Assembly: GCA_002239025.1 (NCBI GenBank)
Contig: MPNM01000003.1
Span: 62,001-126,000 of the forward strand
Direction: 5' to 3'
Origin: Chloroflexi bacterium bin125
GTDB taxonomy: Bacteria > Chloroflexota > Dehalococcoidia > Bin125
Length of the DNA: 64,000 nt
The notes beneath the pieces are model-generated. The model ran no database searches. It saw only the letters and a program-made list of their open reading frames with translations, and was not told the DNA's origin. The position numbers and the translations under genes are program-made. This document shows, in pieces, positions 1-64,000 of the stretch (position 1 is its first letter; each line of letters opens with the position of its first letter).

Positions 1-537
1 GCGGCGCGGCGGCTGTGGTCGGCAGTACCAGCCCTTCGTGTTGTAGAACTCGCCCTCGAACGATCCAATCTCGTTCTCCCAGAGGTCGCGCAGCACCTGC
101 AGGTATTCGTCCATGCGGGCGCCTCGGCGATCGAAGGGCATCGACAGGGCTTCAAACTCTTCCTTCCACCAACCGACGCCGGCGCCGAGGATGAGTCGTC
201 CGCCTGCGAGATGGTCAAGCGTCGCCATCATCTTGGCGTGCAACACCGGAGCGCGCATCGGCGCGACCAGCACGGCGGTGCCCAGTTCGACCCGCTCCGT
301 GACCGCGGCAGCGTAGGTCATCAGCGTTAGCGGCTCGAGGAATGGAGCTTCAGCCGGAACCAGAAAGCGCCCATCCTCCGAGTAGGGGTAATCCGAGCCC
401 TGGTCGGGCCGCAGCACGACATGGTCGAATGTCCAGAGCGAGTCGTAGCCGTTTGATTCCACGGACCGAGCCACACGCGCGATGTTCTCAGGGCTTGCAA
501 CTCCACCGACCTGTGGCAAGTAGATCCCGACTTTCAT
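1..537 (-). CDS. LLM-class (luciferase-like) F420-dependent oxidoreductase, C-terminus cut off by window edge
   Basis: I translated this from the minus strand because it has no stop inside the window; 179 codons are present. It starts MKVGIYLPQVGG at an ATG. The pattern is that of the luciferase-like monooxygenase family: an N-terminal strand, then GYDSLWTFDHV near residue 30, LEPLTLMTYAAAVT near 67 and LDHLAGGRLILGAGVGW near 107. Members are TIM barrels that reduce or oxidise substrates with F420H2 or FMNH2 in the cytoplasm. The substrate cannot be told. It diverges from the MFS gene, with 113 bases between them. The family call is firm; cofactor use is inferred from family. Confidence 0.88.
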   Translation of the reverse strand, partial: MKVGIYLPQVGGVASPENIARVARSVESNGYDSLWTFDHVVLRPDQGSDYPYSEDGRFLVPAEAPFLEPLTLMTYAAAVTERVELGTAVLVAPMRAPVLHAKMMATLDHLAGGRLILGAGVGWWKEEFEALSMPFDRRGARMDEYLQVLRDLWENEIGSFEGEFYNTKGWYCRPQPPRR

Positions 538-650
538 GGCTCACTCCCTCTCGGTCTGCTTTGGGCGGTACCCTCCGCAGATATGCGGCTTCTGACCGGA
601 CGTTCGCCGAACAGTATGACTGACCCGACGCCGACGCGGCAGTCGGCCTC

Positions 651-1916
651 GTGAGCCAGCGTCCGGCATTCGATCGGCCGCCACTGCGGCGTTTGTTCGG
701 CATCCGCGATTACCGAGTGCTCTGGGCCGGTGCGTTGTGCATGATTATTGCGCAACAGATTCGTTTCATCGCGATCCCACAGTGGTTTCTCGACCAGACC
801 GGTGCCGATTCGTTCGCCGAGGTCGCGATCATCGGTGCGGTGCAGCTGCCGATCCAGGCATTCGCCGTCCTCTATGGGGGCGCGCTGGCCGACCGCTTCG
901 ACCGCCGCTGGCTGATGGCGGGCGCGAACATTACCGTGTTGGTCATTCTGATCGTCGTCGCCGCAGCCGCCAGCGCCGATCTGCTCGAGTTTTGGATGGC
1001 CTGGGTCGCGCTGGGCGCGTTGGGCGGACTAGCCACATTCGTGGCGCCGGCCCGCGCGACGATTACTCCACGCGTTGTTCCGCCGCGATATCTCAGCGCA
1101 GCGGTCACCCTGGATACCAGCACGCAGATGAGCGGCTGGATCCTGGGCGGCCTGATCGTCACAGCATTGGCCGTCGGACTCAACGCAATCGGGATGCTCT
1201 GGGTTGCTGCCGGATTCGCAGCAGTCTCGGCAGTGATGCCGTTACTGATTCGCACGTCGGCACGGGCCGTGTCCGAGCGTCAGTCGACGGTGCGCATGGT
1301 GATCGACGGCGCCAAGTACGTTTCGCGCCATCCGATCCTGCCGGGCCTGTTCATTCTCGACTGGGGCATCACGATCATCTCGTACTACCGCGAGATCCTG
1401 CCCTTGCTCGCGACCGGCCTGTTCATGGCCGGCGTCGGCGCTGCCGGAGCGCTGGGTACGGTCAACGCGGTTGGTTCAGCCTGCGGCATGATGCTCGCCC
1501 TGTTCCTGGTCAACTATCGAGCCAAGGGGATCATGGTGCTGGCCGCCTCGGCGGTCTATGCGGCGTTGTTGTTTGCACTCGGCGCTGCGCCATTTCTCTG
1601 GGTTGGGATGATCGTGATTGCAATGCTCGGCGCCGCTGATGCAGTCACGGTCGCGGTCAGGCAGGTCACCGTTCACCTGACCACTCCCGACGAGATGCGC
1701 GGCCGCGCGTTCTCCGTCATGGTGCTGATGGCGCAGACCGCGAACAATCTGGGCATCATCTGGGTGGGATTCTGGGGCGACGAGGTCGGTGTCGATACCA
1801 CATATTTCATGGGCGGAGCGATTGGCCTTGGAGCGACGCTTCTAATCGGCGTACTCTGGCGTTCGATCAGCCGGTATCGGGCGCCGGCGCATGCTCCTGA
1901 TGCCCCGTTCGAGTAA
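651..1916 (+). CDS. MFS transporter (DHA3/enterobactin-exporter-like)
   Basis: This 421-residue integral membrane protein has about 10-12 hydrophobic segments from residue 20 to 410. It shows the MFS loop 2-3 signature GGALADRFDRRWLM near residue 76, which marks the N-terminal six-helix bundle. A charged central loop (near residues 205-225) separates the halves. The family exports small molecules by proton antiport; this branch (multidrug or siderophore efflux) is a guess from overall similarity. The GTG start has no clear ribosome binding site, so an internal start is possible, but the first transmembrane segment would then be shortened. Confidence 0.85.
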   Translation: MSQRPAFDRPPLRRLFGIRDYRVLWAGALCMIIAQQIRFIAIPQWFLDQTGADSFAEVAIIGAVQLPIQAFAVLYGGALADRFDRRWLMAGANITVLVILIVVAAAASADLLEFWMAWVALGALGGLATFVAPARATITPRVVPPRYLSAAVTLDTSTQMSGWILGGLIVTALAVGLNAIGMLWVAAGFAAVSAVMPLLIRTSARAVSERQSTVRMVIDGAKYVSRHPILPGLFILDWGITIISYYREILPLLATGLFMAGVGAAGALGTVNAVGSACGMMLALFLVNYRAKGIMVLAASAVYAALLFALGAAPFLWVGMIVIAMLGAADAVTVAVRQVTVHLTTPDEMRGRAFSVMVLMAQTANNLGIIWVGFWGDEVGVDTTYFMGGAIGLGATLLIGVLWRSISRYRAPAHAPDAPFE

Positions 1917-1962
1917 ATCAGTGGAGTGAGTTGAGTCGGCGCAGGTCGGTTTGGAGAAAATC

Positions 1963-2643
1963 ATGGTCTTCAGCGAGCAGCTGATCGACTTCTTGGTCGA
2001 GCTGTCCAGCCACAACGATCGAGAGTGGTTCAAGGCCCACAAGGACGACTACGAGAACATCTTGCGAGAACCTGCGCTGGAGTACATCCGCGAGGTGGCT
2101 GGTCCGTTGGCCGATATCTCACCGCACATGAGAGCCTCTGACCGCAAGCAGGGCGGATCGCTGATGCGCATCTACCGCGATGTGCGGTTCTCGCGAGACA
2201 AGTCGCCGTACAAAACCAACGTCGGCATCCAGTTCCGGCACGAGTCGGGCAAGGACGTACACGCGCCGGGCTACTACGTCCACATCGCGGTCGACGACTG
2301 CTTTATCGGCGTGGGCAGCTACATGCCCGACCGCGACGCACTGCTCGCTTACCGCCGAGCAATCGACGAGCATCCGCGCGATTGGCTCGAGATCAAGAAG
2401 CTGACCGAGTCGGACGACTGGATGCTGGGAGGTCACGGCGACAGCCTCAAGCGCCCGCCACGCGGCTACACCGCCGACCATCCACTAATCGAGGACATCA
2501 AGCGCAAGCACTTCATCATCACCCACTACGTCGACATCGAAGACGTGACCTCGCCAGACTTCGTCGACTACTCAATCGAGCGGTTCAAAGAGACAAAAGA
2601 GTGGATGGCATTTCTGACGAAGGCAGTCGGCCTGCCGTTCTGA
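1963..2643 (+). CDS. DUF2461 (TIGR02453) family protein
   Basis: This 226-residue cytoplasmic protein has the DUF2461 hallmark LSSHNDREWFKAHKDDYE at residues 12-29 and RIYRDVRFSRDKSPYKTN in the first third. The family is widespread and has no established function. I chose the ATG at 1963 because GGAG lies 6 bases upstream and family members start just before the F-x-x-x-L-x-D-F-L segment; a TTG four codons earlier is possible. It follows the MFS gene after 46 bases and may be cotranscribed. A type I palindromic repeat follows immediately. Confidence 0.9.
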   Translation: MVFSEQLIDFLVELSSHNDREWFKAHKDDYENILREPALEYIREVAGPLADISPHMRASDRKQGGSLMRIYRDVRFSRDKSPYKTNVGIQFRHESGKDVHAPGYYVHIAVDDCFIGVGSYMPDRDALLAYRRAIDEHPRDWLEIKKLTESDDWMLGGHGDSLKRPPRGYTADHPLIEDIKRKHFIITHYVDIEDVTSPDFVDYSIERFKETKEWMAFLTKAVGLPF

Positions 2644-2649
2644 CAACGA

Positions 2650-2760
2650 CCTCCCCCTCTGGGGGAGGTGTCACGAAGTGACGGAGGGGGCAGCTCCACC
2701 GACATCGCGCAGCAACGGCCGGCCCCCTCAGCCTTCGGCAGCTCCCCCAATAGGGGGAGC
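2650..2760. repeat. Type I intergenic palindromic repeat, copy 1 (two arms)
   Basis: The left arm is CCTCCCCC-tct-GGGGGAGG (2650-2668), then TCAC-gaa-GTGA (2671-2681) and GGAGGGGGC. The right arm is GGCCCCCTC, then GCC-ttc-GGC and GCTCCCCC-aat-agGGGGAGC to 2760. The GGGGGC and GCCCCC blocks can pair, giving a multi-branched hairpin structure. It lies between two genes on the plus strand. Confidence 0.9.
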
Positions 2761-2825
2761 TGTTGAGAGCGCTGTCTATCCTGCGATTCACTTGTGTTGA
2801 CATTTTGCTCGATGAGGAGGACGCA

Positions 2826-3308
2826 ATGACCCAGCAGACCCCCGAACGGAATATGCCCCCGGTCGCTCCGGACCTTGAAGGCGACCCGGTGGCTCCGCCC
2901 GAGGACTCACGATTTGTGATCAAGCCGATGGGCGAGACGCCCGTCAGCATCGGCCGCAACATCCACTCTCGGCGCATGTTCACGACGGCTGAGGGTCGAT
3001 TTGAGAGCTCGTTCCAGTTTGTGCTTTACAACGTCCTGCCGGTCGGCGAGACCAATGTGCGGCACATCCACGAGGACATTGAGAAGGTCTACTACTTCCT
3101 CAAGGGCAACGCCGAGATCGACTGCGGCCCCTGGCGCACGACGGCGACGGCCGGCGACTTCCTCTTCTTCCCCGCCGATATCGCGCACCAGATTTACAGC
3201 CAGGGTCCTGAAGACCTTGAGTTCATCGTCTGCGCCGCCCAGACCACGAGTGAGGCTCGAGGGATGTTGGATGGCGGCTTGCTTGAAGACAGTGGTGAGG
3301 ACGAGTAA
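2826..3308 (+). CDS. Cupin-domain protein
   Basis: This 160-residue protein has one cupin barrel. The metal-binding motif 1 appears as VRHIHEDIEKVYYFLKG near residues 79-95, with H-x-H and a downstream Glu, and motif 2 as DFLFFPADIAHQIYSQG near 113-129. The start at 2826 has a strong GAGGAGG site 8 bases upstream, so a longer in-frame reading from 2763 is unlikely. Its stop overlaps the next start by one base (TAATG), so it is translationally coupled to the Ldh-family dehydrogenase and probably works on a related metabolite. The substrate is unknown. Confidence 0.88.
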   Translation: MTQQTPERNMPPVAPDLEGDPVAPPEDSRFVIKPMGETPVSIGRNIHSRRMFTTAEGRFESSFQFVLYNVLPVGETNVRHIHEDIEKVYYFLKGNAEIDCGPWRTTATAGDFLFFPADIAHQIYSQGPEDLEFIVCAAQTTSEARGMLDGGLLEDSGEDE

Positions 3309-4360
3309 TGGCCGACCAGGATGCGACAGAGATTGTCCCGCTTGAGCCGCTCAGAGTCTTTGGCAAGGCGGTCTACGAGGCATGCGGCGTGCCCTCGGAC
3401 GACGCGGAATTCACCGTCGAGATCCAGCTCACCGCCGACCTGCGCGGTGTCGATACGCACGGATTCCAGCGACTCGGCTGGTACGCGGGACATCTTCAGG
3501 CCGGCCGCTACAACCCGACGCCGAGACTTGAAGTGCTCAAGCAGACGCCGGTCTCGCACGTAGTCGACGGCGACGGCGGCATCGGTCAATTGGTCGTCGC
3601 GCGGACGATGCAGCGCACGATTGCCAAGGCGAAGGACACGGGACTGGCGCTGGGCACATTGCGCAACAGCAATGACTGGGGCATGGGCGCGTTCTATCCG
3701 ATGATGGCCGCTGCCCAGGGATTCGTCTCGTTTTGCACGACAACGAGCGTGCCCACGATCGCCCCCTTCGGATCACGAACGCGGATGACCGGCAACAACC
3801 CGATGGCCTTCGCCGCGCCACGAGCTTCCGGCCCGCCGGTGGTGCTCGACATGGCGCTGACGCCGGTCGCTCTGGGCAAAGTGATGAGGGCGCGCGCCGA
3901 GGGTCGCGAGATCCCCGAAGAGTGGGGATTCCAGGACCTCGAAGGTCAGCCCACCACCGATCCGGAGACGGCGATGGGAGGAGTGATCCCCGCCCTGGGC
4001 GCCGTCTCGGCCTACAAGGGCACAGGCCTGAGCAGGTTCATGAACCTGCTCGCCGGAGCCTTACCTGGGGGATTCCACAGCAATCAAGTCAACATCGGCA
4101 AGCGCGGACAGTTCCTGCTGGTGATCGATCCTGAGATCTTCGGCGAGGCGGAAACATTCTCATCCGCGGTCGATGAAATGGTCGAGCAGGTCAAATCGGC
4201 TGATCCGTTGCCGGATGTCGGGGAAGTCTTCGCGCCCGGCGAAATCGAACAGCGCGCCTATGAAGAGCGAATCGCAGCGGGCCACGTCGTCTATCCGTCA
4301 TCAACACTGCAGGACCTGCGAGAGTTGTCGTCGGAGATGGGGATTCCGCTGGAGGTTTAG
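3308..4360 (+). CDS. Ldh-family (malate/L-lactate/ureidoglycolate-type) NAD(P)-dependent oxidoreductase
   Basis: This 350-residue protein matches the malate/L-lactate dehydrogenase (type 2, PF02615) family along its length. It has the N-terminal DLRGVDTHGFQRLG segment near residue 50, with the conserved Asp-Thr-His, and a central NSNDWGMGAFYPM block near 120. TGNNPMAFAAPR near 163 and AYKGTGLSRFMNLLAGAL near 237 follow. The family oxidises 2-hydroxy acids with NAD(P)+ and does not use a Rossmann fold. Coupled to the cupin gene. The exact substrate cannot be read from sequence. Confidence 0.9.
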   Translation: MADQDATEIVPLEPLRVFGKAVYEACGVPSDDAEFTVEIQLTADLRGVDTHGFQRLGWYAGHLQAGRYNPTPRLEVLKQTPVSHVVDGDGGIGQLVVARTMQRTIAKAKDTGLALGTLRNSNDWGMGAFYPMMAAAQGFVSFCTTTSVPTIAPFGSRTRMTGNNPMAFAAPRASGPPVVLDMALTPVALGKVMRARAEGREIPEEWGFQDLEGQPTTDPETAMGGVIPALGAVSAYKGTGLSRFMNLLAGALPGGFHSNQVNIGKRGQFLLVIDPEIFGEAETFSSAVDEMVEQVKSADPLPDVGEVFAPGEIEQRAYEERIAAGHVVYPSSTLQDLRELSSEMGIPLEV

Positions 4361-4470
4361 AGGACTCGCAATTCGATCGCTGTGTACCTGGTTCGATCGC
4401 TGTGCGCTTGGCACGCGTCCCTGCTCGGAGCCAGACCGGTGAATGGAAGATCGATCAGCCCACATTGCAC

Positions 4471-4570
4471 CGTCATACCCGCGCTTGCCGCGGGTATCTC
4501 GCTGAGAGGTGCACAGACGTCAGTTAGGTGCGCTGCGAGGTTGCCGCGACAGAGCGCGGCAATGACGGGA
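4471..4570. repeat. Type II intergenic palindromic repeat, copy 1
   Basis: The ends are CGTCAT at 4471 and ATGACG at 4562. It contains two hairpins: ACCCGCG-cttg-CCGCGGGT (4477-4495) and TTGCCGCG-acagag-CGCGGCAA (4541-4562). It sits between the convergent Ldh and HNH genes, so it may help end transcription. It is unrelated in sequence to the type I repeat. Confidence 0.85.
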
Positions 4571-4620
4571 TCGATATGGATGCTAAAGCACTCTTGGCGC
4601 CTCCCGATGGCGAAGGACGA

Positions 4621-5643
4621 TCAGCGCTCGCAGACCACGCCGTCACCGTCGCCATCCCTGGCCGACGGCACAGCATCGGCAGGAAATCCTCGACCCCGGC
4701 CGTTGCTGCCGGTGTTGCGCTCGAGCCCTGCGGCTTGGGCGTCGTCGCATGATGCGTAGGTCTTATCGCTGGTTCCGCCCGCGTCCGCTGCTGGATTGCC
4801 GTCGCTCTGCTGCGGCTGAAGATGGATAACAGTCGGCCGCCGTTCGGGAAACTCCGGCAGCCTCGCATAGTCGGACGGGCAAGTGTCCAGCATTTCGCGC
4901 AGCGCGCCGATCTCGTCTCGGTCGGCGCTGAGCGACCATTGCAACTTCACCGCGATCCAGTCGTGTGCGTACTGACACCAGGCGCTGCGCGAGGGCGGCC
5001 TCCACTCGGCCGGATCCTGCGCGCTCTTGTTCCGATTGCTCGCGGCCGACACCGCAGTGAGCGCCGCTGGGAATCCGTAGTCATTGGCGAACCTGGCTTT
5101 GCGCTGAGCCGGCCAGCGAGCCGCCCCCGATCGATGCGCCTCGGCCAGCGGCACCATGTGGTCGATGTCGAGATCGGACGGGTTGTGGAACTCTTCGCCG
5201 TCGTACCAGGAGCGCCAGACGCCATCGATTGGCCGGCAATCCTGATTGACCTCGGAGATTGACAGCGCTTCGGCGATCAGCACCAGTTCACGAACGTTGC
5301 ATTCGTCTCGGTGCGTGTCGGCCCAGCCGCCCGGCTGGTAGTCCTCGCGTTCATACTCGATCCCGGAATCTGACTCGTCGCCCATCGTCAACCGAGCGAG
5401 TAGTTGCTCGTGTGGATCCGGAGCTTCCGTAACCGACGACTCCGGTTGTTGCTCTTGAGGCAACGGTTCTTCCTGGACCTGTCCATTCACAGCCTGGTCG
5501 CGCTGTGACGATTGCTGCGTGGTCGCCCGCTCAGTCGGCGAAGCTTCCTCTTCGGCCACGCAGGCCGTGAGCAGCAGAACCAAACCTGCGAGCAGCAGCG
5601 AGGAACTCGTTCGCCAACGCGCCAATGCTTCTTCGTTCGTCAC
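4621..5643 (-). CDS. Secreted lipoprotein with HNH-type nuclease domain and C-terminal excalibur domain
   Basis: This protein of about 340 residues starts with a hydrophobic signal and a lipobox-like LLLTAC, so it is probably anchored outside the membrane. A Ser/Gln/Glu-rich linker follows. The middle carries [16 protein letters not shown] and [12 protein letters not shown], the pattern of the HNH family seen in secreted actinobacterial nucleases (GmrSD C-terminal/DUF1524-like). The last 45 residues contain CDDAQAAG and [10 protein letters not shown], the calcium-binding excalibur motif. The GTG at 5643 has AGGGA upstream; a TTG at 5661 would add six residues. It diverges from the amidohydrolase. 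Role: extracellular nucleic-acid cleavage, inferred. Confidence 0.87.
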
Positions 5644-5753
5644 TCCGGCCCGTTCCCTCAAATCCGCACGCTATCGATGTATTGGCGGCCGTTGCTGCGC
5701 TACAGCCTTGCGACGCCCACTATCCTGAGGCGGAAGCCGAGAGGATGCTTGCC

Positions 5754-6890
5754 ATGGTCAGCCCAATTGTCTATTCCTGTGATTCCCATGTGGTCGAGGG
5801 ACCTGAGGTCTTTGACGGACTCGTGGAAAAGTACGGCGACCGCGCCCCGCGCGTGGTCGATGGCTGGAAGGGCCGCGAGGGCGTCTACCTGGCCTGGCCG
5901 CAGATCGACTTCGCGATGCTCGTCGGAAGGCTCGGCATTGCCGGCGCCAACCTCAATCTTCCCGAGACCAAGGAGAAGATGCAGCGCGGCTGGGATCTGA
6001 TCAACCCCGGCGTCAAGGACCCGGTTGCCCGGCTGACCGAGCAGGACACCGACGGCGTCGTCGGCGAGGTGATGTACCCCTCGATCAACATGCTGACCTA
6101 CATGGTCGACGACGTTGAAGTCGTCAACGCTGTGTTCCAGCGCCACAACGACTGGATCCGCGACTATTGCTCGCACAACCCGGACCGGCTGATTGGCATT
6201 GGCTGCCTGACCCTGCGCGACGTTGATGCCGGCATCGCCGAGCTCGAGCGCTGTGCCAAGATGGGCATCAAGGGCGTCGCGATTCCTTGCACCGCGCCCA
6301 AGGATCTGCCCTACTCCGACCCCTACTACGAGCCCTTCTGGACGGCGGCTGAAGAGGTCGGGATGCCGCTGACGATGCACATTTTCTGTGGCTCAGAGCC
6401 TGGCATGGGTCTGCCCAAGGAGTGGGACGAGGTCGTCAGCTACACGCTGGCGCACGGCGCGGCCTGGAATACGATCTCCAACCTGGTCACTTCGGGCGTC
6501 TGCGAGCGTCACCCGAACCTGCGCTTCGTCATGGCCGAGTGGGAGACGGGCTGGATCGCTCACGTGCTACAGCGCTGGGACCACGCCTACTACCGCGCCC
6601 GAGCCGTCGACCGGACGCCCGAGCTGCCGATGCTGCCAACCGAGTACTTCAAGCGCAACTTCAACGTCACCTTCGAGGACGACGAAATCGGCGTCATGAC
6701 CCGGCACGGGATCGGCGTCGACAATCTGCTCTGGGGTAACGACTACCCGCACCACGACGCCATCTGGCCAAACTCACGCCGAATCCTCGACGAGATCATG
6801 GAAGGCGTCCCCCAGGAAGACGTCGACAAGATGGTCTGGGAGAACGTGCAAAAGCTCTACAACATCGACCAGTCAGCGCTGCCGGTGTAG
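5754..6890 (+). CDS. Amidohydrolase family 2 (metal-dependent TIM-barrel) protein
   Basis: This 378-residue protein belongs to the amidohydrolase-2/ACMSD-like family. It opens with the metal-binding DSH (residues 9-11) instead of the usual D-x-H variants. It continues with LTMHIFCG near 204, ERHPNLRFVMAEWETGW near 247 and LLWGNDYPHHDAIWP near 324, whose Asp is the usual catalytic acid. Such enzymes hydrolyse or decarboxylate small organic acids. I chose the ATG at 5754 because GAGAGG lies 9 bases before it and the family starts close to this point; a longer upstream reading would run into the divergent lipoprotein promoter region. Confidence 0.9.
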   Translation: MVSPIVYSCDSHVVEGPEVFDGLVEKYGDRAPRVVDGWKGREGVYLAWPQIDFAMLVGRLGIAGANLNLPETKEKMQRGWDLINPGVKDPVARLTEQDTDGVVGEVMYPSINMLTYMVDDVEVVNAVFQRHNDWIRDYCSHNPDRLIGIGCLTLRDVDAGIAELERCAKMGIKGVAIPCTAPKDLPYSDPYYEPFWTAAEEVGMPLTMHIFCGSEPGMGLPKEWDEVVSYTLAHGAAWNTISNLVTSGVCERHPNLRFVMAEWETGWIAHVLQRWDHAYYRARAVDRTPELPMLPTEYFKRNFNVTFEDDEIGVMTRHGIGVDNLLWGNDYPHHDAIWPNSRRILDEIMEGVPQEDVDKMVWENVQKLYNIDQSALPV

Positions 6891-6908
6891 GGCGAATAAG
6901 GCCGTTGC

Positions 6909-6931
6909 TATCGGATTGACAGTTTCCGATA
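6909..6931. promoter_or_regulatory. Upstream operator-like palindrome before the Fic gene
   Basis: TATCGGAT, a 7-base spacer, then TTCCGATA. Seven of eight positions are symmetric. A TTGACA hexamer (6916-6921) lies inside it and another at 6937-6942. Same half-site and same spacer length as the second palindrome, with centres 77 bases apart. Confidence 0.6.
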
Positions 6932-6983
6932 ATGGATTGACACTTGCGGGCCGATGTTCGGGCAGCCTCGGCGATATCGCCTT

Positions 6984-7010
6984 ACTATCGGATCAAGAGT
7001 ATCCGATAGT
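6984..7010. promoter_or_regulatory. Proximal operator-like palindrome before the Fic gene
   Basis: ACTATCGGAT, 7-base spacer caagagt, ATCCGATAGT: a perfect 10-base inverted repeat that ends 27 bases before the Fic start codon. A further half site, CCGATAGT, follows at 7014. Binding by a dimeric regulator is inferred from the symmetry. Confidence 0.7.
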
Positions 7011-7037
7011 TGACCGATAGTTCCGTGAGAGACATCG

Positions 7038-8381
7038 ATGGCCTTGCCCGATGTAGCGCCGCCGCTCAATGCTCTGCAAGCTGACTTTGACGCGCTCAGC
7101 TTTGATGAGCGAACGCGCCTGTTAGGTGGGCTTTCCCCGGTTGACTCCCAGGGCCGATACCTGCCGTGGGATGAAGTGCGCTACCGCCAACCTCCGGCCG
7201 GACTGACCCGGCGCTTGTGGTGGCTGAGCCTGTCCAGCGCCCGTCGCGCCGCTCAGCGTGAGCTGCCTTTGCACGCGCGCGGTGCCAAACCCTTCTGGTT
7301 CTGTCAAACCGGACCGCTGCCCGGGTACCTCCGCCGCTGGGACGCGGATGTTTCGGCGTACGACGTTCACCGCGATCTGGGTCTGACTGATGCGGAACGC
7401 AGTCAGCTACGCATCAGCTCCGAAATGTTCGAGTCGATCCAATCCAGCCGCCTGGAGGGCGCTAACACGACCCGCGAGGTTGCAGTCGAGATGCTTCGCG
7501 ACGGACGTGTGCCTCGCGACTACAGCGAACGCATGATCGTGAACAACTACGCCGCGATGCAGTTGATATCGCAATGGTCGCAGGACAGCGAACCGTTCGA
7601 CCGTGAGCACATTCTGGAACTGCATCGGGTCGTCACCGACGGCACGCTGCGCGACCACGACGTTGGCCGGTTGCAGACGCCGGCTGATCCTCGCGTGTAC
7701 GTCGTCAGTCGTGGCGGCGAGGTCGTGCACGAACCGCCGCCCGCCTCCGAGTTACCTGAGCGAATCCGGCGACTCTGCGAGTTCGAAAACGAACGCACCG
7801 ACTCGACCGACCCGCACCCGTTGATTCGAGCCATCCTGGTGCACTTCATGATCGGCTACGACCACCCGTTCGCCGATGGCAACGGCCGGACAGCGCGGGC
7901 CCTGTTCTATTGGTCGCTGTTGCGATCGGGCCTGTGGCTAGCGCCATTCCTGCCGATCTCGCAGTTCTTGCTGACCGCGCCGGGACAATACTCGCGCGCA
8001 TATCAGTATGTGCATGCCGACGGGAATGACGTGACATATTTCCTGCTGCACCAGTTGCAGGTGATCGAACGCGCCCGCCACCAACTCAACGATCATGTTT
8101 CCGGCATGCGGTCCTGGATGGTCCGAGCGCAACGAGTCACCGATGGCGAAGCAGGGCTGAATCAACGGCAGACCGACCTGCTGGCGGAGTTGTTGCCAGA
8201 TCCCGACCGTTACATCACGATCGCCCGCCACCGGCGCGTCAACGGAGTGAGCTATGCCGTCGCCCATGGCGATCTGAATGATCTCGTCGAACGCGGGCTG
8301 CTCACGCGTGAGCGGATGGGCCGACGGCTGCAGTTCCGACCGGTGCCGGATCTCCAGGAACGACTGGATCCTGTCACATAG
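7038..8381 (+). CDS. Fic family protein with C-terminal winged-helix region
   Basis: This 447-residue protein has the Fic catalytic motif HPFADGNGRTAR at residues 276-287, complete with the catalytic His and the phosphate-binding GNGR. The N-terminal inhibitory helix motif S-x-x-x-E-G is present at 136-141 (Glu140), as in class II Fic proteins that hold their own AMP-transferase activity in check. The C-terminal 80 residues (QRQTDLLAELL to LVERGLLTRERMGRRLQF) look like a winged helix. Fic enzymes transfer AMP or other phosphate groups to protein hydroxyls. Two matching palindromes upstream suggest tight and possibly self-acting control. The target is unknown. Confidence 0.93.
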   Translation: MALPDVAPPLNALQADFDALSFDERTRLLGGLSPVDSQGRYLPWDEVRYRQPPAGLTRRLWWLSLSSARRAAQRELPLHARGAKPFWFCQTGPLPGYLRRWDADVSAYDVHRDLGLTDAERSQLRISSEMFESIQSSRLEGANTTREVAVEMLRDGRVPRDYSERMIVNNYAAMQLISQWSQDSEPFDREHILELHRVVTDGTLRDHDVGRLQTPADPRVYVVSRGGEVVHEPPPASELPERIRRLCEFENERTDSTDPHPLIRAILVHFMIGYDHPFADGNGRTARALFYWSLLRSGLWLAPFLPISQFLLTAPGQYSRAYQYVHADGNDVTYFLLHQLQVIERARHQLNDHVSGMRSWMVRAQRVTDGEAGLNQRQTDLLAELLPDPDRYITIARHRRVNGVSYAVAHGDLNDLVERGLLTRERMGRRLQFRPVPDLQERLDPVT

Positions 8382-8833
8382 CCCACCCCTCCGCAGTCCG
8401 CTGCGAGCTATGCTAATATCAGAACAAACGAGCGCATGAATGCGGAAGTCGATGCCGGTCCCTTGTCCAACCAACGAAGCCGCTTCCGCCGAACCCCGCG
8501 CCAACCTGGCCGACCGAGCGCAACTGCGCCAAACCCCATCGAACGGATCCGAACAAACCCGAACAGAATGCGCTGAACCAGACTGAAGAAACCTGAAGAA
8601 ACCTGAAGAAACCTGAAGAAACCTGAAAGACCTGTGACACGATCCCCAGTGCTGCACAGGAGATCGTGCCCGCAGAGGCCCCGGAAAAAATTAATCCTGA
8701 AAACCTGAAGGCTGAAAAACAAACACCTCGACCGAACAGGGAAACCCAGCGCGAGAGTCGACCAAGCCCGTTCCACGCCCACTTATGTGATCCGGCCGAA
8801 GGCGGGTAGTCTGCGGAGGTGAAGGAGTGAACG
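8382..8833. other. 452-base gap without a convincing gene
   Basis: AT-richer than its surroundings. It holds a run of 10-base tandem repeats (8583-8631), an A-rich tract (8684-8720) and, at its end, the GGAG binding site of the Mrr gene. Open frames on the minus strand here are repeat-derived and cross the starts or ends of real genes. A promoter for the Mrr pair probably lies in its right half, but I see no clear -35/-10 pair. Confidence 0.6.
8583..8631. repeat. Tandem decamer repeat (CTGAAGAAAC, four perfect copies plus a partial)
   Basis: CTGAAGAAAC repeats exactly at 8583, 8593, 8603 and 8613. A degenerate CTGAAAGAC follows at 8623, and looser relatives of the unit (CTGAAAACCTGAAGG) occur near 8697. 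The 10-base period is close to one helical turn. Confidence 0.9.
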
Positions 8834-9709
8834 ATGGCGTCCAAAGAAGAAGTAGGACTCCCAGGGTACCGGGAACTCCGTTGTCGCACTCTCGAAGTAA
8901 TCCGCGACTTGACAATGCCGACGAGTAATGCCGACATAGACATGGCAGTGGCCGACGCATTTTCCTTGACCGCAGAGCAGCGATCACTTCCGCATGGCGA
9001 AGGATCACAGACTGAACTGGCCTATCGGACTGCCTGGGCCAGAAGCGGACTTGTAGCGGCGGGCGCTATAGAAAACGTCAGCAAAGCACTGTGGAGGCTG
9101 ACACCAGCCGGTTTGACATTGACTTGTTCTGAGATAGAGCAAGCCCGCGCGGAGTACTTGGAGAGACTTAAGGCGGACAAGGATTCTGGTACAGCGATTC
9201 AAGATTCGACTGATGACGAAGAAGAGGCGCGCTCGTGGCAAGATGAGCTGATAGACCACCTCGTCAGAGTTTCGCCAAAGGGTTTTGAGCATCTTGCTGC
9301 AGCCCTGCTGAGGGCAGCAGGATTCGACGACGTTGAAGTAACCGGGCGATCAAGCGATGGAGGCATCGATGGCATTGGAACGTATCACCCATCCGGTCTG
9401 ATCTCATTTCACACTGCCTTTCAGTGCAAGCGATACAAGAGTGTCGTGGGTGCGCCCACTGTTCGCGATTTTCGAGGATCCTTTATCGGTCGGTCCGACC
9501 GGGGAATCGTCATCACAACAGGAACGTTCACGCGCGAAGCGAGGGAAGAGGCAGCACGGCCGGGCGCGAATCCCGTGGATCTGATCGATGGAGCCGCTCT
9601 TTGCCAGCTCCTCAAGGAACATTCCCTCGGAGTTCGCACTACCCAACGTCTTGTAGAGGACGTAACCGTCGATGAGGACTACTTCAGACAGTTCAAGGAA
9701 CCAACATGA
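8834..9709 (+). CDS. Mrr-family restriction endonuclease-like protein
   Basis: This 291-residue protein has the two-domain Mrr layout. Residues 1-100 form a winged-helix recognition domain ending KALWRLTPAG. Residues 140-275 form a PD-(D/E)xK nuclease domain with FEHLAAALLRAAGFDDVEVTG, DGGIDG (Asp179) and QCK (Gln197, Lys199). Family members cut methylated or foreign DNA. GGAG six bases before the ATG supports the start. Codon use is more AT-rich than in core genes, consistent with acquisition. It overlaps the next gene by four bases (ATGA), so the two are coupled. Confidence 0.92.
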   Translation: MASKEEVGLPGYRELRCRTLEVIRDLTMPTSNADIDMAVADAFSLTAEQRSLPHGEGSQTELAYRTAWARSGLVAAGAIENVSKALWRLTPAGLTLTCSEIEQARAEYLERLKADKDSGTAIQDSTDDEEEARSWQDELIDHLVRVSPKGFEHLAAALLRAAGFDDVEVTGRSSDGGIDGIGTYHPSGLISFHTAFQCKRYKSVVGAPTVRDFRGSFIGRSDRGIVITTGTFTREAREEAARPGANPVDLIDGAALCQLLKEHSLGVRTTQRLVEDVTVDEDYFRQFKEPT

Positions 9710-10467
9710 ACCAGATGCGTGGTGTTCTTCTCGATGTCCTCGTTGCCTTGATCATTTTGATGGCTGGTGGGGCGATCTTTGCTCGCATTGCTGGCGTCGA
9801 GGAAGGTGAGTCGGCGCCGGCCTGGGTTCAATTTGCTCCGCTCGTGCTGGCGATGCTCTTTCTTGGTTGGCGCACGATTCGGCGCAACCGGCTGCGACGC
9901 GAGGCTGAGGCTCAGGCCGAGGAAGACCCACTGACCGACCACCGCGAACTCGAACGCGTCGAAGACCCGCCCATGGACGACTACCAATGGCGCTCGCGGC
10001 TGGAGTCTTCGATCCGCAACCTGGGTCGCGACGCCTTTGAACAGTTCACCAGGCGCATTCTGCACGCGATGCAAATCGTCGATCTCGAGGTGGTTCGAGT
10101 CGCGTTCGATGGGGCAATCGAGTGCGTGGGCGTCCAGGACGATGAGGAACGCGCCAGCGTCTATGTGATCTGTCGCCGCTCGTTCGGCGCGCTCGGCGCC
10201 AACCAGGTGCGCGAGATGAAGACCCTGATGGCCGACAAAGCCACAGAAGGTCTGTTCATCACGAATGGCGAGTTCTCTTCCTCGGCCATCGACGAGGCCG
10301 ACGAAGGCGACGAACCGATCGAACTGGTCGATGGCGATGACTTGCTCGATCTGATGCATACGCACCGGCTCGGTTTGATCTTTGACGAGATTGGCCGGGT
10401 CACTGCGATCGACGATGAATGGTTCCAGGACCTGGAACGCGACCACCGAATTGCAGATGGAGACTGA
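9706..10467 (+). CDS. Membrane-anchored Mrr-like nuclease-fold protein with altered catalytic residues
   Basis: This 253-residue protein begins with two hydrophobic segments (about residues 8-28 and 42-60), then a basic and acidic linker. From residue 100 it aligns by eye with the C-terminal domain of the upstream Mrr protein: FEQFTRRILHAM for FEHLAAALLRAA, DGAIE (135-139) for DGGID, and ICR (155-157) for QCK. The catalytic Asp is Glu139, Gln is Ile155 and Lys is Arg157, so cleavage activity may be reduced or lost. It could act as a membrane sensor or partner of the coupled Mrr protein; that role is inference. Confidence 0.8.
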   Translation: MNQMRGVLLDVLVALIILMAGGAIFARIAGVEEGESAPAWVQFAPLVLAMLFLGWRTIRRNRLRREAEAQAEEDPLTDHRELERVEDPPMDDYQWRSRLESSIRNLGRDAFEQFTRRILHAMQIVDLEVVRVAFDGAIECVGVQDDEERASVYVICRRSFGALGANQVREMKTLMADKATEGLFITNGEFSSSAIDEADEGDEPIELVDGDDLLDLMHTHRLGLIFDEIGRVTAIDDEWFQDLERDHRIADGD

Positions 10468-10469
10468 AC

Positions 10470-11585
10470 ATGGCCGCTGAAGCAACGAGTGAGGCGACCG
10501 TTGGAGTCCTGCCTGGCGATGACGCCGCACCGGAGGCTGTTCATGCCTCAATGGCGGTGCTGCAGGCGATGGAACTGCCGATCGCATTTGAGGTATTGCC
10601 CGACGGCGTAGACCTGACCCGCGAGATGTCTCGCGAAGAAGGCGAGAAGCTGGTCATCGACACCGCCGAGCGATGCGACACTGTGCTCTTCGGCTCGACC
10701 AGTGGGCAGACGCCAGGTGTCGGCTACTTCCGCTGGGGCAAGCAGACCTTTGCCAACGTCCGGCCGATTAAGTGGCGACCGGGATTTCGCTCGCCGATGG
10801 CGCAACCTGAAGGCATCGACTACATCATCGTCCGTGAGAATCTTGAAGACCTCTACGCAGGCATTGAAGGTGACCTGTCCGAGGTCGCAGCCTCGGGCCT
10901 GGCCGACCGCCCTCGATTCGGTGGCGTATCGCGGACTCAGGTGCCCGGCGGGTTTGGACACTTCGCCGAGGCTGAGGGTCGCTATGCGATCAAGTACTTC
11001 ACGCGCGCTAACGTCGAGCGGGTGGCGCACTTCGCCTGCCGCCTGACTCAACAGCGCAAGGCCGAAGGTTACGCAGGCAAGCTGACCTGCTCGGCCAAGA
11101 CCAACGTCCTGGCCAAGACTGACGGTTGGTTCGTCGAGATCGCGGCCGAGGTCGCCTCGGGCTATCCCGACATTGAGTTTGAGTCATTCATCGCCGACGA
11201 CTTCGCCCGGCGGCTCGTGGCCTCGCCGCACGACCTCGATGTCGTGCTACTGCCCAACCTGTACGGCGACATCTTCTCGGACGAGGGGGCCGGCACCATC
11301 GGTGGCCTGGGCCTGGCGCCGTCCGGATGCTTCGGTGAGGATTGGGCCTACTTCGAGTCCGTCCACGGCACCGCCCCTGATATCGCCGGGATGCACCGGA
11401 TCAATCCCACCGCAACGATGCTCTCGGCAGTGATGATGTTGCACCATCTCGGACTGCACGACCAGGCGTCAGGCCTGGAACGCGCGATTGATGCTGTGTA
11501 CGAAGCGGGAGAACGGCTGACACCGGACCAGGGTGGTTCGGCAACCACCGAGGACTTTGCTCAAGCCGTGATCGACGCACTGTAG
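10470..11585 (+). CDS. Isocitrate/isopropylmalate-type (beta-decarboxylating) dehydrogenase
   Basis: This 371-residue protein belongs to the isopropylmalate/isocitrate/tartrate dehydrogenase family. Visible are VRENLEDLYAGIEGD near residue 124, SAKTNVLAKTDGW with the catalytic Lys near 206, LLPNLYGDIFSDEGAGTIGG near 258 and ESVHGTAPDIAG near 295. The N-terminal cofactor loop, usually GDGIGPE, reads GDDAAPE, which is unusual. The substrate (isocitrate, isopropylmalate, tartrate or a related 2-hydroxy acid) cannot be assigned. The start is two bases after the preceding stop, with GGAG upstream; longer readings overlap that gene. Confidence 0.88.
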   Translation: MAAEATSEATVGVLPGDDAAPEAVHASMAVLQAMELPIAFEVLPDGVDLTREMSREEGEKLVIDTAERCDTVLFGSTSGQTPGVGYFRWGKQTFANVRPIKWRPGFRSPMAQPEGIDYIIVRENLEDLYAGIEGDLSEVAASGLADRPRFGGVSRTQVPGGFGHFAEAEGRYAIKYFTRANVERVAHFACRLTQQRKAEGYAGKLTCSAKTNVLAKTDGWFVEIAAEVASGYPDIEFESFIADDFARRLVASPHDLDVVLLPNLYGDIFSDEGAGTIGGLGLAPSGCFGEDWAYFESVHGTAPDIAGMHRINPTATMLSAVMMLHHLGLHDQASGLERAIDAVYEAGERLTPDQGGSATTEDFAQAVIDAL

Positions 11586-11599
11586 TCAGGCACTGAGGG

Positions 11600-11701
11600 C
11601 TCCCCCCTCTGGGGGAGCTGTCGCGGAGCGACTGAGAGGGCCGCCGCCGACTGCCGACGAAGTCACAGCGGAGGGCCTTCGCGGCACCTCCCGCGCTGGG
11701 G
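11600..11701. repeat. Type I intergenic palindromic repeat, copy 2
   Basis: The left arm GCTCCCCCC-TCT-GGGGGAGC with TCGC-gga-GCGA is well kept. The right arm (from about 11670) has decayed to GCCTTCGCGGCACCTCCCGCGC. It lies between the dehydrogenase and the convergent tRNA gene. Confidence 0.8.
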
Positions 11702-11714
11702 ATGGTCGAAGACG

Positions 11715-11812
11715 TGGCGGGAGCGCATGGGAGTCGAACCCACCCGAGACGGTGCGGACCGCCCCGCATCAGTGTTGAAGACTGTGGAGGACACCGGTCC
11801 CCTTCCGCTCCC
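11715..11812 (-). tRNA. selC: tRNA-Sec (selenocysteine), anticodon TCA
   Basis: Read on the minus strand, this 98-base gene has the features of bacterial tRNA-Sec. The acceptor GGGAGCG pairs with CGCTCCC before G-CCA, and the encoded CCA is at 11717-11715. The D stem is long (GGGGAC with GTCCTC). The anticodon loop is CTTCAAC, giving TCA. A long variable arm contains GCGG/CCGC, and the T arm is GGG-TTCGACT-CCC. It would read UGA as selenocysteine with SelB and a SECIS hairpin. No selA, selB, selD or evident selenoprotein gene is in the window. It stands alone between a repeat and the DUF4268 gene. Confidence 0.93.
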
Positions 11813-11840
11813 GTGAAGCTGAGGTTAGCCCACCATTGTC

Positions 11841-12797
11841 TCAGTCGAGGATTTCAATCAAATGTGGACGAAACACTTGATCGAAACTCAGAACAGTACG
11901 GATCATCCACTCTCGGATCTCGGCGAGGGATTCGTCGTCGTCGTCGATTGTCCCTTCACGACGAACCCCGATTTCGGACGCCTTGGCGTGGTCCATTCGG
12001 TTCCACGTCAGAGGCTGACCAAGCTCTGCTTCGATTTCAGATTTGCGTTCATGAAGGGCATCGTATGTCCTCTCGTTGTCATCTTTATCACCGCGATCAA
12101 GACGGATAGAAACTGAAGCAACGTTCCCCCGCTGGAATGACACACCGAATGGCAACCCGGAAAAGCCGCTACCGAAATGCATCCAATTCTGTGGCTGTCC
12201 TTTCTTTGCTCGAGTGAAGTCATGGGTGTCCCGCAACTGGTCAACAAGCGGCTGCCAAAAGTCGCGGTATCGACTCCTCTTGACAGACAATGTCTCGCTT
12301 CCGCTTGACGTAGACTCGTGTGCCCCTTGTTTCTCCCAGTCATTGGGCAAGGCCACCACATTGAATCGGGCCGCTGGAGGTGAGTCCTTAATGCGCCAGG
12401 CCTCGACGGCGATACCGAAGAAGGCAGTGTCTTCGCCAGTACGTCTGTTTAGCCAATCGATCGCGGCCCGATGCTCGGGGCGAAACTCTTTGACAATCCA
12501 GACAAGGATGTGAGCATCGTACCCCGCCGCATATGTCAGCAATTTGCCCAAGTGATCATGATCGGTTCCTTCGAGTTGATTCTCAATCACTACGGGCCGA
12601 TCGCTCGCAAGATCGTGCGCCAAGATGTCCAGAGAAAAGGTGCCAACTTCTGCTTCGCTGGTCTTGACTTCAAGGTCGAGGCCTAGAACGTCGCTTAGCT
12701 CCTCGATGTTGTCAGCCAACCAAGGAGTAAAATTGCTCGCTTCGTGCTTCCAGACTTCACGCAGGTCAACTGCCTCCAGCTTGCTCAACTCCACCAT
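11841..12797 (-). CDS. DUF4268 family protein with nuclease-like N-terminal domain
   Basis: This 318-residue protein has an N-terminal half with FSLDILAHD and VVIENQLEGTDHDHLGKLL (about residues 53-85), the hallmark of a PD-(D/E)xK-like fold found with DUF4268. The C-terminal half is the DUF4268 domain (RYRDFWQPLVDQLRD to the end). The function is not established; the family often sits among restriction and mobile genes. It is AT-richer than core neighbours and ends 28 bases before the tRNA-Sec gene. GGAGG upstream supports the ATG start. Role in DNA defence is a guess from context. Confidence 0.85.
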   Translation of the reverse strand: MVELSKLEAVDLREVWKHEASNFTPWLADNIEELSDVLGLDLEVKTSEAEVGTFSLDILAHDLASDRPVVIENQLEGTDHDHLGKLLTYAAGYDAHILVWIVKEFRPEHRAAIDWLNRRTGEDTAFFGIAVEAWRIKDSPPAARFNVVALPNDWEKQGAHESTSSGSETLSVKRSRYRDFWQPLVDQLRDTHDFTRAKKGQPQNWMHFGSGFSGLPFGVSFQRGNVASVSIRLDRGDKDDNERTYDALHERKSEIEAELGQPLTWNRMDHAKASEIGVRREGTIDDDDESLAEIREWMIRTVLSFDQVFRPHLIEILD

Positions 12798-12843
12798 TGC
12801 CTTTCCCGCCTCCTTGCCTCTTATCTGTATCGGGATTCAGAGG

Positions 12844-13533
12844 TTAACCCACGTACAGATCGACCGATGCTGGCGTCACTGATGCCTCAAGTTGCGCCCG
12901 GAAGGTACCCCATTCGTCCCCGTGGCGAGAGCTTCTGAAGTTGGCGTGGAGGCTGGCGGTTCCTCCGCTCTGGGTCATGGATGCAGTCTTGAAGCCGCGC
13001 AGATTTGTCCTGAGGAACTGCAAGAGCGCAGCCTCATGCTCGGTGTAATCCGAGGCCGGCATCGTGATGATCAGGTCTCGACTTCCTGCTCCTAGCCCTC
13101 CCAGTCCGGTGCCCGAGAAGATGCGCTGCCCGACGAGCACCAACGCGACCGCAGCGAAGAGGATGCCGATCAGTTCGTAGTTGTAGGTCGCCGCGCCGAT
13201 CGATGATGCGATTACGACGAGCAGGTAACCAATCTCGGCCGGGTCTTTGATCGGTGTGCGAAATCGGACGAATGAGAGCGCCCCCAGCAATCCCAGTGAG
13301 AGCGGCAGCGACCATTGAATGGCGATGAAGAGCAGTGTGATCGCAGGTCCGGCGAGCAGGAACACGCGATGAATCCCAGCTCCGCGCTGCCAGTCTCTGT
13401 AGAAGATGAGATACAACGCGTAGGTGGCGATCGAGGCCGCCAGGGACACGATCATGGCGAGCAGATATTCCTCGAGCGCGATCTCAGAGGTTGGGCCAAG
13501 AATCTCGGGCCACTCGATCAGGACGAAGGGCAT
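12844..13533 (-). CDS. DUF4956 membrane protein
   Basis: This 229-residue protein has four to five membrane segments in its first 140 residues and the DUF4956 signature LGLLGALSFVRFRTPIKDP near 82-100, followed by a short cytoplasmic domain. The function is unproven. AGGAG lies 7 bases before the ATG. It follows the VTC-domain gene after 27 bases in the same direction and faces the CotH gene across a divergent promoter region. DUF4956, VTC and CotH genes recur together in many bacteria, so it probably serves the same phosphate or polyphosphate-linked envelope process. Confidence 0.88.
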   Translation of the reverse strand: MPFVLIEWPEILGPTSEIALEEYLLAMIVSLAASIATYALYLIFYRDWQRGAGIHRVFLLAGPAITLLFIAIQWSLPLSLGLLGALSFVRFRTPIKDPAEIGYLLVVIASSIGAATYNYELIGILFAAVALVLVGQRIFSGTGLGGLGAGSRDLIITMPASDYTEHEAALLQFLRTNLRGFKTASMTQSGGTASLHANFRSSRHGDEWGTFRAQLEASVTPASVDLYVG

Positions 13534-13560
13534 GGGCAGCTCCTGGCGCGGGCGTTCCGG

Positions 13561-14304
13561 CTATCTGATGAAGGTGCGATCGCCGCCGTAGAGCAGTTCG
13601 ATGGCGAGCGCGTACTTGGAGTGTGCTGACCGGCGTAGGCCGAGCTTACCCAGATGAGCGACGTGCAAGGGAAGCTCGCCGCTGGTCTTGAGCTCCAGCA
13701 CGGAGCCGTTGGGGACCGGCAACCAGACCGGAGCGCCTCGGGGACTCGCCGCTCGAACCTGCGTATCCAACGAAGCGCGCAGCAGACCGTCGGGCGATTG
13801 CCAGCGAATCCGTCGGTAACGAATGAAAGCGACCGGCTCGACGGTCGGGTCGATGGAGGATGCCGCGGCTTCGCTCGTGTCACGCAGCAAGCGAGTGAGC
13901 TCAGGCCGGTCGGGCAGCACCAGACCGAATTGATTGGCGATGCCTGAAATTGGATGGCGGGCACGCAACTTCTGAGTTCGCGCGCCGGCGCGTGACTTGA
14001 GCTCGATCCAGACGCCGGCGTACGGGTCGACTGGGTCGCCGTACCAGCGCAACCGGAGCTTCTGCTTGTCAAACTCGCCGTCTACCGACTCCTGGTAGGC
14101 GTCAAGCTGCGCCGTGTCGTAGTAGCAGCTAGTAATCACGCCGAGGGGATATTGCGGGTCGCGCGGCAGCCGAGCATCGAGCCAGGCGGTCAGCAGCGCC
14201 GCTCGGGCGTCCGGCAGCGGGTACTTTCGCTCTTCGCGAGATCCGCCCGGTCCGGACGGCGCGGTGCTCATCCGTCCGGTCGGTCTGGGCAACGTCACAG
14301 CCAT
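13561..14304 (-). CDS. VTC-domain protein (polyphosphate polymerase domain-containing)
   Basis: This 247-residue protein matches the VTC domain (PF09359), the triphosphate-tunnel fold that makes polyphosphate in yeast Vtc4. Diagnostic blocks are EERKYPL near residue 26, TSCYYDT near 63, KQKLRLRWYG near 85 and VWIELKSRAG near 101, which place basic and acidic residues in the tunnel. It lacks membrane segments. AAGGAG lies 13 bases before the ATG at 14304; an ATG 11 codons later (14271) is an alternative. First gene of a two-gene unit with DUF4956. Polyphosphate synthesis is known for the family, not shown for this protein. Confidence 0.88.
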   Translation of the reverse strand: MAVTLPRPTGRMSTAPSGPGGSREERKYPLPDARAALLTAWLDARLPRDPQYPLGVITSCYYDTAQLDAYQESVDGEFDKQKLRLRWYGDPVDPYAGVWIELKSRAGARTQKLRARHPISGIANQFGLVLPDRPELTRLLRDTSEAAASSIDPTVEPVAFIRYRRIRWQSPDGLLRASLDTQVRAASPRGAPVWLPVPNGSVLELKTSGELPLHVAHLGKLGLRRSAHSKYALAIELLYGGDRTFIR

Positions 14305-14355
14305 TCCGGTAGGCTAACTCCTTGTTAACGTCAGGCACCGGGATCGGACAGTCGG
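14305..14355. promoter_or_regulatory. Divergent promoter region between VTC/DUF4956 and CotH units
   Basis: Only 51 bases separate the two start codons, so both promoters must lie here or overlap the coding ends. GTTAAC (14324-14329) and its neighbourhood are the only AT-rich part. No clear -35/-10 boxes were found. Confidence 0.4.
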
Positions 14356-15756
14356 ATGAATCGCGGCACGGCATTGTCACTGGCAGTGGCAGTCGCAGTG
14401 ATCGTCGGCGCGGTGATGTTTGCGCTCATTGGCGAAGCACAACCGGCGAGAGTGCCGTCGAACGCTGCCGAATCGACGATTGGCGTCGATCAGCAGCGCA
14501 GCGACCCGTTCGACATCGTCTTCGACATCGGGACTGTGCGTACCTACAACATCGTCATCTCCGAAGCATCGCTGGCCCGACTAAAAGCCAATCCGACCGC
14601 CGAACAGTATGTCGAGGCGGCTGTCGAAATCGACGGTCAACGCTACGAGCCGGTCGGCGTTCGCTACAAGGGGTTCTTTGGCGTCTTGCGATTCTGCTTC
14701 CAGAATGGCCGCCAGGTCTGTCCCAAGTTGTCGTGGAAACTGAAGTTGAATCACTATGAACCGAGTCTCCGCTATCACGGCCTGAAACGTCTCAACTTTC
14801 ACTCGATGAACAGCGACGAGTCGCAGATGCGCGAGATCCTCAGCTACCAGGTCTTCCGCGACTCGGGCACAGCGGCCCCGCGTTCGGTCTATGCCGAGTT
14901 GCAACTGAATGGCGAGCCGTTGGGTCTGTTCACCCTGACCGAGGACATCGACGACCGGTTCATCGCCAATCGCTTCCGCGATCGCGGTCGCGGCGTGCTG
15001 TTCAAGGAGATCTGGCCGGGCAACATCGACAATCTATGGGTCTTCCAGGAGACCCTCACCGACGCGGTCGTACGAGGTCCACGTGATACGTCGCAAATTG
15101 AAGCGTTCGCTGAAGCGCTGGAGACGGCGGAGTCGGAGGAGGACTTCTACGAAGCCCTGCTGAACAACTTGCATGACGACCAGGACATCTTCAACTATCT
15201 CGCGGCTGATCGGTTAACCGACAACTGGGACGGCATCGTGGCCTGGTATTGCGTGCCGGTCTGCGGGAATCACAACTACTTCTGGTACCAGGACGCGTTG
15301 TCGGGTGGATTCACGTTGATTCCCTGGGATGTCGAGCACACCTGGCGCTCGCCCAGTCCGATTCGCACGGCGTACCAGATGCCGGATTGGGATGAGCTGG
15401 ATCGGACCTGCCGGATACGCAAGGTGTTCTTTGACATCGACGCTCGCGCACCACATTGCGATCCGACCATGTACGCCCTGGTGACGAAGGGTTGGGAACG
15501 CTATATCGAAGCATCCCGCGAACTGTTGCGCGAGACGATCTCGCTGGAGTTGATGCACGAACGCGTGGACGCGCTGGCGGACATGATCGACGAGCACATT
15601 CAGGCCGACACCAAGGGTCCGGGTTACGCCGCATGGCGACAGGCTGTGGACCGATTGCACGACGAGATTGCTGATCGCTGGCAGTACATTGAGGCGAAAA
15701 TCGACGCGTGGGACGCGAACGCGGAAGCGAGCCGGAGGGAGCCATCCGATGGTTGA
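14356..15756 (+). CDS. CotH kinase family protein
   Basis: This 466-residue protein has an N-terminal signal or anchor (residues 5-26). The CotH fold follows: VGVRYKGFFG near 95, KLSWKLKLNHY near 123, GLKRLNFHSMNSDESQMRE near 142 and GLFTLTEDIDDRF near 190. Later come DRLTDNWDGI and FTLIPWDVEHTW, whose Asp is the likely metal ligand. CotH of Bacillus is an atypical kinase that phosphorylates secreted proteins. Here the likely site is outside the membrane. It diverges from the VTC/DUF4956 pair. Its last 8 bases overlap the next gene. Confidence 0.9.
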   Translation: MNRGTALSLAVAVAVIVGAVMFALIGEAQPARVPSNAAESTIGVDQQRSDPFDIVFDIGTVRTYNIVISEASLARLKANPTAEQYVEAAVEIDGQRYEPVGVRYKGFFGVLRFCFQNGRQVCPKLSWKLKLNHYEPSLRYHGLKRLNFHSMNSDESQMREILSYQVFRDSGTAAPRSVYAELQLNGEPLGLFTLTEDIDDRFIANRFRDRGRGVLFKEIWPGNIDNLWVFQETLTDAVVRGPRDTSQIEAFAEALETAESEEDFYEALLNNLHDDQDIFNYLAADRLTDNWDGIVAWYCVPVCGNHNYFWYQDALSGGFTLIPWDVEHTWRSPSPIRTAYQMPDWDELDRTCRIRKVFFDIDARAPHCDPTMYALVTKGWERYIEASRELLRETISLELMHERVDALADMIDEHIQADTKGPGYAAWRQAVDRLHDEIADRWQYIEAKIDAWDANAEASRREPSDG

Positions 15757-17332
15757 CCTGATTCTCCGTGGCGGCACAGTGGTCGATGGCACAGGTGGAG
15801 AGGCATTCCCAGCCGATGTCGCGGTCGAAGGCGATCGGATTTCGGCGCTCGGGGATCTTTCAGGATTGACAGCAGCTCGTGAGATCGATGCGACCGGACT
15901 GGTCGTGTCTCCCGGATTCATCGACACCCATGCGCACTCGGACGGGGTCCTGCTGCGCGACGCAGCCCATGCGCATGGTCTGGTTCAGGGGGTGACGACC
16001 GAATTCATCACCCAGGACGGCCTGTCCTACGCCATGCTGTCGGGTGACAATCTGCAGTTCTACGGTCGCTACATCGCCGGCCTGTACGGTCCGCCTCCGA
16101 CCGACCTGGACATGTCCTCGATGGCCGCGTTTCGCTCGCACTACGACGGCAAGGGATGCAACGTCGCCGTGCAGGTTCCGCATGGACCTGTTCGGCTGGA
16201 AAGCGTCGGCTTCGAGGATGTCCCGCTACGCAGCGAGGGACTGTCACATGCCGAGCGAATGGTCGCCGAAGGGATGGAACAGGGCGCGACCGGCTTTTCG
16301 ACGGGCCTGTCGTACTACCCGAACTCATACTCGGACACCGAAGAGTTGGTAGCGCTCAATCGTGTCGTCGCGTCACACGATGGCGTGTACGTGACGCATA
16401 TCCGCAATCACAACGACGACCGAGCGCCCGACGGCTCGGGCATCGTCGAAGCGATGAACATTGGTCGTCGCAGCGGCGTCAAGGTTCATATCTCGCACTA
16501 CCGCACGTTCCCGAGCAATGCCGGTGATATTGAATCAATCATGTCCGAAGTCGACAAGGCCAAGGCGGAGGGCGTCGATGTCACGCTCGAGTGCTACCCC
16601 TACGCCGCTGCGGCGACGGTGCCGGGATACTTCCTGCGCGGCGAGTGCCATGTCGGTGGTGTCGACCGGCTGTTGGAGCGGCTGGGCGATCCAGCCTGGC
16701 GCGATCGGTTGGTTGACTCGCTGGAGAACCTGTTCCCCGGACGCAGCGACAGCGCCACCTGGACCTGGATCGGCGCAGAGCACCTCAAGCATCTCGAAGG
16801 TGTGTCCTTCGCCGACGCCGCGACGTTGGTGGGCACATCGGTGTCGGAGATGACGCTGACGGTGATGCGCGAATCGGGAATGCAGTGCGGATTCCGCGAC
16901 GGAATGCCGGCCAGCGCGTCATTGGTGCGCCAGGTCGAGGCGGACGTGATCGCGCTGCTCTCGCGCGATGACTACATGGTCGGTTCAGACGGCATTCCCT
17001 TCGACGAGGGCATCCCACACCCTCGCGCCTACGGTACGTTCCCGCGAATCCTCGGTCGCCTCCGCCGTCGCCTGGGCGTCTCGCTCGAGCACCTGGTGCG
17101 AGGAATGACATCGCTGCCTTGCGAGCGGTTTGGTCTAACCGATCGAGGCGTGGTCGCCGAGGGCAAGTTCGCTGACCTTGTCGTGTTTGATCCAGAAACG
17201 ATCATCGACACGGCCGACTTCAACGACCCTCGAACGTCGCCGGCAGGCATTCCCTACGTGGTGGTTAACGGCCAGGTCGCCGTGGACGGTGGCCGTCCAA
17301 CGGGAGCCCTGGCCGGTCGGTCGATTCCCTGA
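15749..17332 (+). CDS. N-acyl-D-amino-acid deacylase (amidohydrolase family 3)
   Basis: This 527-residue protein has an N-terminal DLILRGGTVVDGTGGEAFPAD strand domain and a TIM barrel with DTHAHSD near residue 62 as metal-binding HxH. GVTTEFITQDG near 86 and VKVHISHYR near 246 follow, then VGSDGIPFDEG near 411 with the catalytic Asp. The C-terminal GKFADLVVFDPETI segment closes the composite sandwich domain. Family enzymes remove acyl groups from D-amino acids or act on related amides. The ATG at 15749 has GGAGGG 9 bases upstream and overlaps the CotH end; longer readings lie inside CotH. Confidence 0.9.
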   Translation: MVDLILRGGTVVDGTGGEAFPADVAVEGDRISALGDLSGLTAAREIDATGLVVSPGFIDTHAHSDGVLLRDAAHAHGLVQGVTTEFITQDGLSYAMLSGDNLQFYGRYIAGLYGPPPTDLDMSSMAAFRSHYDGKGCNVAVQVPHGPVRLESVGFEDVPLRSEGLSHAERMVAEGMEQGATGFSTGLSYYPNSYSDTEELVALNRVVASHDGVYVTHIRNHNDDRAPDGSGIVEAMNIGRRSGVKVHISHYRTFPSNAGDIESIMSEVDKAKAEGVDVTLECYPYAAAATVPGYFLRGECHVGGVDRLLERLGDPAWRDRLVDSLENLFPGRSDSATWTWIGAEHLKHLEGVSFADAATLVGTSVSEMTLTVMRESGMQCGFRDGMPASASLVRQVEADVIALLSRDDYMVGSDGIPFDEGIPHPRAYGTFPRILGRLRRRLGVSLEHLVRGMTSLPCERFGLTDRGVVAEGKFADLVVFDPETIIDTADFNDPRTSPAGIPYVVVNGQVAVDGGRPTGALAGRSIP

Positions 17333-17342
17333 GCGTCCTTAG

Positions 17343-17484
17343 ACCTCCCCCTCTTGGGGGAGGTGTCACGAAGTGACGGAGGGGGCCGGTCCGGACACGG
17401 GCGTTGGTAATCCGGGACAGCGCCTCACGTCTCGACCTGCGGCCCCCTCTGCCGTTGTACGGCATCTCCCCCAGAGGGGGAGAT
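17343..17484. repeat. Type I intergenic palindromic repeat, copy 3 (two arms)
   Basis: Left arm ACCTCCCCC-tctt-GGGGGAGGT, TCAC-gaa-GTGA, GGAGGGGGC; right arm GGCCCCCTCTGCC to ATCTCCCCC-aga-GGGGGAGAT. The outer hairpin of the right arm carries compensated changes (A-T in place of G-C). It sits between convergent genes. Confidence 0.9.
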
Positions 17485-17494
17485 CTTCGGAACG

Positions 17495-18739
17495 CTATTC
17501 GACAACCCCGTCGACCATCAATTGATGAAACTCTGCCTCGCTGTACCCGCAGAGTTCTCGGTAGACGTACTCGGAGTCTTCACCCAACAAGGGTGAGCGA
17601 CGAGGCATCGGTGGCGGTGTGGCGCTGAGACGCCAGGGTGGGCTTTCGTAGGACATCTCGCCGATCACTGGGTGGTCGCTCTTCCACCAGTGGTTGCGAT
17701 GAGCGAGCTGTGGGTCCTCGTGGGCGTCGCGCACTGTGGATGCTCGATGGGCTGGGACTCCGACAGCTTGGAGTTCTTGCTCGATTTCGTCAACGGTTCT
17801 CTGCGATGTCCAGCGAGTGATGCCGTCGTCGAGTGCGTCCTGCGCGGCCAGGCGTCCAGCGGTATGACAGAGTTCGTCGGACTCAAGCCAATCTTGTCGA
17901 TCCATGATCAGCGCCAGGCGTCGCCATTGGTCGTCCGATGTCACCGCGATTGCGATCCAACGGTCGCTACCGGTGTGGTCGTCGGCGCAGGGATACACGC
18001 CGTGCGGGGCAAATCGCCGGTCTCGGTTACCGAGCGGCCTCGCGACTCGGCCCGTGTTGGCTGCGTCGATCACTCCGGCGTCCAGCACCAGGGTCGAGGC
18101 TTCGAATTGCGAGAGGTCGATGTATTGGCCCTCGCCCGTCCGGCGCCGATGGTCGAGCGCGGCCAGGATGCCGATGATCGCGACGTGGGTCGCGACCCAG
18201 TCGGTGTAGGCGACGCCCGTGCCGACCGGCGGCAAGTCGGGCCATCCCGTGACCCCGGTCACGCCAGCGGTCGCTTGCAAGGTGAGACCAAAGCCACGGA
18301 ACTTGGCATGCGGTCCGGTCTGACCCTCCATCGACATCGAGCACATGATCACGTCAGGCTTGATCTTGCGGACTTCCTCGTAGTTGAGGCCGAGCCGGTC
18401 CATGAATCCCGGCGCAAACGACTCGGTCACGATGTCGGCGCTGGCGATCAGACGCCGCGCAACTTCTGCACCGCGTTCATGGGCAAGATTGATCGCCACC
18501 GACCGCTTTCCGCGATTGAACTTGGCGAAGTACGACGAGGCGTCAAGCGAGTGATCGCCGGCAGGACGGGGTCCGCCGGATCGGAACGTATCGGGACGGC
18601 GCGTCGACTCCACCCGGATTACTTCCGCACCGTGAAACGCCATCTGCATGGTCGCGTTTGGTCCAACGCCGACCCAAGCGAAGTCGGCGATGCGAACGCC
18701 GTCGAACAGGTGCGCACCGGGAATCTCGTTGCTGCTCAT
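17495..18739 (-). CDS. CaiB/BaiF family CoA transferase
   Basis: This 414-residue class III CoA transferase shows GVRIADFAWVGVGPNATMQMAFHGAEVIRVES at the N-terminus, KFNRGKRSVAINL near residue 73, FGLTLQATAGVTG near 148 and GQYIDLSQFEAS near 205. In the last block an acidic residue (Glu) occupies the position of the catalytic Asp. These enzymes form interlocked dimers and move CoA between carboxylic acids. It is the third gene of a minus-strand unit (CaiB, crotonase, CaiB), 15 bases after the crotonase stop. The pathway is probably catabolism of an organic acid via its CoA ester; the substrate is unknown. Confidence 0.92.
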   Translation of the reverse strand: MSSNEIPGAHLFDGVRIADFAWVGVGPNATMQMAFHGAEVIRVESTRRPDTFRSGGPRPAGDHSLDASSYFAKFNRGKRSVAINLAHERGAEVARRLIASADIVTESFAPGFMDRLGLNYEEVRKIKPDVIMCSMSMEGQTGPHAKFRGFGLTLQATAGVTGVTGWPDLPPVGTGVAYTDWVATHVAIIGILAALDHRRRTGEGQYIDLSQFEASTLVLDAGVIDAANTGRVARPLGNRDRRFAPHGVYPCADDHTGSDRWIAIAVTSDDQWRRLALIMDRQDWLESDELCHTAGRLAAQDALDDGITRWTSQRTVDEIEQELQAVGVPAHRASTVRDAHEDPQLAHRNHWWKSDHPVIGEMSYESPPWRLSATPPPMPRRSPLLGEDSEYVYRELCGYSEAEFHQLMVDGVVE

Positions 18740-18754
18740 TGGATGGCGAAACCC

Positions 18755-19546
18755 TTAGCGTCGCTGGAAGCTCGGGTCGCGTCGCTCCTTGAACGAGCGC
18801 GCGCCCTCGCTGGCATCGAGCGAGTTGCGCAGCCACGCCTGATTGAGCTCCTCAAGTTGTGCCTGCTGAGTGGCGTCGTTGTTGAGGGCGGCGTAGATCG
18901 CGCGTTTGGTCAGACCCATCGCCCAGGGCGCGCCCTGCGCGAGGCGGTCGGCCAGAGCAAGCGTCTCGGTCATCAGATCATCATGTGCAACGACGCGATT
19001 GGTGATTCCCAGTTCCAGAGCGCGGTTGGCGTCGATTGGATCCGACGTCCAGAACGCCTCCAGGGCTCGTGAATGGCCGACCAGTCGTGTAAGCGTCCAC
19101 GAGGCTGCCCAGTCCGGTCCCAGTCCGATTTTGAGGAAGCCGGGATGGAAGCGGGCGTTCTCCGACATGATGCGAATGTCAGCAGACAGCGCAATCGCGA
19201 ATCCAGCGCCGGCAGCTGCGCCGTTGACGGCCGCAATGACCGGGATTTCCAACTGCTGGAGTTCTGCAGTGAATCCGTAGCGCAGTTCGGTCGAGCCGAG
19301 TCCAGGCTGCGATTCGGAGGCGACACGTTCCTCGCGATTGGAGAGGTCGGCGCCCGAACAGAACCCGCGCCCGGCGCCGGTGATCACGAGCACCCGCGCC
19401 TCAGGGTCGGCCTTGAGATCGACGACCATCTCACGCAAGCCGGTGCGGATGCGGCCTGAGAGCGCGTTGAGCACTTCGGGTCGGTTGAGCGTCGCAACGA
19501 CGACTCCATTGGATCGTTTCTCGATGAGCAGGTGGTCCTCTGACAT
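18755..19546 (-). CDS. Enoyl-CoA hydratase/isomerase (crotonase) family protein
   Basis: This 263-residue protein has the crotonase oxyanion segments GAGRGFCSGADL near residue 60 and AAVNGAAAGAGFAIALSADIRI near 105. In FHPGFLKIGLGPDWAAS the usual catalytic Glu positions are not Glu, resembling PaaG-type isomerases that use Asp (Asp in GPD), so isomerase activity is as likely as hydration. I chose the ATG at 19546, which starts two bases after the upstream CaiB stop, rather than a longer reading inside that gene. Middle gene of the CaiB-crotonase-CaiB operon. Confidence 0.9.
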   Translation of the reverse strand: MSEDHLLIEKRSNGVVVATLNRPEVLNALSGRIRTGLREMVVDLKADPEARVLVITGAGRGFCSGADLSNREERVASESQPGLGSTELRYGFTAELQQLEIPVIAAVNGAAAGAGFAIALSADIRIMSENARFHPGFLKIGLGPDWAASWTLTRLVGHSRALEAFWTSDPIDANRALELGITNRVVAHDDLMTETLALADRLAQGAPWAMGLTKRAIYAALNNDATQQAQLEELNQAWLRNSLDASEGARSFKERRDPSFQRR

Positions 19547-19548
19547 GG

Positions 19549-20751
19549 TCAGACTCTTTCTGTTTGCGATTGGTTCGCTGGCGTGAGTATCTCGTAGTTG
19601 TGTTGGCCGGGCGTCGGCGCGGGATGGGATTGCCACGGTGTCGCCGACATCTTTAGTGGCGCGCCCGGAACCTTGAGGTGTCCCAACGCCGGATCGTCGA
19701 CCTCGGTGAAGAAGGCTCGGGCAGCGAGCTGTGGACTGCCGACGATGTCCTGCATCGTATTGACTGGACAGATCATCACGTTGAATTGCTGTCCCGATTC
19801 ATACAGTGCCTGCGCGCCACGTGTTGAGAAAAAGGCTTCGATTTCTGCTTCGAGTTCGGCGACTTCTTCGCTGCTCGGGGTGCGGTCACCGGCGATGGGA
19901 ATGTTGGCCCAGTATTCGGCGTCGAACTGCGGATCGCCGTGCTCTGCGGTCATCCAACGATGGAGCGAATGAATCGAGGCGGGAACGCGGACGAAAGCGA
20001 CGTAGCCGTCGGCGCAGGGGTAGATGATCCGTGTGGCGCGATCAGCGAAGGCGCGAGCGCCGCCAGCACGCTTTGTGATGATGCCGTCCATCTCCCAGTA
20101 CAGACGCGCGTTGCCCAGGGTGTTGGCCATCGCTGCTTGCATGGAGACATCAATGTGCTGTCCGCGACCGGTCAGGTTGCGAGCATGGAGCGCGATCATT
20201 GCCGCAGAGCCGGCATTGAGCGCGGTGATGTTGTAGGCCTGCTCGACCGATGGTCGCAGCGGTGCGCGTTCAGGGTCGCCGACGAGAGAACTGAGGCCTC
20301 CGGAGACATGGCCGATCAGGTCGGACGCCGCCCACATTGACTTTGGCCCGTCTTGACCAAACGGGGTAATCGAAATGTAGATCAGTTGAGGGGCACGGTC
20401 GCGCAGATCGGCGTAGCCGAGTCCGCGTTCAGCCATTGCTCCCGGTGCGTCCGATTCGAAGAGGAAATCGGCGTTTTCGCAGAGTGTTCCCAGTCGTTCG
20501 CGATCGGCTTCGATGTCGAGATCGAGTATGACCGAGCGCTTGCCCGCGTTCATCTGAGCCCAGTAGAGCGAGGAGTCTTGATCCTCGCGCAGCATCGGCC
20601 CGCGCTGGCGCGAAGGGTGTCCGTCGGGAGGCTCGACTCTGATCACGTCAACGCCGAGTCCGGCCAGCACCATCGTCGACAAGGCACCGATTTCGTCCGT
20701 CAGATCGATGGCAGAGTAGGGGCTTAACGCTCCGTCAGTTGTCTGGGACAT
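19549..20751 (-). CDS. CaiB/BaiF family CoA transferase with possible loss of the catalytic Asp
   Basis: This 400-residue class III CoA transferase begins with AIDLTDEIGALSTMVLAGLGVDVIRVEPP and has QMNAGKRSVILDL near residue 66 and SITPFGQDGP near 127. The block that carries the catalytic Asp in formyl-CoA transferase (Asp169, in MQDAV) reads DVSMQAAMAN here (201-210), with Ala at the Asp position by eye. It may be inactive alone or use another residue. The start at 20751 gives the usual family length; longer readings have no support. First gene of the operon, divergent from argC. Confidence 0.88.
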   Translation of the reverse strand: MSQTTDGALSPYSAIDLTDEIGALSTMVLAGLGVDVIRVEPPDGHPSRQRGPMLREDQDSSLYWAQMNAGKRSVILDLDIEADRERLGTLCENADFLFESDAPGAMAERGLGYADLRDRAPQLIYISITPFGQDGPKSMWAASDLIGHVSGGLSSLVGDPERAPLRPSVEQAYNITALNAGSAAMIALHARNLTGRGQHIDVSMQAAMANTLGNARLYWEMDGIITKRAGGARAFADRATRIIYPCADGYVAFVRVPASIHSLHRWMTAEHGDPQFDAEYWANIPIAGDRTPSSEEVAELEAEIEAFFSTRGAQALYESGQQFNVMICPVNTMQDIVGSPQLAARAFFTEVDDPALGHLKVPGAPLKMSATPWQSHPAPTPGQHNYEILTPANQSQTERV

Positions 20752-20827
20752 ACGCAGTACGGTACGACACGTGGTGTTGAGGCGCGTCAGTGTATCTTCA
20801 TTCTTTCCCAACAGAACGGAATGTGTC

Positions 20828-21901
20828 GTGAGTACCTCGGACTCCGGATTGCCAATCCGGGCAGCGATCATCAATGTGACGGGCTATGTCGGAGCGGAGC
20901 TGGCACGTCTGCTGGCGCAGCATCCGGCAGTGGAGATCGTCTGTGTGACGGGTCGTTCCGAGGTGGGCAAGCGTTTGCCAGAGGTGTTTCCTCACCTGTG
21001 GTCACTCGACCTGCCGATCGTGGCTGAGGTCGAGGAAGATGTCGACGTCATTTTTTCCGGCCTGCCACACGCGGCCGCAGCCGAACGCCTGACGCCGTTC
21101 ATTGAATGTGGAACTCCTGTAATCGATGCGTCGGCGGACTTTCGCCTCTACGACGAAGAGACGTATGAGCAGTGGTACGGGCAGCATCCGTCGCCGCAAC
21201 TGCTGGAGCAATCGGTGTACGGGCTGCCGGAGTTGCACCGCGAGGCGATCGTTGAATCGCGACTGGTCGGCGTACCCGGCTGCTACCCAACGTCGGCAAT
21301 CCTGGCACTGGCGCCGCTGGCCGCGCAGGGCTGGCTCGACGGTCGAACTGTCGTTGATGCGAAGTCGGGAGTCTCGGGAGCGGGGCGCGGGCTCAAGATC
21401 ACGTCCCACTTCTCTGAGGTTGATTCCAACTTCTCTGCCTATGGACTCTCGGGACACCGGCATCAGCCGGAGATGGTCCAGGAGCTTTCGACGCTGCAGC
21501 ACGCGACCGAGAGCGATGCCGAGTTAACTGTCACATTCGTGCCGCATCTCGTGCCGATGACGCGGGGCATTCTGGCGACTTGCTATCCGTCGATCCAGGA
21601 CGGCGCGCTGCCGGAGAACTCGGAAGAGCGTGCTGAGGCGTTGCGCGATGTGTACGAGTCGTACTACGCCGAGGAACCGTTTGTTCATGTTGCGCCGAAT
21701 GCGCCTTCGACCAAGCAGACGCTCGGCTCGAACGCTTGCATCGTCTATCCGATGGTGGATCCGATGACCGGCGAGGTCATGGTGATCAGCGCTATCGACA
21801 ACCTGGTCAAAGGCACAGCAGGCGCGGCAGTGCAGTGCTTCAATCTGATGTTCGGCATTCCAGAGGAAGTCGGACTGAGCAAGATTGGCGTGTACCCATG
21901 A
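20828..21901 (+). CDS. argC: N-acetyl-gamma-glutamyl-phosphate reductase
   Basis: This 357-residue enzyme of arginine synthesis reduces N-acetylglutamyl phosphate to the semialdehyde with NADPH. It has the Rossmann start INVTGYVGAELARLL (GYVGAEL near residue 20), FSGLPHAAA near 77 and the catalytic GVPGCYPTSA with Cys near 153. SGHRHQPEM is near 212. The GTG at 20828 gives the family's length; the site upstream is weak. Stop and argJ start overlap as ATGA. It begins the arginine gene series and diverges from the CaiB operon. Confidence 0.95.
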   Translation: MSTSDSGLPIRAAIINVTGYVGAELARLLAQHPAVEIVCVTGRSEVGKRLPEVFPHLWSLDLPIVAEVEEDVDVIFSGLPHAAAAERLTPFIECGTPVIDASADFRLYDEETYEQWYGQHPSPQLLEQSVYGLPELHREAIVESRLVGVPGCYPTSAILALAPLAAQGWLDGRTVVDAKSGVSGAGRGLKITSHFSEVDSNFSAYGLSGHRHQPEMVQELSTLQHATESDAELTVTFVPHLVPMTRGILATCYPSIQDGALPENSEERAEALRDVYESYYAEEPFVHVAPNAPSTKQTLGSNACIVYPMVDPMTGEVMVISAIDNLVKGTAGAAVQCFNLMFGIPEEVGLSKIGVYP

Positions 21902-23115
21902 GCGCGTCACATGACTCGTTGGGAGCCAACCCCGCCGCCGAAGGGGCCGTTACCCGAGCGCAGGGTTTCTCGGCTTGCGGGTTTACGGCAGGTATCAAGG
22001 AGTCCGGGCTACCCGATCTGGCCATGCTGGTCTCGGACCGACCCGCGACGACGGCCGCCGTCTACACACAGAACCAGAGCACGGCTGCCCCAGTTCACAT
22101 CAGCAAAGTGCATACGAAGAACGGCACGCTGCGCGCCGTGGTCGTCAATTCCGGTAACGCCAACTGCGCGACTGGCGAACAGGGCATGGCCGATGCTCGC
22201 GAAATGACCCGATTGGCAGCCGACCGCGTCGGTTGCGCTGCCGAGGATGTCTTCGTCAATTCGACCGGCATCATCGGTCACTACCTGCCGATGGACCTAT
22301 TGCGCAGTGGCATCCCGCAAATGGAGCCACGGGCAGACGGCGGTGCCGAGTTCGCCCGCGCAATCATGACGACCGATACGTTTGCCAAAGAAGCGGTATC
22401 GACGTTCGAGGCGGGCGGCGTGATTTACACCGTCGGCGGTTGTGCCAAGGGCGCGGGGATGATTCATCCCGATATGGCGACGATGCTGGCGTTTTTCACG
22501 ACCGATGCGCCGGTCGTAGTGGACGACCTTGATGCCGCATTCCGCTTTGCCATGGATCGATCGTTCAATATGGTCACGGTCGATGGTGATACGTCGACAA
22601 ACGATTCCTCGGTCATCCTGGCGAACGGCGCTGCCGGCGGCCCGGCCCTTACAGGTCCAGGTTTGGACGCGTTTGCTGAGGCGCTTCTGGAAGTCTCGAC
22701 CAGAGTGGCCAAGATGATGGCCCGCGACGGTGAGGGCGCGACGAAGCGGATTTCGATGACCGTGTCAGGCGCGAAGTCGTGGAACGATGCTCGCGATGTG
22801 GCTCGGACGATCGTCGTATCGCCGCTGCTCAAGGCGGCGTTGAGCAAGTACGACCCGAACTGGGGCCGGATCCTGATGGCTGCTGGTCGCGCCGGAGTCC
22901 CCTATGACCTCGATCGGGTTCGCATCTGGATTTCGGACCTGTGTGTATTCGACGGCACAGCCACCGGCGTACCGGAGGAAGAAGCGTCGGCAAAGACACA
23001 GGGCGATGAGGTGTTCCTGAGGATGGATCTCGGTCAGGGCGACGCCGAAGCAACAGCCTGGGGTTGCGATCTGACCGAGGAGTACGTCCGCTTCAACGCC
23101 GACTACGTGACGTAG
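21898..23115 (+). CDS. argJ: Bifunctional glutamate N-acetyltransferase/ornithine acetyltransferase
   Basis: This 405-residue protein matches ArgJ throughout, including VVNSGNANCATG near residue 82. The self-cleavage site lies in KGAGMIHPDMATMLAFFTTDA (186-206), where the Thr of ATML becomes the nucleophile of the beta chain. DGDTSTNDS is near 230 and WGRILMAAGRAG near 321. ArgJ recycles the acetyl group from acetylornithine to glutamate and can also use acetyl-CoA, so no separate argA or argE is needed. Translationally coupled to argC (ATGA). Confidence 0.96.
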   Translation: MSASHDSLGANPAAEGAVTRAQGFSACGFTAGIKESGLPDLAMLVSDRPATTAAVYTQNQSTAAPVHISKVHTKNGTLRAVVVNSGNANCATGEQGMADAREMTRLAADRVGCAAEDVFVNSTGIIGHYLPMDLLRSGIPQMEPRADGGAEFARAIMTTDTFAKEAVSTFEAGGVIYTVGGCAKGAGMIHPDMATMLAFFTTDAPVVVDDLDAAFRFAMDRSFNMVTVDGDTSTNDSSVILANGAAGGPALTGPGLDAFAEALLEVSTRVAKMMARDGEGATKRISMTVSGAKSWNDARDVARTIVVSPLLKAALSKYDPNWGRILMAAGRAGVPYDLDRVRIWISDLCVFDGTATGVPEEEASAKTQGDEVFLRMDLGQGDAEATAWGCDLTEEYVRFNADYVT

Positions 23116-23128
23116 ATACACTGCACTT

Positions 23129-23485
23129 ATGGCAGCGACACGAGACTCCCTATGGGTATGGAAGATCCCTGGTGTACCAGAGTCATTGAGGCCACTGGTC
23201 CAGGTAGGGAGCAACCTGTGGGATGCCAATTCGCATGACGAGTACGAACGCCGCATGAAAGCAGTTTCGGCTCCTGACGGCTCCGTGGAAGATCGCGATT
23301 TCATGTTGGCGTTAGGCATGACCGCTGACCAGTTGATAAACAGCACAGGATTGACCGACGAGGAAATCTTGGCAGAGTTCGGCGAAACGAGGGAGGAGCT
23401 GTCAGCCACTCTCGGCTTGCCGACCGAAGACGAAGTGATCGATTTTGGCAAACGGTACGTTGTGCCGGATGCCATTCACGATTAG
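23129..23485 (+). CDS. Hypothetical protein, first gene of a small overlapping pair
   Basis: This 118-residue acidic protein has no family I recognise. It contains a repeated helical theme, MLALGMTADQLINSTGLTDEEIL followed by EFGETREELSATLGLP, resembling short helix-turn segments of antitoxin or adaptor proteins. It starts 13 bases after argJ, and its last 17 bases overlap the next gene. Codon use is more AT-rich than in argJ. By position and overlap it could be an antitoxin for the next gene; this is inference only. Confidence 0.6.
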   Translation: MAATRDSLWVWKIPGVPESLRPLVQVGSNLWDANSHDEYERRMKAVSAPDGSVEDRDFMLALGMTADQLINSTGLTDEEILAEFGETREELSATLGLPTEDEVIDFGKRYVVPDAIHD

Positions 23486-23720
23486 CTACAGCAACGAAGT
23501 CAAAGCAGAGTTCCGTGCCTCTCCAGCGTGGGACATCGTCATGATTCGTGGTCTGATCGGCAGCTTTGAGCATGATCGTTGGCTTAACGGCAAGCCGATC
23601 GACGGAACCTCGTCACCAGGTGCCGAGCTGATGCAGCTCAGCAGCAATCACATCACGCTCCACTACGAACTCAACCGCGATGCGGAGCAGGTTCGTATCG
23701 TCGCCATCGTCCGCGACTGA
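23469..23720 (+). CDS. Small protein, possibly RelE/ParE-like toxin
   Basis: This 83-residue protein (MPFTISYSNEVKAEF start) ends with strands LHYELNRDAEQVRIVAIVRD, reminiscent of the C-terminal beta sheet of RelE/ParE toxins (LRYRVDDDxxxVxIxxIxxR). The middle includes IGSFEHDRWLNGKPIDGT. The similarity is only in pattern, and the usual catalytic residues of RelE cannot be identified. The ATG at 23469 overlaps the upstream gene. A toxin-antitoxin pair is the best guess, not a firm call. Confidence 0.55.
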   Translation: MPFTISYSNEVKAEFRASPAWDIVMIRGLIGSFEHDRWLNGKPIDGTSSPGAELMQLSSNHITLHYELNRDAEQVRIVAIVRD

Positions 23721-23731
23721 TCGAAATGGCG

Positions 23732-24772
23732 CTACTGCAGCGGCAGCGGCGATTGCCACCATGACGGCTTGTTGCTGACCTCGATCCTGGTGACCCACTT
23801 GACCCAGTTGTAGCCCCGATGACCCGGTGCGACGAGGCGCAGGGGGAATCCGTGGCCACTCGAGAGAGGCTCGCCCGAGATGTGGATGGCGAGCAACAAC
23901 TGGTTGGCGTCGGTAATCGGAAAGCGTCGATTGAAGCCGGTTGCCGACTCGATCACGATGCTCTCCGCGTGATCGTTGGGATCAGCGATTGCAATCACGT
24001 CAGACAGGCGCACTCCGCTCCATTCCTGGACCGTGTACCAACCCCCGGTGCAGTCGAGGGTGGCAGTGGTTCGGTGGTTGGCGATGTCCAGGATGGTCTG
24101 GTAGCCCAGTCTGGCCGGTGTGCCGACCTCTCCCTGGACAGTGAGCCGCCAGTCGTTGGCGTCGATTTGCTGCCGGCTGTCAAACAGCCATTGTGTAACC
24201 GGATGCGCGTTGCCCTGTCCGCTGGCCTCTTCCCGAGAACCAGTGAATCTTGGCCGTTTGCCAGCAACCGGAGCTGCTGCCGAGGCTCCCTGCCAGAGCA
24301 GCAGGCCGCCGAGTCCAACGCCAAGCAGTCGCAGAGCAGCTCGGCGGTTGGTGAAGTCCGTGGTTTTGACCCGTCGCGGCCAACGCATGGCAGCGTGTGC
24401 AATCAGCGGGATTGTGAGTGCGAGACCGAGGGTCGTGTGGATGACAAGTAGGCGCATATTCCCGTAGAGCGGGATGTCAATTCCGCCCCGACCGATGATT
24501 GCCCAGAGCGTTCCGGTGGTCAGCACGCCAACGAATAGCAAGACCAGGACGAAAGAACCGATCGTTTCCGACACGACGCCTCGCCGGCGGAATGAGCGCA
24601 GGACGATGCGGTACTTCCATATGACCAGCCCAACCAACGAGAATCCTGCGATCCCGTGCAGCCAGAAGATCCATTCACCGCTGGGACGTCCAATTGTGAA
24701 CGAGATCAGCCCGGAGAGCAGCTCGATGCTGAGCAGGAAGAGGATCGCATGGTTGGTCGCGCGGGCGCTCAT
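23732..24772 (-). CDS. Membrane-fused sulfite oxidase-family molybdopterin oxidoreductase
   Basis: This 346-residue protein fuses a membrane part (about residues 1-135, four helices with His residues in NHAILF, WLHGIAG, VIHTTLG and AHAAMRW, as in b-type cytochromes) to a periplasmic molybdopterin domain. A twin-Arg-like NRRAALRLLGVGLGGLLLW segment lies between them. The Moco domain shows LDCTGGWYTVQEWSGVRLSDVI near residue 240, where Cys is the expected Mo ligand, and HGFPLRLVAPGHRGYNWVKW near 305. It probably passes electrons to the quinone pool through haem. The substrate is unknown. It lies opposite to the arginine genes between the small pair and argB. Confidence 0.85.
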   Translation of the reverse strand: MSARATNHAILFLLSIELLSGLISFTIGRPSGEWIFWLHGIAGFSLVGLVIWKYRIVLRSFRRRGVVSETIGSFVLVLLFVGVLTTGTLWAIIGRGGIDIPLYGNMRLLVIHTTLGLALTIPLIAHAAMRWPRRVKTTDFTNRRAALRLLGVGLGGLLLWQGASAAAPVAGKRPRFTGSREEASGQGNAHPVTQWLFDSRQQIDANDWRLTVQGEVGTPARLGYQTILDIANHRTTATLDCTGGWYTVQEWSGVRLSDVIAIADPNDHAESIVIESATGFNRRFPITDANQLLLAIHISGEPLSSGHGFPLRLVAPGHRGYNWVKWVTRIEVSNKPSWWQSPLPLQ

Positions 24773-24834
24773 AGGGCGACGGTATCTGGTTCGAAATGCA
24801 GTCCGACTGCGATCCGTGGGCTAGGCTTGCATCC

Positions 24835-25614
24835 ATGACTTCCGCTAACCAGAACCTCGGCCCGGTCGTGATCAAGATCGGCGGCTCGACGCTTGGTGAA
24901 CATGACACCTCGCTGTCGGACTGCGTCGCTCTACATCGCGAGGGTCGGCCGGTGGTCGTTGTCCACGGGGGCGGCGCGGCCGTGACCGACTGGCAGCGTC
25001 GACTCGGCGCTGAGGCAGCGTGGGTCGATGGGTTGCGCTCGACGACGCCGGAGTCGTTGGAAGTGGTAGTTGCGGTGCTGGCCGGATTGATCAACAAAGA
25101 ACTGACGCGACGGTTGCAGGAGCTGGGCGCCCCGGCGATTGGCCTGAGCGGTGTCGACGGCGGCACACTGCGTTCGCCAATCTCGACGAGAATCGGACTC
25201 GTGGGTGAAACGCCGCGCTGCGACCCTCACACACTGCGACGGATTCTCGACGCCGGCTTGCTACCTGTGCTCGCACCGGTGGGGTTGGCGGAAGATTTGT
25301 CCACGACCCTGAACATCAACGCCGATGCGGCGGCCGGTGCGGTGGCGAATGCGCTTGGCGCTTCTGCTCTGATCTTCCTGACCGACGTTCCGCAGGTGCT
25401 GGACGGTAACGGGGCGGGAATCGAATGCCTGAATGACGCACGGCAACGGGAGTTGACCGAGTGCGGAGTGATCGCCGGCGGAATGTTGCCCAAGTTGCGC
25501 GCCGGGCGTGAAACGGTTGGCTCGGGCGCTGAGGTCCGTATCGTAGACGGCAGACAACCGCAAATCGTCCGCGCAGCCGTTGATGGCGCGGCAGTGGGAA
25601 CGGCCCTCGTATGA
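24835..25614 (+). CDS. argB: Acetylglutamate kinase
   Basis: This 259-residue amino-acid kinase phosphorylates N-acetylglutamate, the second step of arginine synthesis. Visible are VVIKIGGSTL near residue 9, VVVVHGGGAAV near 38 (substrate and phosphate loops), STTLNINADAAAGAVANALGA near 155 and IAGGMLPKLRAG near 216 with the late Lys. I chose the ATG at 24835 over an upstream one because the family starts just before the first Lys strand. Its end overlaps the UPF0182 gene by four bases (ATGA). Confidence 0.94.
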   Translation: MTSANQNLGPVVIKIGGSTLGEHDTSLSDCVALHREGRPVVVVHGGGAAVTDWQRRLGAEAAWVDGLRSTTPESLEVVVAVLAGLINKELTRRLQELGAPAIGLSGVDGGTLRSPISTRIGLVGETPRCDPHTLRRILDAGLLPVLAPVGLAEDLSTTLNINADAAAGAVANALGASALIFLTDVPQVLDGNGAGIECLNDARQRELTECGVIAGGMLPKLRAGRETVGSGAEVRIVDGRQPQIVRAAVDGAAVGTALV

Positions 25615-28600
25615 AGTGGTCCCCGTGGATCCATCGCAGCCAGGGTGGCTGGCGCAACGGCAGCGACGGCCCGCACGACGTGCCGCCGTCGGATGAAGGT
25701 CGCTCCGGCGAACTTGGTCCGCCGCCGCCGGTCTTCCGCGAGGGACTCGGTGGAGGCGGCGGCGCTGGCGCCGACGAGCCGCCTCCATACACGGCTGCCG
25801 AGGGCCAGCCACCTGAGGACAACCGCACCTGGCCACGCGTCGTCGTCGCCGGCGTCGCCCTGCTGGTGCTGCTGATCCTGCTCAATATCGGCATCGATAT
25901 CTACGTTGATCGACTCTGGTTCGACAACGTCGGTTACCGCGGCGTGTTCGACCTCCGCATCGTGACGCAAGTCTGGCTGTTCGTTGCCGGCGCAGGAATA
26001 TCGTTGCTGGTGCTGGGCCTGTCCTATGCGGTCGCCTGGCGTATGCCCGTCGAGGCGATGGCGCCGGTGGTTGACGATCCTCGACTGACACGCGTGATTC
26101 ACATCATCGCCGCTGTGGCGATGATTCTCCTGGCGATCATCTTCGGTTCGGTGGCCGCAGGGCAATGGGAGCTCATCCTCCAGTATCTGAACGCCAAACC
26201 GTTCGGCTCGACAGACCCGCAGTTTGGCAAGGACCTCGGCTTCTACATCTTCGAGCTCGAAGCGCTTCAGTTCATGAAGGGCTGGGCGACCGGCCTGGCG
26301 ATCATGACGATGCTCTCCACGGCCGCGACCTACGGCGTGCGGCTGATGATGCATCACGGCAACGCCCAGTCAACCCTCGGCGTGCGCATCCACCTGGCAC
26401 TCACCATCGCGGTAGTCATGGCGCTGTTCGTCTGGAGCTACTGGCTGGCTCGCTTCGAACTGGCGTTGAGCCCTAGTGGATTCGTCTACGGTGCGACGTT
26501 TACCGACGACACCATCCGCTCACCAGTCCAAATCGTCAAGATGGTCGCGGCAATCATCGTCATCCTGGGCGTGCTGTCGTGGCCGTTCCACGAGCGGCTG
26601 CGATTTGCGATCGGTCCGATCGCGGCCCTGATTCTGGTCTCGATCGTCGGTGGCGCAATCCTGCCGGCTGCAATTCAGCGATTCACAGTTGAGCCGAACG
26701 AGCTCGAACGCGAGACGCCGTACATCGAGCGCAACATCGCCGCGACACGGGCCGCATTCGCGCTGGACGAGATCGAGGAGCGCGAATTCAACGCAGACGA
26801 TGCCGTTGATGAAGGTGATCTACAACTCAATCCCGAGGCGTTGCTCAACGTCCGCCTTTGGGACCACCGTCCGCTGAACGACACGCTGAACACCATCCAG
26901 ACCATTCGACCGCTGTACGTGTATCCGGATGTCGATGTCGACCGCTACATGGTGGGCGGCGAGGAGCATCAGGTCTTCCTGGCTGCGCGTGAGCTTTCCC
27001 AGGCGAATTTGCAGTCGACGCAGCAGGGATGGGTCAACCGCCGCCTGCAGTTCACGCACGGTTTCGGTGTAGTGATGACACCGGTCGATGAGGTGTCGCC
27101 GGCGGGTGAGCCAGTCTTCTGGGTCTCTAACATTCCCCCGGAAGTGATCGAAGAGACGTCGTCGGGGCCGATCGACCTGGAGATCGTGGAGCCGAGGATC
27201 TACTACGGCGAAGTCACCGACGCCTACATCATCGCCAACAGCCGCACAGAAGAGTTTGACTATCCGCTCAGCGGTGATGACTCGACAGGTGAACTGGATC
27301 AGGCGACGACCCGATACTCGGGTCTGGGCGGGATCGAGCTGGGCGGGCTCTTCCGTCGCCTGGCATTCGCCTGGTCGTTTGGCGACGCCAACATCCTGAT
27401 TTCGGGTTCCGTCGATGGCGACAGCCGGATCCTCTTCCGTCGACTGATCCAGGAGCGCGTGAATGAACTTGCTCCATTCCTACAGCTTGACGCCGACCCG
27501 TACATCGTTGTTGGTGAAGACGGCCACCTGTACTGGATCCAGGATGCTTACACGGTCACCGATCGGTACCCGTACTCGCAGCCTCATGGCGTTGGCTACA
27601 ACTACGTTCGCAACTCGGTCAAAGCGGTGATCGACGCCTACAACGGCTCGGTTGACTTGTACATCGTCGACGACAGCGATCCGATCATCCAGGTCTGGCA
27701 GGACATCTTCCCCGAGCTGTTCAAGCCGGCCGATGAGTTCCCGCTCGACCTCCAGCAGCATTGGCGTTACCCGCAGGACTACTTCCAGATCCAGGCGGAC
27801 CAGTACCTCACGTATCACATCGAGTCGGCGCGCGGCCTGTTCAACCGCGAGGACCTCTGGGCGATCCCACAGGAACTGCTGCGCCAGCAGGAGATTGCGG
27901 TTGAGCCTTACTACGTGACGCTGCGCCTCCCCGATCAGCCGGAGCCCGAGTTCCTGCTGATCCTGCCATTCACGCCTCGCAACCGACTGAACTCGATCGC
28001 ATGGATGGCCGGTCGCTCCGACGGAGAGAACTACGGCAAGTTATTCGCATTCCGCTTCCCGTCTAACAAGAACGTCGACGGTCCGAAACAGATTGAAAAC
28101 CGAATCGACCAGGACGTTGCTGTGTCCCGACAGTTCACGCTCCTGGGCCAGCAGGGCTCGGAGGTGATCAGAGGCAACCTCCTGTTCATCCCGGTCGGCG
28201 ACTCGTACGTGTACGTCGAACCGATCTACCTGCAAGCCGATACCGGACGCTACCCACAGCTCAAGGGGGTGATCGTCGTCAACGGCGACCGCATTGCCTT
28301 CGAGGACACGTTTGTCAACGCGGTGCAGGTTGCGTTGGGTAACCGTGCGGCCCAGGGTCTGTCCTTCCTCGGCGACGTGCCTGGTCAGGCCGTAACGGAG
28401 GAAGCTGCCGAAGAGCCGGACGTCGAAGCCCAGCAAGCTCAGCAGGATCGACAGCCGGTGACACTGTCGGATGATGCGGCAGAACTCACAGCACAAGCCC
28501 AAGAGGCCTTCGAGGAAGCGCTGGAGAAGCAGCGCGAAGGAGACTGGGCCGGCTACGGCGAAGCGCTTGATCGGCTGGGCCTGATCCTCGAGCGGCTAGC

Positions 28601-28616
28601 GGAGTCGTCGGAGTAG
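25611..28616 (+). CDS. UPF0182 family membrane protein
   Basis: This 1001-residue protein has a Pro/Gly-rich cytoplasmic N-terminus (1-75). About seven membrane helices follow (80-365), beginning with VDRLWFDNVGYRGVF, a strong UPF0182 mark. A large extracytoplasmic domain comes next, with PYIERNIAATRAAF, LWDHRPLNDTLN, QQGWVNRRLQFTHGFG and RNSVKAVIDAYNGSVDLYI. The tail is an acidic helix (AQEAFEEALEKQREGDW). The family is common in Actinobacteria, Cyanobacteria and Chloroflexi and has no established function. Translationally coupled to argB, though a metabolic link is not obvious. Confidence 0.93.
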   Translation: MKWSPWIHRSQGGWRNGSDGPHDVPPSDEGRSGELGPPPPVFREGLGGGGGAGADEPPPYTAAEGQPPEDNRTWPRVVVAGVALLVLLILLNIGIDIYVDRLWFDNVGYRGVFDLRIVTQVWLFVAGAGISLLVLGLSYAVAWRMPVEAMAPVVDDPRLTRVIHIIAAVAMILLAIIFGSVAAGQWELILQYLNAKPFGSTDPQFGKDLGFYIFELEALQFMKGWATGLAIMTMLSTAATYGVRLMMHHGNAQSTLGVRIHLALTIAVVMALFVWSYWLARFELALSPSGFVYGATFTDDTIRSPVQIVKMVAAIIVILGVLSWPFHERLRFAIGPIAALILVSIVGGAILPAAIQRFTVEPNELERETPYIERNIAATRAAFALDEIEEREFNADDAVDEGDLQLNPEALLNVRLWDHRPLNDTLNTIQTIRPLYVYPDVDVDRYMVGGEEHQVFLAARELSQANLQSTQQGWVNRRLQFTHGFGVVMTPVDEVSPAGEPVFWVSNIPPEVIEETSSGPIDLEIVEPRIYYGEVTDAYIIANSRTEEFDYPLSGDDSTGELDQATTRYSGLGGIELGGLFRRLAFAWSFGDANILISGSVDGDSRILFRRLIQERVNELAPFLQLDADPYIVVGEDGHLYWIQDAYTVTDRYPYSQPHGVGYNYVRNSVKAVIDAYNGSVDLYIVDDSDPIIQVWQDIFPELFKPADEFPLDLQQHWRYPQDYFQIQADQYLTYHIESARGLFNREDLWAIPQELLRQQEIAVEPYYVTLRLPDQPEPEFLLILPFTPRNRLNSIAWMAGRSDGENYGKLFAFRFPSNKNVDGPKQIENRIDQDVAVSRQFTLLGQQGSEVIRGNLLFIPVGDSYVYVEPIYLQADTGRYPQLKGVIVVNGDRIAFEDTFVNAVQVALGNRAAQGLSFLGDVPGQAVTEEAAEEPDVEAQQAQQDRQPVTLSDDAAELTAQAQEAFEEALEKQREGDWAGYGEALDRLGLILERLAESSE

Positions 28617-28630
28617 ACGACCGCTGTTTC

Positions 28631-28671
28631 CGCTTCCCCTCGCAGGGGGAGCTGCCACAGGCTGGGGGGGT
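28631..28671. repeat. Type I repeat arm, degenerate, copy 4a
   Basis: CGCTTCCCCTCGCAGGGGGAGC then TGCCACAGGC and TGGGGGGG: a single arm with mismatches, just after the UPF0182 stop. Confidence 0.6.
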
Positions 28672-28714
28672 CTCTTCCCTCTAACGCCAAACTTCAAGCC
28701 GTGGACTCCATCCT

Positions 28715-28925
28715 CGTCATTCCCGCAACAAGGAGACCTTCGAAAAACTCCCCTTCTCCCCCCTTGCGGGGGAGATGCCGAAGGCAGAGGGGGGTCCTGT
28801 CCGCAGCTACTATCTGGTACTCACCGACCGCTCCACCTCTGTCACTCCGTGACATCTCGCCCCGCAAGGGGGGGAGATGGGATTCGGGGCTTGTTCAAGG
28901 GTCTCCAACAAGCGCGGGTATGACG
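28715..28925. repeat. Type II repeat, copy 2, split by a type I insertion
   Basis: CGTCATTCCCGC (28715-28726) matches GCGGGTATGACG (28914-28925) as an inverted repeat with one mismatch. Inside these, GGAGACCTT (28732-28740) matches AAGGGTCTCC (28897-28906). The two halves flank the type I copy at 28752-28880. Confidence 0.75.
28752..28880. repeat. Type I intergenic palindromic repeat, copy 4b (two arms)
   Basis: Left arm CTTCTCCCCCCTTGCGGGGGAGATG followed by GCCGAAGGC and AGAGGGGGG; right arm CCACCTCTGTCACTCCGTGACATCTC followed by GCCCCGCAAGGGGGGGAGATG. It is in the inverse orientation to copy 1 (the CCGAAGG arm comes first). Confidence 0.85.
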
Positions 28926-29059
28926 GGCCTACTTGCGGGAACTTGGCTCTCTTTCAATCGTCTCATTGCGAGCGCTATCGGTTTCATAGACGCCTGACAA
29001 TCGCTCGCGTAGTCTGAATCGGATTGAGTCTCCCTGTCGGGGTAACCGGAGTGACGAAT

Positions 29060-30244
29060 ATGCCCACCACTGCTGAGCGCGAGTCTGCTGTCTTCATGAT
29101 GTCGGCGGGCCGTTTGCCCGTCACGCTGGTGCGTGGTGAGGGCACGAAGGTCTGGGATGACGAAGGCAACGAGTATCTCGACTTCGTCGCTGGTATTGCT
29201 TCCGACAACCTCGGTCACTGCCATCCGCGTGTCGTCGAGGCGCTCAAGCAACAGGCCGAGACGCTACTGCACGTATCCAACTACTTCTACACGATTCCCC
29301 AGCTCGATCTGGCCGACATGGTGCTCGAGCAGTCGGGTATGACCCGCATCTTCTTCTGCAACAGCGGCGCAGAAGCAACCGAGGGCGCGATCAAAATCGG
29401 CCGTAAGTGGGGCCAGACGCGGCGCGACGGGGCCTCGGAGATCATCGTCATGGACGAGGCCTTCCACGGCCGGACTCTGGCCTCGGTCAATGCGTCCGGC
29501 AATCCTCGCTACCGCGAGCCGTTTGGCCCGCTCGACGGATTCCGGCACGTGCCATTCAATGATGTCGGTGCGGTGCGCGATGCCGTTGGTCCCGAGACGG
29601 CCGCAATCCTGGTCGAGCCGCTGCAGGGTGAGGGCGGAGTCAATGTCGCCGACGACGGCTACCTGACCGCCCTCCGCGCCATTTGCGACGAACATAACCT
29701 GCTGCTGATGCTGGACGAGGTCCAGACCGGAATCGGTCGGACGGGCAAACTGTTTGCCTGGCAGCACGAGGATGTACAGCCCGACGTGATGGCCCTGGCC
29801 AAGGGTCTGGGCAGCGGCGTGCCGATTGGCGCGATCGTCGCCAACGAGCGTGGCGACATTCTTGAGCCCGGCGACCACGGCACGACGTTTGGCGGTCAGC
29901 CGTTCACCACGGCGGTCGCCCTGGAGACGCTTCGCGTCATTGTCGACGAGGACATTCCCGCGCAAGCTGAGGCTCGCGGCGCACAGTTGACATCGGGCAT
30001 TCGCGCGTTGGAGGATCGGCATCCGTTGATCGACCACGTGCGCGGCAAGGGCCTGTTAATCGCGGTGCAATTGAGCGCCGACGTTGGTCCGGCGCTGGTG
30101 ACGGCGATCCGCGACCGCGGTCTGCTTTGCAACGTGGTCAAGCCGAATGTGCTGCGACTGGTGCCGCCGCTGACGATCTCGGAGGACGAGATCGACCAGG
30201 CGATCGGCATCATTGACGACGCGCTGGCGTCAATCTCGGAGTAA
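29060..30244 (+). CDS. argD: Acetylornithine aminotransferase
   Basis: This 394-residue PLP enzyme of class III transfers the amino group from glutamate to N-acetylglutamate semialdehyde. It shows YLDFVAGIASDNLGHCHPRV near residue 37 and FFCNSGAEATEGAIKIGRKW near 97. FHGRTLASVNASGN is near 135, LLMLDEVQTGIGRTG near 214 and MALAKGLGSGVPIGA with the PLP Lys near 245. The ATG at 29060 has GGAG 9 bases upstream. 38 bases separate it from argG. GABA or lysine-pathway aminotransferase activity cannot be excluded, but the neighbours support argD. Confidence 0.94.
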   Translation: MPTTAERESAVFMMSAGRLPVTLVRGEGTKVWDDEGNEYLDFVAGIASDNLGHCHPRVVEALKQQAETLLHVSNYFYTIPQLDLADMVLEQSGMTRIFFCNSGAEATEGAIKIGRKWGQTRRDGASEIIVMDEAFHGRTLASVNASGNPRYREPFGPLDGFRHVPFNDVGAVRDAVGPETAAILVEPLQGEGGVNVADDGYLTALRAICDEHNLLLMLDEVQTGIGRTGKLFAWQHEDVQPDVMALAKGLGSGVPIGAIVANERGDILEPGDHGTTFGGQPFTTAVALETLRVIVDEDIPAQAEARGAQLTSGIRALEDRHPLIDHVRGKGLLIAVQLSADVGPALVTAIRDRGLLCNVVKPNVLRLVPPLTISEDEIDQAIGIIDDALASISE

Positions 30245-30282
30245 TCCTTACAACACCAACTAGAACCGGACAGGAGACCCGG

Positions 30283-31536
30283 GTGGCGAAACGAACAGAT
30301 GAGAAGCGTGTGGTGCTGGCCTACTCGGGTGGGCTGGATACGTCGGTGGTGACGCGTTGGCTGACCGAGCGCGGTTGGGAAGTCGTCTGCATGACAGCCG
30401 ACATGGGCTATCTCGAGGCCGACGAAGAGTTGGAATCGCGTGCCTATGCCGCCGGTGCGGTTGGCTTCGAAATGCTCGATCTGCGCGAGGACTTTGCCCA
30501 GGCATTCTGCTTCCCGGCGCTGATGGCCGGCGCGTTGTACGAAGGTCGCTACCCGCTAGCCACGGCGCTGGCGCGTCCCTTGATTGCCAAGGCGCTCGTT
30601 GACGTCGCACGCCAGCACAACGCGACGGCGGTGGCACACGGTTGCACGGGCAAGGGCAACGATCAGGTCCGGTTCGATGTGTCGGTTCAGGCGCTGGCGC
30701 CGGACTTGCGCATTCTCGCTCCCGTCCGCGAATGGGAACTGACGACGCGCGAGTCCGAGATCGTCTACGCCCAGGCGCACAGCATTCCGATCACGGTGAG
30801 CGTTGAGAAACAGTACTCAACCGACGAGAACCTCTGGGGTCGGTCGATCGAGGCCGGTCCGTTGGAGGATCCGTGGACCGAGCCGCCCGACAATGTTTGG
30901 GAATGGACGGTCAATCCGGAAGATGCTCCAGACGAGCCGACGTACCTCGAGATTGGCTTCGAGCATGGCCGACCTGTCTCGTTGGACGGCGAAGCGCTCG
31001 ATTCTGTCACATTGATCAGCCGCGTTCACGATGTCGCCGGGGCCAACGGCGTTGGCCGGATCGACATGGTGGAAGACCGACTCGTCGGCATCAAGTCCCG
31101 TGAGGTCTATGAGGCGCCGGCAGCGACGACGCTGCGCATCGCGCACCAGGCGCTCGAGACGCTGACCCTCTCCAAGAGCCAGATCCGGCTCAAGCATCGA
31201 CTGATGCAGGACTACGCGGATCTGATTTACGACGGCCTCTGGTTCACGGGCACGCACCAGGACCTTGCCGCGTTTACCGCCTCGATGCAGCGCCATGTGA
31301 CCGGCACGTCGCGGGTCAAGCTGTACAAGGGCCAGGCCGTCGTTGTTGGCGTCGAGAGTCCGAACAGCCTCTACCAGTACTCGCTGGCGACCTACGACGA
31401 GGGTGACGTATTCGACCAGACATCGGCGGTTGGATTCATCGACATCTTCGGCCTGCCGGTGCGTGTTCAGGCAGAGAAGCAGTTGCTCCGACAACCGGGC
31501 GGCGTCTTGGACGTATCATCGGGACACACGTCGTAA
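30283..31536 (+). CDS. argG: Argininosuccinate synthase
   Basis: This 417-residue enzyme joins citrulline and aspartate using ATP. It has the N-type ATP pyrophosphatase P-loop VLAYSGGLDTSVV near residue 11, HGCTGKGNDQVRFD near 118 and EKQYSTDENLWGRSIEAG near 174. The GTG start has GGAG upstream (CAGGAGACCCGG). It lies between argD and a small hypothetical gene before argH. All arginine-series genes here are on the plus strand. Confidence 0.97.
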   Translation: MAKRTDEKRVVLAYSGGLDTSVVTRWLTERGWEVVCMTADMGYLEADEELESRAYAAGAVGFEMLDLREDFAQAFCFPALMAGALYEGRYPLATALARPLIAKALVDVARQHNATAVAHGCTGKGNDQVRFDVSVQALAPDLRILAPVREWELTTRESEIVYAQAHSIPITVSVEKQYSTDENLWGRSIEAGPLEDPWTEPPDNVWEWTVNPEDAPDEPTYLEIGFEHGRPVSLDGEALDSVTLISRVHDVAGANGVGRIDMVEDRLVGIKSREVYEAPAATTLRIAHQALETLTLSKSQIRLKHRLMQDYADLIYDGLWFTGTHQDLAAFTASMQRHVTGTSRVKLYKGQAVVVGVESPNSLYQYSLATYDEGDVFDQTSAVGFIDIFGLPVRVQAEKQLLRQPGGVLDVSSGHTS

Positions 31537-31609
31537 CCGATCGACCGATGGCCACCTCGGTGCGCACACGAGTCGGTAGGAGACATGTTGACCAGATTGG
31601 ATATGGGCG

Positions 31610-31969
31610 ATGACGACCAACGCCTCTAACAATGAGATCGCAGTCGAATACGAAGCGGCTGTACCCACGGCCGGCGGTCCCGACGCTGCGGACTTCCAGA
31701 TCCGTCGGCCCGGGCATGCAACGCTGGAGTGCGCCCTATATCTCGCGCTGGACGCAAAGCAGGCGTTTGAGGCGCTCTGCGGTCCACTCTCCGAGGATCA
31801 GATACAGCTCGTGATTCGCGCGCTGGCCGACGGCATCTACCCCGCGCAGATTGCAGAGCTCGGTGAGCCGGCGGCGATCTGGACGATTCGCGCTCGTGAG
31901 CTGTCGGCAGAGCAACTCGACGCAGCGATCAGCGCCGCGGGTCTGACGAAGCTGCCGACGGACGAATAG
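31610..31969 (+). CDS. Hypothetical protein between argG and argH
   Basis: This 119-residue protein is soluble and matches no family I know. Its middle reads HATLECALYLALDAKQAFEALCGPLSEDQIQLVIRALADG and its C-terminal part, ELSAEQLDAAISAAG, looks helical. Codon use resembles its neighbours, so it seems a true gene rather than noise. It begins 73 bases after argG and is followed by a type I repeat before argH. A part in arginine metabolism or its control is possible only by position. Confidence 0.65.
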   Translation: MTTNASNNEIAVEYEAAVPTAGGPDAADFQIRRPGHATLECALYLALDAKQAFEALCGPLSEDQIQLVIRALADGIYPAQIAELGEPAAIWTIRARELSAEQLDAAISAAGLTKLPTDE

Positions 31970-32013
31970 GGCGGTATCTCTGCCGACGGAAGTGGCGACA
32001 ACCATGCATAACC

Positions 32014-32140
32014 CGCTCGCCCTCGCATGGGGAGCTGTCGCGAAGCGACTGAGGGGGTCCCTCGGTGCGTGACGAGCAAATGCGAGCGAGCCGGGCGGGA
32101 ACCCCTCCGCCTTCGGCACCTCCCCCTGCAAGGGGGAGGG
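32014..32140. repeat. Type I intergenic palindromic repeat, copy 5 (two arms)
   Basis: Left arm CGCTCGCCCTCGCATGGGGAGC (somewhat degenerate), TCGC-gaa-GCGA, CTGAGGGGGT; right arm ACCCCTCCGCC, TTCGGC, CCTCCCCCTGCAAGGGGGAGG. It lies 20 bases upstream of the argH start codon, so it would be transcribed if argG and argH share a message. Confidence 0.85.
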
Positions 32141-32159
32141 AGAACTGAATTGCAGGCGT

Positions 32160-33695
32160 ATGACTGACGCGAGCGACACTGGCGAGGCTGAGTCGCAGCG
32201 GCTCTGGGGCGGACGCTTCGAGGAAGCGCCCGACGCACTAGTCCAGGCCTATACCTCGTCGATTCAAACCGACCTCCTGCTGTTCCGACACGACATCGCC
32301 GGATCGCGCGCGCACGCGCGGATGCTGGCGTCTCAGCGAATCATTGCCGCGGCCGACGCCGCGAAAATTATCGAAGGACTTGACCAGGTCGAGTCCGAGA
32401 TCGAATCAGGCGGATTCGAGATCAACCACGAACTCGAAGATATCCACACGCATGTCGAGGCACGGCTGAGCCAGATCATCGGTGCCGCCGCCGCCGGCCG
32501 GCTGCACACGGCGCGCTCGCGCAACGACCAGGTCGCTCTTGACACGCGGATGTTCGTCCGCGACGCGATCGTGCAGGCGGTTGGAGCGGTGCGCGGCTTG
32601 CAGGCGTCGCTGATCGAACTGTCCGAACGGTCGTTGGATGTCTACCTGCCCGGCTATACGCATTTGCAGCGAGCCCAGCCGGTGCTGCTGGCGCATCACT
32701 TGCTGGCCTACCTGGAAATGCTCGATCGCGACGCTGAGCGCCTGGTCGACTCCTTCGCGCGCGCCGACATCATGCCGCTTGGCAGCGCGGCGCTTGCCGG
32801 TGCTGCTTATCCGCTCGACCGACAGGCCGTCGCTGATGAGCTCGGGTTTGAATCAATCTCCCGCAACAGCATGGATGCCGTGTCGTCGCGCGACTACATC
32901 GTCGAGTTCCTGTCCAATGCCGCTATCTGCATGGTCAATATTTCGCGCCTATGCGAGGACGTAATCCTTTGGAGCTCGGCCGAGTTTGGCGTCCTGCAGT
33001 TCGGTGACGCCTTTACGACCGGCTCGTCGATCATGCCGCAGAAGCGCAACCCCGATGTCGCCGAGCTGGCGCGCGGCCGCAGTGGCAAGGTCGTGGGTCA
33101 CCTGACCGCGATCCTGACAACCCTCAAGGGTCTGCCGCTCGCCTACAACCGCGACCTGCAAGAAGACAAATCTGGCCTGTTTGATACCGCTGAGAATCTG
33201 ATCGGCACATTACACGTTCTCGCTCGTGCGCTGCTGACGGCGCAAGTCGATGGCGCTCGTGCGCGAGCAATGGTGGACGACGATCCGTTCATTCTTGCCA
33301 CGGACTACGCCGACTACATCACACGCAAAGGTGTCCCGTTCCGCGAGGCGCATGGCGTGGTCGGACGCCTGGTCCGAACCTGCGAACAGCGCGGCTGCAA
33401 GTTGTCGGAGTTGACGCTGGAAGACTTGCAAGCCGAGCATGCTGCGTTCGAGTCCGACGCGGTCGGAATGACCGCGCAGTTTGCGCTGGACTCGCGAAAT
33501 GTCCCGGGCGGTACCGCGCCCCAACAGGTGCTAATGGCGCTCGATGAGGCGAAAGAACGCCTGCAACTCAAGCCGGCCAACCAGCCGGAGACACCGGCTC
33601 AGGAGCCCACGTTGCCCACATTGGAGACGGGACTCAATCGGGCCCAGCGGCGAGCCGCCGAGCGCGCCGCGGCGAAACAACAGGGTCGACGATGA
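32160..33695 (+). CDS. argH: Argininosuccinate lyase with a basic C-terminal tail
   Basis: This 511-residue enzyme splits argininosuccinate into arginine and fumarate. It shows LWGGRFEEAPDALVQAYTSS at the start, HTARSRNDQVALD near residue 118 and the fumarase-superfamily signature GSSIMPQKRNPD near 288 with the catalytic Ser loop. The usual protein ends near residue 465. Here about 45 residues follow: a Pro/Glu-rich linker, then LNRAQRRAAERAAAKQQGRR. Similar NRAQRRA tails occur on other bacterial proteins and may bind nucleic acid or ribosomes. It overlaps rpe by four bases (ATGA). Confidence 0.96.
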   Translation: MTDASDTGEAESQRLWGGRFEEAPDALVQAYTSSIQTDLLLFRHDIAGSRAHARMLASQRIIAAADAAKIIEGLDQVESEIESGGFEINHELEDIHTHVEARLSQIIGAAAAGRLHTARSRNDQVALDTRMFVRDAIVQAVGAVRGLQASLIELSERSLDVYLPGYTHLQRAQPVLLAHHLLAYLEMLDRDAERLVDSFARADIMPLGSAALAGAAYPLDRQAVADELGFESISRNSMDAVSSRDYIVEFLSNAAICMVNISRLCEDVILWSSAEFGVLQFGDAFTTGSSIMPQKRNPDVAELARGRSGKVVGHLTAILTTLKGLPLAYNRDLQEDKSGLFDTAENLIGTLHVLARALLTAQVDGARARAMVDDDPFILATDYADYITRKGVPFREAHGVVGRLVRTCEQRGCKLSELTLEDLQAEHAAFESDAVGMTAQFALDSRNVPGGTAPQQVLMALDEAKERLQLKPANQPETPAQEPTLPTLETGLNRAQRRAAERAAAKQQGRR

Positions 33696-34393
33696 CCACA
33701 ACGACACACAAGTCGAGTCAGTCGGTTGCGATTGCCCCATCAATCTTGAACGCCGATTGGACGCGCTTGGCGGAGCAGATCGCCGACGCCGAAGCAGCCG
33801 GCGTCGATTGGATTTCGCTCGACGTAATGGACGGCAACTTCGTGCCGCCGATCACCTTCGGCGCGCAAATGGCTTCTGCCGTGCGTTCGTTGACGTACTT
33901 GCCGATCGAGGCGCATCTGATGGTCGAGCATCCCGAAGATCACATCGGCGACTTCATCGCCGCCGGCGTCAACTGCGTGACCATTCACATCGAGTCGACG
34001 CGACATCCGCACCGGTTGCTGCAGCAGATTGCAGACGGTGGCGTAGAGGCGGGCGTGACGCTCAATCCCGGCACGCCGCTGAGCGAGCTCGAAGCGGTCG
34101 TGCCGATCTGCGACCGGATCCAGATCATGAGCGTCAACCCCGGTTGGGGTGGTCAGAAGTTCATTCCGGAATCGCTGGATCGAATTCGGCAAGCGCGGGA
34201 GATGCTTGACGCCTGCGGCCGCGAGTCATCGCCAGTCGCCGTCGACGGTGGAGTGAACGAGTCGACGATCGCCGCGATCGTGAACGCGGGGGCGACGTGG
34301 TTAGTAGCCGGCTCGGCCGTGTACAACGACCGAGAGTCGGTCGCGGACGCTGTGGCTCGCTTGCGTCGTGCTCTCGATGCGTTAGGTCGTTAG
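33692..34393 (+). CDS. rpe: Ribulose-phosphate 3-epimerase
   Basis: This 233-residue TIM-barrel enzyme interconverts ribulose 5-phosphate and xylulose 5-phosphate. It has IAPSILNADWTRL near residue 13, WISLDVMDGNFVPPITFG near 38 with the catalytic Asp, EAHLMVEHP near 73 with a metal His, MSVNPGWGGQKFI near 147 and VDGGVNESTI near 185. Coupled to argH by ATGA. A type I repeat follows its stop. Confidence 0.96.
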   Translation: MTTTTHKSSQSVAIAPSILNADWTRLAEQIADAEAAGVDWISLDVMDGNFVPPITFGAQMASAVRSLTYLPIEAHLMVEHPEDHIGDFIAAGVNCVTIHIESTRHPHRLLQQIADGGVEAGVTLNPGTPLSELEAVVPICDRIQIMSVNPGWGGQKFIPESLDRIRQAREMLDACGRESSPVAVDGGVNESTIAAIVNAGATWLVAGSAVYNDRESVADAVARLRRALDALGR

Positions 34394-34410
34394 GCCACGT
34401 TCCTGGATCA

Positions 34411-34519
34411 ACCTCCCCCTCTGGGGGAGGTGTCACGAAGTGACGGAGAGGGCCGCCATGTTGAGTGGGTCGTGCGCTGCGGCCCCCCAGCCTTCGGCAG
34501 CTACCCCAAAGGGGGAGCC
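34411..34519. repeat. Type I intergenic palindromic repeat, copy 6 (two arms)
   Basis: Left arm ACCTCCCCC-tct-GGGGGAGGT, TCAC-gaa-GTGA, GGAGAGGGC; right arm GGCCCCCCAGCC, TTCGGC, AGCTACCCCAAAGGGGGAG. It lies between convergent rpe and the acetyltransferase-like gene. Confidence 0.9.
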
Positions 34520-34536
34520 CTGTTTCCAGACCAGCG

Positions 34537-35670
34537 CTACAACGGCTTCTCGTAGACGCGGTAGACCTTGTAGACCTCGGAATCGGTTCGTTTGAGGGCG
34601 TGGTTGAGCAGGTTGTTGTCCTCGAGCACCCAGCCGAGTTCGGCCCATTGATAGCCTCGCTCTGCGCCTCGCACGTGGACCTCGGCAGTCAACATTTGTC
34701 CGAGTTGAGCGAACTCTCGGATTCGCCATTTCTGGCGGACCCCGAGCAGCATCACGCGGCCGCTTTCCGGCTTGCGCTTCAGCCGCCAGAGCAGCTTGGC
34801 CCAGCCGAACGGGAAGAGCCGACCATCGATGTCTCGGGCACACTCGTTGAGGTTGGGAATCGAAATGACCATGGCTGCCGGATCACCGTCGATCTCGACG
34901 ATGGCCGTGAGATCGGGATCGGCGAATTGGACCAGGTCGGCCGCGAGCCGGTCGGCTTCCTCGGTCGTGATCGGGACCGAGCCCCAGTTGTCGACCCAGG
35001 CTTCGTTGAAGATGTCGGCAGCAATTCTGACATCACGGCGAAGCTGCTTCTTGTCGAAAGGTCTCACGGTGACGCGGGGATGGTCGTGGATGCGCTGCCA
35101 AGCACGTTGACGACGGTCGCCGAGCGGTGCGGCCACCGGATAGTGATACGCCCAGAGATCCTTGACCTTGGTGTAGCCGTTGGCCTCGATCAGATCGGGG
35201 AACCATCGGCGTCCGTGAGGCATCGCGATCATCGGGGGCAGATCGAAGCCTTCGACCAAGCAGCCCGATTCATCGTTGATCGTAAAGTTGAACGGCCCGC
35301 GAGAGTAGATCGCGCCGCGCTGACGCAGCCAGGACTCAGCCGCCTCGAATAACGCGGCGGCGGCCTCAGAATCATTTGCGCAGTCGAAATGACCGAAGAA
35401 GCCAGCGGCTTCCTGCCACTTTTCGTCGTGCAGCGGGTTGAGCTGGGCCGAAATGCGGCCCACATCTCTGCCGTCGCGCTCGGCGACGAACAGTTGGGCC
35501 TGCCCGTAGCGTAGGAAGGGCGTCTTGTTCGGATCGAGACGCTCCATCTGGACGCGACGCAGGGTCGGGATCCAGGTGGGGTCTCCCTCGTAGACGTTCC
35601 AGAGAACATCGACGAAGGGCAACGCCTGACGTCCGAACCCGATTTCTCGGATTCGGACGCCGGGGTTCAT
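34537..35670 (-). CDS. GNAT-like N-acetyltransferase-superfamily protein
   Basis: This 377-residue protein resembles a broad family of large GNAT-fold proteins often annotated only as hypothetical. It has FVDVLWNVYEGDPTWIPTLR near residue 18 and a central FGHFDCANDSEAAAALFEAAESWLRQRGA near 92. GPFNFTINDESGCLVEGFD is near 125, and the C-terminal YQWAELGWVLEDNN segment resembles the GNAT repeat. The acceptor substrate is unknown. It faces rpe and is followed upstream by the RRM gene in the same direction. Confidence 0.75.
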   Translation of the reverse strand: MNPGVRIREIGFGRQALPFVDVLWNVYEGDPTWIPTLRRVQMERLDPNKTPFLRYGQAQLFVAERDGRDVGRISAQLNPLHDEKWQEAAGFFGHFDCANDSEAAAALFEAAESWLRQRGAIYSRGPFNFTINDESGCLVEGFDLPPMIAMPHGRRWFPDLIEANGYTKVKDLWAYHYPVAAPLGDRRQRAWQRIHDHPRVTVRPFDKKQLRRDVRIAADIFNEAWVDNWGSVPITTEEADRLAADLVQFADPDLTAIVEIDGDPAAMVISIPNLNECARDIDGRLFPFGWAKLLWRLKRKPESGRVMLLGVRQKWRIREFAQLGQMLTAEVHVRGAERGYQWAELGWVLEDNNLLNHALKRTDSEVYKVYRVYEKPL

Positions 35671-35705
35671 GTCGCTATTGGGACGTGGTGTGCGCCGAAC
35701 GAGCG

Positions 35706-36176
35706 CTACCAGCGACGCCCACGGTCGGAGTAGCTCTCGCGGGAGCCACGGTCGTCGTAGCGCGGCTCGCGGTACCCACCGCCGCCGCCGCCACCACCAC
35801 CGCCACGGCTCTCACGGTAGCCGCCGCCATCGCGGTAGCCGCCGCCGCCGCCACCGCCGCCACGGTCGTCACGGTAGCCGCCGCCACCGCCACCACCACC
35901 GCCGCGATAACCGCCACCACCGCCACCGCCGCCGCCCCCACGCGGTCGCGCTTCGTTGACGCGCAGCTGGCGTCCGTCCATGTCATAGCCGTCGAGCGCG
36001 GTGATCGCGTTGCGCGCTTCTTCGTCGTCCATGTCGACGAAGCCGAAGCCGCGTGATCGGCCGCTGTCGCGGTCGACGGGGATCACGCAGTCCTGGACTT
36101 CGCCGTGCTCGGCGAAGATTTCGCGCAGTTCCTCAGAGTTTGTACGGAAGGGCAGGTTTCCAACGTAGATTCGCAT
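35706..36176 (-). CDS. RNA-binding protein with one RRM and a glycine-rich tail
   Basis: This 156-residue protein has one RRM: RNP2 IYVGNLPF at residues 3-10, RNP1 RGFGFVDM at 42-49, ending LRVNEARPR near 79. The rest is runs of Gly broken by YR, DDRG and ESRG, an RGG-like low-complexity domain. Such proteins in cyanobacteria and other phyla bind RNA and are often cold-induced. GAGGAAT precedes the ATG. The leader holds a 7-base hairpin (36202-36224). Long GC-biased runs here also open frames on the other strand, which are artefacts. Confidence 0.93.
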   Translation of the reverse strand: MRIYVGNLPFRTNSEELREIFAEHGEVQDCVIPVDRDSGRSRGFGFVDMDDEEARNAITALDGYDMDGRQLRVNEARPRGGGGGGGGGGYRGGGGGGGGGYRDDRGGGGGGGGYRDGGGYRESRGGGGGGGGGGYREPRYDDRGSRESYSDRGRRW

Positions 36177-36201
36177 ATTCCTCGGTCTCGGTGTGTCTGC
36201 A

Positions 36202-36224
36202 CTGTCTCATTCGGTCAGAGACAG
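36202..36224. promoter_or_regulatory. Hairpin in the leader of the RRM gene
   Basis: CTGTCTC, 9-base loop, GAGACAG. It lies 26-48 bases before the RRM start on its message. No T-run follows on either strand, so it is not a typical terminator; it may affect translation or RNA stability. Confidence 0.4.
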
Positions 36225-36330
36225 GCTTCGCGGGTCATCAAAGGCGGACGCTTCATCCGCTGATCTGGCTTGTGGGCGGTTCGTTGTTCCGATCGGGGTC
36301 TAGCTCACGCTCGACAGCTCATTGCCTGGG

Positions 36331-36546
36331 TCAGGCGGCGAGCCGCTTCATCATCGTTCGCAGGCATGCGGTGCATACGTTAAGCCGCTGGGTTTTACCG
36401 TCAACGGTTACTTTGTGTCGGTGAACATTTGGCTTGAAGGTGCGCGATGTTCGAGGCGCCTTGCGCTTCCATCGACCCGAGTGCTTGTGCCGGATGTTGC
36501 GGCCGAACGTGGTCCGCTTGTCACAGAGGTCACATTTGCCGGCCAT
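36331..36546 (-). CDS. rpmB: 50S ribosomal protein L28 (zinc-binding form)
   Basis: This 71-residue protein of the large ribosomal subunit begins MAGKCDLCDKRTTFGRNIRHKHSGRWKRKAPR and ends with VCTACLRTMMKRLA. The CxxC pairs (Cys5/Cys8 and the CTAC pair) mark the zinc-binding type. I chose the ATG at 36546; a longer reading of ten residues has no family support. It diverges from fakA across a 139-base region. Confidence 0.96.
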   Translation of the reverse strand: MAGKCDLCDKRTTFGRNIRHKHSGRWKRKAPRTSRTFKPNVHRHKVTVDGKTQRLNVCTACLRTMMKRLAA

Positions 36547-36685
36547 CGTTCCGTCCTCAATCCGTCTTTCACGCACGCAGCAGTTTCGGCTGTCGCCGGT
36601 GCGTGGCAGGTATCATACCAGCACCCTAGCGGGGTTCTGAGCATGCGACGGCGACGATATCGGCACTCTATACGGGAGGCTACAG

Positions 36686-38302
36686 ATGGTCGGACCGGAT
36701 GTGAGCGAGACCAAGGTGCAGGGCCTGAGCGGCGAGGACGTGAAGCGGATGATCCAGGGCGCGGCAGGCTGGGTCGCGCTGCATCGCGAGGCGTTGAATC
36801 TGATCAATGTCTATCCCGTCCCCGACGGCGACACCGGAGCCAATCTGGGTCGCACTCTTGCGGCCGCCAGTGAAGCGCTTGGGGCGACTGACAACGAAGC
36901 TCCGGCGCACGAGATTGCCGCCGCAGCCGCCTCAGCGGCATTGCTGGGCGGACGTGGCAGCTCGGGCGTGATCGGCGCGCAGTGGCTGCGTGGGTTTGCG
37001 GCCGGACTCGGGCAGGATGCAGACGATTCGCTGGCAATCGCGTTCAACAGTGCCGCCGAGGCGGCTCGCAATGCAGTGACGGAGCCTCGCGACGGCACGA
37101 TGATCTCGGTGGCCGCCGACACTGCTGACGCAGTCGCGTCGGTGACGGGTGGTCCAATGGCGCAGATGCAGGAGGCGGTCGCCGCTGCGTACAAGTCGGT
37201 TGAGTACACGCCGGAGCAGAATCCGGTGTTGAAGGATGCCGGCGTCGTCGACGCGGGTGCGCGCGGTCTCGAGTTCATGCTGCGTGGAATGGCCGGCGCA
37301 CTGGCCGGCGAACCGATTCCTGAGGTCCCGGCAGAACTGGGCGCCATCGATCCCGGCTGGCTCGCGCGACGACTGGACTCGGGCAGCGATTTCGATGGCT
37401 TCTGTACCGAGTTGGTTGTGGCCAATGTCGCTGACATCGAGGGATTGCGCGAGGTGCTGGCCGGCGACGATGAAACCGTCATGCTCGCGCCGGACGGCGA
37501 GGACCTGCGCATTCACCTGCACACCGACGAGCCGGCAGATGCCTACGCCGCTGCTGATAGCGCCGGACAGATCCGTATCTTCCGCGCGGTTGATATGCGC
37601 GCCCAGGCCGCACGAACGCACGAATCGCAATCGGATGCCGCTGTCGTCGCGGTCGCCCAGGGAAGCGGATTCGTTCGGGTCTTTAGCGAGCTCGGCGCGG
37701 CGGCGATCGTCTCCGGCGGCGCGGCCGACAATCCCTCGGTCGAGATGCTGTTCTCGGCGGCTGAGTCCGTTAAGGGTGAGGATGTAATCATCCTGCCCAA
37801 CAATCACAACGTCACCCCAGCGGCTGAACGGGCGGGGGAACTTGCAGCCGAGGCCGATCAGCCGCAGCGGATCCATGTCATCCACAATGACAGTCAGGCT
37901 GAGGGCGTGGCCGCGCTGGCGGCGGTGATCGGCGGCGTGCCGATCGAGGATGTCGTGGCGGAAATGGAAGAGGCGCTCGATGCCGTTCGCATCGGTCGCG
38001 TGACACACGCAGCGCGTACGGTGGAAGGCGATGTTCCGATCGCCCAGGGTCAGCCGTTCGCCATGCTCGATGGTGAGATCGTCGGCGCAGGCGAGTCGAT
38101 CGACAAGGTCGCTCTGACGCTGGCAACCCAGATGGCCGAGTCACTATCCGGCGCTTCGCTATTCACCCTGTACGTCGGGGAAGATGTATCGGAAGAACAG
38201 GCCGATGCGCTGGCAGAGGCCATTGAAGAGTCAACCGATCTCGAAGTCGACCTGATCGAGGGCGGCCAGCCCCACTATCCGTGGCTCATGGCGCTTGAGT
38301 AG
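36686..38302 (+). CDS. fakA: DAK2-domain fatty acid kinase subunit A (FakA/YloV-like)
   Basis: This 538-residue protein starts with a DAK2 (DhaL) kinase domain: LHREALNLINVYPVPDGDTGANLGRT near residues 30-55, with the Asp residues that bind Mg-ATP, and LLGGRGSSGVIGAQWLRG near 90. The C-terminal half (from about 215) is the FakA1/DegV-interacting region with VILPNNHNV near 370. FakA phosphorylates fatty acids held by FakB. GGGAGG 8 bases before the ATG supports the start. It is followed after 53 bases by a DegV/FakB gene and recG, a typical arrangement. Confidence 0.93.
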   Translation: MVGPDVSETKVQGLSGEDVKRMIQGAAGWVALHREALNLINVYPVPDGDTGANLGRTLAAASEALGATDNEAPAHEIAAAAASAALLGGRGSSGVIGAQWLRGFAAGLGQDADDSLAIAFNSAAEAARNAVTEPRDGTMISVAADTADAVASVTGGPMAQMQEAVAAAYKSVEYTPEQNPVLKDAGVVDAGARGLEFMLRGMAGALAGEPIPEVPAELGAIDPGWLARRLDSGSDFDGFCTELVVANVADIEGLREVLAGDDETVMLAPDGEDLRIHLHTDEPADAYAAADSAGQIRIFRAVDMRAQAARTHESQSDAAVVAVAQGSGFVRVFSELGAAAIVSGGAADNPSVEMLFSAAESVKGEDVIILPNNHNVTPAAERAGELAAEADQPQRIHVIHNDSQAEGVAALAAVIGGVPIEDVVAEMEEALDAVRIGRVTHAARTVEGDVPIAQGQPFAMLDGEIVGAGESIDKVALTLATQMAESLSGASLFTLYVGEDVSEEQADALAEAIEESTDLEVDLIEGGQPHYPWLMALE

Positions 38303-38355
38303 CGCCTTGGTCTCGGCACTGGAAGAGTCGCAACAGTTCAAGTAGGATAGAACAT

Positions 38356-39204
38356 ATGTCCATCGCTGTAGTCACTGATTCCGCCTCCGACCTAGAGCAG
38401 GGCCAGATCCCGGGGATCTCGGTTGTCCCATTGCATCTGCACTTTGGCGACGAGCAGTTCAATGACGGCGTCACGCTGACCAAGCCTGAGTTCTGGCAGC
38501 GACTGGATCGGACCGTCGAAGAGGGCGGCGTATTGCCCACAACGTCCCAGCCTGCGCCCGGGGTGTTTCGGGACATCTACCAGGGGCTGATCGACGATGG
38601 CGCCGACGGGATCGTCTCGGTCCACCTGAGCGGCAAGCTGTCGGGCACGTTGAATTCCGCCAGACAGGGGGCGTCGCTATTGGAGAACGCGCCCCCGATT
38701 GAGTTTGTCGATACTTCTTCGGCATCGCTGGCCGTCGGTTGGGCGTCCGAGGCGGCGCTCGCTGCAATCAACGAAGGAGCCGGCGTAACTGAGGCGGCAG
38801 CGGCTGCGCAGGAGCAGGCTGGCAGAACACGGACACTGCTATTCGTCGAGACGCTTGATTATCTGCTGCGCGGCGGGCGAATTGGTCGGGCTCGACAGCT
38901 CGCAGGGAAATTACTGCGCATGCGGCCGCTGTTGGAACTGGTTGAAGGAGAAGTCGCCGATGTCGAGCGGCCACGTACACGCAAGAAGGCGCTCGACCGG
39001 TTGTACGCCCAGATCATGTCGAACGGCGAGCCTGAACGCGTCGCGATTCTTCACGGTCAGGCCGATGCGGATGCGAGTGCATTGGCCAAGCGGGTCTCGG
39101 ATGCTTGCGGGGGGATGGTTGTCCCGATCGTGTTGAGCAGCCCGGTCCTGGGAGCACACATCGGGCCGGGCACGGTCGGCGCAACGGTGCTGCGCAAGAG
39201 CTAA
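38356..39204 (+). CDS. DegV family fatty acid-binding protein (FakB-like)
   Basis: This 282-residue protein matches DegV: IAVVTDSASDL at residues 3-13, VLPTTSQPAPGVFRDIY near 59 with the conserved Thr-Thr-Ser, SGKLSGTLNSA near 95 and VETLDYLLRGGRIGRA near 164. FakB proteins hold a fatty acid whose carboxyl is phosphorylated by FakA, feeding exogenous fatty acids into phospholipid synthesis. Its neighbour fakA supports that role. The stop overlaps the recG start by one base (TAATG). Confidence 0.94.
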   Translation: MSIAVVTDSASDLEQGQIPGISVVPLHLHFGDEQFNDGVTLTKPEFWQRLDRTVEEGGVLPTTSQPAPGVFRDIYQGLIDDGADGIVSVHLSGKLSGTLNSARQGASLLENAPPIEFVDTSSASLAVGWASEAALAAINEGAGVTEAAAAAQEQAGRTRTLLFVETLDYLLRGGRIGRARQLAGKLLRMRPLLELVEGEVADVERPRTRKKALDRLYAQIMSNGEPERVAILHGQADADASALAKRVSDACGGMVVPIVLSSPVLGAHIGPGTVGATVLRKS

Positions 39205-41717
39205 TGACCACCCAGCGCCGGCCGACGCAGACGCTTCAGTCCATGCTGGCGCTGGAGGAAAAGCTGGGCTACCTCGATCGGGCGGTTTCGGGCGGCCTCG
39301 ATACGTACTTGCGCAACGTGCTCAAGGAGGGAGATCAGCGTCAGTTCTTCACACGTATCGTTGCAGCGCTGCCGAGGGAGGGTTACGCGTCGCTCTCACC
39401 GGAGCAGCGACGCAGTTGGGCTGTCAATGTCGTAGCAGCGCTCAAACCTGGATCGCCGGCAAAGGGCGCCACGTCCCGTCAGTCGAAGCAGGAACCTCGG
39501 ACTACGCTTGAAGCCGCCGAACCTCGCCGTAAAGCCACACGAGCCAAATCGGCTCGGCGTCGGCCGGCTGCGACATTCGAAGACGACGACCCGCTCGCGC
39601 GCGACGTATCGGTGTTGGGACGCATCCCGTCGCAATCGCGCAAGGCGATGACGACGCTGGGGATCAACACGGTCTACGACCTGCTCTGGCATCTGCCACG
39701 TCGCTACGAGGACTGGCGCAATGTCCGCTCGATCTCCGACGCATTGGAAGGCATCGAGCTGACCATCGTCGGTGAGATCGCCAGCATTGGTGTGAAGTAC
39801 TTACGCAAGGGACGGCAGGCGACTGAGGCGGTCGTGCGCGACGGCTCTGGCAGTCTGCGCGTCTGGTGGTGGTCGCAGCCCTACCTGGCGCGCACGTTGC
39901 GTCCAGGCATGCGAGTCGGCCTCTCCGGCAGGATCGATGTGCGCGGACGCCAGCTGCAGATGGTCTCGCCCGAGTGGGAGCGGCTCGACGATCCGGACGA
40001 CGACACGGTGCATGTTGGTCGTCTCTCTCCGGTCTATCCGCGCTCGAAGGGGCTGCCCAATCGGACGATCCGACGACTGGCGCACGTGGCGGTGCGCGAC
40101 TATCTGCCGCTGCTGGCGGAGTCGTTGCCGCCGCACATCGTGCTCGAGCACCAGTTCCCCTCCGAGGCCGACGCGCTGCGGATGATCCACTTCCCCGAGG
40201 AAATGACGGATCTCGACGCGGCCCGGCAGCGAATCGCATTTCAGGAACTGCTCTCGATTCAACTTGCGGTCCTGTCGCGAAAACGCGAGGCGCGACTCCG
40301 TTCGGACGCGCCACCGATCGCAATGCCCGGCGATTTTCTCGACACATTTCTTGGAGCGCTGCCATTCGAATTGACCGTCGCCCAGCAGCGTGTGTTGACC
40401 GAGATCCGGAACGACATGTTCCACCGCGAGCCGATGGCCCGGTTGTTGCAGGGTGATGTCGGGTCGGGCAAGACCGTGGTCGCCGCCGCAGCCATGTTGG
40501 CCTCGGTGCGGGCCGGCCATCAGACCGTGCTGATGGCGCCGACCGAGGTGCTGGCCTCGCAGCACTTCGAGACCTTCCAACGGCTCTTCGCCGGGCAGGA
40601 CCACGCCGACGGTGACCAGCTCTGGCATAACTACAGCCTGGCTCCAGCACTGGGGCGTCCGGTGCGGATGGCGCTGTTGACGGGCAGTGTGCGGGCCGCG
40701 CGCAAACGGCAGATTCACCAGGAGATGGAGAGCGGCATGCTCGACCTGGTGGTCGGCACGCACGCACTGATCCAGGAGAGCGCCAACTTCAAAGACCTCG
40801 GCCTCGCCGTCGTCGATGAGCAGCACCGATTCGGCGTCCTGCAGCGCGATGCGCTGCGCAGCAAGGGTCGCAGTCCGCATTTGTTGGTGATGACAGCGAC
40901 GCCGATTCCACGAACGCTGGCGCTGACGGTCTACGGCGAGTTGGACTCATCGGTGATCGACGAACTGCCGCCAGGTCGGCTACGTGTGCAAACGCAGATC
41001 GTGGCGCCATCGGACCGCGAGGAGATCGTCTACCGGCGCATCCGCGAAGAAGCGAAGTTGGGCCGACAGTCGTTCGTCATTTGTCCATTGGTCGAGGAGT
41101 CGGACAAGCTCGAAGCCGAAGCCGCGACGGAGCAGTTCGAGTCTCTGCGCAACGGCCCGTTGCGTGAACTGGCGTCTCGGATCCGGCTGCTGCATGGGCG
41201 GATGTCGTCGGAGGACAAGCAGTCGGTGATGGCCGATCTGGCCAACGGCGATGCCGACGTGCTGGTCTCGACGATCGTGGTCGAAGTCGGCGTCGACTTG
41301 CCCAGGGCCACAGTGATGGCGATTGAGGGCGCGGATCGGTTCGGCCTGGCGCAGTTGCACCAGCTGCGCGGACGCGTGGGACGCAGCGACATGGAGTCGG
41401 TCTGTTACCTGATCTCGGAAACCGAACTGGACCAGAGTCGTCAGCGGTTGGAACTGATGGTGCAGACGTCGAACGGATTCGAGCTGGCCGAGGCCGACCT
41501 CGAGATGCGAGGTCCGGGCGAGTACTTCGGAACGCGTCAGTCAGGCTTGCCCGAGCTGCGCGTCGCCAAGCTCACCGATCACGAGACGTTGAATCTGGCG
41601 AGGAACTGGGCCAACCGGATCCTGGATGAAGATCCACACCTGCGCGCCCCCGAGCATCGGCTGCTGAGAGATCGGGCCAAGGGATTTGACGTCTCAGGTG
41701 CGACGGCAGTGCACTAG
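39204..41717 (+). CDS. recG: ATP-dependent DNA helicase RecG
   Basis: This 837-residue helicase reverses stalled replication forks and processes Holliday junctions. It has a lineage-type N-terminal extension (1-135) with a basic linker. A wedge/OB domain follows (VYDLLWHLPRRYEDWR near 155 and the following strands). The SF2 helicase core carries Walker A LQGDVGSGKTVVAAAA near 415, VVDEQHRFGV near 536 and MTATPIPRTLAL near 564. Later motifs are LLHGRMSSEDKQ near 665 and LHQLRGRVGRS near 715. I chose the ATG overlapping the DegV stop; longer readings lie within that gene. Confidence 0.96.
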   Translation: MTTQRRPTQTLQSMLALEEKLGYLDRAVSGGLDTYLRNVLKEGDQRQFFTRIVAALPREGYASLSPEQRRSWAVNVVAALKPGSPAKGATSRQSKQEPRTTLEAAEPRRKATRAKSARRRPAATFEDDDPLARDVSVLGRIPSQSRKAMTTLGINTVYDLLWHLPRRYEDWRNVRSISDALEGIELTIVGEIASIGVKYLRKGRQATEAVVRDGSGSLRVWWWSQPYLARTLRPGMRVGLSGRIDVRGRQLQMVSPEWERLDDPDDDTVHVGRLSPVYPRSKGLPNRTIRRLAHVAVRDYLPLLAESLPPHIVLEHQFPSEADALRMIHFPEEMTDLDAARQRIAFQELLSIQLAVLSRKREARLRSDAPPIAMPGDFLDTFLGALPFELTVAQQRVLTEIRNDMFHREPMARLLQGDVGSGKTVVAAAAMLASVRAGHQTVLMAPTEVLASQHFETFQRLFAGQDHADGDQLWHNYSLAPALGRPVRMALLTGSVRAARKRQIHQEMESGMLDLVVGTHALIQESANFKDLGLAVVDEQHRFGVLQRDALRSKGRSPHLLVMTATPIPRTLALTVYGELDSSVIDELPPGRLRVQTQIVAPSDREEIVYRRIREEAKLGRQSFVICPLVEESDKLEAEAATEQFESLRNGPLRELASRIRLLHGRMSSEDKQSVMADLANGDADVLVSTIVVEVGVDLPRATVMAIEGADRFGLAQLHQLRGRVGRSDMESVCYLISETELDQSRQRLELMVQTSNGFELAEADLEMRGPGEYFGTRQSGLPELRVAKLTDHETLNLARNWANRILDEDPHLRAPEHRLLRDRAKGFDVSGATAVH

Positions 41718-41740
41718 AAGGCACTTGATCGGCTGGCAGT

Positions 41741-41759
41741 TGCTGTGCCACCCACAGCA
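41741..41759. other. Perfect hairpin in the recG-argS gap
   Basis: TGCTGTG, loop CCACC, CACAGCA. It begins 24 bases after the recG stop and 81 bases before argS ends the gap. A weak terminator or a leader element of argS are both possible; only a short GTTGGTAGAGTTT follows, so it is not a classic terminator. Confidence 0.45.
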
Positions 41760-41839
41760 GTTGGTAGAGTTTCCGAGAAGAGGATCGTTCTCTATCGGAC
41801 TCGAGTTGCACATTAGAGGACGCAACGCTGGGAGACGAA

Positions 41840-43708
41840 ATGACCACTGACTCCGACACCCGGCAGGCAATCTCGCAGGCGCTTCGCAAAGCCCTCAGGC
41901 AGGCCCAAAACGATGGTGTCCTCCCGCCGATAACGCCGCCCGAACTGACAGTTGTGCGCCCCCAAAACCAAGAGCACGGGGACTACTCCTGCAACGTCGC
42001 GATGAGGCTGGCTGGCGCGATGCGGATGTCACCTCTAGAGATTGCGCAACAAATCCAAGCTCGGATTGAGCACGCAAGCCCAACAGAATCAGTGGAGGTC
42101 GCACCCCCTGGATTTCTCAACATCCGACTCTCTCCTGCATGGAAGCGCGAACAGCTTCGTACAGTGATCGCCGTTGGTGATCAGTGGGGGCGGGTCAGCC
42201 TTGGTGGCGGGAAACGAGTGCAAGTAGAGTTCGTTTCGGCCAATCCTACCGGGCCCTTGCAACTCGGCAATGCACGGGGTGCTGTGTTGGGTGATGTGCT
42301 GGCTTCAGTATTGGATGCTGCCGGGTTCGACGTTCAGCGCGAGTACTACATAAATGACACCGGGGAACAGATTCGACTCTTCGGCCTCACGCTGTTTGCA
42401 CGATATCATCAACACTTCTACCGTGAAATGGAGCTTCCTGAAGGGGCGTATCAGGGAGAGTACATGAAGGACATAGCCTCCGATATGGCTAGGCTGTTTG
42501 GCGAAAAATGGCTTGACAATAGTGCCGGTCTTCCGGAGGAGTTTGTTCGTCGTGGATTAGGATTGATGATCGATCAGATACGCAAAGATCTCTTAGATCT
42601 AAACATCGACTACGATCATTGGCAGTCTGAGACAGCCCTCTATCGTCCTTTTGATACAAATCGTGACACCGTTTCCAGCTTTGAAGCGGCCATGACACTT
42701 CTTAGGGATGGCGGCTACACCGTCGAAAAGGAAGGAGCAGAGTGGTTCCGCACTGCTGCCTTCGGAGGTGAACAGGACGAAGTCCTGATTCGCAGTAACG
42801 GAAAACCTACTTATTTCGCGAGCGATGTTGCGTACCATTATAACAAGTTTATTGAGCGTCGTTTTGACATTGTGATCGACGTATGGGGTGCCGATCATCA
42901 CGGGCATGTGGCGCGTACGAAGTCGGCAGTAGATGCAATTGGAGCGAATGGCGAGAGTCTTGAAGTTGTTCTCTACCAGCTGGTCCATCTGCGGCGTGGT
43001 CGGGAGCGTGTTCGGATTTCGAAGCGGACCGGTGAGCTTGTCACCCTACGAGAGCTTGTTGATGAAGTGGGAGCAGACGCCGTTCGATTCTTCCTCTTGC
43101 AACGGTCCGCCGACGCGCAAATGGACTTTGACCTGGAAGCAGCGGTGTCCCAGGACATGAGTCAGAATCCTGCGTCTTACGTTCAGTATGCCCATGTGCG
43201 TTGTGCCAGCGTAATCCGAGCTGCCAAAGACAAGGACTTGAAGGCTAGTCAAGAGCATCTGGAGTTGTTGGAGAAGGAAGTCGAAACTACTTTGGTAGAT
43301 ATGGTCTTGAAGCTTCCGGAAGTAGTAGCCGACATGGCGTCGCGTCGCGAGCCGCATCACTTGGCAAACTACGCGTTTGAATTAGCTTCAGCTTTCGCAG
43401 GCTTCTATACTCAATGCAAGATTGTGGACGAGGACGACGTTGAAATGACAGGTGCTCGATTGACGCTTGTCGAGGCGACAAAGGCAGCTCTCTCTGGCGC
43501 TCTGAGGCTAATGGGAATCAAGGCTCGCAACTCAATGCATTTCCTGCGTAAGACTGGAGAGACTCCGCCGTTGCTCGTTCAGCATTCCGCAGTGGGGTTG
43601 CGTGGTGCTGTGGTCGACTCCGAGGGTCGTTACGAACGTGAGCGGGAACTGTCCTGGCGCAAAGAAGAGAGTCCGGACTCGCAATCACGTGATGAGGAAC
43701 CGACCTAA
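41840..43708 (+). CDS. argS: Arginyl-tRNA synthetase with altered HIGH motif
   Basis: This 622-residue class I synthetase has an N-terminal Add-1 domain (1-110). The catalytic start is VEFVSANPTGPLQLGNARGAVLGD: the ArgRS HIGH tetrapeptide, usually HVGH, is QLGN here (Gln141-Asn144, codons CAA and AAT). YYINDTGEQIRLFG, VDVWGADHHGHVAR-like (DVWGADHHGH) and the KMSK-type ISKR (393-396) are present, and DALR-type anticodon helices end the protein. The gene is clearly AT-richer than recG and trpS on either side, suggesting transfer. One-base TAATG overlap with trpS. It should charge tRNA-Arg, but activity deserves a test. Confidence 0.92.
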   Translation: MTTDSDTRQAISQALRKALRQAQNDGVLPPITPPELTVVRPQNQEHGDYSCNVAMRLAGAMRMSPLEIAQQIQARIEHASPTESVEVAPPGFLNIRLSPAWKREQLRTVIAVGDQWGRVSLGGGKRVQVEFVSANPTGPLQLGNARGAVLGDVLASVLDAAGFDVQREYYINDTGEQIRLFGLTLFARYHQHFYREMELPEGAYQGEYMKDIASDMARLFGEKWLDNSAGLPEEFVRRGLGLMIDQIRKDLLDLNIDYDHWQSETALYRPFDTNRDTVSSFEAAMTLLRDGGYTVEKEGAEWFRTAAFGGEQDEVLIRSNGKPTYFASDVAYHYNKFIERRFDIVIDVWGADHHGHVARTKSAVDAIGANGESLEVVLYQLVHLRRGRERVRISKRTGELVTLRELVDEVGADAVRFFLLQRSADAQMDFDLEAAVSQDMSQNPASYVQYAHVRCASVIRAAKDKDLKASQEHLELLEKEVETTLVDMVLKLPEVVADMASRREPHHLANYAFELASAFAGFYTQCKIVDEDDVEMTGARLTLVEATKAALSGALRLMGIKARNSMHFLRKTGETPPLLVQHSAVGLRGAVVDSEGRYERERELSWRKEESPDSQSRDEEPT

Positions 43709-44730
43709 TGTCAAACGGAATGAAGCCACAGGATCGCGTGTTCGCGGGCATCCGTGCGACCGGCCGGCAGCACATAGGCAATTACCTGGGCGCGATCCAG
43801 AACTTCGTCGCGCTGCAGGAGAAGTACGAGTGCATCTATTCGATCGTCGACCTGCACTCGCTGACAACGCTGACTGACACGGACCAACTTCGCGACAACG
43901 TGCGCGAGACCGCGCTGGACTTGCTCGCCTCGGGTATTCGGCCTGAGGAGACAATCCTCTACACGCAATCGCACGTCCCCGAGATTTCGGAGTTGCACCT
44001 GCTGCTCTCGATGGTCACGCCGATCGGCCGGCTGATGAACGTGCCGACGTTCAAGGAGAAGGCCAAATCACAGCCCGACAACGTCAACTACGGGCTCGTC
44101 GGCTATCCCGTCCTGCAGACGGCTGACATCGTCCTCTACCGGGCCAACAAGGTGCCGGTCGGCGAGGACCAGTTGCCTCACCTCGAACTCGCTCGTGAGA
44201 TCGTACGGCGGTTCAACAACATCTTCGGCGACACCTTCCCCGAGCCCGAGGCAGAGCTGACCAGCGCGCCGATGGTGCTCGGTTTCGACAATCGCAAGAT
44301 GTCTAAGTCGTACGGCAATGCCGTTGACGTCGCCGCGACGCCGGAGGAGACATTCCAGGCGATCCGCACCGCCATCACCGATCCGCAACGAGTCCGGCGC
44401 ACGGATCCAGGCGATCCTGATGTCTGCAACGTCTACTCATTGCATGGATTCTTTGGACCGGACAAGCAGCCGGAGATCGCGTCGGCCTGCCGCAGCGCCG
44501 AGATCGGCTGCGTCGACTGTAAGAAGCAGCTCTCCGACTCGGTCAACGATTACTTCGCACCGATCAGGGCGCGTCGGGAAGAGTTAGCTGCCGATCCAGA
44601 CGCAGTTGATGAAATCCTCCTGGACGGAGCACGCCGTGCACGCGTGATCGCCGCTGAGGTCCTGGCTGACGTCAAAGATGCGATTGGTCTGCCAGCGTCG
44701 TTGCCTGAGGTGGCGAACGCCAAGGTCTGA
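43708..44730 (+). CDS. trpS: Tryptophanyl-tRNA synthetase
   Basis: This 340-residue class I synthetase activates tryptophan. It shows FAGIRATGRQHIGNYLGAI near residue 12 (the HIGN form is normal for TrpRS), VDLHSLTT near 48, YPVLQTADIVLYRANKVPVGEDQLPHLELAR near 133 and the KMSKS motif RKMSKSYGN near 196. A CRSAEIGCVDCKKQ segment near 260 holds three Cys residues. It is high in G+C, unlike argS, to which it is coupled. A type I repeat follows. Confidence 0.97.
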   Translation: MSNGMKPQDRVFAGIRATGRQHIGNYLGAIQNFVALQEKYECIYSIVDLHSLTTLTDTDQLRDNVRETALDLLASGIRPEETILYTQSHVPEISELHLLLSMVTPIGRLMNVPTFKEKAKSQPDNVNYGLVGYPVLQTADIVLYRANKVPVGEDQLPHLELAREIVRRFNNIFGDTFPEPEAELTSAPMVLGFDNRKMSKSYGNAVDVAATPEETFQAIRTAITDPQRVRRTDPGDPDVCNVYSLHGFFGPDKQPEIASACRSAEIGCVDCKKQLSDSVNDYFAPIRARREELAADPDAVDEILLDGARRARVIAAEVLADVKDAIGLPASLPEVANAKV

Positions 44731-44767
44731 ATGGACCTCGCCCCAAGGGAGATCCGCGCGCAAACCC

Positions 44768-44893
44768 GCTCCCCCTCGCAGGGGGAGCTGTCACGTAGTG
44801 ACTGAGGGGGTCCCTCGGGCGTATTGACCTGGCAGACCGTGGCGGAGCCGGACTCCCTCCGCCTTCGGCACCTCCCCCTGCAAGGGGGAGGGG
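44768..44893. repeat. Type I intergenic palindromic repeat, copy 7 (two arms)
   Basis: Left arm CGCTCCCCCTCGCAGGGGGAGC, TCAC-gta-GTGA, CTGAGGGGGT; right arm ACTCCCTCCGCC, TTCGGC, ACCTCCCCCTGCAAGGGGGAGG. It lies between convergent trpS and the DDN-type gene. Confidence 0.9.
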
Positions 44894-44942
44894 TGAAGCT
44901 TATGCACCAATCTCCGAAGGCGTAGATATTGTTTTGTTGGAG

Positions 44943-45404
44943 CTACTTCCGCTCGATCACCACGATCGGAATCTGCCGACCGGCGCCGCCGGCTCGGATG
45001 GCGTAGTCGAGATACGGGGAGAAGTCCTTGGCCATCAGGGCGAAGAGCTTGTCTCGTTCCGCGCCTTCCGCGGTTCGTGCGGTGGCATCGAACTGCTCGG
45101 TGCCGACCATCAACTGGACATCCGGGTTGGCGTCGATGTTGAGGTACCAGGCTGGGTGATTTCTCGAGCCGCCCTTGCTGGCGACGATCACGTATGCGTC
45201 ATCGGACTCGCCGTAGATCAACGGCAGCGTCCGCCACTCGCCCGACTTCCGGCCCTTGGCCGCCAACAGCAGGCAGGGAATCGGACCGGAGCCGTCAGGA
45301 CGGTCCCACATGTGGCCTTCTTCGCCACCGGAGTTGAGGTATTGCTCGGTGTGCGTGCGGATCCAGTCGGGGAGGTTCGGGTCGACGGTGAAGATGTCGG
45401 ACAT
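44943..45404 (-). CDS. Deazaflavin (F420)-dependent nitroreductase family protein
   Basis: This 153-residue protein belongs to the DDN/split beta-barrel family: LLLAAKGRKSGEWRTLPLIYGE near residue 46, YVIVASKGGSRNHPAWYLNIDANPDV near 71 and a C-terminal IPIVVIERK. In Mycobacterium such proteins use F420H2 to reduce quinones or nitro compounds. It fits with the luciferase-like gene at the left edge in suggesting F420 use. The substrate is unknown. It ends close to the type I repeat shared with trpS. Confidence 0.92.
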   Translation of the reverse strand: MSDIFTVDPNLPDWIRTHTEQYLNSGGEEGHMWDRPDGSGPIPCLLLAAKGRKSGEWRTLPLIYGESDDAYVIVASKGGSRNHPAWYLNIDANPDVQLMVGTEQFDATARTAEGAERDKLFALMAKDFSPYLDYAIRAGGAGRQIPIVVIERK

Positions 45405-45459
45405 GCTGGCTCTCTCTAAAGCTTGTAAACGTCTTGCCGCAAAGTCTAAGCCGTCCCAG

Positions 45460-45506
45460 ACCTCCCCCTTTGGGGGAGGTGTCGCGAAGTGACGGAGGGG
45501 GCCGCG
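45460..45506. repeat. Type I repeat, single arm, copy 8
   Basis: ACCTCCCCC-ttt-GGGGGAGGT, TCGC-gaa-GTGA, CGGAGGGGGC. Only this arm is present; it ends about 10 bases before the carboxyltransferase stop codon. Confidence 0.85.
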
Positions 45507-45515
45507 GAGTACTGC

Positions 45516-47084
45516 TTAAGGCCGTACGCCGGCTTTCCCCTTGACGCCGAGGGTTGCCGAGATGGTTTCGTAGGCGTGCTCAAGGAATCGATAGATGTAC
45601 GAACGGGTCTGTCGCGGATCAATGATGTCCTCGATTCCGAACGCCTCGGCCGTGCGGAACGGGTTGCGGAACTGGAGCAGATGCTCCTCAAGCTCGCGGC
45701 GGCGTTGGTCGGGGTCGGGCGCGCTCTCAATCTCGCGTCGGTAGGCGGCTGCGACGCCACCTTCAATCGGGATGGACCCCCAGTCGCCCGAGGGCCAGCC
45801 GACGCGGTAGTTGATCGAGCCGACATTGGCCGTGGCCTGGCCGGCCATGCCGTAGTTCTTTCGCGTGATCACGGTAAACACCGGCACGGTGGCCAGGTAG
45901 GTCGCCCAATAGGCGCGCATTCCATGACGCAGCGTTCCCGTCGCTTCAGCTTGCGGGCCGAGCATGAACCCGGGCACATCGGCGACGAAAACGAGCGGGA
46001 TGTGGAAGTGGTCGCACAGCTCGACGAAATGACCCTGCTTGTCGGCCGAGTCCGCGGTCATCGCACCTGCCAGCATGCTGGGGTTGTTGGCCACAATGCC
46101 GACGACGTATCCGCCAACGCGGGCAAAGAGCGTGTGCACGGTCGTGCCGAACTCAGGCTTGACCTCAAAGAACTCGCCGTCGTCGACGATCAGCTCCACG
46201 ACCCTCAGCATGTTGTAAGGCCTCGTCCGCTTGCGCGGGACGATGCTCAGTAGCTCTTCTTCCTCGCGGTCGGGCGGATCGTCTGTGGACTTGAAGGGAG
46301 GCTGCTGGTAGACGTTCTGCGGCATGTAACTGAGGAATGCCTGCATCTGCTCGATGGCGTCGAGCTCGTCTTTGGCTCGGTTGTCGATGGCGCCGGACAT
46401 CGCCACATGAATGTCGGGCCCGCCGAGTTGGTCTTTGGTCACGTCCTGGCCTAGGGCACGTTTGACCAGCGGCGGACCGCCGGCGAAGAGCGCTCCCTGG
46501 GGCGTCATCACGGTGAAGTGGCCGAGCATGGCTCGCGCGGCGACGCCACCGGCAGTGGCGCCGGCGACACCGAAGATGAGCGGCACTTCCTGGCCGGCTC
46601 GAATGTCCGGGCCAAACACATCGAAGCTGCTCGGTAGGTGGCCGTGGCCGTCGCCCTCGGCAGCGACGTTGGCGCCCGCGCCCTCGTGAAAGACGAACAG
46701 TGGGACCCGGTACTCGCGGGCCATGTCGGCGAGGAACAGGCTTTTGAATCGTTCCTGGGTGCTGATATCCGCCGCGCCACCGCCGACCGTGAAGTCTTCG
46801 CCGCCAACCACAACAGACCGGCCATCGATTTTGGCAAGTCCGCCGATGTAGGGCAACGGTTTGAAGTCCTTGAATTGCCGATCTTCGTACGCGCCATAAC
46901 CGGCGAGGCCTCCGATTTCGTGGAAGCTGCCGGGATCGACAAGCGCGTCGATCCGGTCGCGGATGGTGAGCTTGCCCAGCTCTCGCTGGCGGTTGACGCG
47001 TTCCTCGCCGCCCATGTTGAGCGCCAGCTTGCGGCGCAGGTTCAGTTCATCAACTTCAGGTTGCCAGTCGGTTGGTTCGGACAT
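45516..47084 (-). CDS. Acyl-CoA carboxylase carboxyltransferase (beta) subunit
   Basis: This 522-residue crotonase-fold protein matches propionyl/acetyl/methylcrotonyl-CoA carboxylase beta chains. The N-half has RKLALNMGGEERVNRQRELGKLTIRDRI and FTVGGGAADISTQERFK near residues 85-110. The C-half has VGIVANNPSMLAGAMTADSADKQGHFVELCDHFHIPLVFVADVPGFM near 330-375 and YGMAGQATANVGSINYR. It transfers CO2 from carboxybiotin to an acyl-CoA. No biotin carboxylase or biotin carrier is in the window, so the partner is elsewhere. Substrate not determined. Confidence 0.93.
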   Translation of the reverse strand: MSEPTDWQPEVDELNLRRKLALNMGGEERVNRQRELGKLTIRDRIDALVDPGSFHEIGGLAGYGAYEDRQFKDFKPLPYIGGLAKIDGRSVVVGGEDFTVGGGAADISTQERFKSLFLADMAREYRVPLFVFHEGAGANVAAEGDGHGHLPSSFDVFGPDIRAGQEVPLIFGVAGATAGGVAARAMLGHFTVMTPQGALFAGGPPLVKRALGQDVTKDQLGGPDIHVAMSGAIDNRAKDELDAIEQMQAFLSYMPQNVYQQPPFKSTDDPPDREEEELLSIVPRKRTRPYNMLRVVELIVDDGEFFEVKPEFGTTVHTLFARVGGYVVGIVANNPSMLAGAMTADSADKQGHFVELCDHFHIPLVFVADVPGFMLGPQAEATGTLRHGMRAYWATYLATVPVFTVITRKNYGMAGQATANVGSINYRVGWPSGDWGSIPIEGGVAAAYRREIESAPDPDQRRRELEEHLLQFRNPFRTAEAFGIEDIIDPRQTRSYIYRFLEHAYETISATLGVKGKAGVRP

Positions 47085-47164
47085 CGCGCGCTCCAGGATG
47101 CTGCGCGATCAAACTAGCGGATCGGCTATCACAGTTCGCCCGACGCGGTTCGCCTATTCGCGAA

Positions 47165-48067
47165 TCAGGCCGAGGCCGCTGCGCCGAGCCAACCGATGAG
47201 CAGCAGCGGCAACATTGGCACGATCAACCATCGCTGTATTCGCAGGCGCACCTCGGTGATTCGGCGCATGAGCATCCAGATGCAGAACAGTCCGACGATG
47301 ACGAAGTAGAGCAGCGGCGCCAGCATCCAGGCGAGACTGCCGCCGGACAGGTTGATTGAAGCAGCCGCGAGCGCCAGTGCGGCCGCGAGTATGGCCCAGG
47401 ACATGGAGATCGCTGTGTCGATGCCCAGCCAGTGCAGCACCGAGCGAGAGCCGTCGACATCGTCGATTTCGAAGTCCGGCAGCTTGTAGATCATGAACGT
47501 GGCCGTACCGGTCAGCGCGCCGACCGGGATGACCCAGAGCAGATGCGCACTGGTAAAGCTCGCATCTGCCGTCTGGATTGCGCCGACCGGCAAGAGGACG
47601 CCGATCAGGCCAAATGCCGCGAACCCGAGCAGCGATCCGCGCCAGGCGTAGCTGTACAGGGCGGCTGCGGCGAGCATGGCCAGGCCGATCACACCCACGC
47701 GCCAATCGGTCAGGAATCCAATCACGCAGCCCAGCGCGGTCGGGATCAGGGCCGCGAGCAGCGCCGATTTCGGCGTCATCTTCGATGCCGGGATCGGTCG
47801 CATCAGCCTGCTAGTGGCGTCGATCTTGGCGTCGAGGGCGTTGTTGATCAGTCCGGCGGCGTAGGCAAACGCCACGATCATGCCGCCGTACTGGAACGGA
47901 ACTCCCCAGTAGAGCGAGCCCTCGGCTGCGGTCAGCACCATCAATGCCGAGGTGACCAGCATCCAGCTGGCGGTGGTCGGACGGCAGAGTTCCATCCAGG
48001 CATACGTGCGGCTACGCAACAGCCTGATTCGCCAGTCGACTTGCGGGTCGGGGTCGTGCTCTGTCAC
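47165..48067 (-). CDS. UbiA family prenyltransferase
   Basis: This 300-residue integral membrane protein has about eight to nine helices. Its first Asp-rich motif is NNALDAKIDATSRLMRPIPA near residue 95 (N-x-x-x-D-x-x-x-D). The second is YKLPDFEIDDVDGSRS near 194. These bind the prenyl diphosphate through Mg. Family members attach prenyl chains to aromatic or other acceptors in quinone, haem or lipid synthesis. The acceptor cannot be told. GTG start. It diverges from the SPFH gene. Confidence 0.92.
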   Translation of the reverse strand: MTEHDPDPQVDWRIRLLRSRTYAWMELCRPTTASWMLVTSALMVLTAAEGSLYWGVPFQYGGMIVAFAYAAGLINNALDAKIDATSRLMRPIPASKMTPKSALLAALIPTALGCVIGFLTDWRVGVIGLAMLAAAALYSYAWRGSLLGFAAFGLIGVLLPVGAIQTADASFTSAHLLWVIPVGALTGTATFMIYKLPDFEIDDVDGSRSVLHWLGIDTAISMSWAILAAALALAAASINLSGGSLAWMLAPLLYFVIVGLFCIWMLMRRITEVRLRIQRWLIVPMLPLLLIGWLGAAASA

Positions 48068-48186
48068 TGAGTCAGCTTATTCGCCAACTCGTCGATCTTC
48101 AGCGATGTACATTCACAATCAGGTCGTCTACATATACTCGCTACCAATATCGAGCATCGGACGACCACAATTGACAGGAGCACCCT

Positions 48187-49053
48187 ATGGCGATCTTGAA
48201 TATGGTCCGCGACTACGAACGAGTTGCCAAGTTCCAGCTTGGACGGTACGTCGGGATGAAGGGCCCGGGATTGGTCTGGATTATTCCGATTCTCCAGGCA
48301 GGAGTTAAGGTCGATACCCGCGAGCAGTACTTCGATGTGCCGCCGCAGCGCAACATCACGCGAGACAACGCCGGAGTCGATGTGGACTTCGTCGTCTACC
48401 TGCGGGTTATGGACCCGGAGCGCACGGTGCTCGAGGTCCGCGACTATCTCGGCGCCGCACGGCAACTGGCAACGACCACGCTGCGCGCTGTAGTCGGTGA
48501 GATGGCGTTGGACGAGGTCCTGTCCCGCCGTGACGACATTAACGACATGATGCGAATTAAGCTCGATGAAGTAACCAATCGTTGGGGCGTGAAGGTGACC
48601 GCGGTGGAAATCCGCGAGATCGAGCCGCCGCCCGCCATCGCCGAGGCGATGACCCGCCAAATGTCCGCCGAGCGGACCCGGCGCGCCCAGATCACAGAGT
48701 CGGAAGGTACGCGCGACGCGCAGATCAACGTCGCCGAGGGTGAGCGGCAAGCGGCCATTCTCGAGGCGGAAGGTCAGCGGCAATCGCAGATTCTGCGTGC
48801 GTCAGGTCACAAGGAAGCACAGTTGTTGGAGGCAGAGGGTTACGCCAGTGCGATTGCGGCGATCAACGAAGTCGCCGCAGATGCACACGGCAACACGATG
48901 GGTCTGCAATACCTCGACGCCATCCGCACGCTGGCGACCAGCGAGAGCACTAAGTGGATCGTGCCGATGGAGCTCACCAACGCGGCTCGCGCAATCGTCG
49001 AGCGTCTGGGTGTCGGTTCGAGCAACGCAGGCGCCAGCAGCGGCGGCGGGTAG
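48187..49053 (+). CDS. SPFH/band 7 (slipin-like) protein
   Basis: This 288-residue protein starts with a short hydrophobic stretch and the slipin-like VAKFQLGRYVGMKGPGLVWIIPILQAGVKVDTREQYFDVPPQ segment. VDVDFVVYLRVMDP follows near 57, TTTLRAVVGEMALDEVLSRRDDIN near 98 and GVKVTAVEIREIEPPPAI near 137. A long charged helix (RAQITESEGTRDAQINVAEGERQAAILEAEG) ends the core. Family proteins form membrane-bound oligomers that scaffold proteases or channels. AGGAG precedes the start by 7 bases. No NfeD partner is adjacent. Confidence 0.94.
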   Translation: MAILNMVRDYERVAKFQLGRYVGMKGPGLVWIIPILQAGVKVDTREQYFDVPPQRNITRDNAGVDVDFVVYLRVMDPERTVLEVRDYLGAARQLATTTLRAVVGEMALDEVLSRRDDINDMMRIKLDEVTNRWGVKVTAVEIREIEPPPAIAEAMTRQMSAERTRRAQITESEGTRDAQINVAEGERQAAILEAEGQRQSQILRASGHKEAQLLEAEGYASAIAAINEVAADAHGNTMGLQYLDAIRTLATSESTKWIVPMELTNAARAIVERLGVGSSNAGASSGGG

Positions 49054-49087
49054 CACATCGTGCGTCAGCCGTAGCTATTGTTCCAGT

Positions 49088-49229
49088 CCCCTCTCCCCCC
49101 TTGCGGGGGGAGATGTCACGGAGTGACAGGGGGGGGCTGCGTATGATGACCAGATACGGTTCCCGAACAGCGGACCCTCTCTGCCCCGGGTCAAGCCCTC
49201 GGCATCTCCTCCGCAAGGGGGAGAAGGGG
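49088..49229. repeat. Type I intergenic palindromic repeat, copy 9 (two arms)
   Basis: Left arm CCTCTCCCCCCTTGCGGGGGGAGATG, TCAC-gga-GTGA, CAGGGGGGGG; right arm ACCCTCTCTGCC to GGCATCTCCTCCGCAAGGGGGAGAAGG. It lies between the SPFH gene and the convergent hydrolase. Confidence 0.9.
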
Positions 49230-49273
49230 AGTTACGCACTGGTTCCTGCGAGAGTTGTCAGAGAGTCGACGAC

Positions 49274-49996
49274 CTATTGCGGGCCCGCATGCTCGTGGAC
49301 GAACTGGTGCATCTCCGACATCACGGTTTCCGGATCCTCGGCCAGACCGTGGCCGCCGTTCTCAATCAGGACCAACTTCTTCGGCTCGGCGGCGCGCTCG
49401 TAGATGTCCTCCGAGGCCATGTGATGCAGGATCGCGTCGGCGGTGCCGTGGATCAGTAGTAGTGGCTTGGCCATTTCGTCGACCTGTCGCGTGCCGAAGA
49501 GCTGCGGCGAGAGTGAGATCACGCCTCGGACCTGGGGCATGATTTGTGCAGTCTTGATCACCACTGCGCCGCCGAATGAATGTCCGGCGAGGACGATCCG
49601 CTCCGCTCCGACGCCGGACAGGAACGAGCATGCACCGAGCAGATCGAGCACGCACTCCTCAAACTCGCCAGCGATCCGGTAGTGAATGCGTAGAGTCGAA
49701 ATGCCTTCGCCGGGCAATTGCTCGGCCAACCGCCGATAGACGCTGTCGGCGGGACCTCGCGTTTCGTGCTCTCCGCCCATTGCGCCGGAACAGGTGATCA
49801 GCGCACCAGTCTGACCCTCACAGACGTCGAGCATGGCTTTGATTTCTCCGCGAGTCGTGCCCAGCCGCAACTCCAGGCGCGACGGATCTGGCTCGCCGAC
49901 TTCTACCTCCCTCGGTCGCGCTTGCACGCCGGTAATGCTGAGCGTGAGATCTTCCGGATCGGGTTCGTCGGGCAAGGGATTGAGCTTGAAAGTCAT
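49274..49996 (-). CDS. Alpha/beta hydrolase
   Basis: This 240-residue protein has the nucleophile elbow GHSFGG (near residue 138-143, Ser nucleophile), LLIHGTADAILHHMASEDI near 185 with the likely acid Asp, and a late GGHGLAEDP with the catalytic His. The N-terminal 40 residues are unlike the core and may be a lid or linker. Such dienelactone-hydrolase-like enzymes cut esters or related bonds. No obvious ribosome binding site precedes the ATG. It diverges from the M24 gene. Confidence 0.88.
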   Translation of the reverse strand: MTFKLNPLPDEPDPEDLTLSITGVQARPREVEVGEPDPSRLELRLGTTRGEIKAMLDVCEGQTGALITCSGAMGGEHETRGPADSVYRRLAEQLPGEGISTLRIHYRIAGEFEECVLDLLGACSFLSGVGAERIVLAGHSFGGAVVIKTAQIMPQVRGVISLSPQLFGTRQVDEMAKPLLLIHGTADAILHHMASEDIYERAAEPKKLVLIENGGHGLAEDPETVMSEMHQFVHEHAGPQ

Positions 49997-50093
49997 GCGG
50001 CCAGACTAGCGCCTGCGAGACTGATTTCGGACGTTCCGCCTGCCTGGTGAGGGCGTACCGTGAGGACGGTGGAATCAGGAGGAAGGCATCGCC

Positions 50094-51206
50094 ATGCTCA
50101 ACAGGCAGCGGCTGCATCGAGCCCAGGAGCGTATGCGTGAGCAAGGCATCGATGCCTACATGATCCTGACCCACGACGACTACATCTACTTCTTCGGGGA
50201 GGTCAGACACCAACCGCGAGCCCTGATTCCAGCGATGGGTCCGCCGGTCATCATCACGTTTTTCGGCGAGGAGGACGAAGTCAAGCAATCGCTGGGTGTA
50301 GATGACGCCCGAGTGTTTGGCACCGTTGGACCACAGATCAAGGATGTGGTCGGTGTGATGAGGGAAATGTCGGGCGGGAAGGAACAGCTCAGAGTTGGGG
50401 TGCAGATGTGGTTCAGCACGCCTGCGTTCCTGCTCAACATGTTTCAGCGCGCCAATCCGCAGGTCGAAGTGGTCGACATCGCATCGGTGATGGACGAGTT
50501 GCGCCTGGTCAAGGAAGCCGACGAAGTCGAGCTGATGACTCGCGCGGCGCAGATTGCCCGAACCGGCATCGAGACCGCTGTGCAGTTTCTCCGCCCTGGG
50601 ATTACCGAGAACGAGGTCGGCGCAGAAATCGAATACGCAATGCGCAAGGCCGGTGGCGGGGGAGTCGCGACGCCCGTCTTCGTCAACTCCGGAATCCGTT
50701 CGGCCTGGCTGCACGGCACGACCACCGAGAAAGTGGTTGAGGCAGGAGACCTCGTGGTGGTCGATGTGGTCCCGCGTTATCGCGGATACTGCGCAAACTT
50801 CACGAGAACCTTCGTGATCGGCTCACCAACGTCGTTACAGCGCGAGTTGTTTGAGACCTTTCAGCAGGCGCAGGCGGCCGGGATTGCGGCTGTGAGACCT
50901 GGGATTCGCAATCGCGAAATCGACGCAGCTAGCCAGCAGGTCTTCGCCGACGCCGGCTACGGCGAACAATATGTGCCGGGCACAAGCCACAGCATCGGGC
51001 TCGACTTCGAGGAGATGCCGCGACCGACAATCCATCCAGCCGATTCGCGCACCGAATTGGTCGAAGGCATGATGTTGACCGTCGGTCACTCGGTACTCTC
51101 TGTGCCGGGCGTCGGCGGCGTACGGATCGAGGACACGTTCCATCTGCGCGACGGGCGCGCCCAGCCATTGGTCGAGTGCGGCGTCGAGTTCGAATTGCCC
51201 GCTTGA
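50094..51206 (+). CDS. M24 (creatinase/Xaa-Pro peptidase-like) family protein with altered metal site
   Basis: This 370-residue pita-bread protein has the creatinase-type N-domain (1-135) and a C-terminal M24 domain. Of the five metal ligands, Asp224 (VVDVVP), His299 (GTSHSIGLDF) and Glu346 (RIED) remain. The second Asp is Asn235 (CANFTRT) and the first Glu is Gly331 (TVGHSV). This resembles creatinase, which works without metal, more than true aminopeptidase P. The activity could be a C-N hydrolase on a small molecule. AGGAGGAA precedes the ATG. Divergent from the hydrolase. Confidence 0.86.
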   Translation: MLNRQRLHRAQERMREQGIDAYMILTHDDYIYFFGEVRHQPRALIPAMGPPVIITFFGEEDEVKQSLGVDDARVFGTVGPQIKDVVGVMREMSGGKEQLRVGVQMWFSTPAFLLNMFQRANPQVEVVDIASVMDELRLVKEADEVELMTRAAQIARTGIETAVQFLRPGITENEVGAEIEYAMRKAGGGGVATPVFVNSGIRSAWLHGTTTEKVVEAGDLVVVDVVPRYRGYCANFTRTFVIGSPTSLQRELFETFQQAQAAGIAAVRPGIRNREIDAASQQVFADAGYGEQYVPGTSHSIGLDFEEMPRPTIHPADSRTELVEGMMLTVGHSVLSVPGVGGVRIEDTFHLRDGRAQPLVECGVEFELPA

Positions 51207-51211
51207 GCCGT

Positions 51212-52501
51212 CTACTTGGCCATTGGCGACTGATAGAGGAATCGCTGAATGCGATTGAGCGCCTCTTCGATGTCGTCGTAGCTGGTCGCGTAGCAGGCAC
51301 GCACGTGTCCCGCACCGGCGGCGCCGAAGGCCGATCCAGGAACAACGGCGACCTGCTCTTGCAGGAGTAGTTGTTCAGCAAAAGTCTCGTCGTCGTAGCC
51401 GGTCTGGGCGACAGAGGGGAACGCATAGAACGCGCCGCGCGGCTCGGCGCAGGCGAGTCCGAGTTTGTTGAAGCCTCGCCACATCAGTTGACGCCGACGG
51501 TCGTATTCCTCACGCATCGAGATCACATATTCCTCGCCGGCGCGGACGGCTTCGAGGGCTGCGTATTGCGCCACGGTCGGCGCGGACATCATGGCGTACT
51601 GGTGAATCTTCAACATGCCGCCGAACAGGTCCGAGGGCGCAGCCGCCCAGGCGACGCGCCAGCCGGTCATCGCGTGCGACTTGGAGAAGCCGCCCAGCGT
51701 GATCGTGCGCTCCTGCATGCCTGGAAGCGCAGCGATCGGCGTGTGGGTCGCGCCGCCGTAGACCAGCCGGTCATAGATTTCATCCGAGATGACTAGCAGG
51801 TCGTGTCGTTTCACAACGTCGGCCAGCGCCTCGAGGGTTCGACGATCGAGCACTGCGCCGGTTGGGTTGGAGGGATAAGCGATCAACAAGGCCTTGGTCC
51901 TGGGCGTAATCGCCGCCTCGACCGCGCTCGGGTCAAGTTCAAAGTTCTGCGCCGCGTTGGTGGTGACAGGGACCGGCGTGCCTCCGGCGAGCACCACCGC
52001 CGGCGCGTGAGCCGCGTAAGACGGGTCAGCCACAATCACTTCGTCGCCCGGATTGATGATCGCGCGCGCCGCCAGATCAAGGCCTTCGGAGACGCCGGTC
52101 GTGATCAGCAGCTCTTCGCGAGGATCCCACTCAATCCCGTAGCGACGTTCCAGGTCGGCGGCGATCGCTTCTCGCAACTCCAGCAGTCCCAGGTTGGACG
52201 TGTAGTGCGTGCGGCCCTGCTCGATCGCGCGAATGCCGGCTTCGGAGATGGGCCAGGGTGTGACGAAGTCAGGTTCACCGACGCCCAGCGATATCACCTG
52301 GTCCATCGATGCAATGATGTCGAAGAAACGCCGGATGCCTGAGCCGGGCACCGCCTGCACTCGCTCGGCGACCCTGCTCGGACCGTCGGCTGCGTTCGTT
52401 CCCGCTCCAGCCGCCGCGGACGCCGATCCAGCACCCGCGGCGCCGATACGCCTGGGTTCGTCGTCGCTGGCAAATGGGCGGTCGTTGGACGCTATGGGCA
52501 T
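51212..52501 (-). CDS. Class I/II aminotransferase with Ala-rich N-terminal extension
   Basis: This 429-residue PLP enzyme matches aspartate-type class I aminotransferases: MDQVISLGVGEPDFVTPWPI near residue 65, YTSNLGLLELREAIA near 98, YPSNPTGAVLD near 208 and the PLP Lys in GGFSKSHAMTGWR near 269. Before the core is a 40-residue Ala/Gly-rich segment of low complexity. The substrate is not determined; the adjacent Lrp-type regulator (31 bases upstream, same strand) points to amino-acid metabolism. The ATG at 52501 gives normal context; a longer reading to 52576 would cover the regulator's end. Confidence 0.91.
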   Translation of the reverse strand: MPIASNDRPFASDDEPRRIGAAGAGSASAAAGAGTNAADGPSRVAERVQAVPGSGIRRFFDIIASMDQVISLGVGEPDFVTPWPISEAGIRAIEQGRTHYTSNLGLLELREAIAADLERRYGIEWDPREELLITTGVSEGLDLAARAIINPGDEVIVADPSYAAHAPAVVLAGGTPVPVTTNAAQNFELDPSAVEAAITPRTKALLIAYPSNPTGAVLDRRTLEALADVVKRHDLLVISDEIYDRLVYGGATHTPIAALPGMQERTITLGGFSKSHAMTGWRVAWAAAPSDLFGGMLKIHQYAMMSAPTVAQYAALEAVRAGEEYVISMREEYDRRRQLMWRGFNKLGLACAEPRGAFYAFPSVAQTGYDDETFAEQLLLQEQVAVVPGSAFGAAGAGHVRACYATSYDDIEEALNRIQRFLYQSPMAK

Positions 52502-52532
52502 GGAACTCTCGCTCTGAACTCCTGTGTACGGG

Positions 52533-53024
52533 TTAGAAGACGACCTTCTGGCGGTCGTTCTGCAGATCGATCTCAAGGAAGACGCCGTCTTCCTTGTAGC
52601 GGCGCATCAGTACGCGGGTCGTGGTGCCCTTGACGCCCGACATCGTGGCCAGGCGATCCCCGACGAAGTCGGAAATGCCGCGCATGTTGTCGGCCTCGAC
52701 CATCACCAGGAGGTCGTACGCGCCAGAGACGAAGTACACCGTCCGCACTTCATCAAAGCGCGCGATTCGACGGGCGACGGCGTTGTAGCCAACGTTTTCC
52801 TGTGGCTCGACGGTCACTTCGACGACGGCGTACACAGTCGAGAGCCCCAGTGTCTCCCAGTTGATCTTCGCGCCGTGTGCCAGGATGATGCCGCGTTCCT
52901 GCGCTTCTTCGATCGCGTCAACCACAGCCGATTCTTCAACGCCGACGGTCGCAGCGATCTGGGCCGGAGTCAGGCGTGCGTCGCGTTCGAGTTCGCGCAG
53001 AACGGGTTCAAGGATTGAGTCCAT
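52533..53024 (-). CDS. Lrp/AsnC family transcriptional regulator
   Basis: This 163-residue protein has an N-terminal HTH (LERDARLTPAQIAATVGVEESAVVDAIEEAQERGII, residues 12-48) and a C-terminal RAM (ligand-binding) domain with VYFVSGAYDLLVMVEADNMRGISDFVGDRL near 99-128. Lrp-type regulators sense amino acids and form octamers. It is the first gene of a unit with the aminotransferase, which it probably controls. A TTG one codon earlier is also possible. Confidence 0.93.
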   Translation of the reverse strand: MDSILEPVLRELERDARLTPAQIAATVGVEESAVVDAIEEAQERGIILAHGAKINWETLGLSTVYAVVEVTVEPQENVGYNAVARRIARFDEVRTVYFVSGAYDLLVMVEADNMRGISDFVGDRLATMSGVKGTTTRVLMRRYKEDGVFLEIDLQNDRQKVVF

Positions 53025-53089
53025 CAAGATCGCACTTTACGTGAAGAATTGGGTCGTGTCAGTGGTGGTGGGCGGACTGGATCTACTCG

Positions 53090-54580
53090 TTACGTTGAGC
53101 CAACATTCGAGCTCGGAGTCGTGGGCCATCGCGCGATTTGCTCGTAGGCGTTGGCGACGCCGAGCAGGGTGGTCTCGTCCAGACGCTGTCCGACGAACTG
53201 CAGACCGACCGGCATCCCGTCGGCGCCGAAGCCGCCGGGAATCGAGATCGCCGGCAGACCGGCGATGTTGGCCGGAATCGTGTAGATGTCGTTGAGGTAC
53301 ATCTGATACGGGTCGGTGATCTCGCCCTGCTTGAAGGCGACCGTCGGCGCAGTCGGCGCGACGATCACATCGTGCTCGGCAAAGACGCGGTCGAACTCCC
53401 GACGAATCAACGTGCGGACTTTCTGCGCCTGCAGATAGTAGGCGTCGTAGTAGCCGGCCGAAAGCGCATATGCACCGAGCAGGATGCGGCGCTTGACCTC
53501 ACGGCCAAAACCGTGCTGCCGAGTTGCTTCCATATCCGACCACATCGATTCGCCGCCTCGAGCGCCGTAGCCGTACTTGACGCCGTCGAATCGAGCCAGA
53601 TTGGCCGAGCATTCTGAGGGAGCCAGGATGTAGTAGACCGGCAGCGCCATCGGGACCGAGGGCATGGAGGGGCTTCGGTCAATCACAGCGCCGTTCGCAG
53701 CTAACAGATCCAATGAAGCTTCAATGGTTGCCGCGACATCGTCGTCCATGCCGTCGCCGAAGAACTCTTGCGGCGCGGCGACTTTGAGCCCGTCGAGGCC
53801 ACGGTCAAGCTGAGCAGAGAAGTCGGGCACCGGCTCGTCGTAGCAGGTGGAGTCGAGCGGATCGGGCCCGGCGATCGCCTGCAACAAGAGAGCGGCATCT
53901 TCGACCGTCCGTGTGAACGGGCCGATCTGGTCAAGAGAACTGGCGAACGCAATCAACCCATAGCGCGAGACTCGACCATACGTTGGTTTCAGGCCGACCA
54001 CGCCACAGAACGACGCGGGCTGCCGGATCGATCCGCCAGTGTCCGAGCCGAGCGACGCGATGCATTGCTGAGCCGCGACGGCTGCGGCAGATCCACCGGA
54101 TGAACCGCCCGGAACCCGCTCGAGATCCCACGGGTTCGCGGTTGGGAACCAGGCGGAGTGTTCGGTTGACGAGCCCATCGCGAACTCGTCCATGTTTGTT
54201 TTTCCCACCGAGATGGCGCCGGCGTCGCGCAAACGCGAAACGACCGTCGCGTCATAAGGCGGGACAAGATTGTCAAGCATCCGCGAACCGGCGGTGGTGC
54301 GTACGCCCTTGGTCATCAAGACGTCCTTGAGCGCAATCGGCAAGCCGGTCAGGGGTGCAGTCGCATCACCCCTGGCGAGCAGATCGTCAGCGGCGGCAGC
54401 CTCCGCCAATGCCGTCTCACCTGTCACCGTGACGAATACGTGTACTTCCTCATCGGTGGCGTTGATCCGGTCCAGAAAGGCCTGAGTGAGTTGCCGAGAG
54501 GTGACGCTTCCGTCACGGAGCCGGCGTGCACCGTCGGCCAGTGTGATGGACAGCAATTCTTGGTCGGTGGACGTTGTCAT
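53090..54580 (-). CDS. gatA: Aspartyl/glutamyl-tRNA amidotransferase subunit A
   Basis: This 496-residue amidase releases ammonia from glutamine for conversion of Glu-tRNA-Gln or Asp-tRNA-Asn. The Ser-cisSer-Lys triad is visible: GLPIALKDVL near residue 75 (Lys), PGGSSGGSAAAVA near 154 (cis-Ser) and GSDTGGSIRQPA near 175 (nucleophile Ser). FGREVKRRILLGAYALSAGYYDAYY near 345 is typical of GatA. Overlaps gatC by four bases (ATGA). gatB is not in the window. Confidence 0.96.
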   Translation of the reverse strand: MTTSTDQELLSITLADGARRLRDGSVTSRQLTQAFLDRINATDEEVHVFVTVTGETALAEAAAADDLLARGDATAPLTGLPIALKDVLMTKGVRTTAGSRMLDNLVPPYDATVVSRLRDAGAISVGKTNMDEFAMGSSTEHSAWFPTANPWDLERVPGGSSGGSAAAVAAQQCIASLGSDTGGSIRQPASFCGVVGLKPTYGRVSRYGLIAFASSLDQIGPFTRTVEDAALLLQAIAGPDPLDSTCYDEPVPDFSAQLDRGLDGLKVAAPQEFFGDGMDDDVAATIEASLDLLAANGAVIDRSPSMPSVPMALPVYYILAPSECSANLARFDGVKYGYGARGGESMWSDMEATRQHGFGREVKRRILLGAYALSAGYYDAYYLQAQKVRTLIRREFDRVFAEHDVIVAPTAPTVAFKQGEITDPYQMYLNDIYTIPANIAGLPAISIPGGFGADGMPVGLQFVGQRLDETTLLGVANAYEQIARWPTTPSSNVGST

Positions 54581-54888
54581 GATTGATCAAGCACCGCATG
54601 CACGCGGAAGTAGTCGTCCTCCCGCTGAGGCGCATTGGCCATGATCTGCTCGCGAGGCAACGATGGCCGCGAGGCGTCGTCGTCTTTGACGTTGAGCAAG
54701 TCTGCGCCGTTGTTGGTCGGCGGCACGTCCGTGGTGTCGATTTCAGCCAAGGCGTCGATGTGCGAGAGGATGCTCGCGAGTTCGCTGCGGAACTCTTCGA
54801 CTTCGGAATCCGTCAATTCAATACGCACCAATGATGCGAGATGACGGACCTGTTCGATCGTGAACTGTGTGTCGTCTGATGAGGGCAT
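54577..54888 (-). CDS. gatC: Aspartyl/glutamyl-tRNA amidotransferase subunit C
   Basis: This 103-residue GatC wraps GatA onto GatB. It shows FTIEQVRHLASLVRIELTDSEVEEFRSELASILSHIDALAEIDT at residues 8-51 and the C-terminal LPREQIMANAPQREDDYFRVHAVLD. Length and pattern fit the family exactly. First gene of the gatC-gatA unit; the promoter must lie in the 114-base gap shared with the divergent PBP gene. Confidence 0.95.
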   Translation of the reverse strand: MPSSDDTQFTIEQVRHLASLVRIELTDSEVEEFRSELASILSHIDALAEIDTTDVPPTNNGADLLNVKDDDASRPSLPREQIMANAPQREDDYFRVHAVLDQS

Positions 54889-55002
54889 ATCGGGAGGATC
54901 GCGTGAGCGCCTTCGTTATCGGTCAGTGAAACGCAGCGTATCGCTCGATCACGTACTGGTCAGGTAGAAGGTCACACGACGTAATGTGGAGACGGAGCAG
55001 GA

Positions 55003-57846
55003 GTGTGGGCATTGCCCTCTGAACAACAACGCGAGCACAGACGACGCCTGAGCCTGGCCACGCGTCTGGCAATTCGCTCGCGTCGTCGCAAGCGGGGCGA
55101 GCGCGTCGAGCCGGCGCGCATGCGCGGCTGGATGGTCGCGCTGGTCATCTTGCTGGGTGTGCCGATGGTCATGCTTGGTGCAGCGGCCGGGGCCGCGTAC
55201 CTGATCTACTCCGACTTCGCCGACGACCTCGCCGCGCCCGATGAGATCGAAGAGACCCAACTACTGCTCGGCAGTACAAGGGTCTTCGACCGCAACGGCG
55301 AGAACGGCGTCTTGCTGTTCGAATACGCGCGCGCGTCCGACGGATTGCGCGCTCCAGTGCGATTGCATCGAGTGTCGCAATTCATCGTCGATGCGACTGT
55401 TGCGACCGAAGACTCCTCGTTCTGGACCAACCAGGGCATCAACCTGCGCGGATTGATGCGCGCCGCCTGGGAGAACTTCGGCGTGGGCAGTTCCGACTTC
55501 CTTGGCGGTTCCGGCGGCTCGTCGATTACACAGCAACTCGTCAAGAATGTGTTGATTCCGCCCGAGGAACGCAGTGGACGCACGTTGAACAGGGTTCGCG
55601 GCAAACTCAAGGAGACGATTCTCGCGGTTGAGCTGACCGGTGAATACAGCAAGGAACAAATCCTCGAGTGGTATCTCAACTCGATCTACTACGGGAACTT
55701 CTCCTATGGGATTGGCGCGGCGAGCCACCGCTACTTCGGCAAAGCGCCGTCACAACTGACGCTGGCCGAATCGGCATTGTTGGCCGGATTGCCGCAGGCG
55801 CCGTCGCTCTACAACCCGTTGGTCAATCCGGAGGGCGCGAAGCAACGACAACGACAGGTACTCGAGCTGATGGTTCGCCACGGATACATCAGCGGCGCGG
55901 AGGCGGAGGCGGCCTGGCAGGAACCGCTTGACTTCGAGCCGAAAGAGTTCGACATTTCCGCGCCGCACTATGTCATCTATGTGCGTGAGCAGGTCGAGAA
56001 GCTTTGCCTGCTCGAGCGCTTCGTCCCACCAGCGGGTGCAGGGGGCTGCGACAACCTGATGGACAACGGCGGGCTGAGAATCCGTACGTCGCTTGATTTC
56101 GCGCTGCAAGAGCGAGCTGAAGTTGAATTGCGCTCCGCCATCAATGGATTCGAAGCAACTACAGGCGCACATAACGGAGCGTTGGTGGCCATCGATCCAT
56201 CGACTGGCCAGATCCTGGCGATGGTTGGCAGTCGCGACTTCTTTGACGAAGCGATCGACGGCCAGGTCAACCTGGCCACCGCGACGCATTCACCCGGCTC
56301 GGCGCTCAAGCCGCTGACCTATCTCGCGGCATTCCAGATCGATCCGCGCATGTGGCATCCCGCCACGGTCCTCTGGGACGTGCCGACGACCTATCTCGAA
56401 GCGGATGGAACCGAGTTCCGGCCCGTCAACTTCGACGGCATCTTCCGCGGACCGGTCACGATTCGCAGCGCATTGGCCAACTCGATGAACGTGCCGGCGT
56501 TTATCGTCGCCGACCGGCTGGGCAGCGGCGCACTGCTCGACACGATGCACCAACTCGGTATCACGACGATGCACGATCCGGGAGCGTACGGACCATCGAT
56601 CACGCTGGGCGGTGGCGAAGTGTCGTTGCTGGACATGACCTACGCCTACGCGACGCTGGCCAACCAGGGAGAGATGAAAGGACATCCGACCGTCCTGGCA
56701 CTGCCTGATGGGTTCCGAGACCTGGATCCGGTCGCCATTCTCGAGATCCGCGACGCGGAAGGCCGACTGCTCTACGAATGGTCGCCGACGGGCGAACCGG
56801 AAGTGCGGGCCGCTGCTCGACCGGCGCAGGTCTACCAGATCACCGACATTCTCTCGGACAACAGCTCCCGATCCTTGCTCTATGGAACCGCCAGTCCACT
56901 TGTGCTTGATCGACCAGCGGCGGCGAAGACCGGTACGGCCGGTGATCCGGGGATGGATGACATTCGACGCGATTACTGGACGATGGGTTACACACCGCAG
57001 CTCGCCGTCGGGGTCTGGGTCGGCAACGCGGATGAATCTCCAATGACTGGTGGATCGTCAGTGCAGACGGCCGGGCAGATCTGGAATCGATTCATGCTCG
57101 CCGCTCACGAGGGTCTCGAAGCAGAATCGTTCGCTCAGCCCGCAGGCATTCACCGAGCGGAGGTATACGCACCGGCGGTCCCGCCGCTCTGGGCTGTCTC
57201 CGACTCGGGTACCGACCTGCGCAATCCTTGCGCCTCGACAAGGCGAGAGCTGTTCGTTTCAATTCGCGTCGTGCCCCCAGTTGACAACTCCATCTGCTTC
57301 GAAGTTGATGTGGATGCTCGCACGTTGCAGAGAGCGACGGTCGAGGTCCCCGAGGAGTTCCTCCGAGCCGGCGTCTGGCTGGAGCCGCCGACCGTCGCTA
57401 GAGGAGGAGCGACCGCGCACGATCCTGTGATCGTCGACTGGTTGCGGCGCAATCGCGTTGCCTACCTGCAACCCGGCACAGTCGACGAGAGTCATGCGCC
57501 AGTTCGGATCGACTCCCCGGAGGAGGGCGCGTTGATCGAACGCGGTGGTCTGCTCGTGACGGGTCGCGCTCAGAGTCGGGATCTGGTCGGATGGACCTTG
57601 ACCATGCGCCGTTTCGGCGATGAGGAAGCCCTCACGATCGCGGAAGGAAGTGAAGGCGTCGATGGCGGTGTGCTCGCAAGGTGGGACAGCAGCGAGGCCG
57701 CAGAGGGCCTCTATCGATTGTCACTGGAAGTGGTTGACGGTTACCTCGGGGCGATTTCACACGAGGTCGTCGTGATACTGCCGGGCGGCGCCTCAGTTGC
57801 TGAGACTGAGACTGAGGCAGAAGCAGAAGTCGAAGAGGCAGAGTGA
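55003..57846 (+). CDS. Class A penicillin-binding protein (PBP1A-like)
   Basis: This 947-residue bifunctional murein synthase has a basic cytoplasmic start and one membrane anchor (about 43-70). A GT51 transglycosylase follows, with VATEDSSFWTNQGINLRG near residue 132, GGSSITQQLVKNVL near 169 and EWYLNSIYYGNFSYGIGAA near 222. The transpeptidase has the SxxK motif in SPGSALKPL near 429, ANSMNVP near 491 (SxN) and KTGTAGDPG near 644. A C-terminal beta-rich extension (from about 760) ends in an acidic tail. A GTG start with GGAG 5 bases upstream was chosen; a TTG at 55012 with AGGAG is possible. It implies a peptidoglycan wall. Confidence 0.94.
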   Translation: MWALPSEQQREHRRRLSLATRLAIRSRRRKRGERVEPARMRGWMVALVILLGVPMVMLGAAAGAAYLIYSDFADDLAAPDEIEETQLLLGSTRVFDRNGENGVLLFEYARASDGLRAPVRLHRVSQFIVDATVATEDSSFWTNQGINLRGLMRAAWENFGVGSSDFLGGSGGSSITQQLVKNVLIPPEERSGRTLNRVRGKLKETILAVELTGEYSKEQILEWYLNSIYYGNFSYGIGAASHRYFGKAPSQLTLAESALLAGLPQAPSLYNPLVNPEGAKQRQRQVLELMVRHGYISGAEAEAAWQEPLDFEPKEFDISAPHYVIYVREQVEKLCLLERFVPPAGAGGCDNLMDNGGLRIRTSLDFALQERAEVELRSAINGFEATTGAHNGALVAIDPSTGQILAMVGSRDFFDEAIDGQVNLATATHSPGSALKPLTYLAAFQIDPRMWHPATVLWDVPTTYLEADGTEFRPVNFDGIFRGPVTIRSALANSMNVPAFIVADRLGSGALLDTMHQLGITTMHDPGAYGPSITLGGGEVSLLDMTYAYATLANQGEMKGHPTVLALPDGFRDLDPVAILEIRDAEGRLLYEWSPTGEPEVRAAARPAQVYQITDILSDNSSRSLLYGTASPLVLDRPAAAKTGTAGDPGMDDIRRDYWTMGYTPQLAVGVWVGNADESPMTGGSSVQTAGQIWNRFMLAAHEGLEAESFAQPAGIHRAEVYAPAVPPLWAVSDSGTDLRNPCASTRRELFVSIRVVPPVDNSICFEVDVDARTLQRATVEVPEEFLRAGVWLEPPTVARGGATAHDPVIVDWLRRNRVAYLQPGTVDESHAPVRIDSPEEGALIERGGLLVTGRAQSRDLVGWTLTMRRFGDEEALTIAEGSEGVDGGVLARWDSSEAAEGLYRLSLEVVDGYLGAISHEVVVILPGGASVAETETEAEAEVEEAE

Positions 57847-57900
57847 CTTCGCCAACCTTCCCACTACGTCTGCGTCACCCGCGGGTTCTCCTCGACGATG

Positions 57901-59046
57901 TCAAGGCAAGAGGGTGTTCGCCTCCTCAGCCGTCCCGATCCATCTGACCGCATCGAGAAACTCTGCCAGGGAGTCGGTCGCTTCGCGCAACTCCAATAGC
58001 CGATCTCCCCACTGGCTCGCCGACGAAGGACTTGCTCCGTATCCGCCTCGGAACGCGAGAAACGCTTGGTTGATCCGGCGGAACGGCCTGCCCAGTTCGA
58101 TGAGCTCCTGACGCACAGCCTCCATTTCACGTTCCGCGTCCTCAATCTTGCCATCCTCGAGCAGCGCGTCGACATCGAGGCGAAGCTGCCTCAGGATGGG
58201 ATCGGTCCTGGCCCGAATCGCTTGCCATTCACTGTCGAGCTCCGCTTGCGAGTCTCCCTCGTATCCGGGGAGTGCTGCAGCGAACTCTCCGAGCTGGTCG
58301 CCGACGATGTCAGCCACGGTCTCGTTGATCGTGCGCATGTCCGATCCGCGACCGTAGGCCAGCCCCAGCGGATAAAACCCCAGATGGTGATGCGTCCACT
58401 CATGCGCCATGATTTGCAGCGTGCTGAGATAGTCGCGCGACGACACGACCGCTGCCGGATAGAGAGCGACCCCTCCGACACCTCCGACCCAGGCCGACCA
58501 GCGTGGATCCGCTTCGACCATCGATTCGATTCGTTCATAATCGTCTCGTTGCACCTCGGAAGTCAGCAGCACCGAACGGACCATGCGCACTTCATCACGA
58601 GCCGAGACTGCGAGGACATGCAGCCGGTCGTTGAGATCGACATCGATCGGCGGCCAAACAATGCGCACCCGGCTAAAGAGCGGCAGAGGAGAGTCCAGAT
58701 CCAGTTCGGAGACGGCCTGACTCAGTCGGCGCTCGAGCAGCAGTTCGGCCGCCTTGCGGTCATTCTCATCGCTCCGCTCGAACCATCGCTGGAGGACCGC
58801 CTCTTCATCCAAATCCGGGTCATCAACCCATCCAGCGATATTGGTCAGCCATCGGTTCGGCAGATGAGTCAACTCGTACTTGATGAAGGAGAAGCGATGT
58901 GTCTCGGTAGCGTCTTCCAACAAATCTTCAAGTTCGGGAGTGGATTGCGCCTTCAGCGTCGAAGCGGCAAAGAACGCGATCACCATCGTCATGGAGATTG
59001 AGAACGCGGCCAGCGCAGCTGCCAAGAGCACGCGTCGGTGGTTCAT
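57901..59046 (-). CDS. Putative membrane-anchored zinc metalloprotease-like protein
   Basis: This 381-residue protein has an N-terminal membrane anchor (5-28, LLAAALAAFSISMTMVIAFFAAS). The body shows MAHEWTHHHLGFYPLG near residue 213, an HExxH-like zinc motif (HEWTH). NETVADIVGDQLG about 25 residues later has the Glu that is the third ligand in gluzincins. Neither the family name nor the substrate is known to me. The ATG at 59046 begins just before the anchor; longer readings would cross into the RDD gene's start. Its stop faces the PBP gene 54 bases away. Confidence 0.7.
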   Translation of the reverse strand: MNHRRVLLAAALAAFSISMTMVIAFFAASTLKAQSTPELEDLLEDATETHRFSFIKYELTHLPNRWLTNIAGWVDDPDLDEEAVLQRWFERSDENDRKAAELLLERRLSQAVSELDLDSPLPLFSRVRIVWPPIDVDLNDRLHVLAVSARDEVRMVRSVLLTSEVQRDDYERIESMVEADPRWSAWVGGVGGVALYPAAVVSSRDYLSTLQIMAHEWTHHHLGFYPLGLAYGRGSDMRTINETVADIVGDQLGEFAAALPGYEGDSQAELDSEWQAIRARTDPILRQLRLDVDALLEDGKIEDAEREMEAVRQELIELGRPFRRINQAFLAFRGGYGASPSSASQWGDRLLELREATDSLAEFLDAVRWIGTAEEANTLLP

Positions 59047-59074
59047 GGATTCGATGCTACGCTCAACCGCGTCG

Positions 59075-59521
59075 ATGGCCCGTCCAGTAACCGAACCACT
59101 GCGAATTCCAATCGTCCGCCGGGAAGTGCGCGCCGTCGCTGCCGCGATCGATCTCGTCGTCATCGGCCTGTTCAGCCTGCTCTGTGCCGTGTTTGCCACG
59201 CTCGCCATGCTGCTCATGGTCGACCCGCTGGAACGCGATCCCACAGCCGGCGAATGGGGCGTGGGCTACGCCATCGCCCTGCTCTGGTTTCTGCTCTCGT
59301 CGCTCTACGCCGGCCTGGGCGCGCGCACCGTCGGCGCTCGTGCCCTCGGACTCCGGGAATTGCGAGGCGGCACGCGCACGTTCATCGTCCGAGGACTGAT
59401 CTGGTGGCCATCCGTCTTATTGCTGGGCATTGGTATGTGGTGGCCCTGGATTGATCGCCATGGACGCAGCCTGCCCGACATGCTCTCAGGCTCGCTGTTG
59501 ATCGAGACTTCAGTCAGGTGA
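59075..59521 (+). CDS. RDD family membrane protein
   Basis: This 148-residue protein has the RDD signature RREVRAVAAAIDLVVIGL near residues 14-31 (Arg and Asp in place), a second hydrophobic helix, then LYAGLGARTVGARALGLRE near 80 and a C-terminal WWPSVLLLGIGMWWPWIDRHGRSLPDMLSG, typical of the third helix and loop. RDD proteins lack a general established role; some exchange Na+/H+. Several upstream in-frame ATGs exist, but they would overlap the divergent protease gene; I chose the ATG just before the RDD core. Confidence 0.8.
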   Translation: MARPVTEPLRIPIVRREVRAVAAAIDLVVIGLFSLLCAVFATLAMLLMVDPLERDPTAGEWGVGYAIALLWFLLSSLYAGLGARTVGARALGLRELRGGTRTFIVRGLIWWPSVLLLGIGMWWPWIDRHGRSLPDMLSGSLLIETSVR

Positions 59522-60360
59522 GCAATCGTGGCGCGCTGTATCGACCGCAGGTGGCGACAGAATCCGGCTGGCGACGTTCTGCACTGCTGATCACGGTCTT
59601 GTTGGCCTCGATGACCACTGCGATCGCTGTGTTGTTCGTCTCGGCGACCCAACTCACAGAGCGCTCGACGGCCCAACACTATCTCGCACGGGCGGTGAGT
59701 TCGCTGCTCGAGATCGATCAGTTCGTCGTCAATGCGTGGCCCGCGTTAGAAGCCGCGTCTGCCGAGGGCGATCCGATTCCGCTGACTGACTTTCCGATCT
59801 CGTTGCAACTCGATCCGGCTGGCCTCCAGGATGGCCCGCAGGCGGTCTCTGAGGCCATCTCGGCAGCGACGGCTTCTCTGGTCTATGACGAGGGGCTCGG
59901 CGTGTTCGCCGATTCACCTCAGGCGTTCCGCCTGGTCTCTCGCGGGGCAGCATTCGACGGGACTGTTGGCCGACTGACCGGCGGTGGACATGCGGTGGCC
60001 ACTGTTGCGCTGATTGTGAGTGGATCGTTCGCGCTCCTGCTGGCGATGGCGACGGCCGCACAGGCACGAGGACTGTCGCGGATTGGCGCGCCAGCGCTAG
60101 CCATCGGTATTGGAGCGGCCGTCGTCTGGCTGGCGGCCACACTGGCCCAATCGGCGTTCGATGGGCGAGCGCTGTCCGAAGCCGATCCGTTCGAAGCCGA
60201 CCTCTGGCTGATCGCAGCAGACGCCACATCGTTGTTGGTTCGCAACGCAGCCATTGCCGCGCTCGCCGGTGGGATAGTCGTGGCCACGGCCATCACGGGA
60301 GGCGGATTGCTGCGAATCCTCGATCAACGCCCCGCTGCCAACACGTACCGAAGTCTCTGA
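59518..60360 (+). CDS. Hypothetical multi-pass membrane protein
   Basis: This 280-residue protein has one N-terminal membrane segment (22-44), an extracytoplasmic region of about 110 residues, then three more hydrophobic segments (about 157-180, 190-215, 240-265). No family was recognised. It overlaps the RDD gene by four bases (GTGA), so they are cotranslated and may form one membrane system. The loop includes FPISLQLDPAGLQDGPQAVSE. Confidence 0.7.
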   Translation: MSNRGALYRPQVATESGWRRSALLITVLLASMTTAIAVLFVSATQLTERSTAQHYLARAVSSLLEIDQFVVNAWPALEAASAEGDPIPLTDFPISLQLDPAGLQDGPQAVSEAISAATASLVYDEGLGVFADSPQAFRLVSRGAAFDGTVGRLTGGGHAVATVALIVSGSFALLLAMATAAQARGLSRIGAPALAIGIGAAVVWLAATLAQSAFDGRALSEADPFEADLWLIAADATSLLVRNAAIAALAGGIVVATAITGGGLLRILDQRPAANTYRSL

Positions 60361-60417
60361 GGTAATCTTCGCCATTCCACTGCAGCCCCAACCACGTGTA
60401 CGATGCAAAGGACTGTT

Positions 60418-60446
60418 TTGCACCACCGGTTGCGCACGGCTATTGG
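60418..60446 (+). promoter_or_regulatory. Weak promoter candidate before tRNA-Gly
   Basis: TTGCAC, 17 bases, TATTGG, ending 16 bases before the tRNA. Each box matches only about half of the sigma-70 consensus, but spacing and position fit. Confidence 0.3.
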
Positions 60447-60462
60447 CGCAACGGGAGCGCTT

Positions 60463-60537
60463 GCGGGAGTAGCTCAGTGGTAGAGCATCTGCTTCCCAAG
60501 CAGAGGGTCGCGGGTTCGAATCCCGTCTCCCGCTCCA
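60463..60537 (+). tRNA. tRNA-Gly, anticodon CCC, CCA encoded
   Basis: 75 bases including CCA. Acceptor GCGGGAG pairs with CTCCCGC; the D arm has AGCTCAGTGGTAGAGC. The anticodon stem is TCTGC/GCAGA with loop TTCCCAA (anticodon CCC). The T arm is GCGGGTTCGAATCCCGT. It reads GGG codons. Confidence 0.96.
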
Positions 60538-60582
60538 GAGCGCTCCAACTGTCCTCCAGCCCCTAGTAGCAAGGTTGATCTG

Positions 60583-61764
60583 ATGGAACTCCGATTCTCT
60601 GAAGCCGAAGAAAGCCTGCGCGGCGATGTCCGCCAGTTCCTGCTCGACAACATTCCCGAGCCAGCCTCAAGCGAAGGTCCAGGCGGCGCCCGCGAAAACG
60701 ACGAGGACTTCGAGAACGCCCTCGACTTCAACCGCAAGCTCGCCGACCGTGGGTGGATCGCTCCGGCCTGGCCGAAGGAATACGGCGGTCTGGGCGCTTC
60801 GATCTACGAGCAGATCGTGTTCAACGAAGAGTTCGGCTACCACGGCGCACCCGACACCGGGACGCGCGGCTTCGGCGTCGGCATGATTGGTCCGACCATG
60901 ATTATTCATGGTTCCGACGAGCAGAAGGCCGAGTACCTGCCCAAGATCACTTCGGGTGAGCACATCTGGTGCCAGGGCTACTCCGAGCCGGGCTCCGGTT
61001 CCGACCTCGCATCGCTGCAGACCCGCGCCGTCCGCGATGGTGATGACTACATCATCAACGGCCAGAAGATCTGGACCTCGGGCGGTCACCGCGCCAACCA
61101 GATGTTCTGCCTCGTGCGCACCGATCCCGATGCGCCCAAGCACCGTGGCATCTCTTTCCTGTTGATCGACGACATCAAGAACACGCCGGGCCTCTCGGTC
61201 CGACCGCTAATCAACATGGCCGGCCGCCACCACTTCAATGAGGTGTTCTTCGAGGACGTCCGTGTCCCGGCCAAGAATCGCATCGGCGAAGAAAATCGCG
61301 GCTGGTACGTGGGCATGACGCTGCTCGACTTCGAGCGCTCCGGGATCGGCACGACCGCCGGTCAGCGGCGCACCCTTGAAGGCATGACCGAAGAGCTGCA
61401 GAACGGCTCGGCCGAGGATCGCGATCGCTACCGACTCGGTCTTGCCGACCTGGTCGTCGCCAACAACGTGGCCAAGTACCTCGGCTACCGGATCGGTCAC
61501 ATCCAGGCGACCGGCAACGTGCCTAACTACGAGGCATCGGTGGTCAAGATCTTCCAGTCCGAGCTGGGCCAGAAGATCTACAACTACGGGATCAAGATGT
61601 TCGGCCTCGGCGGCCAGCTGATCCCCGAGGAGCCGACCGCGCCATGGCAGGGCGACATGCCCGAGCAGTACCTGCTCTCCGTGCCCAGCACGATCTACTC
61701 CGGAACCAACGAGATCCAGCGAAACATCATCGCAACTCGTGGTCTGGGCTTGCCGCGCTCGTAA
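60583..61764 (+). CDS. Acyl-CoA dehydrogenase
   Basis: This 393-residue flavoenzyme oxidises acyl-CoA thioesters at C2-C3 with electrons passed to ETF. It shows GWIAPAWPKEYGGLGASIYEQIVFNEEFGYHGAP near residue 55-88 and WCQGYSEPGSGSDLASLQT near 127 (FAD-binding). DYIINGQKIWTSGGHRA is near 149, NEVFFEDVRVPAKNRIG near 216 and YSGTNEIQRNIIATRGLGLPR at the end. The chain-length preference is not evident. It stands alone behind tRNA-Gly. Confidence 0.95.
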   Translation: MELRFSEAEESLRGDVRQFLLDNIPEPASSEGPGGARENDEDFENALDFNRKLADRGWIAPAWPKEYGGLGASIYEQIVFNEEFGYHGAPDTGTRGFGVGMIGPTMIIHGSDEQKAEYLPKITSGEHIWCQGYSEPGSGSDLASLQTRAVRDGDDYIINGQKIWTSGGHRANQMFCLVRTDPDAPKHRGISFLLIDDIKNTPGLSVRPLINMAGRHHFNEVFFEDVRVPAKNRIGEENRGWYVGMTLLDFERSGIGTTAGQRRTLEGMTEELQNGSAEDRDRYRLGLADLVVANNVAKYLGYRIGHIQATGNVPNYEASVVKIFQSELGQKIYNYGIKMFGLGGQLIPEEPTAPWQGDMPEQYLLSVPSTIYSGTNEIQRNIIATRGLGLPRS

Positions 61765-61791
61765 CTGTTCGCGACCAACAGCCATTTCAAC

Positions 61792-61818
61792 CTGCGGCGC
61801 TTCTCTGAGGCGCCGCAG
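61792..61818. terminator. Likely bidirectional terminator hairpin
   Basis: CTGCGGCGC, 9-base loop, GCGCCGCAG: a 9-base GC-rich stem, followed by TTCATGG on the plus strand and GGTTGAAATGG on the minus strand. It lies between convergent genes 27 bases after the acyl-CoA dehydrogenase stop. No strong T-run on either side. Confidence 0.5.
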
Positions 61819-61831
61819 TTCATGGGGTCAG

Positions 61832-62383
61832 TTACCGGGTGGCCTGAGTCACCCGGGCTCGGAATGCCCGCATCCCTTCTCGACGCTCCGCTTCGTCCGG
61901 GATGCCATACGCGGGACCCCGGTCGAGAGAGCCGAAGACGAGGTCACAGCGGAGATTTAGCTTGTCGACCGCGGCAATGTAGGCCGGCGCCGCCGCGATG
62001 TATTCTCCGACTCCAACGGCCAGCAGGTAGATCAGAGGTACCCCCGCTGCGAACGCCGATACGAGACTCTTGTTGTCACGGTGCTCGGCATCGTCACCTC
62101 GGAAGGCATATTGGATTCGTTCAACCGACTCATACTGCGCGCTTTGCTCGGCGACGTGATGATCGATGTACCGTTCAGCATCTGGCCCTCGCCCGGTGCG
62201 CAGCGACAGCACGTAATCCATCTCTTTCGGTTTCCAGATGCCCTGTTGAGTTGCGAGCAAGTAGCGCCGACCATCGAACTCAAACCCGTATTGCAAATCG
62301 GCCCAACGCAACGTCGGACCGCTCGCGTTCAGCGCGGCGAGCTGTCGAAACGCCGCTAACCGCATCTCCAGGTCATTGCTCAT
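61832..62383 (-). CDS. N-terminal fragment of an HNH restriction-endonuclease-like protein (HNH domain missing)
   Basis: This 183-residue protein resembles the N-terminal region of HNH proteins annotated as putative restriction endonucleases: RLAAFRQLAALN near residue 8, LQYGFEFDGRRYLLATQQGIWKPKEMDYVLSLRT near 30-63 and PAYGIPDEAERREGMRAFRARVT at the end. In full-length relatives the last segment leads into an AxxAYxxRCAxxG HNH domain; here TAA follows VTQATR, so the domain is absent. It may be a remnant or a nuclease-free regulator. The start could also be 12 bases further out (62395). Confidence 0.65.
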   Translation of the reverse strand: MSNDLEMRLAAFRQLAALNASGPTLRWADLQYGFEFDGRRYLLATQQGIWKPKEMDYVLSLRTGRGPDAERYIDHHVAEQSAQYESVERIQYAFRGDDAEHRDNKSLVSAFAAGVPLIYLLAVGVGEYIAAAPAYIAAVDKLNLRCDLVFGSLDRGPAYGIPDEAERREGMRAFRARVTQATR

Positions 62384-62415
62384 ATCGCGCAACATAGCGG
62401 ACAAACTGGGGTCCT

Positions 62416-64000
62416 TCAGCCTTCCCAGAGTTGGCCGTTGTCGGTCTGATTGGTGATCGCGAACCAGTAGGCGTTGTGCCCTCCCACTCGCGGCAGCACT
62501 TCTCCGTCTGGACCAAGCAAGCTGTCCTCACGAATTGTCCAGACGCCGCCGTCGGAGTCGGTCAGCAGTCCAGCCGCAGGATCGGCCGACGCAAACTGCA
62601 CTCCGCCCGACTCGTAGGAACGGCCTCCCTTGCCGTCGGCGGTGGCGACGACCACGATCGGAACACCGCCGACTTCGTCCAGGGCAAACATGCGCTCTGC
62701 GAGTAGTTGGATTGGGTAGGCAGTCAGCGCCTCTCCGATTCGCACCGCGTAGACATTGTCCTTTTGGGCCAGGCGTTCATCCTCGACCGGAACATTGAAC
62801 CAGGTGAGCGGGCTGTTGAAATACTCGTTGTAGGCAACGCCCGCTCCGTAGTCGCGGGCGAAGCCGGTCTCGATGCTGAGCACGGTCGTGTCGGGGTGGC
62901 GTGCAAACCACTCGCTCCATGTCGTGACCACCACTGGCAGGACCTTGAGCCGAATGTCCTCGCCGACCAACGGTCCCCACGCCGGTTTGCCGCTGAACTG
63001 GTTCCAGAGCGTGCGCGTGTTGCGGTCGTACATTAGCTTGTTCGAGCGATAAAGCAGACCGCTGGTGCCAAAGCGATACACCTCAGGCCCCACCCGTCCG
63101 TCGAACAGGATTGGCGACCCGCACAGCGTGCAGTAGGCCAATGACACCGGTACGCCGCCAATCGTGTCATTGACCATCTCGTGCCAGGCGATGATCCGAA
63201 TCGGATAGGCGCGGGCGTCGCCGTCGATTTCGACACCAACGACGACATCAGTGTCGTTAATCCACTCAGCCGCTTCCTCGGGGAAGATCTGGGTTGGGAA
63301 CTCAAGCGGCGGGATGCCGTCGACGCGGACGCCGCCCCACATGATCTCCCTGGCGTCGATGACGATGTCCTCGTCGGGATTCATCATCTCCGCCATGTCC
63401 TCGAACTGACTGCCGAATAGCGCCTGTTTGAAGCGCAGATAGGACGGCGTCGCTGAGTCCTCAGGATCAAACTCGAAGATGTCTGCGTACTCATAGATCG
63501 TGCGATGCTCCTCGCCGTAGCGTCCGGCGAGATACGCCAACACTTGCTCCCAATACGGATTGGGAAACGCAGCCAGGTCGATGACATACTTGTCGATGGC
63601 GCGGGAATCAGAAGCGAGCATTCGCTCAAGCAACGCCTGTCCTGCAGTCGGGATCGGCAAGTAGCGTCCAAAGAAGCCGTCCAGTGGGCCCCAGAAGATC
63701 AACTGCTTGAGGTCGACTGATTCGGGATCGAACGGACCGTTGGTTACATCAGCCACCTGTTGTTCCGTTGTTTCAGGTTCATCTTGTTCAATTGCAGCTC
63801 GCTCCTGCTGACCGGCAGTTTGCTCGACCGGCTCCTCAGCCTCTTCCGATTCCTGCCCCTGTGACTGAGCGGGCTGTTCCGATTGAACCTGCTGCTGGAT
63901 TTCCGCGACCGTTTCCTGTTCCTGTTGCTCCGCTTGCTCGACAGGGTTGGCCTCCGGATCTTCACCGGAACCGCTGCATGCGCTGGCCAACAGCGCGAAC
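62416..64000 (-). CDS. DUF3179 domain-containing lipoprotein, N-terminus beyond the window
   Basis: At least 527 residues are visible; the reading frame is open to the right edge, where FALLASACSGSG looks like a lipoprotein signal end (Cys lipidation), so the true start lies outside. A Glu/Gln-rich linker follows. The DUF3179 core shows VVGVEIDGDARAYPIRIIAWHEMVND and YCTLCGSPILFDGR with CxxC near residue 291, MYDRNTRTLWNQFSGKPAWG, and a C-terminal GGHNAYWFA. The family occurs in many marine bacteria and has no settled function; the CxxC suggests metal or haem contact, by inference. Confidence 0.9.
   Translation of the reverse strand, partial: FALLASACSGSGEDPEANPVEQAEQQEQETVAEIQQQVQSEQPAQSQGQESEEAEEPVEQTAGQQERAAIEQDEPETTEQQVADVTNGPFDPESVDLKQLIFWGPLDGFFGRYLPIPTAGQALLERMLASDSRAIDKYVIDLAAFPNPYWEQVLAYLAGRYGEEHRTIYEYADIFEFDPEDSATPSYLRFKQALFGSQFEDMAEMMNPDEDIVIDAREIMWGGVRVDGIPPLEFPTQIFPEEAAEWINDTDVVVGVEIDGDARAYPIRIIAWHEMVNDTIGGVPVSLAYCTLCGSPILFDGRVGPEVYRFGTSGLLYRSNKLMYDRNTRTLWNQFSGKPAWGPLVGEDIRLKVLPVVVTTWSEWFARHPDTTVLSIETGFARDYGAGVAYNEYFNSPLTWFNVPVEDERLAQKDNVYAVRIGEALTAYPIQLLAERMFALDEVGGVPIVVVATADGKGGRSYESGGVQFASADPAAGLLTDSDGGVWTIREDSLLGPDGEVLPRVGGHNAYWFAITNQTDNGQLWEG

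What the first reader, a model, noticed from the sequence alone, without database searches (positions are those of the whole stretch)
9706..10467. Membrane-anchored Mrr homologue with altered active site, coupled to an intact Mrr nuclease
Two Mrr-fold genes overlap by four bases. The first keeps Asp179, Gln197 and Lys199. The second carries two membrane segments and has Glu139, Ile155 and Arg157 in the same places. This looks like duplication followed by a change from nuclease to membrane sensor, inhibitor or partner, which would make a two-part defence system.
Basis: partly seen in the sequence, partly recalled or inferred. Interest (0 to 1): 0.55.

Follow-up and report, generated by a model that had tools for sequence, protein, structure and literature searches.

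The report
Membrane-bound, probably inactive Mrr nuclease relative
Beside an exchangeable DNA-cutting defence gene, these bacteria keep a membrane-anchored protein with the same fold but without the usual cutting residues; it stays even where the cutter is gone, so it probably has a job of its own.

Summary
Gene A (8834-9709) is an Mrr protein with an intact site. Gene B (9706-10467) overlaps it by four bases and has a membrane hairpin plus an Mrr fold whose D, Q and K are E, I and R. The pair recurs, but is not an obligate two-part system. B is in 13 of 15 genomes of the genus (in the other two its locus is not assembled), always upstream of one dehydrogenase. A is beside B in 9 of 13 and absent in 4, where A's leader stands before B. 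Two of those four have no other Mrr_cat match. B stays under purifying selection without A and hardly co-diverges with A, whose recognition domain is swapped among strains. B's altered site is nearly invariant, and its Mrr domain is more acidic than all 119 others compared, which speaks against ordinary DNA binding. Membrane-anchored Mrr proteins sampled elsewhere in the phylum nearly all keep the catalytic residues and group apart. Best reading: a genus-core membrane pseudonuclease acting by protein contacts, with A an exchangeable restriction cassette under the same leader. Its function is inferred. Origin by duplication of A is disfavoured, not rejected.

The parts
9706..10467 (+). Gene B, 253 aa: membrane hairpin plus Mrr-fold domain without the usual catalytic residues
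   Evidence: Pfam Mrr_cat 70 bits; full length in 13 of 15 genomes of the genus
9709..9885 (+). Membrane hairpin of B (helices from residue 2 and residue 39; end approximate)
   Evidence: hydropathy; model helices H2-28 and H39-72
10015..10356 (+). Mrr_cat domain of B (residues 104-217)
   Evidence: Pfam; AspBHI 4oc8 Z 13.8
10105..10125 (+). FDGA[IV]EC motif of B, with E139 where Mrr has the catalytic Asp
   Evidence: 98% mean pairwise identity over 13 B proteins
10162..10212 (+). Second altered site motif of B (residues 153-169), with I155 and R157 in place of Q and K
   Evidence: 87% mean pairwise identity over 13 B proteins
8834..9709 (+). Gene A, 291 aa: Mrr_N plus Mrr_cat with intact D179, Q197, K199
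   Evidence: Pfam 58 and 107.6 bits; residues
8807..8814 (+). TAGTCTGC in the leader shared by A, or by B where A is absent; possibly a -10 element
   Evidence: TAGTCTG in 12 of 12 genus loci examined; TAGTCTGC found once in the 64-kb window
10470..11585 (+). Isocitrate/isopropylmalate dehydrogenase-family gene, constant downstream neighbour of B
   Evidence: Pfam Iso_dh; next to B in 13 of 13
7038..8381 (+). Fic-domain gene in the same variable slot upstream of A
   Evidence: Pfam Fic; in 7 of 12 genus loci whose upstream side is assembled

Best explanation
B is a vertically inherited, membrane-anchored pseudonuclease of the Mrr fold, found in full length only in this genus among the genomes searched. 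Shown: homology, predicted fold, replacement of the three catalytic residues, near invariance of the altered site, purifying selection, fixed place before the dehydrogenase, persistence without A. Inferred: B no longer cuts DNA and, being strongly acidic, works by binding proteins at the inner face of the membrane through its former active-site surface. A is a separate Mrr-type restriction endonuclease, a cassette gained or lost and re-specified between the shared leader and B; where A is present the two are probably co-transcribed and translationally coupled, without B depending on A.
For: E, [IV] and R in 13 of 13 B proteins; Lys kept in 119 of 119 other rows: 9 A and 41 others, 69 phylum proteins; at least one row is a duplicate. 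B precedes the dehydrogenase in 13 of 13. In G009, G010, G011 and G013 A is absent, with two kinds of junction, and the leader stands before B. G009 and G013 have B as their only Mrr_cat match at E 1e-4. dN/dS of B is 0.042 (G009-G011) and 0.157 (G010-G013), both pairs without A, within the 0.042-0.281 of the 32 pairs listed. Spearman over 8 genomes: A-B 0.12, B-dehydrogenase 0.39, B-DUF4956 0.75. Mean identity B 70%, A 54%. Net charge of B's domain -11 to -17, mean of A -4.0; 0 of 119 others as acidic per residue.
Against: No function of B is shown. E139 and R157 are conservative changes and the helix Glu (E112) is kept in 10 of 13, so a remodelled catalytic site is not excluded. The A-B overlap is exact in 8 of 8 complete pairs, and in the genus every A with a readable 3' side (9 of 9) is followed by B, which could mean a functional link. 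B's correlations with other neighbours are uneven (0.30 with CotH, 0.32 with the amidohydrolase) and A-CotH reaches 0.54. Neighbouring proteins are acidic too. Assemblies of the 13 are 91-98% complete, so 'no other Mrr' could be a gap.
Confidence: 0.5

Rival explanations
1. B is a standing restraint or dock for Mrr nucleases: the acidic dead fold pairs with, or mimics DNA for, the Mrr_cat domain of whichever A cassette is present, holding it at the membrane until infection. It stays in lineages that lost A because new cassettes keep arriving.
For: A lies directly upstream of B with an ATGA or GTGA overlap in 8 of 8 complete pairs; A beside B in 9 of 13; B shares A's fold and B proteins are the 13 most acidic of 132 Mrr_cat rows per residue. 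A's Mrr_cat varies less than its Mrr_N in 33 of 36 pairs, so a partner facing Mrr_cat need not follow whole A.
Against: G017 has A coupled to the dehydrogenase without B. G009 and G013 have B and no other Mrr_cat match. Spearman A-B 0.12.
Confidence: 0.25
2. A and B are an obligate two-part defence system, B being sensor, inhibitor or membrane partner of A.
For: Four-base overlap in 8 of 8 complete pairs; 9 of 13 genomes have both.
Against: B alone in 4 of 13, by at least two events; A alone in G017; no relaxation of B without A; no co-divergence.
Confidence: 0.1
3. B is still a nuclease or other phosphodiesterase with a remodelled site in which E139, R157, R158 and the GANQ stretch replace the D...QxK set.
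For: The altered site is the most conserved part of the domain: 98% and 87% against 69%. The substitutions are conservative and the same in 13 of 13.
Against: Lys is kept in 119 of 119 other Mrr_cat rows; the helix Glu is Gln in 3 of 13 B proteins; strong negative charge.
Confidence: 0.1

Closest known systems
Mrr-type (type IV) restriction endonucleases such as EcoKMrr
   Same: A has Mrr_N plus Mrr_cat and the intact D...QxK; B has the Mrr_cat fold
   Different: B lacks Mrr_N and the three catalytic residues, and has a membrane hairpin
Membrane-anchored Mrr_cat proteins with catalytic residues kept (several in this phylum)
   Same: hydrophobic segments plus an Mrr_cat domain in one short protein
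   Different: 34 of 35 sampled keep all three catalytic residues, the other has His for Gln; 29 labelled rows group apart from B
AspBHI / MspJI nuclease domains (4oc8, 4f0p)
   Same: closest solved folds to B's domain, Z 13.8 and 11.8
   Different: soluble modification-dependent enzymes with an SRA-like recognition domain (PMC3874153, passages)
Inactive nuclease domains beside active ones (COG4127, PAB2104; PMC1189080, passages)
   Same: precedent for an inactivated PD-(D/E)XK domain accompanying an active one, the active one Mrr-like in COG4127
   Different: there in one protein and without a membrane anchor described; here a separate membrane protein that also occurs alone
Pfam NA-iREase1 (NACHT-associated inactive restriction endonuclease 1)
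   Same: B matches the model at 45.3 bits
   Different: active A matches it as well (44.6 bits), and no NACHT domain was found in the six proteins scanned

Membership tests
Mrr-type restriction endonuclease (gene A) | Mrr_N plus Mrr_cat in one chain | tested here: met
   58 and 107.6 bits, cut-offs 29.5 and 21
Mrr-type restriction endonuclease (gene A) | intact D...QxK site | tested here: met
   D179, Q197, K199; invariant in the 9 A proteins
Mrr-type restriction endonuclease (gene A) | cuts modified DNA in the cell | not testable with these tools
   needs an experiment
Mrr nuclease (gene B) | Mrr_cat fold | tested here: met
   Pfam 70 bits; model Z 13.8 to AspBHI
Mrr nuclease (gene B) | D...QxK catalytic residues | tested here: not met
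   E, [IV], R in 13 of 13
Mrr nuclease (gene B) | Mrr_N recognition domain | tested here: not met
   no Mrr_N match for B at E 1
Membrane-anchored Mrr_cat group of the phylum | same clade by Mrr_cat domain | tested here: not met
   29 labelled rows on one side of a branch, SH-aLRT 96, B on the other (quick tree with long branches)
NACHT-associated inactive REase 1 | association with a NACHT protein | tested here: inconclusive
   no NACHT match among six proteins of the locus; others not scanned
Obligate two-gene defence system | the two genes always occur together | tested here: not met
   B without A in 4 of 13 genus loci; A without B in G017

The most novel reading that the evidence does not exclude
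A membrane-bound, acidic pseudonuclease acts as a permanent dock or antidote at a locus where restriction nucleases of the same fold are swapped in and out: a constant safety part that makes exchange of a toxic nuclease tolerable and may place the active one at the membrane to meet incoming DNA.
Probability: 0.2. Interest if true: 0.65.

Novelty: new variant of a known kind. Interest (0 to 1): 0.42.

Why it matters
It looks like a clean natural case of a nuclease fold turned into a conserved membrane pseudoenzyme that outlasts the active relative transcribed with it. The four A-less genomes are a ready comparison for what a pseudonuclease does without a nuclease. The swapped Mrr_N halves of A suggest how Mrr restriction enzymes change specificity.

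Tried and rejected
Viral contigs and phage records: no relative of B. Plasmids: 26 records with partial matches, none covering 80% of B. PDB by sequence with the B profile: nothing at E 0.1. NCBIfam: no family for A or B at E 1. PADLOC: PDC-S02 and general restriction-enzyme models for both.

Origin by duplication of A: the tree is against it, the AU test is not decisive. Origin from the common membrane Mrr group: the tree is against it. Non-cutting DNA binder as the main reading: set back by the charge result.

Gene calls picked many antisense ORFs and were replaced. misread minus-strand loci and was redone. Rows left out: 15 distant of 63; 12 of 132 (4 distant, 8 near-duplicates); loci skipped as repeats. 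In one search the label 'TM' was my own list; two of the 35 proteins with a hydrophobic segment were not labelled (L119, which lies outside the group, and L127, which lies inside it). Of 70 phylum loci one gave no match. Forty of the 70 were picked mostly for short reading frames, so 35 of 69 with a hydrophobic segment is not a frequency. At most six candidates per genome were scored.

Papers: PMC3874153, PMC1189080, PMC9122126, PMC7159879, PMC9519451 and PMC4012209 were seen as passages; all others as search listings. Searches for such a protein in print. No title or abstract beginning listed there describes it; the library lacks most subscription journals. The labels 'type IV' and 'Mrr_N as recognition domain' follow PMC3874153 and PADLOC.

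Full report
Check. ORF A is 8834-9709 and ORF B is 9706-10467, both on the plus strand, sharing ATGA. The named residues are right and the proteins are homologous (E 8e-11). A has Mrr_N and Mrr_cat; B has Mrr_cat only, after a membrane hairpin. The model of B has mean pLDDT 80.2 and pTM 0.62; ten-residue means are 88-96 over residues 91-240 and lower in the hairpin and linker. Its best solved relatives are AspBHI (Z 13.8, 145 residues, 2.8 A) and MspJI (Z 11.8). Rpb5 of RNA polymerase scores at most about 7, a level that the tool warns may mean only a common arrangement.

Distribution. Close relatives in named records are four MAG contigs titled Dehalococcoidia or Chloroflexota. Full-length B is in 13 of 15 genomes of the genus, G000-G014. 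G003 and G012 lack B and also the dehydrogenase that otherwise follows it; G012 has a piece of an A-like gene cut by a contig end. So in both the locus is not assembled and B cannot be judged. Outside the genus no listed match includes the hairpin: the earliest start is profile position 52 of 258 in the class sample (393 genomes, E 1e-10) and 53 in the phylum sample (400 genomes, E 1e-15). The samples overlap, and genomes beyond the phylum were searched only through (close relatives), plasmids, phages and viral contigs.

Locus. The order is Ldh2, HNH, amidohydrolase, [Fic], [A], B, dehydrogenase, tRNA-Sec, [DUF4268], DUF4956, VTC, CotH, amidohydrolase (brackets mark variable genes). A is beside B in 9 of 13: G000, G001, G002, G004, G005, G006, G007, G014, and G008, where the contig end cuts A. 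G009, G010, G011 and G013 lack A. Fic is present in 7 of the 12 loci whose upstream side is assembled. G017, another genus of the family, has Fic, A and the dehydrogenase with no B between.

A as a cassette. TAGTCTG lies 25-35 bases before the start codon of the first gene of the unit in 12 of 12 genus loci examined (my count from the printed sequences): before A when A is there, before B when it is not (G008 not included). TAGTCTGC occurs once in the 64-kb window, so this marks a shared leader rather than a general promoter word. The A-less junctions differ between G009/G011 and G010/G013, which means at least two events. [AG]TGA at B's start is kept in 13 of 13. The halves of A have different histories: G000 and G007 share 69% in Mrr_N and 57% in Mrr_cat; G000 and G005 share 30% and 82%.

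B as the constant part. Over the 8 genomes with both genes complete, mean identity is 70% for B and 54% for A. The Spearman correlation of distances is 0.12 for A-B; B correlates with its fixed neighbours at 0.30-0.75 (dehydrogenase 0.39, DUF4956 0.75), A with the same neighbours at 0.14-0.54. The pairs are not independent, so this is a tendency. dN/dS of B is 0.042-0.281 in the 32 pairs listed and not raised in pairs without A; synonymous change is high in most pairs, so the ratios are rough. G009 and G013 have B as their only Mrr_cat match at E 1e-4, G010 and G011 have one more each, and the nine genomes with A have 3-6. Their assemblies are 96-97% complete for the four without A.

The altered site. 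In 13 of 13 B proteins the Asp is Glu, the Gln is Ile or Val and the Lys is Arg; the helix Glu is Gln in 3. Among the other rows the Lys is never replaced: 9 A, 41 others, 69 phylum proteins. Among the 69, one has D to E (L167, this genome) and one Q to H (L163). B's two site motifs average 98% and 87% pairwise identity, against 69% for the whole domain and 77% for the hairpin. The site is therefore kept for some purpose. The domain is unusually acidic: mean net charge -13.5, against -4.0 for A, -1.9 for the 41 others and -0.2 for the 69 phylum proteins; none of the 119 is as acidic per residue as the least acidic B. Many neighbouring proteins are acidic as well (the dehydrogenase -26 over 371 residues), so part of this is the style of the genome, but B is the most acidic per residue of the 12 measured.

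Origin. In a careful tree B joins the soluble Mrr protein of G006 (L050 6445-7251; 98/93) rather than A; in a larger set the support was 89/83. Holding A and B together costs 9.7 log units (p-AU 0.195), and the genus A's with B 13.9 (p-AU 0.077). B's stem is long, so this is a lean and not a proof. Of 69 other phylum proteins 35 have a hydrophobic segment; 34 of these keep all three catalytic residues. The 29 of them labelled in the tree lie on one side of a branch (SH-aLRT 96, quick tree with long branches) and B on the other, which suggests that B gained its hairpin independently.

Reading. I think B is a protein-binding membrane pseudonuclease with its own role, and A an exchangeable restriction enzyme under the same leader. 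The dock or antidote reading is the strongest rival and the most interesting. Inactive nuclease domains beside active ones have precedents (PMC1189080, passages), and the Mrr features used here follow PMC3874153 (passages). Function, partner and activity are untested.

Noticed in passing
8583-8627: 4.5 perfect copies of a 10-base repeat lie between Fic and A, in a gap of about 450 bases that is only about 30 bases in G014.
   Followed up: partly
11715-11812 (-): A selenocysteine tRNA gene beside the locus; one was found in 13 of 13 related loci scanned.
   Followed up: partly
8867-9121: The Mrr_N recognition domain of A appears to be exchanged between genomes independently of Mrr_cat.
   Followed up: partly
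7038-8381 and 11841-12797: Fic and DUF4268 genes come and go at this same locus, which makes it look like a small hotspot of variable genes in a fixed neighbourhood.
   Followed up: partly
L167 1139-1618: Another Mrr_cat protein of this genome has Glu for the catalytic Asp but keeps QxK.
   Followed up: no
L050 6445-7251: Soluble Mrr protein of G006 with an intact site and another N-terminus; the nearest relative of B in the tree.
   Followed up: partly
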